From a virus, in IMG/VR virus record IMGVR_UViG_3300022745_000077, positions 1-40,317 of that record: a DNA stretch of 40,317 nucleotides; one strand, written 5' to 3'. A program made the translations under genes and the position numbers. The notes beneath the pieces are model-generated. The model was not told where the DNA came from. It searched no databases and saw only the letters and a program-made list of their open reading frames with translations. Below are positions 1 to 40,317 of this stretch, piece by piece. Position 1 is the first letter of the stretch; every line of letters begins with the position of its first letter.

Positions 1-53
1 GTCAACGTGCCCGCTTGCTGGGTCGCCAGGAGGGACCCGACGAATGCAAGCAT
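1..53 (-). CDS. terS: Terminase small subunit, N-terminal end (if the window is circular)
   Basis: If position 1 is joined to 40317, the terminase small-subunit frame continues without a stop through the left end of the window to an ATG at 53-51. That ATG directly follows the TAG of the HNH gene (54-56), and a GGGGA lies just upstream on the minus strand. This adds about 17 codons before the valine at 40313. The adjacency is seen in the sequence; the circular join is inference. The resulting N terminus is shorter than lambda Nu1 and shows no clear winged-helix motif, so a start inside the HNH gene cannot be excluded. Confidence 0.55.
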   Translation of the reverse strand, partial: MLAFVGSLLATQQAGTL

Positions 54-620
54 CTATCCCCGATGCCTGTCTTGGCAGACCTTGGAGCAGAAGCGCGTCT
101 CGTACTTCATCGTAGTGAAGCGGTTGCCACAGGCATTGCAGTGAGGGAAGTACACCGCAGACCTGGGGTTGGCCTCAATAGTCCTAAGCCATACGCCTCG
201 CTTTTTGGCACATGGCTCGCAACGCTCGGTCGTGTACTTGGCTGAATCCCGCACCTCGCGCACGAACCACTCGCCGCAGTCGACGCAGTGCATTTGCACC
301 GTGGCGCGACGTTGGTTCGAGAGGTTTTGCGACCTTGTGACAATGCGGAGGTTCTTCTTCCGGTTGTCCAACGTGTTGTGGTTGATATGGTCAACCTCTA
401 GCACGTCCTGATAGCGCAGTCCGACGATGACCCGGTGCATTCGCATCAGCTTGTACACGCCGTCGACCTGAACGTTCCTCGCGGCATACACCAGCTTCCC
501 GCTGCCGTTGGGCTTTGCCTTCCATGCCCACTGCGAAAGGAACGGGAAATCGTCATCGTCGACAAGAGCAACTCGGTGCTCGCCGACGGCAAACCGGCCG
601 GTTAGTGCGATCTCAATCAT
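54..620 (-). CDS. HNH endonuclease with C-terminal zinc ribbons
   Basis: 188 aa. The N-terminal part has the look of free-standing phage HNH/AP2-type homing nucleases: a beta-rich stretch, then MHR, then the core VDHINHNTLDNRKKNLR (HNH_3 type) around residues 74-95. The C-terminal half carries CxxC pairs (CVDC, CEPC, CNAC, CSKVC), suggesting two zinc ribbons. It overlaps the upstream minor tail gene by 4 bp and abuts the likely terminase start. HNH proteins next to terminases can assist cos cleavage in some phages, but this one looks more like the homing-endonuclease branch. Role in packaging is inference. Confidence 0.85.
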   Translation of the reverse strand: MIEIALTGRFAVGEHRVALVDDDDFPFLSQWAWKAKPNGSGKLVYAARNVQVDGVYKLMRMHRVIVGLRYQDVLEVDHINHNTLDNRKKNLRIVTRSQNLSNQRRATVQMHCVDCGEWFVREVRDSAKYTTERCEPCAKKRGVWLRTIEANPRSAVYFPHCNACGNRFTTMKYETRFCSKVCQDRHRG

Positions 621-1213
621 CTGCTCAGCAGGTACTTGACCTCGTGCCTCAACAATTGTGGGAACTTGTCATCCACGAGCGCCTCGAGCGCACGCTGCAC
701 AGCCTCATTGGCCAGGGCATCTGGCACACCAGGACCGAACAGCTCTTGGATGGGCAGGCCATGCCACTGGGCCTTGCCCTTGGTCATCACCTTGCGGCTT
801 CGTGCCCCTGCCTTGCGCACATACACGCCCCTGTGCCCTGAAGGCATCGTGGCAATGAACGCTCCGGCAATAAGGCGTCGACCGTTCAGCACCTTCACCG
901 AAACACCCTTGGATGTCTGCCGAGCCTGAAACTCGATCAGTGGGATCGGCCTTCCTTGCGCACGCACGGTGACCACCAGGCGGCCTGCAGACGCTTTGAT
1001 CAACGTCAGACGGGCCTTTACGGTTGCAGCCTTCAGACCGTAGCCGACCTCACGAATGATGCGTGCCGCTGCGGTCCTGGCTTGCGCGCCCATGTTGTTC
1101 AACGCGCGGATCGTCGCCTTGTCGCGCACCTCGTTGCTGAGATTGCGCATGCCGGCGACGACCTGGTCGACGTTGCTATGGACGTTGATGTCAAAGCTCG
1201 AAGCGCCGGCCAC
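617..1213 (-). CDS. Minor tail protein Z-like
   Basis: 198 aa, GTG start at 1213. The N-terminal half (VDQVVAGMRNL, then RALNNMGAQARTAAARIIREVG) and the C-terminal GLPIQELFGPGVPDAL motif match the lambda gpZ / Minor_tail_Z family, which acts in tail completion. The usual place is the tail operon; here it lies between the antiterminator Q-like gene and the HNH/terminase genes, first in the late transcript. The 67-bp gap upstream (1214-1280) holds a small GGCGG/CCGCC inverted repeat and is the only non-coding room near terminase. The start codon has no close Shine-Dalgarno; no better in-frame start is visible after the TAG upstream. Confidence 0.75.
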   Translation of the reverse strand: MAGASSFDINVHSNVDQVVAGMRNLSNEVRDKATIRALNNMGAQARTAAARIIREVGYGLKAATVKARLTLIKASAGRLVVTVRAQGRPIPLIEFQARQTSKGVSVKVLNGRRLIAGAFIATMPSGHRGVYVRKAGARSRKVMTKGKAQWHGLPIQELFGPGVPDALANEAVQRALEALVDDKFPQLLRHEVKYLLSR

Positions 1214-1280
1214 GATCGTTTCGGCGGCAGCTCCGCCAGAGGGTAGCGATTTCTAGCAGAACGCATGAAAGTGTCGAAAT

Positions 1281-1646
1281 TCAGCAATTTTTGCGATCCG
1301 CGAGCCACGCATCGATCAGACGGTGCGCCTTGTAGACGCGGGCCAGAACGGTTCGACCAGTGCAACCGACCGCACGGCCCACGCGCGGTGGCGACCAATT
1401 GTTGAGGTAGTACGTCCCCACGGTCGTGCGAGTGGGTTCGTCAAGCGCCATGACCGCCCTGTCTACGCGCCACAAGGGAGAGTCGTCGACAGCGCCACCG
1501 CCGCCACCGGTGCTGCAGTCGACCCGCACGCCGCGCTGGCTGTAGGCCGGATAGTTCATCGACGAACGTAGGCCGCCACGGGCCATGAATTCGGCCCATT
1601 CGCGCAGCAGCGCGTCGATGCGTTCGATTTTCGAGTCGTCGCTCAC
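1281..1646 (-). CDS. Antitermination protein Q-like late regulator
   Basis: 121 aa, GTG start at 1646 with AAGGG about 8 nt upstream. The N terminus (IDALLREWAEFMARGG) and the later YSQRGV, DEPTRTTVGTYYLNN and helix-turn-helix-like GRAVGCTGRTVLARVYKAHRLIDAWL segments resemble the Phage_antitermQ family. The order primase-helicase, Q, late genes is that expected of a lambdoid phage, where Q lets RNA polymerase read through into late genes. Family assignment rests on pattern and position; a sigma-70 region 4-like DNA-binding protein is the alternative. Confidence 0.6.
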   Translation of the reverse strand: MSDDSKIERIDALLREWAEFMARGGLRSSMNYPAYSQRGVRVDCSTGGGGGAVDDSPLWRVDRAVMALDEPTRTTVGTYYLNNWSPPRVGRAVGCTGRTVLARVYKAHRLIDAWLADRKNC

Positions 1647-1670
1647 CTGGTTGCCCTTACTTTTCCTCTA

Positions 1671-1912
1671 TGGCTCACATGGCTCACCTAGTGCCTCACA
1701 GCGAAAAACAGCGTCAATGCTGGATCCGTGAAGCATGGGACACACGGGACGCAATCGACAAGGGTCGTCGCGCGTGAACTCCTAGTTGTGTATTCACTAG
1801 GAATGCGCGCGCGAGAAGACGCGTAGAAGTGGGTCCCGTGGCTCACATGGCTCACGGATCCAATAACCACGCGGGTTTCGGCTGTGAGCCACTCTGTGAG
1901 CCATGTGAGTCA
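1671..1912 (+). repeat. 9-bp iteron cluster, candidate replication origin
   Basis: The 9-mer TGGCTCACA and variants occur repeatedly. In direct orientation they begin at 1671, 1680, 1692 (TGCCTCACA), 1736 (TGGGACACA), 1745 (CGGGACGCA), 1830 (TGGGTCCCG), 1839 and 1848. In inverted orientation (TGTGAGCCA) they begin at 1883, 1895 and 1904. Several are exactly abutted, giving 9-bp tandem pairs. A small inverted repeat TCCTAGT/ACTAGGA (1780-1786, 1796-1802) lies in a more AT-rich centre. The array fills the gap between the Q-like gene and the primase-helicase stop. Phage P4 has direct and inverted iterons bound by its primase-helicase alpha, so an origin is a reasonable inference. Confidence 0.6.
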
Positions 1913-4225
1913 CTACGTCATTTCGGGATCTCCGCTCGATCGCGCACCGTCGGACTGCATCTGCCAAAGGCCCTTGCGGGCGGCAAGCAGGTCGACCAGC
2001 TGCCAGCGATAGCCGGGCTCGGACGATGTCTCGATCACCGACTGCTGGCGCTCCTTGATCGCGCTCTCGTTGAGGTTCAGCGGCACGCGTTGCCGCTCGC
2101 GCCTGGTGGAACCGCACTCCACCAGCTCGGCCGAAAATCGGTTGACTTTGGCCGGATTGCGCTCGCCGATGCGAGCACAGAAAATCTTGTACGCCTTGAA
2201 CAGGTCGTCGAGCAACGCCGCATGCCCGAACGGGATATCGAGCTCGCCGGCGCGCCAGGCTTCGAAGAACAGCTGTGCAGACGACCGCCCAAGGTCGGCC
2301 AGCTGTTCCTTCGCCTCGGTCATCAGCGGCTTGGTGTGCTCATTGAAGTCGCCGAGCGGCACGTTGAGCAGGTAGTAAAACAAGCCGCCCAGGCCGTCGC
2401 CCTCGAGCTCGCGCGCCACCTCGCGATAGAACTCTTCCTCGCGCGCATCGGGCGTGCGCACGACCAGATAGCGCCTGTCCTTCGGATCAATCCAGATCGG
2501 CTGCAGCTCATTGGACAGAAAGGTCAGGTTCGCGTGGTTGCGCTCGGCGCGCCGCGGCAAGTTCTTCTCGTTGATCATGACCTCGCCTTCCGTGACGAGG
2601 CCCTTCAACTTGCCGATGTGCTGCCGCAGCTCGGTGCGGCTCAACACCTCGTTGGCGACCAGAAAGCACTTGGCAGAAAGCCACTCCGTGAACTGACTCT
2701 CGAGCTCAGCTTGCCCGATGATCCCGCCGTGCTTGCCGTAGAGCTTGCGCACAGCATCGAACACGACGTTCTTGCCGGCGCCCTCTCGACCATGCATCAC
2801 GATCGCCGTCTTCATCTTGGCGCCGGGATTCTGCAGTGGATAAGCAAGCCACCCGGTCACCCAATCGGTGATTGGTGTCTGGTCCTGGCCACGCTCACGG
2901 CAAAGGAACTGCAGAAGCTCGACCCAGCGCGCCGGGTGCCGGTCGGGTGTGGGCTTGACCGGGAAGCCCTCGAACAGGTTGATGTGCGTGTCGGCGTCGA
3001 CCGTGCGTGTCGGATCAAACACCACGCGCTCGCGGCTGATCGTTCGGCGGCCGTTCTGGTCGCCCAGCCACAGCTGCGCGGCTTCACCCCAGTGCAGACG
3101 GAGCGCGCCCACCTTGAGAATGATGCGCTCCTCCTCGTCCCACACCGTGTCTGTGCCGTAGATCAGCGAATAGCGCTCGCGCATCTCGTCGACGCGGTCC
3201 AGCAGCCATCCAGGAATCTTGTTCCGCGGCTCGGATCGTCGCGGCTTCTCTGCCGGCTTCAGGCGCCCGATCGCCGCCTGCAGCTGGCCGCGCACGACAT
3301 CGATGCCTTCGCGGGCCTGCAGGTCGTTGAAGTCGGTGTCCTTCGGCTCGCGATCGCCGCCGAAGATCGGCGCAACGAAGTCCGACTGGCTGACCTCGAG
3401 CACGATCTTCTCGGCCGCCTGCACCCCGGGGTTCATCGGCGTACCAGCCGGATCTCTCGTCTGCCAGTCGTCGTCGGCGCACACCAGCAGCGGCGACTTC
3501 GGGTAGCGAGCGCGCAGGATCTTGGCCACGTGCATCAAGTTGCCGGCGTCAAACCCAACGAACACCGGGTAGGCCTTCTGGACCGCCTCGCGCAACGTCA
3601 GCGCGGTGGCCAGGCCCTCGGCCAGCAGCATCGGCTCTCCATCGACCGGCGAATTGCCGATGCGGTGGGCGGAGCCCTCCTTCTGCATGCCCTTGTTGAA
3701 TCGCTTCGTGCCGTCGGGCGCGATCTTCTGCACGCCGACCATCGTGGGCTTGCCGCGTGTGTTCGCAACGTCGAAGCGATACGCAGGCACCAACACCGTG
3801 CCGTCGGCGAAGAACTTCACACCCTCTGCAGTCACGCCCTTGCGCTCGAGGTAGGGCGACTCGCCGCCCAGCACGGCCGCGAGCCACTGCTGGCGCGCGC
3901 GGTTGGCGGCATAGTCGGCACGCTGCTTGCGCCGTTGCTCTTGGCGCTGAGCGTCGGCCAGGCGCTTGCGTTCGAACTCGCGCCATTCCTCGTCAGTGAA
4001 GCGCGTGCGCTCGATCTGCAGCGCCTGGTTGCCGGCCTTCCAGTCGCCGAAGTTGCCGACCACCACGCGAGCGCCCTTGCGCGTCGTGTACTCGCGCAGC
4101 ACGTACCAGCACCGGCGCTTCGGCCCGAAACGATGAATGCGCCCGTCGACCTGCAGACCGTTCTTTGGAAGGTCGACGCCGAGCGCCGCGCGGATCTGGG
4201 TCTCGGCTTCGGCCAGGGTCGTCAC
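1913..4225 (-). CDS. TOPRIM primase / SF3-type helicase
   Basis: 770 aa replication protein. Residues about 199-301 look like a TOPRIM primase domain (EGLATA at 203, DDD at 251-253, DFND near 298). A helicase domain follows, with Walker A GREGAGKN at 479-486, a hydrophobic strand ending ANE near 527 (Walker B position) and NLTFLSNE near 566 (sensor-like). This matches the DUF5906 / P4-alpha-like primase-helicase group used by many temperate phages to start replication. No N-terminal zinc finger is evident. The start overlaps the upstream gene by 4 bp (ATGA type), so translation is probably coupled. The iteron cluster directly past its stop is its likely target. Confidence 0.9.
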   Translation of the reverse strand: MTTLAEAETQIRAALGVDLPKNGLQVDGRIHRFGPKRRCWYVLREYTTRKGARVVVGNFGDWKAGNQALQIERTRFTDEEWREFERKRLADAQRQEQRRKQRADYAANRARQQWLAAVLGGESPYLERKGVTAEGVKFFADGTVLVPAYRFDVANTRGKPTMVGVQKIAPDGTKRFNKGMQKEGSAHRIGNSPVDGEPMLLAEGLATALTLREAVQKAYPVFVGFDAGNLMHVAKILRARYPKSPLLVCADDDWQTRDPAGTPMNPGVQAAEKIVLEVSQSDFVAPIFGGDREPKDTDFNDLQAREGIDVVRGQLQAAIGRLKPAEKPRRSEPRNKIPGWLLDRVDEMRERYSLIYGTDTVWDEEERIILKVGALRLHWGEAAQLWLGDQNGRRTISRERVVFDPTRTVDADTHINLFEGFPVKPTPDRHPARWVELLQFLCRERGQDQTPITDWVTGWLAYPLQNPGAKMKTAIVMHGREGAGKNVVFDAVRKLYGKHGGIIGQAELESQFTEWLSAKCFLVANEVLSRTELRQHIGKLKGLVTEGEVMINEKNLPRRAERNHANLTFLSNELQPIWIDPKDRRYLVVRTPDAREEEFYREVARELEGDGLGGLFYYLLNVPLGDFNEHTKPLMTEAKEQLADLGRSSAQLFFEAWRAGELDIPFGHAALLDDLFKAYKIFCARIGERNPAKVNRFSAELVECGSTRRERQRVPLNLNESAIKERQQSVIETSSEPGYRWQLVDLLAARKGLWQMQSDGARSSGDPEMT

Positions 4226-4545
4226 ACCGCACCCTTGTCGAACACCACGACGTCGGTGGCGGGATTGAAGGGCCGCTGCGCCGTGACGCGCATGACGTTG
4301 CCGTGCCTGAAGAACGGCGCGCCGGCGCGCTCGGCGATGGACCGTCGAATATTCGCGCGGGGAATGCGAAGGAAAGCCAGGAATGCCAGGTCGAGCTGCG
4401 CCGTGTAGCAGTACAGCACCACCTCATCATCGGGGTGCGCGGCGGCGTACTCCGCGAAGCCCATCAGCATCAGCAACTCCGCGTCGGCCATGCGCTCGAC
4501 AGTCGCGCTGGGCGGCGACTCGATGGGGGCAAAAGGTCCTGGCAC
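4222..4545 (-). CDS. Hypothetical early protein
   Basis: 107 aa with GTG start at 4545; an ATG at 4491 (MADAELLMLMGF) is an alternative start. No family recognised. The middle is helical and mildly hydrophobic (GFAEYAAAHPDDEVVLYCYTA), and the C-terminal part is basic. It overlaps the primase-helicase start by 4 bp and belongs to the leftward early operon, so a role in replication or its control is possible but not shown. Confidence 0.6.
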   Translation of the reverse strand: MPGPFAPIESPPSATVERMADAELLMLMGFAEYAAAHPDDEVVLYCYTAQLDLAFLAFLRIPRANIRRSIAERAGAPFFRHGNVMRVTAQRPFNPATDVVVFDKGAV

Positions 4546-4583
4546 GACCGGCCGACGTCAGATTGCGAGAGGGCGCTGCAGCG

Positions 4584-4853
4584 CTAGCGGAAAATGCGGA
4601 AGGGGGACGTCGGCAATATCGGCGTTTCAGCGGCCACCATGAGCACACGCGCGGGGCGATCGTGCAGACCCGGCATCTTCTGGCCGTACTGCGCGCGCCC
4701 TGCCCCTACCAGGCGCTTTGCGATTTGAAGGGCGTGTCCATTGCTGAGCTGCAAGTCCGCCGCGATTTGGCGCGGCGTGCGCGGCCGCTCGCGGATCGCG
4801 CTGAGCACTGCGCTGGCTACCGGGCTCAAGGGACGACCGCGTTTCATTTTCAT
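4584..4853 (-). CDS. Small winged-helix DNA-binding protein
   Basis: 89 aa. Residues about 9-60 fit a winged helix-turn-helix: SAVLSAIRERPRTPRQIAADL, then SNGHALQIAKRLVGAGRA as recognition helix and wing approach. The N terminus is basic (MKMKRGR). It sits between the Cro-side genes and the primase-helicase, the place of replication initiator or transcription regulator genes in lambdoid phages. It could bind the iterons or an early operator; neither is demonstrated. Confidence 0.6.
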   Translation of the reverse strand: MKMKRGRPLSPVASAVLSAIRERPRTPRQIAADLQLSNGHALQIAKRLVGAGRAQYGQKMPGLHDRPARVLMVAAETPILPTSPFRIFR

Positions 4854-4856
4854 TGC

Positions 4857-5111
4857 CTATCTGCCCCTTGCCGTAGAGCTTCCGCTCGGCTGCCCCGTGC
4901 CTGCCACTCCGTTTCCGTTGCCGCGCCGCACGCGCTCGATCAAAGTTGCTTCCGTGATTTTTTGATCGCACCAGGCGGCCACGATGGAACGAACTACTGA
5001 AGCGCGATTTGCGCCCGGCGTGGCCTGCGCGACCGCGTCAATGATGTCCATGTGCTCGCGCAGGAAGTCGCCGCGAAATTCGACGAAGGGCTCGGAGTAC
5101 TTATCCGCCAT
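4857..5111 (-). CDS. Small early protein in cII position
   Basis: 84 aa, starting at the ATG at 5111, 4 nt past the Cro-like stop. Residues about 15-65 are helical (FLREHMDIIDAVAQA, then NRASVVRSIVAAWCDQK), followed by a low-complexity Gly/Arg tail. The longer in-frame extension to 5462 is rejected because it would run through the Cro-like gene and the operator. The RASVVRSIVAAW stretch is faintly ribbon-helix-helix-like. The place matches cII of lambda, but I do not recognise a CII family motif. Confidence 0.6.
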   Translation of the reverse strand: MADKYSEPFVEFRGDFLREHMDIIDAVAQATPGANRASVVRSIVAAWCDQKITEATLIERVRRGNGNGVAGTGQPSGSSTARGR

Positions 5112-5115
5112 GGAT

Positions 5116-5310
5116 CTAGGACGCGATGGAGTTGCCAGCGAAGAACGCGGCGAGCTTCTCAATGTGGCTGACGCCGGGATCACCGATTTCGCGGCGCGCA
5201 ATCTTTTCGATCGTGCGCAAACTGACCCCCGACCCATCGGCCACGGCGGGCCACTTTCCCTTCCAGGCTTGCAACTCCCGAAGGACGTAATCGTGGATGC
5301 CAATCTGCAT
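5116..5310 (-). CDS. Cro-like helix-turn-helix regulator
   Basis: 64 aa. A helix-turn-helix covers most of the protein: WPAVADGSGVSLRTIEKIARRE, followed by GDPGVSHIEKLAAFF, as in small phage XRE/Cro repressors. It is the first gene of the leftward early operon and diverges from the CI-like gene across 75 bp. There is no Shine-Dalgarno. Instead a promoter-like TTGCCC, 17 bp, TACAGT ends 6 bp before the ATG, so the transcript may be leaderless. Confidence in the DNA-binding call is high; calling it Cro follows from size and position. Confidence 0.8.
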   Translation of the reverse strand: MQIGIHDYVLRELQAWKGKWPAVADGSGVSLRTIEKIARREIGDPGVSHIEKLAAFFAGNSIAS

Positions 5311-5385
5311 TGGGAAACTGTAGACCTGTTTCTGGGTTTGGGCAACCCGCTCATGGGTGCTGACTCTGGATACGCTTTCCCAGCC
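5311..5385. promoter_or_regulatory. Divergent immunity promoter/operator region
   Basis: 75 bp between the Cro-like ATG (5310, minus) and the CI-like ATG (5386, plus). The same 12-mer pattern, TACnnTTTCCCA, stands directly before both start codons: TACGCTTTCCCA at 5371-5382 on the plus strand, and its mirror TGGGAAACTGTA at 5311-5322 for the minus-strand gene. On the minus side TACAGT is a plausible -10 with TTGCCC 17 bp upstream as -35. The mirrored boxes are good operator candidates, overlapping -10 and transcription start. Neither gene has a Shine-Dalgarno, as with lambda cI from PRM. Confidence 0.65.
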
Positions 5386-5853
5386 ATGAGACGCGGTCCA
5401 AAGCGAAAAAAAATCCCCGGCCAGTTACGCGCCGTCGTCGCTCGCAATGTTCGAGCGCTCATGGACCATCACTTCGCCCAAGTGAGCAATAGACCCTTGG
5501 CGCTCGCTAAAGCAGCGGAGATGTCGCTTTCTTCAGTGCAACGCATCCTCGCCGCCGACGACGCATCGCAGGCCGATAAGTCGGTCGCGCCGACGGTGGA
5601 CAAGTTGGAGGACATGGCAACCGCGTTTGAAATCGCGCCGTACCAGCTGCTTATCCCTGGACTAGATCCGCGCAACCCCCAGGTGCTGCGTGAGCTCACC
5701 GAAACGGAAAAGCTGCTGTACAAACGACTGATGCGCGCGGAAGAGAAGTTGGCGCTGTACGAGACCGGCAACGTCTCGTCAATCGAGCCTGGCGAACGCA
5801 CCCTGCGGCAGGCCAAAGATTCGAAAACCGACAAGCGCCGGGGTGGGCAATGA
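5386..5853 (+). CDS. CI-like XRE-family repressor without peptidase domain
   Basis: 155 aa. The N-terminal 90 residues form an XRE-type DNA-binding region (VARNVRALMDHH, then LALAKAAEMSLSSVQRIL, then PTVDKLEDMATAFEIAPYQLL). The C-terminal part is a short charged helix with no S24 serine/lysine dyad. It diverges from the Cro-like gene, so it is the likely lysogeny repressor. The start at 5386 is chosen because further upstream in-frame ATGs (5353, 4984) fall in the operator or in opposing genes. Absence of the autocleavage domain implies that induction does not follow the RecA/LexA-type route. Confidence 0.75.
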   Translation: MRRGPKRKKIPGQLRAVVARNVRALMDHHFAQVSNRPLALAKAAEMSLSSVQRILAADDASQADKSVAPTVDKLEDMATAFEIAPYQLLIPGLDPRNPQVLRELTETEKLLYKRLMRAEEKLALYETGNVSSIEPGERTLRQAKDSKTDKRRGGQ

Positions 5854-6086
5854 AGAAGCTTCGCCTCGTCACCGACGGGCTGTCTCACGACACCGTCGAC
5901 GCAGCCAAATCTTTGCTCGAGGACGCGCAGGCCGGCAAACTCATCGGCCTGGCGGTCGTTGGCCTCTATCGGCGTGGCGAGTACATCGTCAATGCGGCAG
6001 GCGCCTGCAGATCGGAGCCATCGCTGACGATCGGTCCAGCTACCATGCTCATCGATCAGCTGATCATGATGGAGCGCGGGCGCTAA
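5850..6086 (+). CDS. Hypothetical protein coupled to repressor
   Basis: 78 aa, overlapping the repressor stop by ATGA (5850-5853), so it is co-translated with it. Sequence: basic start (MKKLRLVTDG), an acidic/helical middle (AAKSLLEDAQAGK), then LIGLAVVGLYRRGEYIVNAAGAC and a hydrophobic end. No family recognised with certainty; the pattern is common among small phage proteins next to repressors. Its 3' end overlaps by 4 bp the end of the convergent lipoprotein gene. A partner in immunity control is inference from position only. Confidence 0.65.
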   Translation: MKKLRLVTDGLSHDTVDAAKSLLEDAQAGKLIGLAVVGLYRRGEYIVNAAGACRSEPSLTIGPATMLIDQLIMMERGR

Positions 6087-6481
6087 CCTACGCGCTGCGC
6101 CATGAAAACTTTGTTGGCGCGGAAGAGAAATCGGTATGTCTGGTAGCCACCATATCCGCCCATAGCGTTCTTCGCGTTGAGCTTCGCTACAACGACATAA
6201 CCGAAGTAGAACCGGCGCTCCTGGCAGCCGACGGGGTTGTCTTGAATACAGACTGCGAGCCAACCCTTTTGCGGCTCGCCAATATCTCGCAGCTGCATCG
6301 ACTCGGGATCTTTCAAGCCGTCAAGTGCCCAAGTTCGAATCCCCGGCTCTATTTCGCTCGCGTCCGGCGCCGAGAAAAAGTTCGCTTTGGCGATTTGCTC
6401 GGCAGTAGGCTCGGGAGCAGCAACCAGCGATGCACATCCGGTAATCACCATGGCCATCACAGCAAAAGCGAGGTTTTTCAT
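6083..6481 (-). CDS. Lipoprotein with conserved NAKN/GGYGGY motif
   Basis: 132 aa from the ATG at 6481, chosen because GGAGGAG lies about 9 nt upstream. A classical lipoprotein signal is present (MKNLAFAVMAMVITGC; lipobox ITGC). The mature part contains LKDPESMQLRDI and FGYVVVAKLNAKNAMGGYGGY, which resembles a recurring family of small lipoproteins found in phages and plasmids, function unknown to me. It stands alone on the minus strand in a rightward region and is divergent from the exported protein at 6592. A lysogenic-conversion role, such as superinfection exclusion, is speculation. Confidence 0.75.
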   Translation of the reverse strand: MKNLAFAVMAMVITGCASLVAAPEPTAEQIAKANFFSAPDASEIEPGIRTWALDGLKDPESMQLRDIGEPQKGWLAVCIQDNPVGCQERRFYFGYVVVAKLNAKNAMGGYGGYQTYRFLFRANKVFMAQRVG

Positions 6482-6591
6482 AGCTTTATCTCCTCCGTGA
6501 TGCGCGAATCGTATCAAGACCCATAAATGGGTTGACTAGACCCGTTTACGGGTCTAGTGTCCGCTCCGTTCGACCAACGACGGAGTGGAAC
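6482..6591. promoter_or_regulatory. Divergent promoter region with two palindromic operators
   Basis: The rightward promoter candidate is TTGACT (6532-6537), 17 bp, TAGTGT (6555-6560). A perfect palindrome with 11-bp arms (ACTAGACCCGT / ACGGGTCTAGT, 6535-6558) fills its spacer. The leftward promoter has a -10 candidate TACGAT on the minus strand (6513-6508). A second palindrome, ACCCAT/ATGGGT (6519-6532), lies just upstream of that -10, in its spacer. The palindromes share the core ACCC(G/A)TTTA(C/T)GGGT. They do not match the CI/Cro boxes, so a different regulator, perhaps from the host, is implied. Confidence 0.65.
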
Positions 6592-7263
6592 GTGCACAAA
6601 TTCTTTTGCTTTGCCTCGGCCGCAACTTCGCTTGCGTTGAGCGGGATCGCGCACGCTACCGAGGCAGAAATCTTTCTTTCCGCCGGCCGCGCACAGTGGT
6701 CGCAGTGCGGCTCGAACGGCTGCTGGCGGCAACCCCCGCTGCCCTCTCAGTGGCAGCTGCACACCAACACGAAGTCGATCGGCCTTCGCATCGGCGACTT
6801 CGAGATCACCACGCGCGATCTGGGGTCCGTTTCGGTACGGGGCACCTTCGTCGCTGACGCCGACTACGACTCGCAGAACAGCAGAGTCCGGGAGGGCGCG
6901 CACACGGTCGACGCGTACACCCGCCAGGAAACGAGCGGACTGAGCGTCGCCTACGCGCCCCGCTTCCGCTGGCGCGCCGTATCGGTGGCGCCCGAAATCG
7001 GGATCCTCGGCATCGATCAGAAGCAGTACTTCGCCAACTACGCGCCGGGCAGCACGGCGGTCAGCGGCGACGGCTGGGAGCACAACGCCCATCGCATCAC
7101 GCCCATGGTTGGCGTGAAGGTCGCGGTGCACGCAGGTGACTTCTCGATCGGCGCCGGATTCGAAGCGTTCTGGCGGCCGCGCTACGTCAACAGCCTGGCC
7201 GGCGGCGGCGAGTCCAAGGTCGGCCTGACCGTACGGCTTCTGCAGATCGGGGTGGCGCTGTGA
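6592..7263 (+). CDS. Exported, probably outer-membrane beta-rich protein
   Basis: 223 aa from GTG at 6592, with GGAG 8-9 nt upstream. The N terminus is a Sec signal peptide (short basic start, hydrophobic core SAATSLALSGIA, AHA-type cleavage site near residue 22). The mature protein is rich in alternating beta-strand patterns (YAPRFRWRAVSVAPEIGIL, VGVKVAVHAGDFSIGAGFEA) and ends in VGLTVRLLQIGVAL, as in small outer-membrane beta-barrels. One Cys pair lies near the N terminus. I do not recognise a family. With the divergent lipoprotein it forms a two-gene envelope cassette, a likely lysogenic-conversion locus. Confidence 0.7.
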   Translation: MHKFFCFASAATSLALSGIAHATEAEIFLSAGRAQWSQCGSNGCWRQPPLPSQWQLHTNTKSIGLRIGDFEITTRDLGSVSVRGTFVADADYDSQNSRVREGAHTVDAYTRQETSGLSVAYAPRFRWRAVSVAPEIGILGIDQKQYFANYAPGSTAVSGDGWEHNAHRITPMVGVKVAVHAGDFSIGAGFEAFWRPRYVNSLAGGGESKVGLTVRLLQIGVAL

Positions 7264-7460
7264 AAGCCCCGACTGCAGACACCCGCGCCCGCTATCGCTA
7301 CAGCGTGGCGCTGCTTCGCCAGGTGACGTTGAGCGAGGAAGGCGTCCAGGAGCGCGTCCACCTGCACGCAGCCGACGCCACGCAGGCGCTGGCCTGCGCT
7401 GCGCACGTCACCGGCGCCGCAGCCGTGTTCGATGCCGTTCGTCTTGGCGAAGTGGCATGA
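7260..7460 (+). CDS. Small hypothetical protein
   Basis: 66 aa, GTG start overlapping the previous stop (GTGA). A strand-rich N-terminal half (RYRYSVALLRQVTL) is followed by an alanine-rich helix (ADATQALACAAHVTG). No family recognised. Start of the close-packed rightward early operon. Confidence 0.55.
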   Translation: MKAPTADTRARYRYSVALLRQVTLSEEGVQERVHLHAADATQALACAAHVTGAAAVFDAVRLGEVA

Positions 7461-7834
7461 ACGCGCGCGCCTGCCCCCCTTGCGACGGCGACTGCAACCA
7501 GGGCCGCGACTGTCCTGCACGTGCGCTCGAAGCCGTCGTGTCCGACCGCATGGCCGAGCCGTGCCAGATGTGCGGCGGCATGGGCTGCGGAATCATCGGC
7601 CACCGCACGCCGACCTACGCCGACACCGAGCAGCTCGACGGCGGCATTACGGACGCATTCGTTGCGGCTCACCGTGAGGCCACCGAGAAGGAAACCATCT
7701 TGCGTCGCGCGCTGGCCGACGCCGGCGAACTGCGCCTGCAGAACGCATCGCTGAATCGCGCGCTGTGGCTGACCATCGGCGCGCTGGCCGCCTCCGCTGC
7801 GCTCAACGCCTTTCTGGTGGGCATGTCATGGTGA
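7457..7834 (+). CDS. Cys-rich N terminus, C-terminal membrane anchor
   Basis: 125 aa, ATGA overlap with the gene upstream. The first 50 residues carry eight cysteines (CPPC, C, C, then CQMCGGMGCG), pointing to metal binding. A charged helix follows, and the C terminus is a single hydrophobic segment (LWLTIGALAASAALNAFLVG). This layout suggests a membrane-anchored metal-binding protein with the cysteine domain in the cytoplasm. No named family recognised. Confidence 0.6.
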   Translation: MNARACPPCDGDCNQGRDCPARALEAVVSDRMAEPCQMCGGMGCGIIGHRTPTYADTEQLDGGITDAFVAAHREATEKETILRRALADAGELRLQNASLNRALWLTIGALAASAALNAFLVGMSW

Positions 7835-8139
7835 AGCAGGTCACCACGCGCACCGTGCCGATCCCCGGCGTCGTCGCCCAGCACCACCAGGTGTTGCTCA
7901 ACGGTCAGGTCATCCACTCGCAGATCAGCGCGCTTGACCTGACCGACGTGGCCAGCGCGGTCGCGCGCCACCAGCAGTCGCAGCGCCAGTTGAGCACCGC
8001 GGCCGCGGCCACCTACCGCTGCAGCGCCTGCTCCAAAGAGAAGCCGGCCAACGAGTACCCGTTCCTCGGAGCGAAGCGCAGAGGCATCTGCAAGACGTGC
8101 CACAAAGACCGGCGCCGAGCCAGGGAGGCCCGAGCATGA
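7828..8139 (+). CDS. Small zinc-ribbon protein
   Basis: 103 aa from ATG 7828, overlapping the previous stop by 7 bp. The C-terminal third holds CSAC, then about 18 residues later CKTC, in a basic setting (KRRG and KDRRRAREARA), typical of a zinc ribbon that binds nucleic acid. The N-terminal half is strand-rich (TVPIPGVVAQHHQVLLNGQ). Function unknown. Confidence 0.6.
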   Translation: MVKQVTTRTVPIPGVVAQHHQVLLNGQVIHSQISALDLTDVASAVARHQQSQRQLSTAAAATYRCSACSKEKPANEYPFLGAKRRGICKTCHKDRRRAREARA

Positions 8140-8378
8140 AGCTGCGCTACGTCTTACTGCTGATCGCGCTGCCCGTGACTTGGTTTTGGTCGGCAGCCGT
8201 CGCCACGCGTGATGCGCAGCTGTTCGCTGCGCTCGATCGCCAGCAGCACATCGAACGCTGCGCGCGCCAGGAAGCCCTGGCCGTGCGCATCTATTCCCCC
8301 AACCGCGCGCCGAAAGACGACCTGGTCGTGTGCCAGAGCGGCTCGATGCGCGCACGCGGCAAACGGAGCATGGGATGA
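8136..8378 (+). CDS. Small membrane or exported protein
   Basis: 80 aa, ATGA overlap with the upstream stop. The N terminus is a hydrophobic segment after a short basic start (MKLRYVLLLIALPVTWFWS), which may be a signal anchor. The rest is polar, with two cysteines about 45 residues apart and a basic end. No family recognised. Confidence 0.55.
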   Translation: MKLRYVLLLIALPVTWFWSAAVATRDAQLFAALDRQQHIERCARQEALAVRIYSPNRAPKDDLVVCQSGSMRARGKRSMG

Positions 8379-8533
8379 GGCTTCCGATCATGTACTGCGC
8401 GAAGTGCCACCGCGGCGAGCCGACGACGGTCTGCCGTTGGTGCAGCCACGACAAGCTGGCCGATCTGTGTGCGGCCGCCGCGAAGAAGATGGCCGGCGAC
8501 CCGCCGCCGGTGCGCCGGGAAAAGGCCGCGTGA
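8375..8533 (+). CDS. Mini zinc-ribbon protein
   Basis: 52 aa, ATGA overlap with the previous gene. It carries CAKC and CRWC pairs 11 residues apart, then another Cys in DKLADLC, and a basic C terminus: a small treble-clef or zinc-ribbon candidate. Function unknown; one of several Cys-rich mini-proteins in this operon. Confidence 0.55.
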   Translation: MRLPIMYCAKCHRGEPTTVCRWCSHDKLADLCAAAAKKMAGDPPPVRREKAA

Positions 8534-8763
8534 TGCGCTTCTGGTTCGAGATCCCCGAGCGCAGCCCGCTGACGCTACGCATCCGGTGGGCGCACCTGCT
8601 CACCGCCAATCACGGCCGCGTGTGGCAACTCGTGGTCGAGGAGAACGACGACGACTTCGGCTGGGTGCTGTGCGGCCCCCTTGCGGACTTCCCCGAACGG
8701 TTTCCGGAGTTCGTCGAGTTTCTGCCGAGCGCGCGCGATGAGGAGCTGCCGCCATGGACGTGA
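8533..8763 (+). CDS. Small hypothetical protein
   Basis: 76 aa; its ATG overlaps the previous stop (TGATG). Aromatic and acidic, with regularly spaced Trp and Phe (FWFEIPERSP, then EENDDDFGWVLCGPLADF, then FPEFVEFL). A negatively charged surface is expected; DNA mimicry would be pure speculation. No family recognised. Confidence 0.55.
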   Translation: MRFWFEIPERSPLTLRIRWAHLLTANHGRVWQLVVEENDDDFGWVLCGPLADFPERFPEFVEFLPSARDEELPPWT

Positions 8764-9053
8764 GCGCAATGCAGGTCCAGCTCGGCGACGCCGACCTGGC
8801 GGTGTCTGAGCTCGAAAAAATGGGCAGCAGGGTGCTGGCCGTTTATTTGTCGCTCAACTACGAGCGGCCGCGGATCCTCATTGCGAACCCGGACCCGCTG
8901 TGCCAGGCCTTGGATCGCGAGGGCGTCGCAGTAACGGTCGAACCCGGCCAGGCCAAGTGGCGCGAAGGCCGCGCCGTGTTCCACGACTGCGACGTGCAGT
9001 GGCTGTTTCCGAACGTCGCAGCCGTGCAGACGTCTGCAGGAGCCAAGGCATGA
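8754..9053 (+). CDS. Small hypothetical protein
   Basis: 99 aa, overlapping the previous gene by 10 bp. It looks like a compact alpha/beta fold (LGDADLAVSELEKMGSRVLAVYLSL, later GVAVTVEP and AVFHDCDVQWLFPNVAAV). No family recognised. Coupled within the early operon. Confidence 0.55.
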   Translation: MDVSAMQVQLGDADLAVSELEKMGSRVLAVYLSLNYERPRILIANPDPLCQALDREGVAVTVEPGQAKWREGRAVFHDCDVQWLFPNVAAVQTSAGAKA

Positions 9054-9481
9054 GCAAAAGCGATTCGATCCGCGAGGTTCTGCGGGAGGCCAGCGGTCCC
9101 CTTTCCGTTTCCGATGTCAACGCCGCGGCCGGCTTCGACGAGAGCGACGAGGCAAGCACCGCCGCGTTGCTGGCCTACCTGCAGAAAGCCGGTGAGGCTC
9201 GCAACGTCGCACCAGCCAGCAAGCCCGGCCAGTGGGTCGCGGGAACGGCGAAAGCCGCGAAGCGCCTGCCCCCCCCCAAGAGCGCTGCGCGCGCGACGAA
9301 GGAGGTCGCGCCGGTCGTTGTAGCTCCACTGCCTGCGGCCGCGATCACGCCGCCAGGGTCCACAGCGCTGGCGGACGACGGTTCCATCCTCATCCTGGAA
9401 GGCGATCGCGTAGCGGCCCGCCTTTCGCAGCAGCAGGCCCTCAACATCGCCGCGCTGGTCGCGCGCCACACGGCTCGCTGA
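9050..9481 (+). CDS. Putative winged-helix protein with flexible linker
   Basis: 143 aa, ATGA overlap. The N-terminal 65 residues fit a winged helix (SIREVLREASGPLSVSDVN, then STAALLAYLQKAGEARNV, GQWVAG). An Ala/Pro/Lys-rich linker follows, then a short C-terminal strand-helix unit (SILILEGDRVAARLSQQQAL). The architecture suggests a DNA-binding regulator; the target is unknown. Confidence 0.55.
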   Translation: MSKSDSIREVLREASGPLSVSDVNAAAGFDESDEASTAALLAYLQKAGEARNVAPASKPGQWVAGTAKAAKRLPPPKSAARATKEVAPVVVAPLPAAAITPPGSTALADDGSILILEGDRVAARLSQQQALNIAALVARHTAR

Positions 9482-9482
9482 C

Positions 9483-9689
9483 GTGATCGGCGTTCCTGTC
9501 ACCACCTGGTACACGTGCTCGCGCTGCGCTCATGGCGTGCGCCACGGCACGCTGTGTGGCCACCCGACCGCACGCCGCGACGCCGGCGGCGTCAACGTGC
9601 CCGTCGACCGCATCCGTTGCGCGCGAGAGCTCTGCGGCCCCGACGGCAACTGGCACGAGTACGCGTACCCGCTGGCGGCCGCGGCATGA
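9483..9689 (+). CDS. Small Cys-rich protein
   Basis: 68 aa, GTG start one base after the previous stop. Contains CSRC, a further CGH and the C..C pair RCARELCG, with a conserved-looking DGNWHEY near the end. Probably a structural zinc site. Function unknown. Confidence 0.5.
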   Translation: MIGVPVTTWYTCSRCAHGVRHGTLCGHPTARRDAGGVNVPVDRIRCARELCGPDGNWHEYAYPLAAAA

Positions 9690-10000
9690 CTCGCGACCTC
9701 GATCCCCGCCCGATCTCGCAGCGTTACTTCTCGCGCGAGGAGCTGACGGCCGCCTGGCTGGCGATTCGCCCCCGCGGCGATCGCCGCGACCTCGACCAGG
9801 CGATGGAAAAGCAGACGCTGGCCTGCCTCATCCGGTGCGCAGCTGTCGCGGCGCGCCGCACGCGGGAGGCGATCGCCTCCCACGGATCCCTGCGGCCACC
9901 GCGCGACGCCGAGATCTCGCAGCACGTTTTCGCGCGCCGGCTCAGCCGCGAGTCGCCGCGCATTGACATCAAGCGGCTGCAGGCCAACGACATCGACTAA
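9686..10000 (+). CDS. Hypothetical helical protein
   Basis: 104 aa, ATGA overlap. Mostly helical and basic (REELTAAWLAIRP, KQTLACLIRCAAVAARRTRE), ending IDIKRLQANDID. No family recognised. It precedes the ParB-like gene by 10 bp and is probably co-transcribed. Confidence 0.5.
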   Translation: MTRDLDPRPISQRYFSREELTAAWLAIRPRGDRRDLDQAMEKQTLACLIRCAAVAARRTREAIASHGSLRPPRDAEISQHVFARRLSRESPRIDIKRLQANDID

Positions 10001-10010
10001 CAGGAGAATC

Positions 10011-11576
10011 ATGAACGCAATCGCAGAGCCCGCGGCCATGCAGAGCGGCGACTTCCGCCGGCTGCCGGTCAAGCGCCTGGCGCCGAGCCCCAGCAACGCC
10101 GAGCGTGCCAAGAACTACGACGCCGCCAAGCTGCAGGAACTGGCCGACAGCATCAAGGCCAACGGCCTGGCGCAACCGATCCTGGTGACGCCGGCGCTGC
10201 CCGGCGGGAAGGACTACGACCACGTCATCGTCGCCGGCGAACGCCGCTGGCGCGCGCACCAGCTCGCGGGCCTGTCGGAGATCGATTGCATCGTGCGGGA
10301 GCTCACGCCCATGCAGGTGCTCGAGCTCCAGCTGATCGAGAACTTGCAGCGCCAGGACGTGCACCCGTTGCAGGAGGCCGACGGCTATCGCGTGCTGCTC
10401 GACCTCCACGGGTTGTCGATGGACGCGCTCGCCAAGCGCATCGGCAAGAGCACCAGCTACATCTTCGCGCGGCTGAAGCTTCGCGATCTCTGCGCCGACG
10501 TGCGCAAGGAGTACTACGCCGGCAAGTTCGGCAGCGAGATCGCCCTCCTCCTGGCGCGCATCCCAACGAAGGACTTGCAGACGCGGGCATGCAAGGAGAT
10601 CACGTCGACGCACTACGGCGACGGCGTGATGTCGTTCCGCCAGGCGCGCGACCACATCGAGCGCAACTACATGCTGCGCCTGGCCGAGGCGCCGTTCGAC
10701 ACCAAGGACGCGAAGCTGGTGGCCACCGCCGGCGCGTGCACCGACTGCCCAAAGCGCACCGGCAACCAGCGCGACCTCTTCGCCGACATCAAGGGCGCGG
10801 ACGTGTGCACGGATCCGACGTGCTTCGCCGGCAAGAAAGACGCCGCCGCGGCCGCGCGCATTGCCGAGGCCAAGGCAGCCGGCCAGCGAGTGATCACCGG
10901 CGCCGAAGCAAAGAAGGTCAAGCCGAGCCAGTACGGCGGCCTGCAGGGCGTGGTCGCGGTCGACAAAGTCAGCTACGACCTGGGCCACAAGACGCCGAAG
11001 GAAGCGCTGGGCAAGGCGCTGCCGCCAACAGCGCTGCTCAAAGATCCGCACAGCGGCGAGCTCGTCGAGGTCGTTGATGCGGCCGCCCTGCGGAAGGCAG
11101 CGAAGGACAAGGGGCTCATCAAAACGGCGTCCAGGACCTCGAGCACTGCTGCCCGTCGCGGGCATGGCGACGAGAAAGCCGAGCGCCAGGCGCGCGTGCG
11201 GCGCGCTGTGTGGATGCGCGTGCGCGACAAGATCCGCGCGAAGCCAACCGCCGGCGACCTGCAGATGGTGGCCAAGTCGATGTGGAGCGACGTCTGGAGC
11301 GACGAGGTCGCGAAGCTGTGGGGTTTCGGACCCAGCGCCGGCGACCTGAAGAAGATCGAGGCAGCGATCGACAAGCTGAGCGCGATCGATCTGGCGGTGC
11401 TCGTGTGCGACCTGGCGCTCGAGGAAAGCGCGGGTGGCTATGACAGCCCGTCGAGCGATCGCCTGATGGCGGCCGCCAAGCGCCACCGCGTCGACGTCGA
11501 CGCGATCAAGAAAGAGATCGAGGCCGAGGCGCGTGCGAAGAAGGCTACGCCGGCGAAGAAGGGAGCCAAGAAATGA
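10011..11576 (+). CDS. ParB/Spo0J-family protein with Cys insertion
   Basis: 521 aa from ATG 10011, with AGGAGA 5 nt upstream. Residues about 15-110 are a ParB N-terminal domain, with GERRWRA (CTP-binding motif of ParB-type enzymes) and ENLQRQD. A helix-turn-helix follows (LSMDALAKRIGKSTSYIFARLKL). Then comes a Cys-rich piece (CTDCPKRTGNQ, later CTDPTC) of the kind found in phage and plasmid ParB homologues, and a Lys/Ala-rich C terminus. No ParA is present, so it is unlikely to be a plasmid-type partition pair. A DNA-binding regulator or CTP switch acting in early gene control or replication is the better guess. Confidence 0.85.
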   Translation: MNAIAEPAAMQSGDFRRLPVKRLAPSPSNAERAKNYDAAKLQELADSIKANGLAQPILVTPALPGGKDYDHVIVAGERRWRAHQLAGLSEIDCIVRELTPMQVLELQLIENLQRQDVHPLQEADGYRVLLDLHGLSMDALAKRIGKSTSYIFARLKLRDLCADVRKEYYAGKFGSEIALLLARIPTKDLQTRACKEITSTHYGDGVMSFRQARDHIERNYMLRLAEAPFDTKDAKLVATAGACTDCPKRTGNQRDLFADIKGADVCTDPTCFAGKKDAAAAARIAEAKAAGQRVITGAEAKKVKPSQYGGLQGVVAVDKVSYDLGHKTPKEALGKALPPTALLKDPHSGELVEVVDAAALRKAAKDKGLIKTASRTSSTAARRGHGDEKAERQARVRRAVWMRVRDKIRAKPTAGDLQMVAKSMWSDVWSDEVAKLWGFGPSAGDLKKIEAAIDKLSAIDLAVLVCDLALEESAGGYDSPSSDRLMAAAKRHRVDVDAIKKEIEAEARAKKATPAKKGAKK

Positions 11577-11797
11577 ACCAGGCGTTCCTGGCCCAGCTGG
11601 CCGCCCAGATCCAGAAGATCCCCGAATCGGCTCCCGCGAAGATCGATCCGGCCAATCGCCGGAAGGTAGGCAAGGCTCGGCCGGCCGGCTCCAAGATCAT
11701 CCGCGCGATCGCGCGCGGCAGCTTCTCGAGGTGTCACCTTGGCATCAACCCCGATGCGAAGGCCCACAAATCCAACCCACGGAGGAAAGCAGCATGA
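11573..11797 (+). CDS. Small basic hypothetical protein
   Basis: 74 aa, ATGA overlap with the ParB-like gene. Very basic and short: helix FLAQLAAQIQKI, then a Lys/Arg-rich tail (RRKVGKARPAGSKIIRAIARG). May bind nucleic acid. No family recognised. Confidence 0.5.
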   Translation: MNQAFLAQLAAQIQKIPESAPAKIDPANRRKVGKARPAGSKIIRAIARGSFSRCHLGINPDAKAHKSNPRRKAA

Positions 11798-12090
11798 CGG
11801 CACCGATCGCAAAGCACCTGGCGCTTCTTGGCAAGCGCGTCGCCGACAAGGTCACCGGATACACCGGCGTCATCGAGTCGGTCAGCTTCGACCTGTACGG
11901 GTGCGTGAAGGTGGTGATCAATCCCGGCCTCGACAAGGACCACAAGCTTGGCGAGTCGCGCTGGTTCGACGTGAGCCGCGTCGACGTGTTGCCCGACCCT
12001 GCGGTGATGGATCCGCCGGACTGGCTGGGCGACACCGCCCAAGCGCGCGGCGAGCAAGGCGCGGCCGAGAAGCCACTGCCGCACGGCTGA
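11794..12090 (+). CDS. Hypothetical protein, beta-barrel-like domain
   Basis: 98 aa, ATGA overlap; GGAGGAAA lies 8 nt upstream of the ATG. The core (LLGKRVADKVTGYTGVIESVSF, then CVKVVINPG and SRWFDVSRVDVL) resembles the small SH3-like or KOW-like conserved phage proteins. Function unknown. Confidence 0.55.
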   Translation: MTAPIAKHLALLGKRVADKVTGYTGVIESVSFDLYGCVKVVINPGLDKDHKLGESRWFDVSRVDVLPDPAVMDPPDWLGDTAQARGEQGAAEKPLPHG

Positions 12091-12091
12091 C

Positions 12092-12424
12092 ATGAACAAG
12101 GCGCAGCGGAATCTGTACGCGCCGGTCGAATCGGCCGAGCGCGCGCTGGAGAAGGCGCGCGAAGAATTTCTGCGCGCCAGCGGGTGGACCAATACCACCG
12201 ACTCGATGACGTGCATGTGGATGTGGGTGAAGAACGCGACGCCGGGCACATGGGTCAAGCGTTGGAACGACGAGCACCCGGAGCTAGCGGACCGCGAGAA
12301 AGAGCAGCCGGTGCACTACCGCGTGATGCGCTCCGAAGATGCGGTGAGGATCCAGCTTCACATGTGGGACCTGGGTCACGACATTCGTACTGCATCGCCG
12401 CCCGAGGGAGGCGCCAGTGAGTGA
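12092..12424 (+). CDS. Hypothetical protein
   Basis: 110 aa, starting one base after the previous stop. Helical N terminus (SAERALEKAREEFLRASGW), then Trp/Met-rich MTCMWMWVK and GTWVKRWNDEHPEL. No family recognised. Confidence 0.5.
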   Translation: MNKAQRNLYAPVESAERALEKAREEFLRASGWTNTTDSMTCMWMWVKNATPGTWVKRWNDEHPELADREKEQPVHYRVMRSEDAVRIQLHMWDLGHDIRTASPPEGGASE

Positions 12425-12791
12425 CCTTGAACGCCAAGTAAAAGATCGCGCCATTGACATCTACATCGACGCAGAACGTGACGTCGCCAAACTCAAAGCC
12501 GAGATTGAGCGCCTGCGTGCGCGGGTCGCGGAGTGGCAGCCGATCGAAACGGCGCCGCAGGATGGCCGCACGCTGCTGCTCGGCTACTTCAACTCACACG
12601 GCAAGTGGCGAACGATGCGCGGCCAATGGATGAGTGCCGACTTCATCGCCGATAACTGGGAAGAGCCGGAAAACGGCGAGCCGGGCTGGCATGAGACTTC
12701 GGTCGAGGCCGACCAGTGTCCGACCTGTTGGTTCACAACGCCCACGCACTGGATGCCTCTGCCCGCCGCTCCTGCGCAGACGAAGGGATGA
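12417..12791 (+). CDS. DUF551-like protein
   Basis: 124 aa, GTG start overlapping the previous gene by 8 bp. A coiled N-terminal helix (DAERDVAKLKAEIERLRARV) precedes WQPIETAPQDGRTLLLG and ends with PTHWMPLP: the opening and closing signature of the DUF551 family, common in early regions of temperate phages. No biochemical role is established to my knowledge. Confidence 0.7.
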   Translation: MSDLERQVKDRAIDIYIDAERDVAKLKAEIERLRARVAEWQPIETAPQDGRTLLLGYFNSHGKWRTMRGQWMSADFIADNWEEPENGEPGWHETSVEADQCPTCWFTTPTHWMPLPAAPAQTKG

Positions 12792-13135
12792 ACGAACCCG
12801 CGCTCTTGCCGATCGCCGACGCCGCCAAGATCGCCGGCGGTGTGTCGGTGCGCACGCTCGAGCGCGAACATGCAGACGGCCGCCTTGCTATCGTGCGCAT
12901 CCGCCGGCGGAAGTTCATCGAGCCCGCCGAGCTGCAGCGCTACATCGCGGCCCAACGGGTATGTCAATCCGAAAGCACGGCAACCGCTACCAGGTCCGAG
13001 TCCGCGTTGGCGGTGGTAAGCGTATTGAACGAACTCTTCCCCCCGGCGCGTCGTACAAAGACGCCCAGCAGCTCCGCGCCCAAATCATCCGCGCGCAGAT
13101 CGACGTTCAGGTTGGTCGACCGCAGCAGTACCTGA
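12788..13135 (+). CDS. xis: Excisionase-like MerR/Xis-type protein
   Basis: 115 aa, ATGA overlap with the DUF551 gene. Residues about 5-58 form a winged-helix excisionase-like domain (LPIADAAKIAGGVSVRTLERE, then RRRKFIEPAELQRYIAAQ). The remaining 57 residues are read out of frame over the start of integrase and are low-complexity; they may be dispensable. Position directly before int fits excisionase, which bends attachment-site DNA to favour excision. Confidence 0.7.
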   Translation: MNEPALLPIADAAKIAGGVSVRTLEREHADGRLAIVRIRRRKFIEPAELQRYIAAQRVCQSESTATATRSESALAVVSVLNELFPPARRTKTPSSSAPKSSARRSTFRLVDRSST

Positions 13136-13971
13136 TCGACAAGGCACTCGATCGCTGGATCGAGACAAGCGCCAAAGCCCTCAAGAGTTGGCAGAAAGAC
13201 GTGCGCTATCGCGTCGACGTGCTGCGCGACTACACCGCCGGCAAGTACCTCGAGCAGCTGGCCGAGGTGGCCGACGCCGTGAAAAAGCGCGGCATCGAGC
13301 TGAAGAAGGCGCCGGCGACGACCAACCGCCTGCTATCGATCCTGCGGCGCGTTGGCAACCTGGCCATCAAATGGAAATGGACGCGCGAGGCGCACGGCAT
13401 CGAGCTGGTGCCCGGCGAGCTGCCGCGCGAGGCCTACGTGACGCCGGCCCAGGTGCGCAAGCTGATGGCGGCCGCCGAGCCGCTAACGCGCGACTTCATG
13501 GTGTTCGCATCGCTGACAGGCCTGCGGCGGGGTGAGGTCCTGCGGCTGCAAAAGGAACACCTGCGCGATGGTGGCGTGATGGTCGACAACCGCAGCAAGT
13601 CGGGAAAGTCTCGCTGGGTGCCGCTGGCGCCCGAGGCCGCGGCGATCGCCAAGCGGCGCGTGCCGTTCCAGATCAAGGCCGACAACCTGCGCAGGCGCGT
13701 CGACAAGGCGCGCGACGCAGCGGGGCTTCGCTCGGTGCAGCTGCGCGATCTGCGCCACGCATTCGGCACCTGGCTCGCCGAGAGCGGCATGCCGGCGCCA
13801 TCGATTCGCGACTTGATGGGGCACTCATCGCTGACTGTGACGAGCCGCTACGTGCAGACGGCGGCCAAGCACCTGGCGCTGGGCGTGAACAAGCTTCCGA
13901 GGCTGGGTGGGGTCAGGGCGGGGACAAGCAGCCAGAAGAAAGTGCAGCGAAAGACTGCAAAAGCTGCGTAA
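12961..13971 (+). CDS. int: Tyrosine site-specific integrase
   Basis: 336 aa. The N-terminal arm-binding domain begins MSIRKHGNRYQVRVRVGGG, followed by a SAM-like core-binding domain and the catalytic domain. Catalytic residues visible: Arg189 in TGLRRGE, Arg265 in LRDLR, His288 in LMGHSS and nucleophile Tyr297 in TSRYVQTA. The first His of the usual HxxR box is Arg262 here (RDLR), a known type of variation. It integrates and excises the phage by recombination between attP (13993-14052) and a host tRNA-Ser gene. The start overlaps xis by 175 bp. The last codons contain the first arm-type repeat. Confidence 0.93.
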   Translation: MSIRKHGNRYQVRVRVGGGKRIERTLPPGASYKDAQQLRAQIIRAQIDVQVGRPQQYLIDKALDRWIETSAKALKSWQKDVRYRVDVLRDYTAGKYLEQLAEVADAVKKRGIELKKAPATTNRLLSILRRVGNLAIKWKWTREAHGIELVPGELPREAYVTPAQVRKLMAAAEPLTRDFMVFASLTGLRRGEVLRLQKEHLRDGGVMVDNRSKSGKSRWVPLAPEAAAIAKRRVPFQIKADNLRRRVDKARDAAGLRSVQLRDLRHAFGTWLAESGMPAPSIRDLMGHSSLTVTSRYVQTAAKHLALGVNKLPRLGGVRAGTSSQKKVQRKTAKAA

Positions 13972-14158
13972 GTGACTGTTTTCAGAGGGGACTGGCGGAA
14001 AGGGTGGGATTCGAACCCACGGTACCGAAGAATCGGTACACCGGATTTCGAATCCTCTGACGGGTCGTGGCGCATTCTGGCGCCAGAGTGACAGGACCCG
14101 CAGCAGCAGCCGCGGGCAGGCGGGAATTGACCCCAAGTGGGGTCAGGGTGGGGTCAGG
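13907..14158. repeat. Arm-type integrase site repeats flanking attP
   Basis: GTGGGGTCAGG occurs at 13907-13917 (inside the 3' end of int), 14137-14147 and 14148-14158, the last two in tandem at exactly 11 bp. A degenerate copy (GCGGGGACAAG) follows the first, and an inverted TGACCCC lies at 14128-14134. They stand on both sides of the tRNA-like core, as lambda integrase P and P' arm sites do. Function as arm sites is inference. Confidence 0.6.
13993..14052 (-). other. attP: attP core: 3' half of a tRNA-Ser(CGA) gene
   Basis: On the minus strand this reads as the 3' half of a class II tRNA: anticodon loop TTCGAAA, stem TCCGG, a long variable arm (GTACCGATTC/TTCGGTACC), T arm with GGGTTCGAATCCC, acceptor CTTTCC and encoded CCA (13995-13993). 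The 5' half is absent, and GAGGA replaces the expected CCGGA at the anticodon stem. The inverted repeat GGATT/AATCC at the loop is a likely core-type exchange site. Integration would rebuild the host tRNA-Ser. It is not a functional tRNA gene by itself. Confidence 0.8.
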
Positions 14159-14564
14159 AAGAGAAAGCCAGCCCCAGGGGGTTCCTGGGCTTCTTGTGCC
14201 GCTCGTTGGCGAATGTCATCGGCTGGAACTGAAAGTCAATTGGCAGGCCGGTGATCTTGGACAGGTGTGCCGAAATGGTTGACGTCATCAACGCCCAGCG
14301 CACGTCGAACTCCCAGTTGGCCACTCCAGGGGTCATGGAAGCCGCAGGGAACAGGCGACGGAACGCCGCATCATCCAAGATCATGCGCACGTCGACGTCG
14401 CGCCAGTCGGGCCGTTCAAGCGCCGAGCCGACCAGAAAGCAGCAACCGTACTCGGCTCCGTTTTCCTCGCCGAACGCCTCGTTGATCTGCTTGCAGGCCA
14501 ACTCAAGCAAGAAGATGGCCGGCGCCCCGACGTAGCTTGCTTTCTTGCGCTCCGGCTCGGTCAT
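14154..14564 (-). CDS. Nucleotidyltransferase-like (Pol-beta fold) protein
   Basis: 136 aa from ATG 14564 (MTEPERKK); an upstream ATG at 14597 is possible. The motif GSALERPDWRDVDVR (Gly46-Ser47, Asp56, Asp58) and a third acidic residue in LPIDFQ (Asp110) are the hG[GS]..DhD..hDh signature of minimal nucleotidyltransferases. The protein is small and has no partner such as HEPN nearby. It is the last gene of the late operon, overlaps the spanin gene by 4 bp and abuts attP, a usual site for cargo genes. Substrate unknown; tRNA, protein or nucleotide modification are all possible. Confidence 0.65.
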   Translation of the reverse strand: MTEPERKKASYVGAPAIFLLELACKQINEAFGEENGAEYGCCFLVGSALERPDWRDVDVRMILDDAAFRRLFPAASMTPGVANWEFDVRWALMTSTISAHLSKITGLPIDFQFQPMTFANERHKKPRNPLGLAFSS

Positions 14565-15124
14565 GGCGCCGGCGCCGCCGGCCAAGCCGCGACGCATTCG
14601 TTCACTGCGATGGCGTTTCGCTCTTCAGCGACTGCACTCGACCGAGCCAGGCCTGCGCCCTCTCGGACCAGTCCTGAAGCTTCAGCGACCAGGTCTGCAC
14701 CTGCTGCAAGTTCGTCGGCGAGTCGGCCTGCACGCTCTTGACAGGCGGCGAGGGAATCTCCGCCGGCACGACCTCGCGCGTATGCACCGAGCTGCTCGCG
14801 CAGGCCTCGAGCATCAACGCTGAGCAGAGCAATGCGAGTCTGCTGTTCAGCGATCGTGCGGTCGCGCGCGGTGAGGGCTTCAAGCAATCCATCGGCATTT
14901 CTCCTTGCGGCTTCGAGCGCGTTGAACATGCTCCGCTGCCAAGTCCTGGCCAGCTCGGCGGCATCGGCGCGCTCTTTGTTGATGGCGGCCACGTCGTTGG
15001 CGTGCGACGTGCGTTCGTGCATCAGCTCGAACTGGCGATCGAGCAGCGCCACCAGGCAGACGGCGATCGCGCCGGCGAGCAGCAGGATGGCGTACTTCTC
15101 CAGCCAGGCGATGAGCGCGCTCAT
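14561..15124 (-). CDS. Rz: Inner-membrane spanin (Rz-like)
   Basis: 187 aa. A single N-terminal membrane segment (YAILLLAGAIAVCLVALL, about residues 11-28) is followed by a long helical, coiled-coil periplasmic domain (RTSHANDVAAINKERADAAELA and onward) and a C-terminal Pro/Ala tail. This is the i-spanin plan, and the nested lipoprotein frame inside it supports the call. It joins with the outer-membrane spanin to fuse the two membranes at the end of lysis. It starts 4 bp inside the end of the DUF5675 gene. Confidence 0.8.
   Translation of the reverse strand: MSALIAWLEKYAILLLAGAIAVCLVALLDRQFELMHERTSHANDVAAINKERADAAELARTWQRSMFNALEAARRNADGLLEALTARDRTIAEQQTRIALLSVDARGLREQLGAYARGRAGGDSLAACQERAGRLADELAAGADLVAEASGLVREGAGLARSSAVAEERNAIAVNECVAAWPAAPAP
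14602..14892 (-). CDS. Rz1: Outer-membrane spanin lipoprotein (Rz1-like), nested in Rz
   Basis: 96 aa, in a different frame entirely inside the Rz gene. The start at 14892 is chosen because AAGGAG lies 8 nt upstream; the nearer ATG at 14898 would be only 2 nt from it. A signal sequence (LNSRLALLCSALMLEACAS) ends in a lipobox with Cys31, followed by a Pro-containing stretch (VVPAEIPSPP) and a helical tail, as in Rz1 proteins. Nested Rz/Rz1 pairs are established in lambda. Confidence 0.8.
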   Translation of the reverse strand: MDCLKPSPRATARSLNSRLALLCSALMLEACASSSVHTREVVPAEIPSPPVKSVQADSPTNLQQVQTWSLKLQDWSERAQAWLGRVQSLKSETPSQ

Positions 15125-15675
15125 TGCACGTCGACCACGGTGAGCTGGAACTCGTCGGCGCCGTTGAGCTGCACCATGAGCTCGTAGAACGCCGCGCGCG
15201 AGTCGAGCACGGCAAGCAAGCCGCCGAGCCTGTCGAAGTACTTCCCGACCAGGATGCAGCCCTTGGAATCCTGCTCGGTGTTGCCCGAATGGAAGAGCAG
15301 CCCGCTGTGCCCGGCGACGCCGGTCACCTCGTAGGTGTCGAAGTAGTCGAAGCCATTGAGCGTGTGGCGGCCGCGGACGCAGCGATAGGTGCCCGGCGGG
15401 ATCACCACCACCGGCGCGCCGGGATCGCCGAACGTGCGCTCGCAGGTGACGGCGACCTGGCGGCCGCTGTCGTCGCGCGTGAGGTAGCCGAAGGCGCCGT
15501 CGTCGCCGATCAGCAGGCGCTTGAGGGTAAGAGAAGGACCGATGGTCATGGAGGTCTCACGAGGTAGAGCCCGAAGCAACAGCCGCCACCAGAGCCAGAC
15601 CGCTCGAGGAACGCCGAACAGCCGGCGATCCTCGATGCAGTGCTGCCACCACAGCGTCTCTTCGGGCGCCGTCAT
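15121..15675 (-). CDS. DUF5675-family protein, candidate lysis enzyme
   Basis: 184 aa. Residues about 47-180 match the DUF5675 pattern: LTLKRLLIGDDGAFGYL, VIPPGTYRC, then FHSGNTEQDSKGCILVG (His129, Cys140). The H...(S)xGC arrangement recalls L,D-transpeptidase active sites. It lies in the lysis cassette between holin-like and spanin genes, where an endolysin is expected, and no lysozyme or amidase is seen elsewhere. The first 42 residues are Trp-rich and amphipathic (ALWWQH-like, WLWWRLLLRALP) and precede an internal ATG at 15549 that has no Shine-Dalgarno. The upstream ATG is coupled by ATGA to the previous gene. Confidence 0.65.
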   Translation of the reverse strand: MTAPEETLWWQHCIEDRRLFGVPRAVWLWWRLLLRALPRETSMTIGPSLTLKRLLIGDDGAFGYLTRDDSGRQVAVTCERTFGDPGAPVVVIPPGTYRCVRGRHTLNGFDYFDTYEVTGVAGHSGLLFHSGNTEQDSKGCILVGKYFDRLGGLLAVLDSRAAFYELMVQLNGADEFQLTVVDVQ

Positions 15676-16058
15676 GCGGTTGAGAACTTCGACTGAAGCG
15701 CGGCAAACGCGGTCTGCGCCATGCGCGCCGAGTCGCCGGCGATGTCGTCGAGCACGGAATCAGCCACACCGGTCGTGATGACCTGCGGGCCGACGCGCAC
15801 CTTGGCGAACGAATCCAGCAGCCGCAGCAGCCCTTCCTGGCCCGGCGTGAGGCCTTGCGCGGCGAAGGCGCTGAACTGGGCCACGTACGCGCTGAACGCC
15901 GTGTTGTGGGCCTGCATGGCCGCGACCTGGCCCTCTTGCGCGGCGACCGACCTGGCGCCGGTGTCGAAGGCCAGTTGCAGTTGCGCGACCGTGGCCTTTT
16001 CGACCACGGTCGTCGCAGCGGCACGCAGCGCGTCGATGTCTGCTTGCGTGACCGCCAC
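15672..16058 (-). CDS. Hypothetical helical late protein
   Basis: 128 aa, Ala-rich and helical (IDALRAAATTVVEKATVAQLQLAF, then EGQVAAMQAHNTAFSAYVAQFSAFAAQG). No family recognised. It lies between the coiled-coil gene and DUF5675. The stop overlaps the DUF5675 start (ATGA). Confidence 0.55.
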   Translation of the reverse strand: MAVTQADIDALRAAATTVVEKATVAQLQLAFDTGARSVAAQEGQVAAMQAHNTAFSAYVAQFSAFAAQGLTPGQEGLLRLLDSFAKVRVGPQVITTGVADSVLDDIAGDSARMAQTAFAALQSKFSTA

Positions 16059-16061
16059 GGC

Positions 16062-16448
16062 TTAGCTCGCGACGGGGCCGGGAGCGGGAGCCGGCGTCGG
16101 CGCCGGTGCGGGCGCCGGCGCAGGGGTGCCGGTGTTCGCGGCGACCGCGGCCGCGAGCTTGGCCTTCTCGGCGTTCACGTTGTCGAGAACGGCCTGAATC
16201 TTGGCCGGATCGTTCGCGGCGATCGCGGCCGCGAGCTGCGCCGACACGCCGTTGAGCAACGTGATCGCCGAATCGATCACGGTGTTTTCGGCGGCGACGG
16301 CCGCCACCAGGTCATCCAGAGTTGCTGCCATTTTCAGAGTCCTTTGATTGATGGCGGTCACGAGTCCGAAGATTTGCTCGATGCGGGCCGCCGTTGCCGC
16401 GTCAAGCCGTGCTGAGATGGTGTGGAGCACCTCGATCGGGTCAGCCAC
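16062..16448 (-). CDS. Coiled-coil protein with Pro-Ala tail, two possible starts
   Basis: 128 aa from GTG 16448 (GGGGAG upstream; overlaps the preceding gene by 8 bp). An internal ATG at 16331 (MAATLDDL) has AAAGGA 8 nt upstream and would give 89 aa. The helical region (AAVAAENTVIDSAITLLNG, then AEKAKLAAAVAANTG) is followed by a Pro-Ala repeat tail (PAPAPAPAPTPAPAPG). The plan resembles small structural or fibre-associated helical proteins. No family recognised. Confidence 0.5.
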   Translation of the reverse strand: MADPIEVLHTISARLDAATAARIEQIFGLVTAINQRTLKMAATLDDLVAAVAAENTVIDSAITLLNGVSAQLAAAIAANDPAKIQAVLDNVNAEKAKLAAAVAANTGTPAPAPAPAPTPAPAPGPVAS

Positions 16449-16707
16449 TCTTCTTTCTCCCCACGGGCTGGCAGCCGAAGATCAGCAGCAGGGACGCCGA
16501 GAACGCCGCGAGAGAATCGGCATCGACGTCGGTGTGCGACGGGGGTGCGAGCGCACCGAGGATGCCGACGAAAGCGGCGAGCCCGGCGAAGACGAAGATC
16601 GCGGCGCGCCAGTTGGACGCCCCGCGCGGCATCGCGCGCAATACGTCGGCCGACAAGAGCAGCAGAATGACGTTGGTGATGAGCTGGAAGATCTCGTGCA
16701 CCGTCAT
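16441..16707 (-). CDS. Small membrane protein, holin-like
   Basis: 88 aa from ATG 16707. Three hydrophobic segments: IFQLITNVILLLLSADVL, AAIFVFAGLAAFVGILGALA and LAAFSASLLLIFGCQPV, ending in a short basic tail. Size and position in the lysis region next to another small membrane protein fit a holin or holin partner. No sequence family is recognised, so the call rests on topology and context. Confidence 0.55.
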   Translation of the reverse strand: MTVHEIFQLITNVILLLLSADVLRAMPRGASNWRAAIFVFAGLAAFVGILGALAPPSHTDVDADSLAAFSASLLLIFGCQPVGRKKSG

Positions 16708-16711
16708 GGCC

Positions 16712-17053
16712 TCACCCCTTCCGGCCAAGCCAGCGACGGATCACGTCGGGCACAGCATCCGAGAGCGCGTCGCCCGACTTGCGGATCGTCAGGAAGAGCG
16801 CCGCGAGCAGCGCGAAGCCGCCGAAGCCGAACACGAACCCGATAAGCCCGGCGATGCTGTAGGCGATCTTCTCGGGTGGGTTGAGGTAGTAGATCGCGAT
16901 GGGCGTGCACAGATAGGTCAGCGCCACCCCGCTGCTCACCGATATCAGCGCGGTCAGGCGCGACAGGTTCTCGATGTGCTTCAGCCCGATCAGCGCGCCG
17001 ACGAGACCCATTAGCTCGCCGATGTATTGATGGAGGAGCTCGCGCACAGTCAC
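16712..17053 (-). CDS. Small membrane protein, holin-like
   Basis: 113 aa. Hydrophobic segments around residues 10-25, 33-57 (TALISVSSGVALTYLCTPIAIYYL) and 64-88 (YSIAGLIGFVFGFGGFALLAALFL), then a basic amphipathic C terminus (DVIRRWLGRKG). This is a typical holin topology. It overlaps the upstream gene by 4 bp and precedes a second membrane protein, so the two may be holin and antiholin. Confidence 0.6.
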   Translation of the reverse strand: MTVRELLHQYIGELMGLVGALIGLKHIENLSRLTALISVSSGVALTYLCTPIAIYYLNPPEKIAYSIAGLIGFVFGFGGFALLAALFLTIRKSGDALSDAVPDVIRRWLGRKG

Positions 17054-17244
17054 TCCTTCACCACGAGCGCTTCGACACGCTTTTGCAGCTCGGCCATCTC
17101 CGCCTCGGCTTTGGCCAAGGCTTTCTCGAGCCAGGTGTTGCGCGCGGTCATGATCGCGTGCGCCGCGCTGAGGTTGGAGATCTGCGCGATCAGGGCGTCG
17201 AGGTCGAGCTCGGGCCGCCCCGCTTGTTCGGGTTTCTGGTTCAT
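17050..17244 (-). CDS. Small coiled-coil protein
   Basis: 64 aa. Residues 15-62 are a continuous heptad-type helix (LIAQISNLSAAHAIMTARN, then LEKALAKAEAEMAELQKRVE). Lies between the tail fibre gene and the holin-like genes and is coupled to the latter. Possibly a fibre chaperone or lysis accessory; not known. Confidence 0.5.
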   Translation of the reverse strand: MNQKPEQAGRPELDLDALIAQISNLSAAHAIMTARNTWLEKALAKAEAEMAELQKRVEALVVKE

Positions 17245-17269
17245 CGGAGATCGTGGAAGTGGAAGGGGT

Positions 17270-18268
17270 TTAGAACAACATCACCACGACGAACCGGTTC
17301 GGCCCGCCGGCTGCAACCTTCACGCTCGAGCTCCAACTACCGCTCGTGCGCACGTCTGCCGTATCGCCATTCGCCATCTTGTGCATCCCGAACAACGTGT
17401 AGGTCACGGTGGTGCTGTCGGGTTGGCTTACGTTGACCTTGTCGAGCGTGATGCCGCTGACCACCAGGTTGAGGTCGAAGAGGGCATTGACGCCGCTGGT
17501 GTTGGTGACCGTGACGGTCGCAAAGAAGAGGCGCACGCCGCCGATGGCCGCGGTGTAGACGCCGGTCGAAGTGCTGTGCTCGTTGTTGGTGTCGAGCGTC
17601 TCGGTGCCGTAGACGACTTGCACCGGCGAGCCGGTCTGGTCGATGGTGCGCGTCGCCACGAGCATCGGCTGCGGCGTCCCGTTCTGGAGCCAGCGACCCG
17701 ATGGATCGATCTTCCACGACGACGCCGTCGCACTGTCTTGAAAGCCGCGCGACGTGAACACGCCTCCGTTGAGCGTCAGCGCGCCGGTGATCGTCCCGCC
17801 GGACAGGGGCAGATACGTCGCGGCCGCGGACGAGCTCGTGAGATACCCGAGTCCCGTAACGTAGGCCTGCGTCGCGATCGCGGCACCGGCAATCTGCGGT
17901 GTCCCGCTGAAGTTCGGGCTGGCCAACGGCGCGTAGGGCGACAGCGCCGCGCTGGTGATGAACCCCTGGCTGTTGACGTAGTTCTGCGTCGCGATCGCCA
18001 CGCCGCCGATCGTGGGCGCGCCTGTGAAGTTCGGGTTGCCGGCCAGCGTCGCGTACGCAAGCGGCATCGAGGCCCAGCTCGAGCCGTTCCATTGCTCGAA
18101 GAGCTGCGACGTCGAGTTGTAGCGCTTCGTTCCGCTCGGCTGGTTCGAAGCCGTCACCAGCGCGCTGTCCAGCAGCTGCCCAAGGGCCGCCTGGTTCGCC
18201 TGCAGCGTCTGCAGGACGACCGTGTTGTAGTTGTCGGTCGTGACCGGCTTGGTCGGATCGAATGCCAT
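17270..18268 (-). CDS. Tail fibre protein
   Basis: 332 aa. The N terminus begins MAFDPTKPVTTDNYNTVVLQTL. The middle holds two copies of a collar-type fibre repeat (NFTGAPTIGGVAIATQNYVNSQG and NFSGTPQIAGAAIATQAYVTGLG types; about 40 residues each), then PLSGGTITGALTLNGG, typical of phage tail fibres. The C terminus is beta-rich and probably carries receptor binding. It follows the tip gene directly (stop TAG next to ATG), so both form the distal tail. Confidence 0.75.
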   Translation of the reverse strand: MAFDPTKPVTTDNYNTVVLQTLQANQAALGQLLDSALVTASNQPSGTKRYNSTSQLFEQWNGSSWASMPLAYATLAGNPNFTGAPTIGGVAIATQNYVNSQGFITSAALSPYAPLASPNFSGTPQIAGAAIATQAYVTGLGYLTSSSAAATYLPLSGGTITGALTLNGGVFTSRGFQDSATASSWKIDPSGRWLQNGTPQPMLVATRTIDQTGSPVQVVYGTETLDTNNEHSTSTGVYTAAIGGVRLFFATVTVTNTSGVNALFDLNLVVSGITLDKVNVSQPDSTTVTYTLFGMHKMANGDTADVRTSGSWSSSVKVAAGGPNRFVVVMLF

Positions 18269-21200
18269 CTAGTAGCCCCTGGCGGTCCATGAGAACGCGC
18301 CGCTGACGCGGCTGCCCGACGCGCGATCGAAGAGCAGCACGTTGAAGCTGGTGGGATTCGGCACACTCGTGTAGTCGACCATGCCGATCACAGCCGTGGT
18401 GCCGATCGGCTGCACCACGGGCGAATCGGCCTGCACGAACGCGATGTTGAAATTGACGACCGTGCCGCCGACGTCGGTAGACACGGCGTTGCCACTGCCG
18501 CTGTCTGTGCGCTGCTTCACCGACAACTTGATGTTGATCGCGGTGATCTTCACCAGGTTGGCGCCGGCGGCCGCCGCGAGGTCGAAGCGCACCTTGAAGT
18601 ACCGGAAGTTCGACGCCAGCACGGACGTGGCGCCCGACGGACCATCGGTCCACGCCATCTGTGTGGTCTGCCCCGACACGGTGCTGCCGCCGTAGTTCGC
18701 GGTCAGCGTCAGCGACGTGTTGCTGCCGACGCTCAGGATCGTGACCGTCGTTCCATTTGGCGCGACCAGCTTGTCGCCAGCGGCGAGCTCGGTCGAGAAC
18801 GCCGTGCCGGTTCCCGTGACGGTCGCCGATCCGCTCGTCCATGCCGTCGTGCCGGTCAGGTTGGCGACCCGCCGGTAGCTGATGAGTGGCGTGATCGTCA
18901 CGGTGCCGGCGATCGCCGTCGACGTCAGCGTCGTCGTGATCGTGGTCGCCGGCAGGATCGACCCGTAGTCGAACGCCTCCTCGTAGGAGCCAGCTGTCGA
19001 TGAGGGCTCCGCGTAGATCGGCAGGCCCGCATTGATCTGGTCCTGGATCGAAGTCCAGCCCTGCGAGCTGAAGTGCGTGGCCCACGTTTTGGTCAGATCG
19101 ACCGGGCCGATCAGCGCGCCGCCCTCGAGGTACACGCTGGACAGCGTGCCGCCGAACGCGCTGTCGATGTTCGTTCGGAGCACGTAGTCCGGCGGCTGGT
19201 TGACCGTGGCCACGATCGACACCGCGGTGCCGATGTTGCCGGCAGTGTCGACAGCTGCGATCCAGTACGTGTAGGTGCCGGACGCCTGCTCGAAGATGGC
19301 CGTGAAGGTGCTGTTGCCGTTGCTCCCAACGATCTGGCCGCCGGCGAAGGTGGCGCCCTTGCGCACCTGATACTCGCGAATCGGCAGGCTGCCCGCCGCC
19401 GGCGCGCTCCAGTACAGGAGCACGTTGTTGTCGACGACCTCGGCGCGCTGGCCGCTGACCGTGCCCGGCCCAGTGATGCTCACCACCGCGCTGGTCGGCG
19501 TGCCGTAGTTTCCCAGCGCATCGATCGCGGCCACCCAGATCGTGTAGGCGGCCGCCGTCTGCACCGCCCACAGGTACGTGGTGGCCAGCACCCGATCGAT
19601 GCGGGTCGCGGTGTTCCAGGAAGCGCCGACCCGCAACTCGTACGCGGCCAGGTCCGGCTCGGTGTTCGGTGCCCAGACGATGCGAATGCCGTTGAACTCG
19701 AACGTCGCCGACAGCGATGTCACCTGCGCCGGCGGCAGCTGGGCCATCGCGCCGGTGATCACGTAGGTGTATTGCGGAACGCTCGCCAGGCTCTGCTGAG
19801 CACCGCCGTAGACGTTGAAGCTCGTGAACTTGAAGTAGATCGTCTTGCCGATCATCGACAGGTCCAGCGGGCCGCTGGTGGCGATCGCGTCGTCGATGCG
19901 AGCGAAGCCGTCGCCGGCGGTGTGCGCGGCCACAGCCGTGCCGTACGCACCGCGCACCAGGCCACCACCCAGTGTGTAGGCGAGCGTGCCGGTGAGCGTG
20001 GCTGTCTGAAACGCCAGGTACTCCGGCGACGCACCGCCGACGTAGCACAGCGTCGTCAGGGCACCCGCGTCGGCCGCCGAGCCACTCACCAGTGCGCCCG
20101 ACACCAGCGAGATCGGCAGATTGCCGCCCGAGATCGCGCCGGTCAGCGCGCCGTAGCGAGCGCCCCCGGATACCTTGCCAATCAGCCGATAGTTGGTGCC
20201 GTCGAGCGAGCACCAGACCTGGCAGCCGCCCCAATTCGGATTGCTGCTGCTGACCGCGGCGTACACCTCGAGGCCCGTGGTCGTGCGCTGCACGGGCGCC
20301 TCGAAGATCAGCGGGGTCGCGACGTTGCCCGGATCGGCGTTGTAGTTGTGGGCGAAGCCGATGCCGCTCTGCGACGGATACAGCGTCGAGTTTGCAACGC
20401 CCGGCGGGTAATCCTCCGCGACCACGTCGAAGTCGCCGCCGTCGCCGTTCTCCTCGATCTGCTTGATACGCACCGGCGTCTTGCTCAGCCCGAGGAGCGC
20501 GTCGGTCAGCGTCACCAGGTCCATCGGCTCGAGCAGAGCGAAGTTCGCCGGCAGCGTGAACTTGTACTCGTTGCGCACGTACAGCACGCGCTGCAGCACC
20601 AGCTGCGCGACGTTGCGCGCGATACCGGCGTCGCAGATCCAGTGCGCGCTGATCGGGTCCTTGCTGCGCAGCCCGTAGGCCTCGATGTTGGCCTGGTCCT
20701 TCGCCTCGGCGATCGCCGGGTTGTACTGGTTCGCGCGATCGAGGAACTCGATCTGCACGTGGTTGTTCGCGTCCGCCAGCGCCTTCGGGATCTTCTGCAC
20801 CGGAAGATCGGTGCCGCTGACTATGAAGTGATCGTCGGTCAGGTCGTAGATCGGCGTGGCGTTCGGCGTGTAGGTTGCGCCATTGCCGGTCAGCGCGACG
20901 TCGCCGTATGGTTCGATCCGAACGCGGCCTGCAGACGTCACTACTGCCGAATTGGTGATGTCGGCGAGCGACTGCAGGATCTCGGCGGCCGACTGCTGCT
21001 CGGTCAGCGCCGGAGACACCAACAGGTTGGCAGCGCGGCAGTACGTCGACCACCGCGCAAGCACCAGGCTGGTGGACGGATAGTTGGCGCCGTACCGCTG
21101 GTTCGGTAGAAGGTCAGCGACGATCAGCGCCGGATCGACGTCGGGCGCGCTCGATCCAAGATGAAACGCGAGCGACGCAGCGACTTCGAAGTTGTGGTTC

Positions 21201-21940
21201 TCGACCTGCGCGCCCGAACCGAGGTCGTAGTCCTGGCCGGCGACGTACGCCAGGCCGGAGTACGGCACGGCCTGCGCCGGGAAGTTGGTCGTGAGGTTCG
21301 ACCAGACGGCCTGGCCGAGCGCGCCGCTCTTGAAAGTGAGTCCGAGCTGGGCCATGGCCGACTGGCCTGGCGTGTTCGACACCCACTGGTAGTTGACCTG
21401 CGCGACGCGACCAGCCCACGGCGTCGACGCCGGGAAGGTGTAGGCGCCGCCGACCCGCACATAGTCGGAGCCTTCGGACAGCGCCAGGTCCTGGGCAGCC
21501 TGGCCGCCGTCGCCCACGTCGACCGTGACCGACACGGTGACGCTGATGTTGGCGGAGAAGTTGGCCGCGTGCGAGACCGTGAAGGTCCCGCCGGCCACGA
21601 TCGTGTAGGTCTCCTGCGCCGTCGCGATCGCGCTGCTCGGACCCACGTACTGCAGATACTTCTTACCGCGCCAGATCGAGATGATGTCGCTGATCTGGCC
21701 CTCGCACAGGCCCATCGCGACCGACGCCGAATAGGTGTAGGTCGTCTGCTGCGTTTGCACGCCGCCCTTGCCGCCTTCAGTGATCGTGTTCGGCTTCGCT
21801 TTGAATCCGCCGTACCAGATGAGGTTGCCCGGGATGCGGGTCACCCCATAGACCACCGGGATGACGACACCGTAGGCGCTGCTCTGAAACTGCAGCGCCT
21901 CGATGCGCGTGTCCGACATGCTGATGGTGCTGCCGCCCAC
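18269..21940 (-). CDS. Tail tip / host-specificity protein J-like
   Basis: 1223 aa. The N-terminal part (PVVYGVTRIPGNLIWYGG, TTYTYSASVAMGLCEG) and the central region (ARNVAQLVLQR, LALLEPMDLVTLTD-like) match the large central tail-tip proteins of siphoviruses (gpJ / phage-tail_3 type). From about residue 745 there are two fibronectin type III-like units (ATFEFNGIRIVWAPNTEPDL and VVDNNVLLYWSAPAAGSLPI). A beta-rich C terminus then likely reaches the receptor. It closes the DUF2460-DUF2163-NlpC-tip cassette. Confidence 0.85.
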   Translation of the reverse strand: MGGSTISMSDTRIEALQFQSSAYGVVIPVVYGVTRIPGNLIWYGGFKAKPNTITEGGKGGVQTQQTTYTYSASVAMGLCEGQISDIISIWRGKKYLQYVGPSSAIATAQETYTIVAGGTFTVSHAANFSANISVTVSVTVDVGDGGQAAQDLALSEGSDYVRVGGAYTFPASTPWAGRVAQVNYQWVSNTPGQSAMAQLGLTFKSGALGQAVWSNLTTNFPAQAVPYSGLAYVAGQDYDLGSGAQVENHNFEVAASLAFHLGSSAPDVDPALIVADLLPNQRYGANYPSTSLVLARWSTYCRAANLLVSPALTEQQSAAEILQSLADITNSAVVTSAGRVRIEPYGDVALTGNGATYTPNATPIYDLTDDHFIVSGTDLPVQKIPKALADANNHVQIEFLDRANQYNPAIAEAKDQANIEAYGLRSKDPISAHWICDAGIARNVAQLVLQRVLYVRNEYKFTLPANFALLEPMDLVTLTDALLGLSKTPVRIKQIEENGDGGDFDVVAEDYPPGVANSTLYPSQSGIGFAHNYNADPGNVATPLIFEAPVQRTTTGLEVYAAVSSSNPNWGGCQVWCSLDGTNYRLIGKVSGGARYGALTGAISGGNLPISLVSGALVSGSAADAGALTTLCYVGGASPEYLAFQTATLTGTLAYTLGGGLVRGAYGTAVAAHTAGDGFARIDDAIATSGPLDLSMIGKTIYFKFTSFNVYGGAQQSLASVPQYTYVITGAMAQLPPAQVTSLSATFEFNGIRIVWAPNTEPDLAAYELRVGASWNTATRIDRVLATTYLWAVQTAAAYTIWVAAIDALGNYGTPTSAVVSITGPGTVSGQRAEVVDNNVLLYWSAPAAGSLPIREYQVRKGATFAGGQIVGSNGNSTFTAIFEQASGTYTYWIAAVDTAGNIGTAVSIVATVNQPPDYVLRTNIDSAFGGTLSSVYLEGGALIGPVDLTKTWATHFSSQGWTSIQDQINAGLPIYAEPSSTAGSYEEAFDYGSILPATTITTTLTSTAIAGTVTITPLISYRRVANLTGTTAWTSGSATVTGTGTAFSTELAAGDKLVAPNGTTVTILSVGSNTSLTLTANYGGSTVSGQTTQMAWTDGPSGATSVLASNFRYFKVRFDLAAAAGANLVKITAINIKLSVKQRTDSGSGNAVSTDVGGTVVNFNIAFVQADSPVVQPIGTTAVIGMVDYTSVPNPTSFNVLLFDRASGSRVSGAFSWTARGY

Positions 21941-21943
21941 GCC

Positions 21944-22354
21944 TCACGCCTTCCAGAGTGTCCAGTCTTGCCGCTCACGCGATGCGAGCGGCTCTTCGTC
22001 AAGCCGGGTCAGGATCACGCCGGCGCCGAGGTACGAGTGCACGAGCTCGATTTCGCTCACGTAGATGCAGCCGTGCGAGAACGTGCGACCGAACCGGTAC
22101 ACGGCGACGTCGCCGCCCTGCACCTGCTCCCCCGGCTCCAGGCGGCGGCCGAAGCGGGCGAGCCAATCCAGGTAGAGCTCTTCGCCCCGGTGCAGATGCC
22201 AGTCGATCGCGTAGTGGCCGGTCACGATCTCAGGGACCACACCAGCGTCGAAGTACACCGCGCACAGCAACTGCGCGCAGTCCACGCCTTTGCCTTTCAA
22301 GCGGGCATGGTGGTGATATGGCGTGCCGATCCAGGCCCACGCCTCCGACACCAC
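21944..22354 (-). CDS. NlpC/P60 tail peptidase (gpK-like)
   Basis: 136 aa if begun at GTG 22354. The ATG at 22447 would add residues that only shadow the DUF2163 gene. Active-site Cys26 lies in KGVDCAQLLC and the His94 region in FSHGCIYV, the standard Cys/His arrangement of NlpC/P60 endopeptidases. GEQVQGGDVAVYRFG is the usual segment between them. In lambda-like tails this protein sits at the tip and helps local peptidoglycan digestion at infection. Start choice uncertain because of the overlap. Confidence 0.8.
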   Translation of the reverse strand: MVSEAWAWIGTPYHHHARLKGKGVDCAQLLCAVYFDAGVVPEIVTGHYAIDWHLHRGEELYLDWLARFGRRLEPGEQVQGGDVAVYRFGRTFSHGCIYVSEIELVHSYLGAGVILTRLDEEPLASRERQDWTLWKA

Positions 22355-22371
22355 TCGCGCGCGCTCTGCCG

Positions 22372-23268
22372 CTACGTCACGGTCTCGGGCACCGGGATGT
22401 ACGGCATCCCCCGGAACCGGGCGAGGTTTGAGAACTTGCCTGTGCATGTGGCCTGCGTCTTGTCGCAGCCAGGGACGATGCTGAAGGCGTCGCCGGCGGC
22501 AACATCAAAGGGGAATGGCGAAACGACGCTGATGCGCGCACCGCCGACACCAGCGACGTTCGAGAACGCCTTCACCGAGCGCGCAACGCCCACGTTCGGC
22601 CCGGAGGTGAATGTGATGACGCCGAGGCTGAAATACCCGTCCGCTTGCCCAAGCGAATGGGCGAAGTTCGTGCGCGTCGGGTCGCTCGCGCTGGCCGCTG
22701 TCGATGAGACAGCGAACGCCGCACGGTCGACGCCGCAAGCGCCGTCGTACAGAGTGTTCAGACAGGCCGCCTGGTACAGGTTGCGCGGCAGCTTGACGTC
22801 GAGCAGCTCGAGATCGCTCTTGACCGACAGCTTGGCCTCCAGGCGCGAAGTCGGAACCGCGCTGATGCGCCCCGAGAAGAACTGCAGCGTCCCCACGATC
22901 CCCGTGGCCAGCGCGCCGAAGGGCGCATAGGCCCGCTCGAGCAGTAAGCGAGCTCCGTCGAACCCGTTGCGAGCGATGTACGTGATCAGCGGCGTGCCGT
23001 TGACCGTGACCGTGGCGTCGGCGAAAAACGTGACGTCCAGGCTGTCCACGTTGACCCCGATCGAAAGCGTCGTGCGGCCGCGTGTGATGGCCGGGCCAAG
23101 ACCGAACGACTTGCTGTTGACCGTCAGCGCGATGTCGGCCGCCGTGTAGCGCAGCACTTGGCCGCCGTAGAGCGTGATCGTGTAGAGGTCCGCGATCGAC
23201 AGCGGCGCCCCGCTGTTCAGCAACGCCGCGAGCGCCCCCGCCGACGTTTCATAGGTGGGCGCGCGCAT
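22372..23268 (-). CDS. DUF2163-family tail hub protein
   Basis: 298 aa from ATG 23268, overlapping the DUF2460 stop (ATGA). The N-terminal LADLYTITLYGG-type segment (SIADLYTITLYGGQVLRYTAAD) and the C-terminal Cys-containing part (YQAACLNTLYDGACGVDRAAF; VPGCDKTQATCTGKF) are hallmarks of DUF2163 / BR0599 proteins, comparable to the lambda gpL-like hub. The C-terminal Cys residues could bind an iron-sulphur or zinc centre, as in gpL. Confidence 0.85.
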   Translation of the reverse strand: MRAPTYETSAGALAALLNSGAPLSIADLYTITLYGGQVLRYTAADIALTVNSKSFGLGPAITRGRTTLSIGVNVDSLDVTFFADATVTVNGTPLITYIARNGFDGARLLLERAYAPFGALATGIVGTLQFFSGRISAVPTSRLEAKLSVKSDLELLDVKLPRNLYQAACLNTLYDGACGVDRAAFAVSSTAASASDPTRTNFAHSLGQADGYFSLGVITFTSGPNVGVARSVKAFSNVAGVGGARISVVSPFPFDVAAGDAFSIVPGCDKTQATCTGKFSNLARFRGMPYIPVPETVT

Positions 23269-23864
23269 CAGGGCTTCTCGGTCTCGAACTCGAGCGTCTT
23301 CAGCTCCCACAGCTGCCGCAGAAACTGGTTGAACTGCTGCATATCCTTGTTGAAGCGCGAGATCCAGTAGAACGTGCCGGTCCAGGTAAGCGCCAGGCCG
23401 GCGGTCGGGGCGACGGTGAAAGTCACGACTCCGGTGTTGGCGTTGATCGTGTAGCCGCTGCCCTGCAGGACTGCGTTGATGAAGATCGACGGCGATCCTT
23501 GCGGCGCGTAGACCGGCTCAATGTAGCCACCGAACGAGCGCACGAGCTGGAAGCTGCGCGTCGCGCCGTCGCCCACACCGAACTGTTGCGCCGTGGCAGT
23601 GTTGTCGTCAGGGTCCGAAAACAGCCACGTGTCGGCCATGCCGCCCCGAGCGTTGAAGAACGCCACCAGCTGCTGCAGCTCGGTGAATCCCTGCCCCGCG
23701 CGGAGAAACTCGTACGTCAACGTGTAGCGATAGCGCGGCGACGTCATCAGCGCCGACGTGTATGCGCGGCCGCTCGCCGATCGGCTGAGCGACGTCTTCC
23801 ACAGGGGTTGGCGTTGCACGCTCCAGCCAAGGCCGGGCAGCGATGGAAAGACGGCGGAGCTCAT
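23268..23864 (-). CDS. DUF2460-family distal tail protein
   Basis: 198 aa. FPSLPGLGWSVQRQPLWKTS at the start and TYEFLRAGQGFTELQQLVAFF with GMADTWLFSDPDDN in the middle are typical of DUF2460, the distal-tail (gpM-like) protein also found in gene transfer agents. It lies between tape measure and hub genes, as in related siphoviruses. Confidence 0.87.
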   Translation of the reverse strand: MSSAVFPSLPGLGWSVQRQPLWKTSLSRSASGRAYTSALMTSPRYRYTLTYEFLRAGQGFTELQQLVAFFNARGGMADTWLFSDPDDNTATAQQFGVGDGATRSFQLVRSFGGYIEPVYAPQGSPSIFINAVLQGSGYTINANTGVVTFTVAPTAGLALTWTGTFYWISRFNKDMQQFNQFLRQLWELKTLEFETEKP

Positions 23865-26074
23865 CAGACTTGGAAGTCGCGATGCGCCGACTTCAGTGCT
23901 GCGACCAGGTCCTTCTTGTGCACCATGAAGAAGTCACCCGCCGGCGCGCCTTTGATGCTCACCTCGAGCGAGCCGCCGCTGCCCTGGCCGCCGGCGCCGC
24001 CGGCCATGCGGCGGATGGTGTTGGCGTGCTCGGCCGGCAGCACCATCTCTTCCGGGTGCAGCTGCGTCATCGGCGCCAGGCCGCGTGGGATGTCGAAGCC
24101 GCCGGCGGCCGACTTGATCTGCGACCGCGCGCCGAGAACCATGGCCATCACGGCCGCGAACGCCACCGCCGCGAGCGCCCAGCCGGCGAAAGGAATCGAC
24201 GATGCAGACGCCGCGGCGCCCGACGCCGCCTCGGCCGCGTTGCTGCCAACCACCGCAGTGGCTTCGGTCGCCTTCGTGGCGGTCGTCGTCGCAGATGCCC
24301 AGATCTGCTTGGCCACGTACTGAATCAGGAAGTTCACCACCGCGTCGAGCACAGACTTCAGCATGTTGCGGAAGGCCTGCGTGATCGTCATGGTGCCGCT
24401 GACGAGCCCGCGGATGGTGCTTGCAAAGCCGGACTGGATGGAGTTGAACGCCTGCTTCCAGACGCTCTCCGTCACGGTCTCGGCCTGCATGTCGAGCTCG
24501 CGCTTGCGTGCGTACGTCGCGCGCTGCAGGTCGAGGATCTGGTCCTGCAGCTGCTGCATGGCCACCGCGTTGGTCGTCGGATCCTTGGCGAGCAACGCCA
24601 GGCGCGCCTGCAGCGCTTCCTGCTGGATCTCGAGCTTGCGGTCCTCGAACTTCTTCTCCTGCATCAGCAGCTGCTCTTTGCTGATCTGCCCGAGCTGTTG
24701 GCGATGCTCAGCCTCCTTGCGCTCGAGCTCCAGGCCGTCGAGCTTCACGCGCTGCTCTTCGGTGATCGCCTCCTGCGCAAGCGCGGTCTCGCGCGTGCGT
24801 TGCTCTTTGATGAGCGCAAGGCGAGCGTCGACGATCTTGCGCTCGATCTGGATCCGCTCCGTCGACGTGACCTGCTGGGCCTGCAGGACCTCCTGCCAGT
24901 ACTTGATCTCGGCTTCCTTGCCGAGCTCGCGCATCCCGCTTTCGGCCTCGAATACCGCTTTCTGTTGCTGCAGGACCAGGTCCCACTCGCTGACGCGCGA
25001 CTTGTCTTCTTTCTCTTCCTTCTCTTCCTTCGGCGCCACGAAGCGACGGTTGCCACCCTTCGGCTCGTTGCCCGGCAACGCGGCGGGCGCCGGCATGTCG
25101 GCCCACAGCTTCTTCACGCGGGCGTCGGCCTCGTCCATCACCTCGTTGATGGCGGCTTTCATGCGGTCGAAGCCGCCGGTCTTGAAGATGTCGCCCGAGA
25201 AGATGGCCGCGGCGACGATCACCAGGCTGCGGAAGGCGGCGACGGCCGCTTCGCCGAGCGAGATCACAGTCTTGAGCGCGCTGGCGAACACGCCGACGAC
25301 GGTCGGTCCGATGTTGTTGAACCAGCCGGCGAGCTGCGTCAGCACGGGCATCAGCGCCGTGCCGATCTTGAGCTGCAGCGAGTCCATAAGCAGCCCGACG
25401 GCAGCCTGCTCCTGCTTGAACGCCTTGGCGGCTGCGACGTTGTCCTTGCCGATCTTCAGGCCGTAGTCGTCGGCAAGCTGCCGCGCGCGCGTCATGACCT
25501 GCTCGTTGAGCTTCATGATCGCCATCGCGTCCGACGCACCCTTGCCGAAAAGGTACATCGCGGCCGCGTCCCGATCGACACCCTCCTTGTACTCGAGCAG
25601 CAGCTTCGCGCCGTCGCCCATCAAATCCATCATCGGGCGCAGGTGGCCGTCGGCATCCTTGGTTCGAAGGCCCATGGCCTCGACCGCATCGCCGCTCTTT
25701 TTGACCTGCTGCAGCAGCTTCATGCCGGCCTCGGTGAACGAGTCGGCCGATTGCCCGGTGAGACGCAATGCGACGTTGAGATCGCTCGCCTGCTCGGTGG
25801 TGATGCCCATCGTCTTGGCGAGCTTGCTCACCTCGCCGGTCCACTGCGTCGTCGAGTTGATCGCCGACTTGAACGCCGCACCGCCCGCGAGGATCGCGGT
25901 GAGCGCCCCGAGCGCCGTCATGACCGTCTTGATCGATCCCGTCATCGCCTCGAACGAAGAGGCAACCTGCGCGTGCGTCTGCTTGGCCGCCTGGCCGACG
26001 CGCTGCATCTCGCCGACGAAGCCATCGGCGTTCGCGTTGACCTGGTAGTCAATGCTTTTGTCGCTGCTTGCCAT
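23864..26074 (-). CDS. Tape measure protein
   Basis: 736 aa from ATG 26074 (MASSDKSIDYQVNANADGF). Contents: N-terminal helices, a hydrophobic segment (ALGALTAILAGGAAFKS), long charged coiled coil (about residues 330-520), then membrane-like stretches near the C terminus (IPFAGWALAAVAFAAVMAMVLG) and a Gly-rich end. Length sets tail length; at the usual 0.15 nm per residue this suggests a tail near 110 nm (inference). The start overlaps the end of the gpT frame by 26 bp. Confidence 0.85.
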   Translation of the reverse strand: MASSDKSIDYQVNANADGFVGEMQRVGQAAKQTHAQVASSFEAMTGSIKTVMTALGALTAILAGGAAFKSAINSTTQWTGEVSKLAKTMGITTEQASDLNVALRLTGQSADSFTEAGMKLLQQVKKSGDAVEAMGLRTKDADGHLRPMMDLMGDGAKLLLEYKEGVDRDAAAMYLFGKGASDAMAIMKLNEQVMTRARQLADDYGLKIGKDNVAAAKAFKQEQAAVGLLMDSLQLKIGTALMPVLTQLAGWFNNIGPTVVGVFASALKTVISLGEAAVAAFRSLVIVAAAIFSGDIFKTGGFDRMKAAINEVMDEADARVKKLWADMPAPAALPGNEPKGGNRRFVAPKEEKEEKEDKSRVSEWDLVLQQQKAVFEAESGMRELGKEAEIKYWQEVLQAQQVTSTERIQIERKIVDARLALIKEQRTRETALAQEAITEEQRVKLDGLELERKEAEHRQQLGQISKEQLLMQEKKFEDRKLEIQQEALQARLALLAKDPTTNAVAMQQLQDQILDLQRATYARKRELDMQAETVTESVWKQAFNSIQSGFASTIRGLVSGTMTITQAFRNMLKSVLDAVVNFLIQYVAKQIWASATTTATKATEATAVVGSNAAEAASGAAASASSIPFAGWALAAVAFAAVMAMVLGARSQIKSAAGGFDIPRGLAPMTQLHPEEMVLPAEHANTIRRMAGGAGGQGSGGSLEVSIKGAPAGDFFMVHKKDLVAALKSAHRDFQV

Positions 26075-26656
26075 AGGGGCTCGGGATGTTGGGACGCAGG
26101 TGCTTCGGCAGCTCGGGCGCCATCGCGATGAACGAATCGATGTCGGGACTGCCGCCGATCGCAACCGCTTCGACGGGCGGCTTGTAGCCCATGTACGCCG
26201 CCACCAGCAGGTGGACCGGGGGATTCTTCTTCCAGTACTTCGCCTGCGCCAGGAACGACGGGATGTCCCAATCGGCCCAGGCCTCTGCCGGCGTGCAGCC
26301 GGTCGACGCAACGACGTGCGCGATCGCCTCGTCTAGGTCGCCGGCGGCATCTGCTGCTGCAGCCGGCGCATCATGTTTCCCACGGCGGTCACCATCCCGC
26401 TGACGTTCATCAGCGTTTCGAAGATCTCGACCACGTTGCCGAAGTCGACCCAGTCTTCGACCTGGTCGAGCTTCATGTCGGGATAGTTGCGCAACAGCGA
26501 AAGGTGCAGCAGGCGCGCAACCAGCTCGAGGTCGGGCACGGCGCCCGAGAACAGCGTCTCGAGCTGCTTGCGGTGCTGCTTGACCGCGGCGGCGTTAAGC
26601 GGCGCAACGACGCGCTTCTCGCCGCCGAGCTCGAGCTCGACTCCAGGAACCCGCAT
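26049..26656 (-). CDS. GT: Tail assembly chaperone GT, made by -1 frameshift
   Basis: Predicted 202-aa fusion: the first 94 residues of G (start 26656), then a slip at GGGAAAC (26381-26375) into a -1 frame that stays open to TGA at 26051-26049. Base 26375 is read twice. The T part is helical with Trp/Tyr-rich motifs (AEAWADWDIPSFLAQAKYW, LLVAAYMGYKPP), as in lambda-type GT chaperones. The T frame has no good start of its own. G and GT load the tape measure before the tube forms. Sequence and layout match the lambda G/GT system. Confidence 0.8.
26333..26656 (-). CDS. G: Tail assembly chaperone G
   Basis: 107 aa from ATG 26656 (MRVPGVELELGGEKRVVAPL), with TAG at 26335-26333. Helical protein with LVARLLHLSLLRNYPDM and VVEIFETLMNVSGMVTAVG. 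It lies between tail tube and tape measure, the conserved chaperone slot. The slippery heptamer lies 14 codons before its stop, in the correct phase (G GGA AAC). Confidence 0.8.
   Translation of the reverse strand: MRVPGVELELGGEKRVVAPLNAAAVKQHRKQLETLFSGAVPDLELVARLLHLSLLRNYPDMKLDQVEDWVDFGNVVEIFETLMNVSGMVTAVGNMMRRLQQQMPPAT
26339..26381 (-). promoter_or_regulatory. Programmed -1 frameshift signal
   Basis: Reading the minus strand: heptamer GGGAAAC (26381-26375), a 6-nt spacer (26374-26369), then a 7-bp perfect stem CGCCGGC / GCCGGCG (26368-26362 with 26345-26339) and a 16-nt loop. Spacer and stem length are within the range of known bacterial -1 signals. GGGAAAG is the lambda equivalent. Confidence 0.8.
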
Positions 26657-26660
26657 CGGG

Positions 26661-27410
26661 TTATTCCGACGTGGCCCAGTACACCGCGTTGCCGGCGGAG
26701 TCGGCGAACCCTTCGAAGTCGAAGTCGGGCACCAGGAAGTCGTCCTGCTTCGTGGCGAAAGAGAACTTGCTGGCAATGCACTGCGGGATCGTGACCAGCA
26801 GCGACTTGCCCTGGAACGGCACGAAGATGTCGGCCTTGAAGGTCGGCGCGTAGCCCATCGGCAGCGACAGCACCGTCTGCTTCTTGGCCACGGTGCTGGT
26901 CGCCGTGTACTGGAAATTGATGAAGACGGTTTTGCCCACGTCCGACGCATTGAACGTGTAGACACCCGCGGAGACGCTGTACTGCCCCACCGCCGGCGCC
27001 GAGGCCACGCGCGTGAACGGCAGGCCGTTCGAATCGCGCACGCCAAGGTCGGCGGTCCAGGTGCCGCTCGATGGCACCGTCGGCGTGACGGTGAGCGCGA
27101 CGGTCACGCCGGTCGTGTCGTACACGTCGGACAGGATGCCGTTGCTCAGCGTCTGGCCGAACATCAGCTGCGAGATCGTCAGGCCGTTCAGCTGCGCCAG
27201 TTTGGCCTTGCCGGACATCTTGCCCTTGCCGCGGCCGACCGCCACCGGGAACTGGTTCTGCCCGTAGAGCTGCTTGGTGTCGAACGAGATGTCGAGCGAC
27301 AGGTCCTGCAGCACGCCGAGCTGAACCGGCGTCGGGTTGGCGATCGCGTTGCCGTTGGCGTCCGTGAGCGGGGTGCCCCAGAAGACGCCGGAGCCGAATC
27401 CGAATTGCAT
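26661..27410 (-). CDS. Major tail tube protein
   Basis: 249 aa, beta-rich throughout (VQLGVLQDLSLDISFDTKQLYG, GKMSGKAKLAQLNG, then FPFQG-like and VYTFNASDVGKTVFINF). The central part is consistent with an Ig-like or tube-fold insertion. Position before the G/GT chaperones and after the tail terminator identifies it as the tube subunit. Confidence 0.8.
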   Translation of the reverse strand: MQFGFGSGVFWGTPLTDANGNAIANPTPVQLGVLQDLSLDISFDTKQLYGQNQFPVAVGRGKGKMSGKAKLAQLNGLTISQLMFGQTLSNGILSDVYDTTGVTVALTVTPTVPSSGTWTADLGVRDSNGLPFTRVASAPAVGQYSVSAGVYTFNASDVGKTVFINFQYTATSTVAKKQTVLSLPMGYAPTFKADIFVPFQGKSLLVTIPQCIASKFSFATKQDDFLVPDFDFEGFADSAGNAVYWATSE

Positions 27411-27422
27411 GGTGATTCCTTT

Positions 27423-27857
27423 CTACGAGGTCGGTGCGGCGGCGAGATCGCCGGCGGCATTCCAGTACTTGATGAGATAACGCATGGTCAGCGCGCCGGC
27501 GGTGCGGTCGGCCTCTTCAGCCTGCCACTCCGAACCCGCGGGCACGATTGACACGATGAACGGCAGCGAGGCCTGCACGCCCATGATCACGGGGTGAGCC
27601 GCGACCGCAACCGGGTCGGCAAACTCGTCCCACGGATCACCACGCACGAAGATTTCGAAGCCCACCGTGAGCGTGCGCAGATCGCCTGCTGCCGCGCGCC
27701 GCTCGACTTCCTCGGCCTGCGGCATGACAACGAGCGCGGGACTCACGGCGCGGGTGATCGACGTCTCGCGCGCGCGGAAGATGGTCGCCCCGGTCGGCGC
27801 GGCGACGAGCGCCGCCATGAGCGCATCGAGAATGCGCTCGCGAAGGGAGTCGGCCAT
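27423..27857 (-). CDS. Tail terminator-like protein
   Basis: 144 aa. Starts MADSLRERILDALMAALVAAP, with VVMPQAEEVE and FEIFVRGDPWDEFADPV: the pattern of gpU/minor tail U-type tail terminators. Lies between head-tail connector and tube genes, with its stop a few bases before the tube start. Fits the usual order. Confidence 0.7.
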   Translation of the reverse strand: MADSLRERILDALMAALVAAPTGATIFRARETSITRAVSPALVVMPQAEEVERRAAAGDLRTLTVGFEIFVRGDPWDEFADPVAVAAHPVIMGVQASLPFIVSIVPAGSEWQAEEADRTAGALTMRYLIKYWNAAGDLAAAPTS

Positions 27858-28142
27858 CTACTTGCTCAGCGTCAAGACGGTGAACAACCCGTCGTCCTGC
27901 AAAACCACGTCGCGCACGATGAACGGTTGCCCGTTGACCGTGATGGCGTCGCCCGATGCGATCGCGGCCGCCGAGGCATCCGACGTCTTCATGCGCAGCT
28001 GATACATCGTCGACAGCACGTTCACGCCGGCGAGGCTCAGCGTCTCGTCGGGCGTGTCCAGAATGCCGGTCCAGGCGACCGAACCCTTCGAACACGCCAC
28101 GCCGAAATCGCGCAGGAAAACGTCGAGGTTCTCGGCGAACAT
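27858..28142 (-). CDS. Head-tail joining protein (FII-like)
   Basis: 94 aa, small beta-rich protein (WTGILDTPDETLSLAGVNV, then ITVNGQPFIVRDVVLQDDGLFTVLTLS), resembling lambda gpFII and the phage_attach family. Stop abuts the tail terminator start. Call is from size, sequence pattern and place. Confidence 0.65.
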   Translation of the reverse strand: MFAENLDVFLRDFGVACSKGSVAWTGILDTPDETLSLAGVNVLSTMYQLRMKTSDASAAAIASGDAITVNGQPFIVRDVVLQDDGLFTVLTLSK

Positions 28143-28145
28143 CGA

Positions 28146-28301
28146 TCAGGCCGCGGGCTCGGCCGGCGGCAACACGGGCTGCACCAGGCCGGCGTGGTTC
28201 CTCACCACGTCTTCCTCGAGCTCCAGCTCGGCGCCGGCCGGGACGATCTTGCCGTCGTCAAGCTTGAACGGCACCGAGGCGATGACCTTGACCAACGCCA
28301 T
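28146..28301 (-). CDS. Small hypothetical head protein
   Basis: 51 aa, ATG at 28301. Beta-rich N-terminal half (VKVIASVPFKLDDGKIVPAGAE), then an acidic helix and a Pro-rich end. A longer frame upstream in the same phase is not believed, because it overlaps the neighbouring head gene. Function unknown; lies where lambda has FI/decoration genes. Confidence 0.55.
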   Translation of the reverse strand: MALVKVIASVPFKLDDGKIVPAGAELELEEDVVRNHAGLVQPVLPPAEPAA

Positions 28302-28303
28302 GA

Positions 28304-28615
28304 TCAGGCCGCCTTCTTTGGCGACACGCCCATGGCCTGCAGCGTGGCCGCGACGATCGAGGCGATCATCGAGGCATCCACGGGCATCGGTGCTTGCATC
28401 CCGGAGTTGGCCGGGACGATCTTCGAGTCGTGCAGCGCCTTGGCTTCGCTGTCCTGCGGCTCGAGCATGTGCAGGTTGTCGGCGGCGATCTCCGGCGACA
28501 GATCGACGACCTGGCTGCCCGGGAAGAAGCGCGGCACGGCCATGGTGCCGCCCTGGCCGTTGTCTTGCGATTCGCTGTACTGCAGGAAAAAACCGTCGCG
28601 CACTTTGAATTTCAT
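28304..28615 (-). CDS. Hypothetical head-region protein
   Basis: 103 aa. N-terminal strand-rich part (KFKVRDGFFLQYSESQDNG), then VPRFFPGSQVVDLSPEIA and an amphipathic C-terminal helix (ASMIASIVAATLQAMG). No family recognised. It follows the capsid gene and a strong terminator hairpin, so it is probably made at a lower level than capsid. Confidence 0.6.
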   Translation of the reverse strand: MKFKVRDGFFLQYSESQDNGQGGTMAVPRFFPGSQVVDLSPEIAADNLHMLEPQDSEAKALHDSKIVPANSGMQAPMPVDASMIASIVAATLQAMGVSPKKAA

Positions 28616-28630
28616 GATCGGATTCCTCTG

Positions 28631-28673
28631 AGGAGAAAAAGAACGGCGGGGCGCCCATCCACAGGCGCCCCGC
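28631..28673 (-). terminator. Rho-independent terminator after capsid gene
   Basis: Minus-strand hairpin with a perfect 10-bp GC stem (GCGGGGCGCC / GGCGCCCCGC, 28673-28664 with 28655-28646, 8-nt loop), followed by CGTTCTTTTTC. It lies between the capsid stop (28708) and the next gene (28615). A second, weaker hairpin, CGTGGCT/AGCCACG (28680-28697), stands just before it. As genes downstream are essential, it must leak or be antiterminated. Confidence 0.75.
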
Positions 28674-28707
28674 GCAAAACGTGGCTACCAAGCCACGCGA
28701 GGAGACA

Positions 28708-30798
28708 TCAGAAGCCGGGCGTCAGGCCGTCCGACATGACCGCGAACGAGGCGCCGTGACGCACGCCGACGTCGATCGTCTGGAAAGCGCGGATCAGCAC
28801 GTCGCCGGTCGTGAAGCCGGTGGAGTCGTACGGGTTCACCATGATCTCGGTGACGCCCCACTCGCCGATCAGCAGCTCTTGCCAGTTGCCGAACACGACC
28901 TCCGAGCAGATGCCGCTCGAGGTGCCTTTGGTCAGGTTGCTGCGCAGCTGGTTCGAGATCGCGTACGGGTAGCCCATGATGTCGCCGGCGAACGTGTTGC
29001 CGGTGATGCCACCCTGCATCGCCGACCAGAGGTATTGGCCGGTCGACGACTTCAGGGTGCGCAGGTAGCCGTTGGTCTTTGCGTTGATCGCGAAGCCCAG
29101 GTTGGCCTGCGGCGCGTTGGCCACGCGAGGCGCGCTGTACAGCTGAATCATGTGGTCGAACGTGAAGTTCGCCCCGTTCGTGCCGCCCACCACCGAGCCG
29201 ATGCCCGACTGGTTGACGATGCCGGTCGGCTGGTTGCTGGCGCCGCTGCCGCTGATGGCCGCGAGGTCGATGCCCAGCGCCATGACCGCGATCAGGTCCT
29301 GGCGCGCAAGCATCTCGATCGCCGGCGTCGACTGCAGGAGCATCAGGCGGCTCATCTTGCTGAGCGCACCGATCGTCTTCGGACGCAGCTGCACCTGGTC
29401 GAACGTGGCTTCCGCTTCCGTCGGCGCGCCCGACTCCGCCACCCAGAAGGTGTTGGTCTGGCCGCTCTGACGCGGGATGTTCACGTTGCCGACCAGGCCG
29501 GTCAGCATGCGCGCGCCGAGCTGCGCGGTCACCAGCTGGTTGCGCAGGACCTCGATGAACTGCGCGTCGAAGAGGGTCGTTTCGACCAGGTTGCCGCCCT
29601 GCACCGCGGTGCCGACCTGGTAGATCGCCCGCTGTTGCATCTGGCGGACCCAGCCGGGGTTGAGCGCCATCAGCGCGCGCGCGTGCTCGGCGTCCGGGCA
29701 GAACGGCAGGTTCATCGGATAGAAGAACGAGCCGGCCTTCGCGCGGCCCTTCGCATCGCGCGTCGCGCCGTTGCCGTCGACGTCGCGCTTGTTCGCCTTG
29801 GCGATCGCCACGCTGCACTCGCGCTCGAAGCCGGCGTCGGACCAGTCGCCCGACATCGCGGCGTTGACCGCCCGCAGCATCGAGTAGCGCGCCTTTTCGC
29901 GCTCGGTCAGGTCGAGGCCCGCGGCGTGGCCGAAGTCGGCCACGGGCTTCGCGCCGCCTTGCGTGACGTGCTCGAGCACCAGGCCGCGCACGTCGGCGAT
30001 CGACTTGCCGCTGCGGATCCAGTCTTCGACGAGCTCGCGCTTCAGCTTGAAGCGCGCGCCCATCCCTTCGATTTCGCGAACGCGCGAGGTCTCGATTTCA
30101 CGGGCTTCGAGACGGACGGCTTCGACATCGACCGTCGGCGTTGCGACCGCGGCGCCGCCCTGGCCGTCGTTTTCTTTCGGCATGGCTTCCCTTTCAAGAG
30201 GATTGATTGCGGCGGCTGCCGCGGGCTTGGTGCGCTCGACGCGCACAATCTTTTCTTCCATCGCGCCAGCGCGACCGATGCCGACGGTCTGGTCGGCCGG
30301 CACGCTGACGATGGACACTTCGTAGGCCTTCCAGCTCGTGGCCGTGAATTCGTCGACGTCGCCGTCGCCATCCATCTCGGTGGCGACGAAGCGCTGCACG
30401 TCGTACATGAACGACACGTTGCGCAGGATGCCGTCGTTGATCATCTCGACGACCGCTTCGGCGGCCGCAGTCTTGGCGAAGCGCACGGTCGCGTAGCCGC
30501 GCCGGTCGTCGCCGACCCACGCGCGCTCGACCACGCCCAGGACCTGGTCCATGTCGTGATTGAAGAGGAGCGGCGCGCCGTCGTTGAGCCGCGCGAAGTC
30601 GGCTGCGCCCGGGTCGTGCGACAGAACCTCGCGACCCCACCAACGATCGACCGGCTCTTCGCTCGAGAACGCGAACGTGATCGAACGCGTGTCGGGCGAC
30701 ACGACCGGCGCCTTGCGCTCGAGCGTGATGCGCCGGACCTGCGGCGCCAGCTTGTCGCCGTCCTTCAGGCGGCGATCGGCGGCCAATGCTTCAGGCAT
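28708..30798 (-). CDS. Prohead protease fused to major capsid protein
   Basis: 696 aa. Residues 1-175 resemble S78/U35 prohead proteases: His81 (LLFNHDMDQ), Ser129 (NVSFMYDV) and the Glu160 region (YEVSIVSVPAD) are the likely active site. Residues about 290-696 are an HK97-fold capsid protein (FWVAESGAPTEAEATFDQVQ, LLQSTPAIEMLARQD, AISGSGASNQPTGI, MGYPYAISNQ). An in-frame ATG at 30183 (residue 206, MPKENDGQGG) has AAAGGGAAG directly upstream and would give a separate 491-aa capsid precursor with its own delta domain. Confidence 0.9.
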   Translation of the reverse strand: MPEALAADRRLKDGDKLAPQVRRITLERKAPVVSPDTRSITFAFSSEEPVDRWWGREVLSHDPGAADFARLNDGAPLLFNHDMDQVLGVVERAWVGDDRRGYATVRFAKTAAAEAVVEMINDGILRNVSFMYDVQRFVATEMDGDGDVDEFTATSWKAYEVSIVSVPADQTVGIGRAGAMEEKIVRVERTKPAAAAAINPLEREAMPKENDGQGGAAVATPTVDVEAVRLEAREIETSRVREIEGMGARFKLKRELVEDWIRSGKSIADVRGLVLEHVTQGGAKPVADFGHAAGLDLTEREKARYSMLRAVNAAMSGDWSDAGFERECSVAIAKANKRDVDGNGATRDAKGRAKAGSFFYPMNLPFCPDAEHARALMALNPGWVRQMQQRAIYQVGTAVQGGNLVETTLFDAQFIEVLRNQLVTAQLGARMLTGLVGNVNIPRQSGQTNTFWVAESGAPTEAEATFDQVQLRPKTIGALSKMSRLMLLQSTPAIEMLARQDLIAVMALGIDLAAISGSGASNQPTGIVNQSGIGSVVGGTNGANFTFDHMIQLYSAPRVANAPQANLGFAINAKTNGYLRTLKSSTGQYLWSAMQGGITGNTFAGDIMGYPYAISNQLRSNLTKGTSSGICSEVVFGNWQELLIGEWGVTEIMVNPYDSTGFTTGDVLIRAFQTIDVGVRHGASFAVMSDGLTPGF

Positions 30799-30810
30799 CG
30801 ATGGTTCCTT

Positions 30811-32490
30811 TCATGAATGCGCGCGCACGCGCCGCAGCGGCGGCCGCGCCTTTTGACCCGCTTGCTGTTGCTGGGGCTGCTGCTGTGCACCGTCGCCCTC
30901 GTCGCCGTCCGGTTCGCCGGTGGGCTTGGCCAGGCCGTCGTCGGTTTCTCCCAGGGGTGCAGACGCCTGCACGATCCCTTTGTCGTCGACCTGCGACGGG
31001 TCCGTCTCGAGCACCAGGTCGTAGTCGGCTTGCATGTCGAGCTCCTGGCGGCGCTGCTTGAAGACGTCCTCGACGTCGACGCCGCGCTTGGCGAGCGCGT
31101 CCTGCAGCGACATGAGGCCGCTGCGGACCGCCAGCTTGTCGGCCTGCACTTCCTTGAACGGGTCGATCCAGTCCCAGCCGCGCAGCTTCCAGCGCACGGT
31201 GCAGTAGCGTTCCGCCGCACCCTGCCCGAAGAACTCGGGGAACATGGTCGACGACAGCGCGCCGCTCAGCACGGCCGCCTCGAGCCAGTCCTCGTAGATC
31301 TGCTGGAGGAAGTGATCGACCAGCCAGTTTTGAATGACGCGATAGTTGTCGCGGTCGTCGAGCAGCGCCAGGCGGCTCGAGCTGTAGTTCGACTGGCTGT
31401 AGTCCTTCGAGATCGCCTCGTAGCTGCAGCCGATGCCCGCCGCCACGCCGCGCAGCATCAGGCGCAGGAACGGGTCGGCATTGGCGTTCGGCCGCGTCGG
31501 GTTCCACCCGTTAAACGCTTCGCCGGGCGCCAGCTCCTTGATCAGGCCCGGCTCGAAGTCGTACACGCGCTCACCGTCGACGACGTCGTCGGCGCCCGAT
31601 GCGGGATCGGTCGGGTCGGCAACCTCGGGCGACTGGATGAAGCCCATCACCGCGGCGCTCGCGCGCGCGGCGATGACCTCCGATTCCTCGTAGCCGCCCA
31701 TGTGGCGCAGCCGGGTGATGGTCGTGTGGAACCAGGGCACGCCACGCGATTGGCCCGGCCGTTCGCGCACGTAGAGGTGATAGACCTCCTCGGCCGGCAC
31801 GCGGATCAGCCGGTTGGTCTGGATCTGGCCCGGCACGAATTGGAAGTCGCCCGGGTGGCGTGGATACAGCCAATAGGCCACCGGCCGCTTGAATTGGTCG
31901 ACCTCGACGCCCATGCGGACCTCGTTGCCGTCCGGCGTCACGCGCCCGTTCCACTCGTCGACCAGCTGGTCCGACTCGATCACCTCGAGCGCGAAAGGCA
32001 CGCGGCTCTTGCCGAACTTCTGGCGCACCTTGCGCACCAGGATCTCGCCGCTTTGAGGCAGTGCGCCCACGACCAGGCGCTGCAGCTCGCCGAACGAGAT
32101 GCCGCCGGTGACGTCGCAGTTGCCCGGCCTGCACCAGGAGCGCCACTCCGCCTCGATCGCATCGTTAACGGCGTCGTCGAGCTTGGCCTTTCCGTTCACC
32201 TTCCGCCGCATCATCACCTGCGTCTGCAGGTCGATGCCGGTGCCGACCACGTTGTTGGTGATCACGCGGCAGGCGTTCTTCGCGTAGTCGTTGTCACGGA
32301 CCAGCGACCGCGCGCGGTTGCGCAGCGTGCGCAGGCCCATGCGCACTTCCGCGTCGGCAGACGTGCTGGCCAGGATCCAGTCGGACAGCGTCCGATTGAA
32401 AGCGGCTCCCGCGAACGAACGCTTCTTCGGCGCACGAGCTGGCGCGATCGCGCGCGCCAGTCGCTGGCGAAATCGATCCCACACGTTCAT
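30811..32490 (-). CDS. Portal protein, lambda gpB family
   Basis: 559 aa. Family features of phage_portal_2: RTLRNRARSLVRDNDYAKNACRV near residue 55, GTGIDLQTQV, ALEVIESDQLVD, and the conserved ISKDYSQSNYSSSRLALL with YEDWLEAAVL further on. It forms the dodecameric vertex for DNA entry. The C terminus is Gln-rich and basic (QQQPQQQQAGQ). Overlaps the connector gene by one base. Confidence 0.93.
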   Translation of the reverse strand: MNVWDRFRQRLARAIAPARAPKKRSFAGAAFNRTLSDWILASTSADAEVRMGLRTLRNRARSLVRDNDYAKNACRVITNNVVGTGIDLQTQVMMRRKVNGKAKLDDAVNDAIEAEWRSWCRPGNCDVTGGISFGELQRLVVGALPQSGEILVRKVRQKFGKSRVPFALEVIESDQLVDEWNGRVTPDGNEVRMGVEVDQFKRPVAYWLYPRHPGDFQFVPGQIQTNRLIRVPAEEVYHLYVRERPGQSRGVPWFHTTITRLRHMGGYEESEVIAARASAAVMGFIQSPEVADPTDPASGADDVVDGERVYDFEPGLIKELAPGEAFNGWNPTRPNANADPFLRLMLRGVAAGIGCSYEAISKDYSQSNYSSSRLALLDDRDNYRVIQNWLVDHFLQQIYEDWLEAAVLSGALSSTMFPEFFGQGAAERYCTVRWKLRGWDWIDPFKEVQADKLAVRSGLMSLQDALAKRGVDVEDVFKQRRQELDMQADYDLVLETDPSQVDDKGIVQASAPLGETDDGLAKPTGEPDGDEGDGAQQQPQQQQAGQKARPPLRRVRAHS

Positions 32491-33035
32491 CAGAATGATC
32501 CGAAGCGGACGAACTTCTTGGTCGGGTCACCGAGACCCGAGGCGATTGCTTCCGCGCGCCGGCTCTGCGCGATCTGCAGCATCAGCTGAGTGCGCAGCGC
32601 CAGCAGCGCGGCCAGCGGTTCCTTCTTCAGCGAACGGCTGCCGATCGTGTATTCCACGGTCGCACCGCCCGTCACGCGCGCCGTGATCTCGGCCTGGACG
32701 GCCTCGAGCTGGATCTCGGCGGTGGTCCGGCCGTCATAGCCCGCAGCTTGCTGCGGAATGTTCGGCAGCACTTTCGTGCGGCCTCGCAGGACCTCGGCCA
32801 CGACGCCGGCGACGTTCTGCACGCGCCCGACGAACGAGTACACGCCCGCGGGCCACAGCGCCGTCTGGGCCGCGCTCTGCTGCGTGCGGTAGTCGTTGCC
32901 GCTCGCGATGGCAACGATGTCGATCGACTGCGGACCGCGCAACGACCAGGTCAACGTCCACGCGCTGGCCGGATAGTCCGCCGACAGGGTCGTCAGAAAA
33001 TCGAGCGTCGTGCCCGCGATGAGCTGGTTGATCAT
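32490..33035 (-). CDS. gpW-like head-tail connector with N-terminal beta domain
   Basis: 181 aa. C-terminal residues 105-160 (IQLEAVQAEITARV, then YTIGSRSLKKEPLAALLALRTQL) have the gpW/DUF6148 pattern: paired helices around an S-hairpin (VEYTIGSRSL). The first 100 residues are beta-rich (FLTTLSADYPASAWTLTWSL, GVYSFVGRVQNVAG), an added domain compared with the 68-residue lambda gpW. Position directly before the portal matches lambda W-B. Confidence 0.65.
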   Translation of the reverse strand: MINQLIAGTTLDFLTTLSADYPASAWTLTWSLRGPQSIDIVAIASGNDYRTQQSAAQTALWPAGVYSFVGRVQNVAGVVAEVLRGRTKVLPNIPQQAAGYDGRTTAEIQLEAVQAEITARVTGGATVEYTIGSRSLKKEPLAALLALRTQLMLQIAQSRRAEAIASGLGDPTKKFVRFGSF

Positions 33036-34234
33036 CGACTACCCGGCGGCCAGTTGACCTGGCGCGGCCCGATGCGTTGTTCGGATGTGCCCGCGGTCGA
33101 GCGAGGCCCGATGCGCTGCTCTTTCGTGCCGATGTACTGATGGAACATTGGCACGCTGCCCGTGAAGTCGCCGCGCAGCACGGTGTCGATCGCGTTGCCG
33201 GCTTCGACCACCGCCGCGGTTGCCCGCTGCGTCGCCGACCGAGCGTCCACCGCGGCGGCCGCTTCGACGACCGCGGCCGACGTGACCGACGCACCCCAAG
33301 TCGTGAAGTCCACCGCCGCGCCGGCCTCGGCGATCGCCGACTGCCAGGCAGCCAGGGCCGTCGCTGCGTCGACCGCGATTCCGGTCTCGGCAGCTGCGGC
33401 CGCGAATACGCTGGCCGCGCTCTGCGCGTCGCTCGCCGCCCCGACTTCGACGACCGCCGCAGCGATCGTCGCGATCGATGACGTCGCGTCAGCGGCCGCG
33501 CCCGCCTCTGAGACGGACGACAGGTTGCCGCTGATGGCCGATTGCGTATCCGCGGCCGCGCCCGCCTCAGACGTCGAGACCGCCGTCGTCTGCCCGGCCG
33601 AACTGGTATCAACCGCCGCGCCCGCTTCGGCAGCGGTCGCAACGAACCCCGCCGAGCTGCTCGGCGAATCCGTTGCCGCGCCGGCCTCTGCCACCGCTGC
33701 GCTGAAGTTGGCCAGCGCGCTCGCGGTGTCTGCGGCCGCCCCGGCCTCGGCAACCGACGACAGATTGCCGGCGATGCCGTCCTGCGTGCTGGCTGCAGAG
33801 CCCGCCTCCGCGACGCTCGCGCTTGAGGTCTGCGCGGCGGTCGGGGTATCGGCCGCGGCGCCGCTTTCGCTCGAGGCGACCACGTACGTCGCCGTGACGC
33901 TGGCCGTATCGACCGCCGCGCCGGACTCGACGACGCTGTCCGACAACGTCGCGCCGGTGCTCGACGCATCCGCCGCAGCGCCCGTCTCGGCGACCGTGCC
34001 GTTAATCACGGCAACGACGCTCGACGCGTCGGAGCCGGCGCCAGCTTCGGCAACCGCTCCAACGTAAACGCCGGTCGCGTCAGTCGTATCGACGGCGGCG
34101 CCGGCCTCGGCAACAGTCGCCGCGGTCAGAAGCGTCGCGTCGGTCGAGTCGACCGCCGCGCCCGCTTCGTTCGTGGCGTCGGAAAATGAGTTGCCTGTGG
34201 CCGCCTCCCACAGCGACCGCAGGTCAATGAACAT
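33032..34234 (-). CDS. Tandem-repeat protein, 17 units of 20 residues
   Basis: 400 aa. After 22 N-terminal residues, 17 repeats follow, each beginning E[AST]G[AI]A-like and continuing [AV]D(T)-x-SA; nearly all units are exactly 20 residues (one has 21). Consensus: EAGAAADTxSA, then 7 variable, VA. The C-terminal tail holds the duplicate EQRIGPR motif (about 13 residues apart) and FTGSVPMFHQYIG. No transmembrane segment or catalytic motif. The gene lies between TerS/TerL-side genes and the connector and overlaps the connector by 4 bp. A fibre, decoration or linker protein is likely; no family recognised. Confidence 0.75.
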   Translation of the reverse strand: MFIDLRSLWEAATGNSFSDATNEAGAAVDSTDATLLTAATVAEAGAAVDTTDATGVYVGAVAEAGAGSDASSVVAVINGTVAETGAAADASSTGATLSDSVVESGAAVDTASVTATYVVASSESGAAADTPTAAQTSSASVAEAGSAASTQDGIAGNLSSVAEAGAAADTASALANFSAAVAEAGAATDSPSSSAGFVATAAEAGAAVDTSSAGQTTAVSTSEAGAAADTQSAISGNLSSVSEAGAAADATSSIATIAAAVVEVGAASDAQSAASVFAAAAAETGIAVDAATALAAWQSAIAEAGAAVDFTTWGASVTSAAVVEAAAAVDARSATQRATAAVVEAGNAIDTVLRGDFTGSVPMFHQYIGTKEQRIGPRSTAGTSEQRIGPRQVNWPPGSR

Positions 34235-34254
34235 TTCGCGACGCCTCTAGGTTG

Positions 34255-34944
34255 TTACTGCGGCACCTCGTCCCACACCAGGGCGCCATGCGCGCTGTGC
34301 GCGACGGGCGTGCCCGCGGCAAGCAGCGCCAGCACGCCGCCCGGCGGAACGATGATCGAGCCGTCGAAGTTCTCGACCGCGTTGCCCGACTGGCCCGTGA
34401 ACTGGCCGGCAGCCGTGCCGACGAACGAGAAGTTCGCGCCGGAGCCGCCCTGCAGCGCCGATCCGTGCGCGACCGCCAGGTTGGAGCTCAGGCCGGTCAA
34501 CGCCACGCCGGACACGTTCTTGCCTTGCGCGCCGGTCTGGCCGAGCGTCTTGCGGTTCCACGCGGCCGTGGCGGTCGAGATGGCAACGGTGGTCGAACCG
34601 TACGCCCACATGAAGCCACCCGGCCCCGTGTTGGTCGCCGCCGTGACGATCACCTGCAGGATCGCCTGCAGTATCACGAGGTTGACGCCGCTGTTCTGCG
34701 GGTTCCACACGCCGAGCACGGGCGTGCACGTCGCGCTGAGCGTCGCGATCGTGAAGGTCGCGTTGTTGATCGACGTCAGCGCGGCAAGGCCGGCAGCGAA
34801 CTTGAGGCCGCGATACGTCTGCTCGTAGAAGCGGCCCTGCGCCTCGGAAACGATGAGGTCGCCCATCTTCCCGGCGCGCGAGTTGATCTGAGCGCCGTCG
34901 GCGTAGACGGCAGAGCCGACCTGGTTGGTTTGCGGGTTTGCCAT
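34255..34944 (-). CDS. Putative virion beta-rich protein
   Basis: 229 aa. Starts MANPQTNQVGSAVYADGAQI and is beta-rich and Gly/Thr/Ala-rich throughout (NATFTIATLSATCTPVLGVW, ALQGGSGANFSFVGTAAG, then IIVPPGGVLALLAAGTPVAHS). This is typical of phage beta-jelly or head-fibre proteins. No family recognised. Part of the block between terminase and portal. Confidence 0.6.
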   Translation of the reverse strand: MANPQTNQVGSAVYADGAQINSRAGKMGDLIVSEAQGRFYEQTYRGLKFAAGLAALTSINNATFTIATLSATCTPVLGVWNPQNSGVNLVILQAILQVIVTAATNTGPGGFMWAYGSTTVAISTATAAWNRKTLGQTGAQGKNVSGVALTGLSSNLAVAHGSALQGGSGANFSFVGTAAGQFTGQSGNAVENFDGSIIVPPGGVLALLAAGTPVAHSAHGALVWDEVPQ

Positions 34945-34956
34945 GCGTTCTCTCCG

Positions 34957-35220
34957 TTACAGGGGCCGATAGTCGTCTTCGGCGATTTGCAGGTTCGTGG
35001 TGTTCTGCTGGACAGCCAGCAAAGCGCGCATGACCGCCAGCAGGTCGGTCAGCTTGGAATCGATGCGTGCGAGCAAGTCGGGCGCGTCGCCTGCGAGCAC
35101 AGCGACTTGCACATATGCCGTGGTCCCGTCGGGCATCGTCACTTGATTCATGACGACCTTCTTGCCCGTGGAGTCGACGGCAACCTGAACGAAGCTGTCA
35201 GTGCCGGTAGGGAGCGCCAT
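34957..35220 (-). CDS. Small hypothetical protein with C-terminal helix
   Basis: 87 aa. Beta N-terminal half (FVQVAVDSTGKKVVMNQVTM, TTAYVQVAV), then a heptad-like helix (LLARIDSKLTDLLAVMRALL). May act as a trimerisation or anchor piece for the neighbouring beta proteins; inference only. Abuts the 35221 gene. Confidence 0.55.
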   Translation of the reverse strand: MALPTGTDSFVQVAVDSTGKKVVMNQVTMPDGTTAYVQVAVLAGDAPDLLARIDSKLTDLLAVMRALLAVQQNTTNLQIAEDDYRPL

Positions 35221-35619
35221 CTAGACGTACTCCATGCTCAGGACGACGTCGCCGGCGGCGAGCGCAGTCGCGTCGCTGTCGGCCTGGCCGCCCGTGATCG
35301 TGTATGCGATGCCGCGGCGAAACTTCCACGGCGTGATGATCGGAACCGCGACGCCGGCGCCGGTGGTCGACGCAGGGATCGGGATGCGACGCACTGGCGC
35401 CGCCGCCTGGCCGCCGACGGGCGCTACGTTCTGGTCGTACAGCTTCAGATACTTCACCGCCGCACTGACGTTGATGACGATCAGCCCGGTGATGATCCCT
35501 TGCGAATCCTTGACCAACGTCGGGTTGACGGACGCCGCCGCGATCAACGAGTGCGGCAGGCTGGAGTCTTCGGCGTAGTCACCGAATCCGACCAGCTGCT
35601 TGACGCGCACGAAGTTCAT
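35221..35619 (-). CDS. Putative virion protein
   Basis: 132 aa, beta-rich (NVSAAVKYLKLYDQN, VRRIPIPASTTGAG, IAYTITGGQADSDAT). The pattern SAAVKYLKLYD with VPIITP resembles small phage capsid-associated beta proteins. No named family. Stop abuts the next gene start; part of the beta-rich block. Confidence 0.6.
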   Translation of the reverse strand: MNFVRVKQLVGFGDYAEDSSLPHSLIAAASVNPTLVKDSQGIITGLIVINVSAAVKYLKLYDQNVAPVGGQAAAPVRRIPIPASTTGAGVAVPIITPWKFRRGIAYTITGGQADSDATALAAGDVVLSMEYV

Positions 35620-36282
35620 CTAACCCACTCCCAAAAGCGTGAGCGTTTCGGCCGCAGCGCCGCCGCCACCGCCGCCTGCATTGGCAACGACGGCAGCGAA
35701 CGTCTCCTGCGCGCCGCCTACCGGGCTGCCAAACGTGGCCTGCCCGGTGCTGCTGATCGCTGCCGACTCGAGGCGCCACGATCCGATGGCCCCGTTGTTG
35801 TTGCTCGCGCGGCTGGTGAACGCGATCGGCGAAGTTCCGACAGCAGGGATGTCCGATGGCGACGACGTCGACGTGTACACGCCCAGCGCGATGATGGTGC
35901 TCGGCACGCTGACCGTGATGTTCCCGGACTGCATGTTGTCCGCGCCGGCGCCGAGAGCTTGGGACCCTGCGTTCGATCCGACGTACGCCCCGCCTGCGCC
36001 CACTTCGACCAGCACGATCAGGTCGGCCGAAATGCCCGACACCGTGTGCGTGCCCGCGTTGGCGTTGTCGAGCTTCCACACCGCACCCAAGCAATTGTTC
36101 GCGTTCGCGGCCAGCAAGGCACCTTGCGTGTACGAGCCTTGCCCGTCAGCGATGCCGGTCGGCTGCACGCCGCCGCCGTTCATCACAAACGCGATCAGCG
36201 TGTTGCCAGCGGTGACCCCGTTGAGAGTGACCGCTGTGCCGGCGCCGTTGTTGTCGGCTGCCTGGACGAAAAGATCGGACAT
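35620..36282 (-). CDS. Putative virion beta-sandwich protein
   Basis: 220 aa. A beta-sandwich-like sequence (TAVTLNGVTAGNTLIAFVMNGG, then LIVLVEVGAGGAYVG, STIIALGVYTSTSS) with a Gly-rich C terminus (NAGGGGGGAAAETL). Similar Gly/Ala-rich folds occur in phage surface proteins of unknown role. Start abuts the end of the gene at 36283. No family recognised. Confidence 0.6.
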   Translation of the reverse strand: MSDLFVQAADNNGAGTAVTLNGVTAGNTLIAFVMNGGGVQPTGIADGQGSYTQGALLAANANNCLGAVWKLDNANAGTHTVSGISADLIVLVEVGAGGAYVGSNAGSQALGAGADNMQSGNITVSVPSTIIALGVYTSTSSPSDIPAVGTSPIAFTSRASNNNGAIGSWRLESAAISSTGQATFGSPVGGAQETFAAVVANAGGGGGGAAAETLTLLGVG

Positions 36283-37152
36283 TTACGGGAACGCGCCGAA
36301 CCGAAGGCGTTTCCAGCCAAGCGAGTTGAGAGTCGAGCCGCCGTTAGGCCAGAACCCAACGCCAGGCTGACCGCTGTCCCACGTCGGCTGCGTGCCGCTG
36401 CTGAAATCCTTGCGAAGATTCACCGGGAGAGCCCCAGCGCCAACAGCAAGACCGCTGTTCGTAGTGGTGTTGGCGGTCGGCCCGAACTGCGTGCCGTTCC
36501 AGTACAGCGTGGCAGTGGCGGTCGCGTCGCCTGTGACGCCGACCACTTCGATGCGAAACACATCGCCGTCGACGGGCACGGAAGGCAGCAGGATCGGCGT
36601 CGTTTCAGCGCCTGGATCCCACAGCGCACCGAATACGCCGTGCACGCCTTGCCACATCACCCACGAGCAGTACGCGACGCCATCGGACCTGAACCCCACG
36701 ATGAACTCGTAACCCGTCGAGTTGTTGTTCGCGATGTTGAACCGCGACAGCAGTTCGACCTCGTGCGAGACGAGTGTGCCGGTCGGGAAATAGCCCGGCA
36801 CTCTGCGCAGCGTCCCTTCCATCCAGAAGTTGGCAGGGCACGCTACCGCGCTCGACTTGAGCACCGCTAGGTCGTCGTTGGTCCCGGCGACGAACCCGCT
36901 TGCGAATGCGCCCGGCGTTGAGCCGCCAGGGTTGGAGTTGACGTCCTGCCACCACCCGCCACCATCCGTTGCGCCGCCGAGCCAGTTGGCGTTAAACGGC
37001 GGCACGCCGGTGTTGGCTAGCGTTTCCTGAGCCGTGAAGCTGGTGTCGAAAAGCACGCTGCCCGCGCCGGCGGCCGCATCCCCCGCCGTTCCGAGGCCCG
37101 GATTCGCCGGCCACCCGACGACCGCCATGCGCGGCAGGATGAGCTCGCCCAC
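36283..37152 (-). CDS. Putative lectin-like (concanavalin-fold) virion protein
   Basis: 289 aa. The sequence FWMEGTLRRVPGYFPTG, VELLSRFNIANNNSTGYEFIVGF, FRIEVVGVTGDATATATLYWNG fits a LamG/concanavalin A-like jelly roll. Such domains bind sugars in many surface proteins. No signal peptide. It could decorate the capsid or give adhesion. Domain call is by pattern only. Confidence 0.6.
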   Translation of the reverse strand: MGELILPRMAVVGWPANPGLGTAGDAAAGAGSVLFDTSFTAQETLANTGVPPFNANWLGGATDGGGWWQDVNSNPGGSTPGAFASGFVAGTNDDLAVLKSSAVACPANFWMEGTLRRVPGYFPTGTLVSHEVELLSRFNIANNNSTGYEFIVGFRSDGVAYCSWVMWQGVHGVFGALWDPGAETTPILLPSVPVDGDVFRIEVVGVTGDATATATLYWNGTQFGPTANTTTNSGLAVGAGALPVNLRKDFSSGTQPTWDSGQPGVGFWPNGGSTLNSLGWKRLRFGAFP

Positions 37153-37159
37153 GGTGCAG

Positions 37160-37336
37160 TTACTCGGGCTTCGAGGCCTCGAGCTCCGACTCCTTGAACC
37201 AGCGCTCGTCGCCGGCGGCAGTGCGGACCTTGAAGCCCAGCTCGCCGCCGTGCGTCCCCATGTCGACGACCTCGCCGGCGACCGGCGCCGGCATCACCTG
37301 GCGCACAGCGTCGCCGATCTTGAAGTTCGCGGGCAT
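37160..37336 (-). CDS. 58-aa SH3/KOW-like protein
   Basis: 58 aa, ATG at 37336 with AAAGGAGA 8 nt upstream, stop TAA at 37162-37160. Sequence starts MPANFKIGDAVRQVMPAPV, continues GEVVDMGTHGGELGFKV and RWFKESELE: a small five-strand barrel pattern common in phage proteins of unknown role. It is short and easily missed, but RBS and spacing support it. Confidence 0.7.
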   Translation of the reverse strand: MPANFKIGDAVRQVMPAPVAGEVVDMGTHGGELGFKVRTAAGDERWFKESELEASKPE

Positions 37337-37355
37337 CGTTCGATCTCCTTTCGAG

Positions 37356-37922
37356 TTACAGCGCCAGGCTGTACGTGACCTGCAGGGTGTCGCTGATCGC
37401 GACCGTCTTCGAGCCGCCGCTGAAGTCGCCGGCGGACAGCAGCACGCCGGTCGTGTTGTCCTTGGTGGCCGAGCCGGCGCTCACGATGAAGCAGCCTGCG
37501 ACCGTGCCCGCGCTGGTGAAGGTGAAGCTCACCGCCGCGCTGGTGGCTTTCGAGCCGGCGGACGCGGCCGCGAACGAAGGCGTCGGACGGTTGCCGCTGT
37601 AGGCCGGCGCGTTCGTGCCGCCGACTTCGCTCCAGCCCGCATGCGACGCCATCGTGTCGCCGGCGACCGCGGTGCCGGTCCCCTTGAGCGCCATCACGAT
37701 CGCCGCCGTGTAGGCCGAGCCGGCGAGGTACTTGTCGAGGATGTCGTTCTTGCCGACCGTGGTGACGACGTTGTCGATCTTGTCGGCCCACTTGAGCGCG
37801 CCGTGCGCGTCGCGGCACTCGACGTGATACGTGCCCTTGATCCCGAGCGCTTCGGCCACCGCCATCAGGCGGGCGATCTGCGCGGCGGCGCCGTCGACGG
37901 CGTGAGCTTTCTCTGCGTTCAT
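37356..37922 (-). CDS. Hypothetical virion protein next to terminase
   Basis: 188 aa, start two bases past the TerL stop. N-terminal helix (AQIARLMAVAEALGIKGTYHVEC), then KIDNVVTTVGKNDILDKYLAGS, a motif that recurs in phage structural proteins of unknown function. A beta-rich second half follows (AAVSFTFTSAGTVAGCFIVS, TLQVTYSL). Probably a head decoration or fibre component; no firm family. Confidence 0.65.
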   Translation of the reverse strand: MNAEKAHAVDGAAAQIARLMAVAEALGIKGTYHVECRDAHGALKWADKIDNVVTTVGKNDILDKYLAGSAYTAAIVMALKGTGTAVAGDTMASHAGWSEVGGTNAPAYSGNRPTPSFAAASAGSKATSAAVSFTFTSAGTVAGCFIVSAGSATKDNTTGVLLSAGDFSGGSKTVAISDTLQVTYSLAL

Positions 37923-37924
37923 GG

Positions 37925-40015
37925 TCAGCGGTTCCTTATCGAGGCGCGACGACCCAACGGACGGCGCGGCATGGCCTTCGGCTTGATCGGCGCCGGTGCG
38001 GGCGCCACGGTTTCGACTTCCTTGGGCGGCCCTTCGTCCGCTTCAGGTCCGGCTTCTGCAGACGTCTGCACCGGCACAGCGATCGCCAACTGCAGCGCGT
38101 CGAGTGACGGCTGCCGCAAGCGGTTCTCGATCGCGGCCCAGTGCGCATCGCGCAGGAGGTTGGTCTTCAGGCTGCGCGCCGCGTGCAGCGCGTACACCTC
38201 GCAGTCGAGGGCCTCGTTGCGCGCGCCGGCCTTCTTCTGCCACACCTTCTTGTGCTTCAGCGACCGGTGCGGCGCCTTGATCTCGCTCGTCACCTGGTCC
38301 CAGTAGTCGGGTCGCACGCCGGCGTACCAGTGCATGCGCCCCGCGCCTGCGCCCTTCAGGCTGATGCGGCCCGGCACGTCGCCGCCGAGCAGCAGGTCCT
38401 TCGCGCGCGCGGTGCCCACGATGAATGGGCGCACGCCGTACTTGTAGGCCTTCTGCTTGCGGTCGACGTCGATCGACGGCTTGGGCGGCGCGAAGATCTC
38501 GCGGCGCTCCGCGCCTTGTTCGCTGGCGCCTTTGACCGCCATGACATTGCGGCCGCGATGCGCGCGCACGAACGAGTAGCCGGCATCAGCCGTCTGGCCG
38601 TCCGACGTGTCGATCGACGTGGCCACCACGCGCAGCTTCGCGCCGCACGCGTGCGGATATTCCGCCGCGATCACCTTCGCCAGGTCGAGCCACGCGCCCT
38701 GCCCCGGCACGATCGTCTGGCCGTGGAGCTCGCCCCACGCCACGAGCCACGACTCTTCGCCGCGGCCCCACGCGCGCAGCACGTAGGCGATGCGGTCGTG
38801 CTGGACGTCCGCGCCGCAGGTAAGCAGGAGCCCGCCGGCGGGCACCGTGCCCTCGGCGTAGTCCTCGGCGCGCTCGGCCAGCTCAGCGCCGGCCGGCATG
38901 TCCGACTGGTACTCGTACGCCTGCCCGAGCGAGCTGTTCCAGAAGGCGATCAACGAGCCCTGGTCGCCCAGCTCGGCCTCATGCTTCGCGGTCAGGTACT
39001 TCTCGACCAGGCGCGGCATGCGGCTGTCGGGGAACGCCGACACCAGCTCGTTCAGGTAGAAGCCGGCGACGCCGCGAAACTCCGCCGTCGACATCCACGC
39101 GCCTCGGCGCACGTTGCGCACGCGCTGCGCGTCGTTCCACGCCGACCCGCAGGCCGGGCAGATGTAGCGCGCGGTCTCCGGCAGCGCGTCGCCGAAGATC
39201 GGGTGCGCTTTGCCGGGCTCGCTCTGCCAGTGGACGTTGCCCCACTCGAGCTCGTGCGCCTCGCCGCAGTCGTGGCACGGCACCAGGTAGCGGCGCTGAT
39301 CGCTGGCCAGCATCTCGGCCTCGATCGAGCTCACTCCCTTGATGGTCGGCGTGCCACCGACCAGCGTCTTCGAGTCGTAGAACGTCTTGCCCCGCTCCTC
39401 CATCAGCTTGATCGAGTCGCCCTGCCCCTTGATGTTCAGGTTGCAGTCGTCGGGTTCCTCGACGATCTTGTACTTCAGCGGCGTCGACTTCACCCCGCTG
39501 GTGCTGTTCGAGCCGAAGGTCTTGAGGAACCCGCCCGGGAAGACCTTGCGGTTCTGCGTGTTGTCGAGCGACCGCGTCTTCGTGTTGACGATCTCGGCGA
39601 GCACCGGCGTCGCCTCGATCATCGGGATCAGCTTCTCGACGTTGTAGTCCTTCGCGTTCTGATCCTTCGGGAACATGATGCCGATCGGCGCCGGCGCCAT
39701 ATGCATCAGGTACCCGATCATGTTGTTGATCACGCCGTCGGTCCAGCCGACCTGCGCCGATTTCTGGCAGCAGACCTTGCGCACGCGGCGATCGGTGATC
39801 GCCTCGAGGATGCCGCGCAGGTATGGCGTGATCGTCAGGCTGAACTTGCCCGACAGCGCCGAGGCCTCGGGCGACAGGTAGCGGTACTGCTCAGCCCACT
39901 GCGCCACCGTCAGCCGCGGGGGCGGCGTCATCTTCGCCGCCGCCTGGCGCACCAGCGTGCTCAAGGGCGTCCGCCTGTTCTTCCCAGGCGCTTGCAAGTT
40001 TGCGGAGGAACTCAT
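37925..40015 (-). CDS. terL: Terminase large subunit, GpA family
   Basis: 696 aa. The N-terminal region PPPRLTVAQWAEQYRYLSPEAS and the ATPase segment with CCQKSAQVGWTDG (residues 82-94, deviant P-loop) and KIVEEPDDC (Walker B region) match GpA-type terminases. A zinc motif (CHDCGEAH, CPACGSAW) and the nuclease start CGADVQHDRIAYVLRAWGRG follow. It cuts concatemers and drives packaging; GpA relatives use cos ends. ATG 39931 (residue 29) is an alternative start, but LSTLVRQAAAKM before it looks homologous. Overlaps TerS by 125 bp. Confidence 0.93.
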   Translation of the reverse strand: MSSSANLQAPGKNRRTPLSTLVRQAAAKMTPPPRLTVAQWAEQYRYLSPEASALSGKFSLTITPYLRGILEAITDRRVRKVCCQKSAQVGWTDGVINNMIGYLMHMAPAPIGIMFPKDQNAKDYNVEKLIPMIEATPVLAEIVNTKTRSLDNTQNRKVFPGGFLKTFGSNSTSGVKSTPLKYKIVEEPDDCNLNIKGQGDSIKLMEERGKTFYDSKTLVGGTPTIKGVSSIEAEMLASDQRRYLVPCHDCGEAHELEWGNVHWQSEPGKAHPIFGDALPETARYICPACGSAWNDAQRVRNVRRGAWMSTAEFRGVAGFYLNELVSAFPDSRMPRLVEKYLTAKHEAELGDQGSLIAFWNSSLGQAYEYQSDMPAGAELAERAEDYAEGTVPAGGLLLTCGADVQHDRIAYVLRAWGRGEESWLVAWGELHGQTIVPGQGAWLDLAKVIAAEYPHACGAKLRVVATSIDTSDGQTADAGYSFVRAHRGRNVMAVKGASEQGAERREIFAPPKPSIDVDRKQKAYKYGVRPFIVGTARAKDLLLGGDVPGRISLKGAGAGRMHWYAGVRPDYWDQVTSEIKAPHRSLKHKKVWQKKAGARNEALDCEVYALHAARSLKTNLLRDAHWAAIENRLRQPSLDALQLAIAVPVQTSAEAGPEADEGPPKEVETVAPAPAPIKPKAMPRRPLGRRASIRNR

Positions 40016-40317
40016 CGAACGTCTCTGCGAGTAGATCCCGCTTCGCCTCGACGCCCTCGGTCATCTCGAGCAGGTGCGCCAGGCGGTCGGGCTCGGCCCG
40101 CAGCTGCGAGCGCGCCGCGCTCACCATGGCGAGCCACTGGGGCTCGATCTGCTCGACCGGGATCAGGCGGCCAAGCTTCTCGTCGATGTCGATCTGCACG
40201 CGGTCGGCCTGCAGACGCGCCAGCCGGTCCTTCGCGCTTTCGGACGCGCGCCGCGCGATCTCGCGATCGATGTACCAGCGGACCACGTCGGCCAGCTCGT
40301 ACTCGCTCGCCACTCCC
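39891..40317 (-). CDS. terS: Terminase small subunit (Nu1-like), partial at window edge
   Basis: At least 140 aa, open to the right edge. Valine/GTG 40313 is probably internal. The sequence ASEYELADVVRWYIDREIA corresponds to the end of the Nu1 DNA-binding domain, followed by coiled helix (SAKDRLARLQADRVQIDIDEKLGRLIPVEQIE) and a Gly/Asp/Ala-rich tail that contacts the large subunit. It recognises cos DNA. The rest of the gene is at 1-53 if the genome is circular. Confidence 0.8.
   Translation of the reverse strand, partial: GVASEYELADVVRWYIDREIARRASESAKDRLARLQADRVQIDIDEKLGRLIPVEQIEPQWLAMVSAARSQLRAEPDRLAHLLEMTEGVEAKRDLLAETFDEFLRKLASAWEEQADALEHAGAPGGGEDDAAPAADGGAVG

Follow-up and report, generated by a model that had tools for sequence, protein, structure and literature searches.

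A putative fibre stalk built of 20-residue repeats in an inserted gene block of a phage late operon

We analysed a virus record of 40,317 bases (the window), in which the minus-strand gene 33032..34234 encodes a protein of 400 aa made up mostly of 17 units of about 20 residues. In our judgement, this protein fairly probably serves as the stalk (fibril) in an accessory adsorption module that is attached to the virion at its neck and was inserted as a seven-gene block between the terminase and head-tail joining genes. We favour this reading because more than 170 proteins share the unit and the layout, with fibre and adaptor genes as neighbours and lectin fusions in some of them; because a phrog_8123 gene accompanies the family, the same gene order recurs in divergent phages (L046 and L316/L325), isolate proteins keep similar periods and AlphaFold2 predicts strands; and because the GP4 fibril, the LSH1 module and the SU10 dock provide precedents.

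The repeat gene is an open frame. Its first 22 residues (MFIDLRSLWEAATGNSFSDATN; 34169..34234, minus strand) include a short predicted helix at residues 5-13. The 17 units occupy residues 23-363 (33146..34168, minus strand) and follow the start pattern E-[AST]-G-A-A-x-D; fifteen of them begin at residues 23, 43 and so on up to 303, and the final two, which are degenerate, at 324 and 344. The unit region has a net charge of about -35. The remaining residues 364-400 (YIGTKEQRIGPRSTAGTSEQRIGPRQVNW; 33035..33145, minus strand) form a net positive tail of low model confidence. Within it, EQRIGPR occurs twice, at residues 372-378 (33101..33121, minus strand) and, followed by QVNW, at residues 385-391 (33062..33082, minus strand), a duplication already recorded in the first-pass annotation.

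Residue identity at a lag of 20 reached 0.384, whereas 5000 shuffles, with every lag from 10 to 40 considered, never exceeded 0.21. The first-pass description of 17 repeats of 20 residues is thereby upheld, but not their being near-perfect: pairwise protein identity between units averages 41% (maximum 70%), and the fifteenth unit has 21 residues, the other units having 20. The proposed unit start, E[AST]G[AI]A[AV]D, agrees with the conservation seen (E1 in 17/17 units; G3, A5 and D7 each in 16/17). Positions 11-18 are variable as described, yet variation is not restricted to them and begins at about position 8. At the DNA level the units are only 51% identical, identical codons are used between them at a frequency near expectation (0.446 vs 0.415), and Tandem Repeats Finder detected no array at the repeat gene. 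The array is therefore old and kept by selection on the protein. Trypsin would leave a peptide of 326 residues, and the units of the window protein would thus probably escape standard proteomics.

In a genome of 66% GC with many long false frames (among them one of 301 aa on the opposite strand and one of 411 aa on the same strand), the repeat gene might itself be a spurious GC-rich frame lying opposite or beside another gene, and its third-position GC of 0.83 compares with 0.87-0.92 in neighbouring genes. We consider this extremely improbable, since the periodic identity of 0.38 drops to 0.24 and 0.23 in the other two same-strand frames, both of which contain stops, and since the gene overlaps the next one through ATGA. 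Disrupted frames in relatives had been named beforehand as a refuting observation; the frame stays open in many relatives that carry the E-x5-D unit.

The window protein had no match at E <= 0.001 in Pfam, PHROGs or NCBIfam. The initial statement that it belongs to no named family is thus correct for these collections, yet the unit proved to be very widespread. Ordinary similarity searches returned a single relative, L003. Searches by tblastn of 50,697 phage records gave nothing for the window protein, no match for L003 or L071, and one C-terminal match for L058. Low-complexity filters that mask alanine-rich sequence are probably responsible, and the spacing pattern was therefore used instead. 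The first scan of viral contigs, for E-x5-D four times at 20 residues, gave at least 120 stretches; 108 loci were kept, and ten were dropped by eye as coiled-coil, acidic or other low-complexity sequence. For the second scan the pattern was made stricter (EAG); of its 77 stretches, about 70 were real. Among the matches listed, the two scans yielded more than 170 viral-contig proteins with the 20-residue E-x5-D unit, and the window protein likewise has at least four consecutive E-x5-D units at spacing 20. In bacterial and archaeal genomes, the strict EAG pattern gave three matches, all due to chance.

The layout common to these proteins consists of an N-terminal cap or (lectin) domain, the units, and a C-terminal tail of short repeats. 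Complete proteins contain 4-37 units and the incomplete L035 has 44 (among the matches listed). The count differs among related phages, a comparison that the first-pass annotation had proposed. In L064 and L286 the N-terminal part is a fused lectin domain of the concanavalin type. Both sets were selected on E and D, which accounts for part of the conservation at these residues; E and D in the units next to the pattern matches were set aside, as their counts are biased by the way they were obtained. Positions 15 and 19 were free of this selection and show F in 45% and I or V in 81%, respectively (among the matches listed). A phrog_8123 gene lies beside the array in 76 of the 108 first-set loci (among the matches listed), in most second-set loci and in the window, and occurs in one of 399 genomes of one phylum. 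The E-x5-D proteins probably constitute a large, so far unnamed family of stalk-like phage proteins.

For structure prediction, AlphaFold2 was given 33 in-register rows for the window protein. Two beta strands were predicted per unit at a pLDDT of about 70-74, and the tail scored below 60, mostly below 50; a relative ending in regularly spaced Trp (W-tail, see below) showed a matching two-strand pattern at lower confidence. Disorder, the outcome that had been set against an extended structure, was not returned. We regard the predicted two-strand fold as moderately supported, with a solenoid, a meander or a multimer fitting it alike. Caution is in order, as the analysis of phage LSH1 warns of spurious beta predictions on repeats (PMC13243795). 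The window model had no match in the PDB, its best viral match was an uncharacterised protein, and no relatives of the units, the W-tail, the Arg-type tail or the TWG domain (see below) were found in the PDB.

These predictions bear on two other explanations of the array. According to one, the protein is a low-complexity, mostly disordered acidic linker that spaces two partners and whose repeats are constrained by composition only. The sequence is indeed rich in Ala, Ser, Thr, Val and Gly, strongly acidic and, in the window copy, poor in aromatic residues, the pLDDT is only about 70-74 and a solved homologue was not found. Disordered linkers, however, rarely keep an exact register, and here a strict period of 20 is combined with fixed E1, G3, A5 and D7 and hydrophobic positions 15 and 19, while unrelated sequences in the same role hold a period of 20 or 22; we therefore find the linker unlikely. 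The other is a calcium-dependent parallel beta-roll of the RTX kind, in which ladders of E and D would bind metal. Invariant acidic positions 1 and 7 and two predicted strands per unit would fit such a roll, and the top of the PDB results, weak throughout, includes the RTX S-layer protein RsaA at a non-significant E of about 0.5. But the units lack the GGxGxDxUx nonapeptide, their period is 20 and not 9 or 18, and no Pfam haemolysin-type repeat was matched, which makes a beta-roll very unlikely.

The tails of the family are of two sorts. In one, W recurs every 11 residues and the gene often precedes a fibre gene; the other, Arg-type, often stands directly before a gene for the fibre-tail adaptor Gp77 (PF23148; solved relative 8jou_D). 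Among the matches listed, 76 of the 90 complete first-set proteins have W at intervals of 10-12 residues, in almost every case 11. These tails carry two W (11 proteins), three (15), four (30), five (1) or six (19), so that a rule of multiples of three, which was considered, is not clean; the counts are 2, 3, 4 or 6 with a single exception of 5, a distribution that may stem from relatedness or from docking in sets. Immediately upstream of the W-tail genes there is often phrog_8123, and farther upstream phrog_644 and an SU10-type adaptor. In 48 of 97 loci (among the matches listed), the next downstream gene encodes a product that begins with a TWG...N domain; a typical product of this sort is a spike or fibre that carries an S74 chaperone.

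The Arg-rich tails have regularly placed Arg, as in L297 (ERILVIGAEQRVLRIGAQDRHIVLN). Among the matches listed, a Gp77 profile match immediately follows 19 of 59 complete non-W proteins, compared with 0 of 110 W-tail proteins; tail-class counts are inflated by related sequences, such as the many near-identical HVSPRQDYWQAHE tails. The profile was built here from ten sequences. Four of these were compared with Pfam: L297 and L257 exceeded the PF23148 cut-off, and L286 and L008 fell below it but with E of 1e-4 and 4e-5, respectively. Two long proteins, L074:3099-6584 and L103:1006-5121 (both minus strand; 1161 and 1371 aa), start with YWVGGxGxWD...THWSATSGG and end in E-x5-D units followed by a W- or R/W-type tail; neither has a Pfam match.

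The window tail contains a single W, so the 10-12-residue W spacing is absent, and has the short tandem repeat described above. Judged by its sequence, the duplicated EQRIGPR region is an Arg-type tail, which by eye was likened to the L316 tail and to HVSPRQDYW of L008. Similarity and pattern searches found no close relative of this tail, and a search of viral contigs for QR[IV]GPRxxxW gave 45 matches, none of them a relative. A PF23148 match is absent from the window, where the gene after the repeat gene is phrog_5774, and profile comparison detected no relation between Gp77 and phrog_5774; the docking partner in the window is therefore an unproven candidate.

The late genes of the window are arranged on the minus strand in the order TerS, TerL (37925-40015), seven genes, head-tail joining protein (32490..33035; phrog_5774, solved relative 8gtd_M), portal (30811-32490), protease-capsid fusion, tail terminator, tape measure and tail tip. 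An integrase-family match is located at 13438-13869. The protease-capsid fusion (28708-30798, minus strand) joins an S78-kind prohead protease and the capsid protein (PF04586, then PF05065) in one frame of 696 aa. As the first-pass annotation held, the repeat gene thus lies between terminase and portal.

The seven-gene block, also on the minus strand, comprises a phrog_8123 homologue, five genes without assignment and the repeat gene. The phrog_8123 homologue (37356..37922) is the 5' gene of the block and, of the genes that accompany the repeat family, the one that does so most constantly; it is 37% identical to the companion in L058. It is followed by a gene of 289 aa (36283..37152), beta-sandwich or lectin-like by eye only and without a family match, and by one of 220 aa (35620..36282), whose Gly-rich end resembles, by eye, the linkers joining N-terminal domains to units in L046, L099 and L064. 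No relationship of the latter product to the N-terminal domain of L046 was detected, and a peptide scan gave no relatives. Next come a gene of 132 aa (35221..35619), with a weak relative beside the L277 repeat gene, a small open reading frame of 87 aa (34957..35220) and a gene of 229 aa (34255..34944). In L166, a relative of the last one (39% identity) is encoded in the interval from portal to capsid, which suggests that it is a virion part able to change its place within the head operon.

The interval between TerL and the head-tail joining gene measures about 4.9 kb in the window vs 120-273 bases in the nearest backbone relatives (TerL 62-67%, portal 53-58% identity), and in Marinobacter phage PS3 (TerL 48%) it holds one gene of 68 aa. 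By tblastn, neither phrog_8123 nor the repeat was found in any of 63 portal (backbone) relatives; many of these contigs are short, so the absence is strongest for those spanning TerL to portal.

In two divergent phages the block occupies the identical place. In both L046 and L316/L325, the order is phrog_8123, repeat protein, head-tail joining protein and portal, as in the window. In L325, a longer stretch of the L316 record, TerL (31%), phrog_8123 (59%), repeat protein and head-tail joining protein appear in the order of the window; in L046, phrog_8123 lies upstream and the record is too short to reach TerL. The repeat gene overlaps the head-tail joining gene by four bases, ATGA in the window and L046 and TTGA in L316. 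The L316 protein (474 aa) has an N-terminal domain of LamG-like appearance, eight unit starts and the tail SPERIGGATLRGIPRRIG. In L270, the block is found between capsid and head-tail connector genes, with a phrog_8123 gene 76% identical to that of the window; its position thus differs between phages.

The repeat protein could also be a head decoration or head-fibre protein, sitting on the capsid instead of the neck or tail. Its block lies inside the packaging/head operon, and both the L270 arrangement and the L166 relative of 34255..34944 would agree with such a role. This appears rather improbable to us, given that genes of W-tail relatives have an SU10-type adaptor on their upstream side and tail spike or fibre genes on their downstream side, and that Arg-tail relatives adjoin the fibre-tail adaptor Gp77. 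The earlier remark that this is an unusual place for a fibre is not supported: the same module is present there in two divergent phages, and in two closer backbone relatives a large gene of beta-helix or spike-like appearance, as judged by eye, separates portal from capsid (L140:11533-13941, 802 aa; L141:5111-6901, 596 aa), so that adsorption-type genes are not exceptional inside the backbone operon. The suggested extended fibre or solenoid of tuned length is backed indirectly by varying unit number, predicted strands, fibre, spike and adaptor neighbours, and occasional lectin domains.

If the protein is a stalk, each 20-residue unit would contribute a fixed length of beta structure, and the number of units would set its reach. 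Docking would fall to the Arg-type tail, through contact with some component of the neck or collar; the head-tail joining protein is a candidate partner by gene order and overlap only. Parts that bind the host surface may reside on the N-terminal side, since relatives fuse lectin domains there, or in the products of 36283-37152, 35620-36282 or 34255-34944. The ATGA overlap probably couples translation of the repeat gene to that of the head-tail joining gene downstream. Across the family, the stalk-like proteins probably present host-binding parts some way off the virus particle, at a distance that can be adjusted.

More tentatively, the family may belong to a widespread, modular kind of adsorption cassette in tailed phages: stalks with a common beta period of 20-22 residues, interchangeable in sequence and provided with a C-terminal address tag. 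The window would then represent a third version, docked at the neck and lacking Gp77. In such cassettes Trp repeats would address trimeric TWG-type fibres, and Arg repeats collars of the Gp77 type or of the head-tail joining type. With units setting the reach and the tag setting the partner, cassettes could move between phage lineages and genome positions. If this is true, many hypothetical genes could be labelled as fibre stalks and their partners predicted from the tail sequence, and the evolution of reach by unit addition would become testable. The unit occurs in at least 170 viral contigs and still has no curated model, in part because low-complexity filters probably hide it.

Among isolates, Bcep22-like and others, in which Gp77 was located by means of the solved adaptor, proteins in the same role are encoded upstream of Gp77 in BcepIL02 (gp56), JC1 (gp54), BcepMigl (gp28), Itty13 (gp15), DSL-LC06 and Mae-JY22, with one or two genes intervening in BcepMigl and Mae-JY22. 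For these six and the W-tail protein of DSL-LC04, the best period (tested from 12 to 30) was 20 or 22 in 7/7 cases, matched by at most 4 of 2000 shuffles in six and by 118 in Itty13. Different sequences holding such a period suggest one structural period with interchangeable sequence. A point against the stalk reading is that virion proteomics of JC1 detected gp53, gp55 and gp56, and gp54 is unlisted (PMC9144972).

The DSL-LC04 protein (L135:1150-2280; 376 aa) has 22-residue V-x-V-T-G-V-Q-x repeats; its repeat sequence and period thus differ from those of the E-x5-D family, but layout and W-tail are alike, and its gene follows an adaptor gene and precedes an intramolecular-chaperone gene and a putative lectin. 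In Microcystis phage Mae-JY22, L323:744-1421 (225 aa) has 22-residue D-A-T-H-A-H-P repeats and an Arg-type tail (ERALVIPTETRALVVVAETRAL), and stands a few genes before a Gp77 relative.

Three known systems can be compared with the module. In the description available from PMC13243795, the GP4 fibril (8JOU_g) joins an adhesin to the tail collar. The window protein did not match 8JOU_g in the PDB, either by sequence or with its moderate-confidence model. The GP4 fibril, as described there, and the Bcep22-like genes before Gp77 show no detected similarity to the E-x5-D unit, and the window has phrog_5774 in place of Gp77; features shared with the products of those Bcep22-like genes are a repeat period of 20-22 and an Arg-type tail, and these genes lie upstream of the adaptor gene. 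Phage LSH1 has an extra structural module, gp34-gp36, with a payload adhesin, a fibril protein and an Ig-like protein (PMC13243795). This module lies downstream of lysis genes, unlike that of the window, but by its description it, too, is an accessory block that some of the related genomes lack, and its payload adhesin contains repetitive beta regions that are poorly modelled (PMC13243795). Finally, in the SU10 fibre dock, Trp839, Trp847 and Trp857 hold a trimeric fibre (PMC9509320). The dock loop belongs to a nozzle protein and not to a repeat stalk, and the window tail is of the Arg-type with one Trp; the regularly spaced Trp of the loop nevertheless resembles the W-every-11 tails of many relatives.
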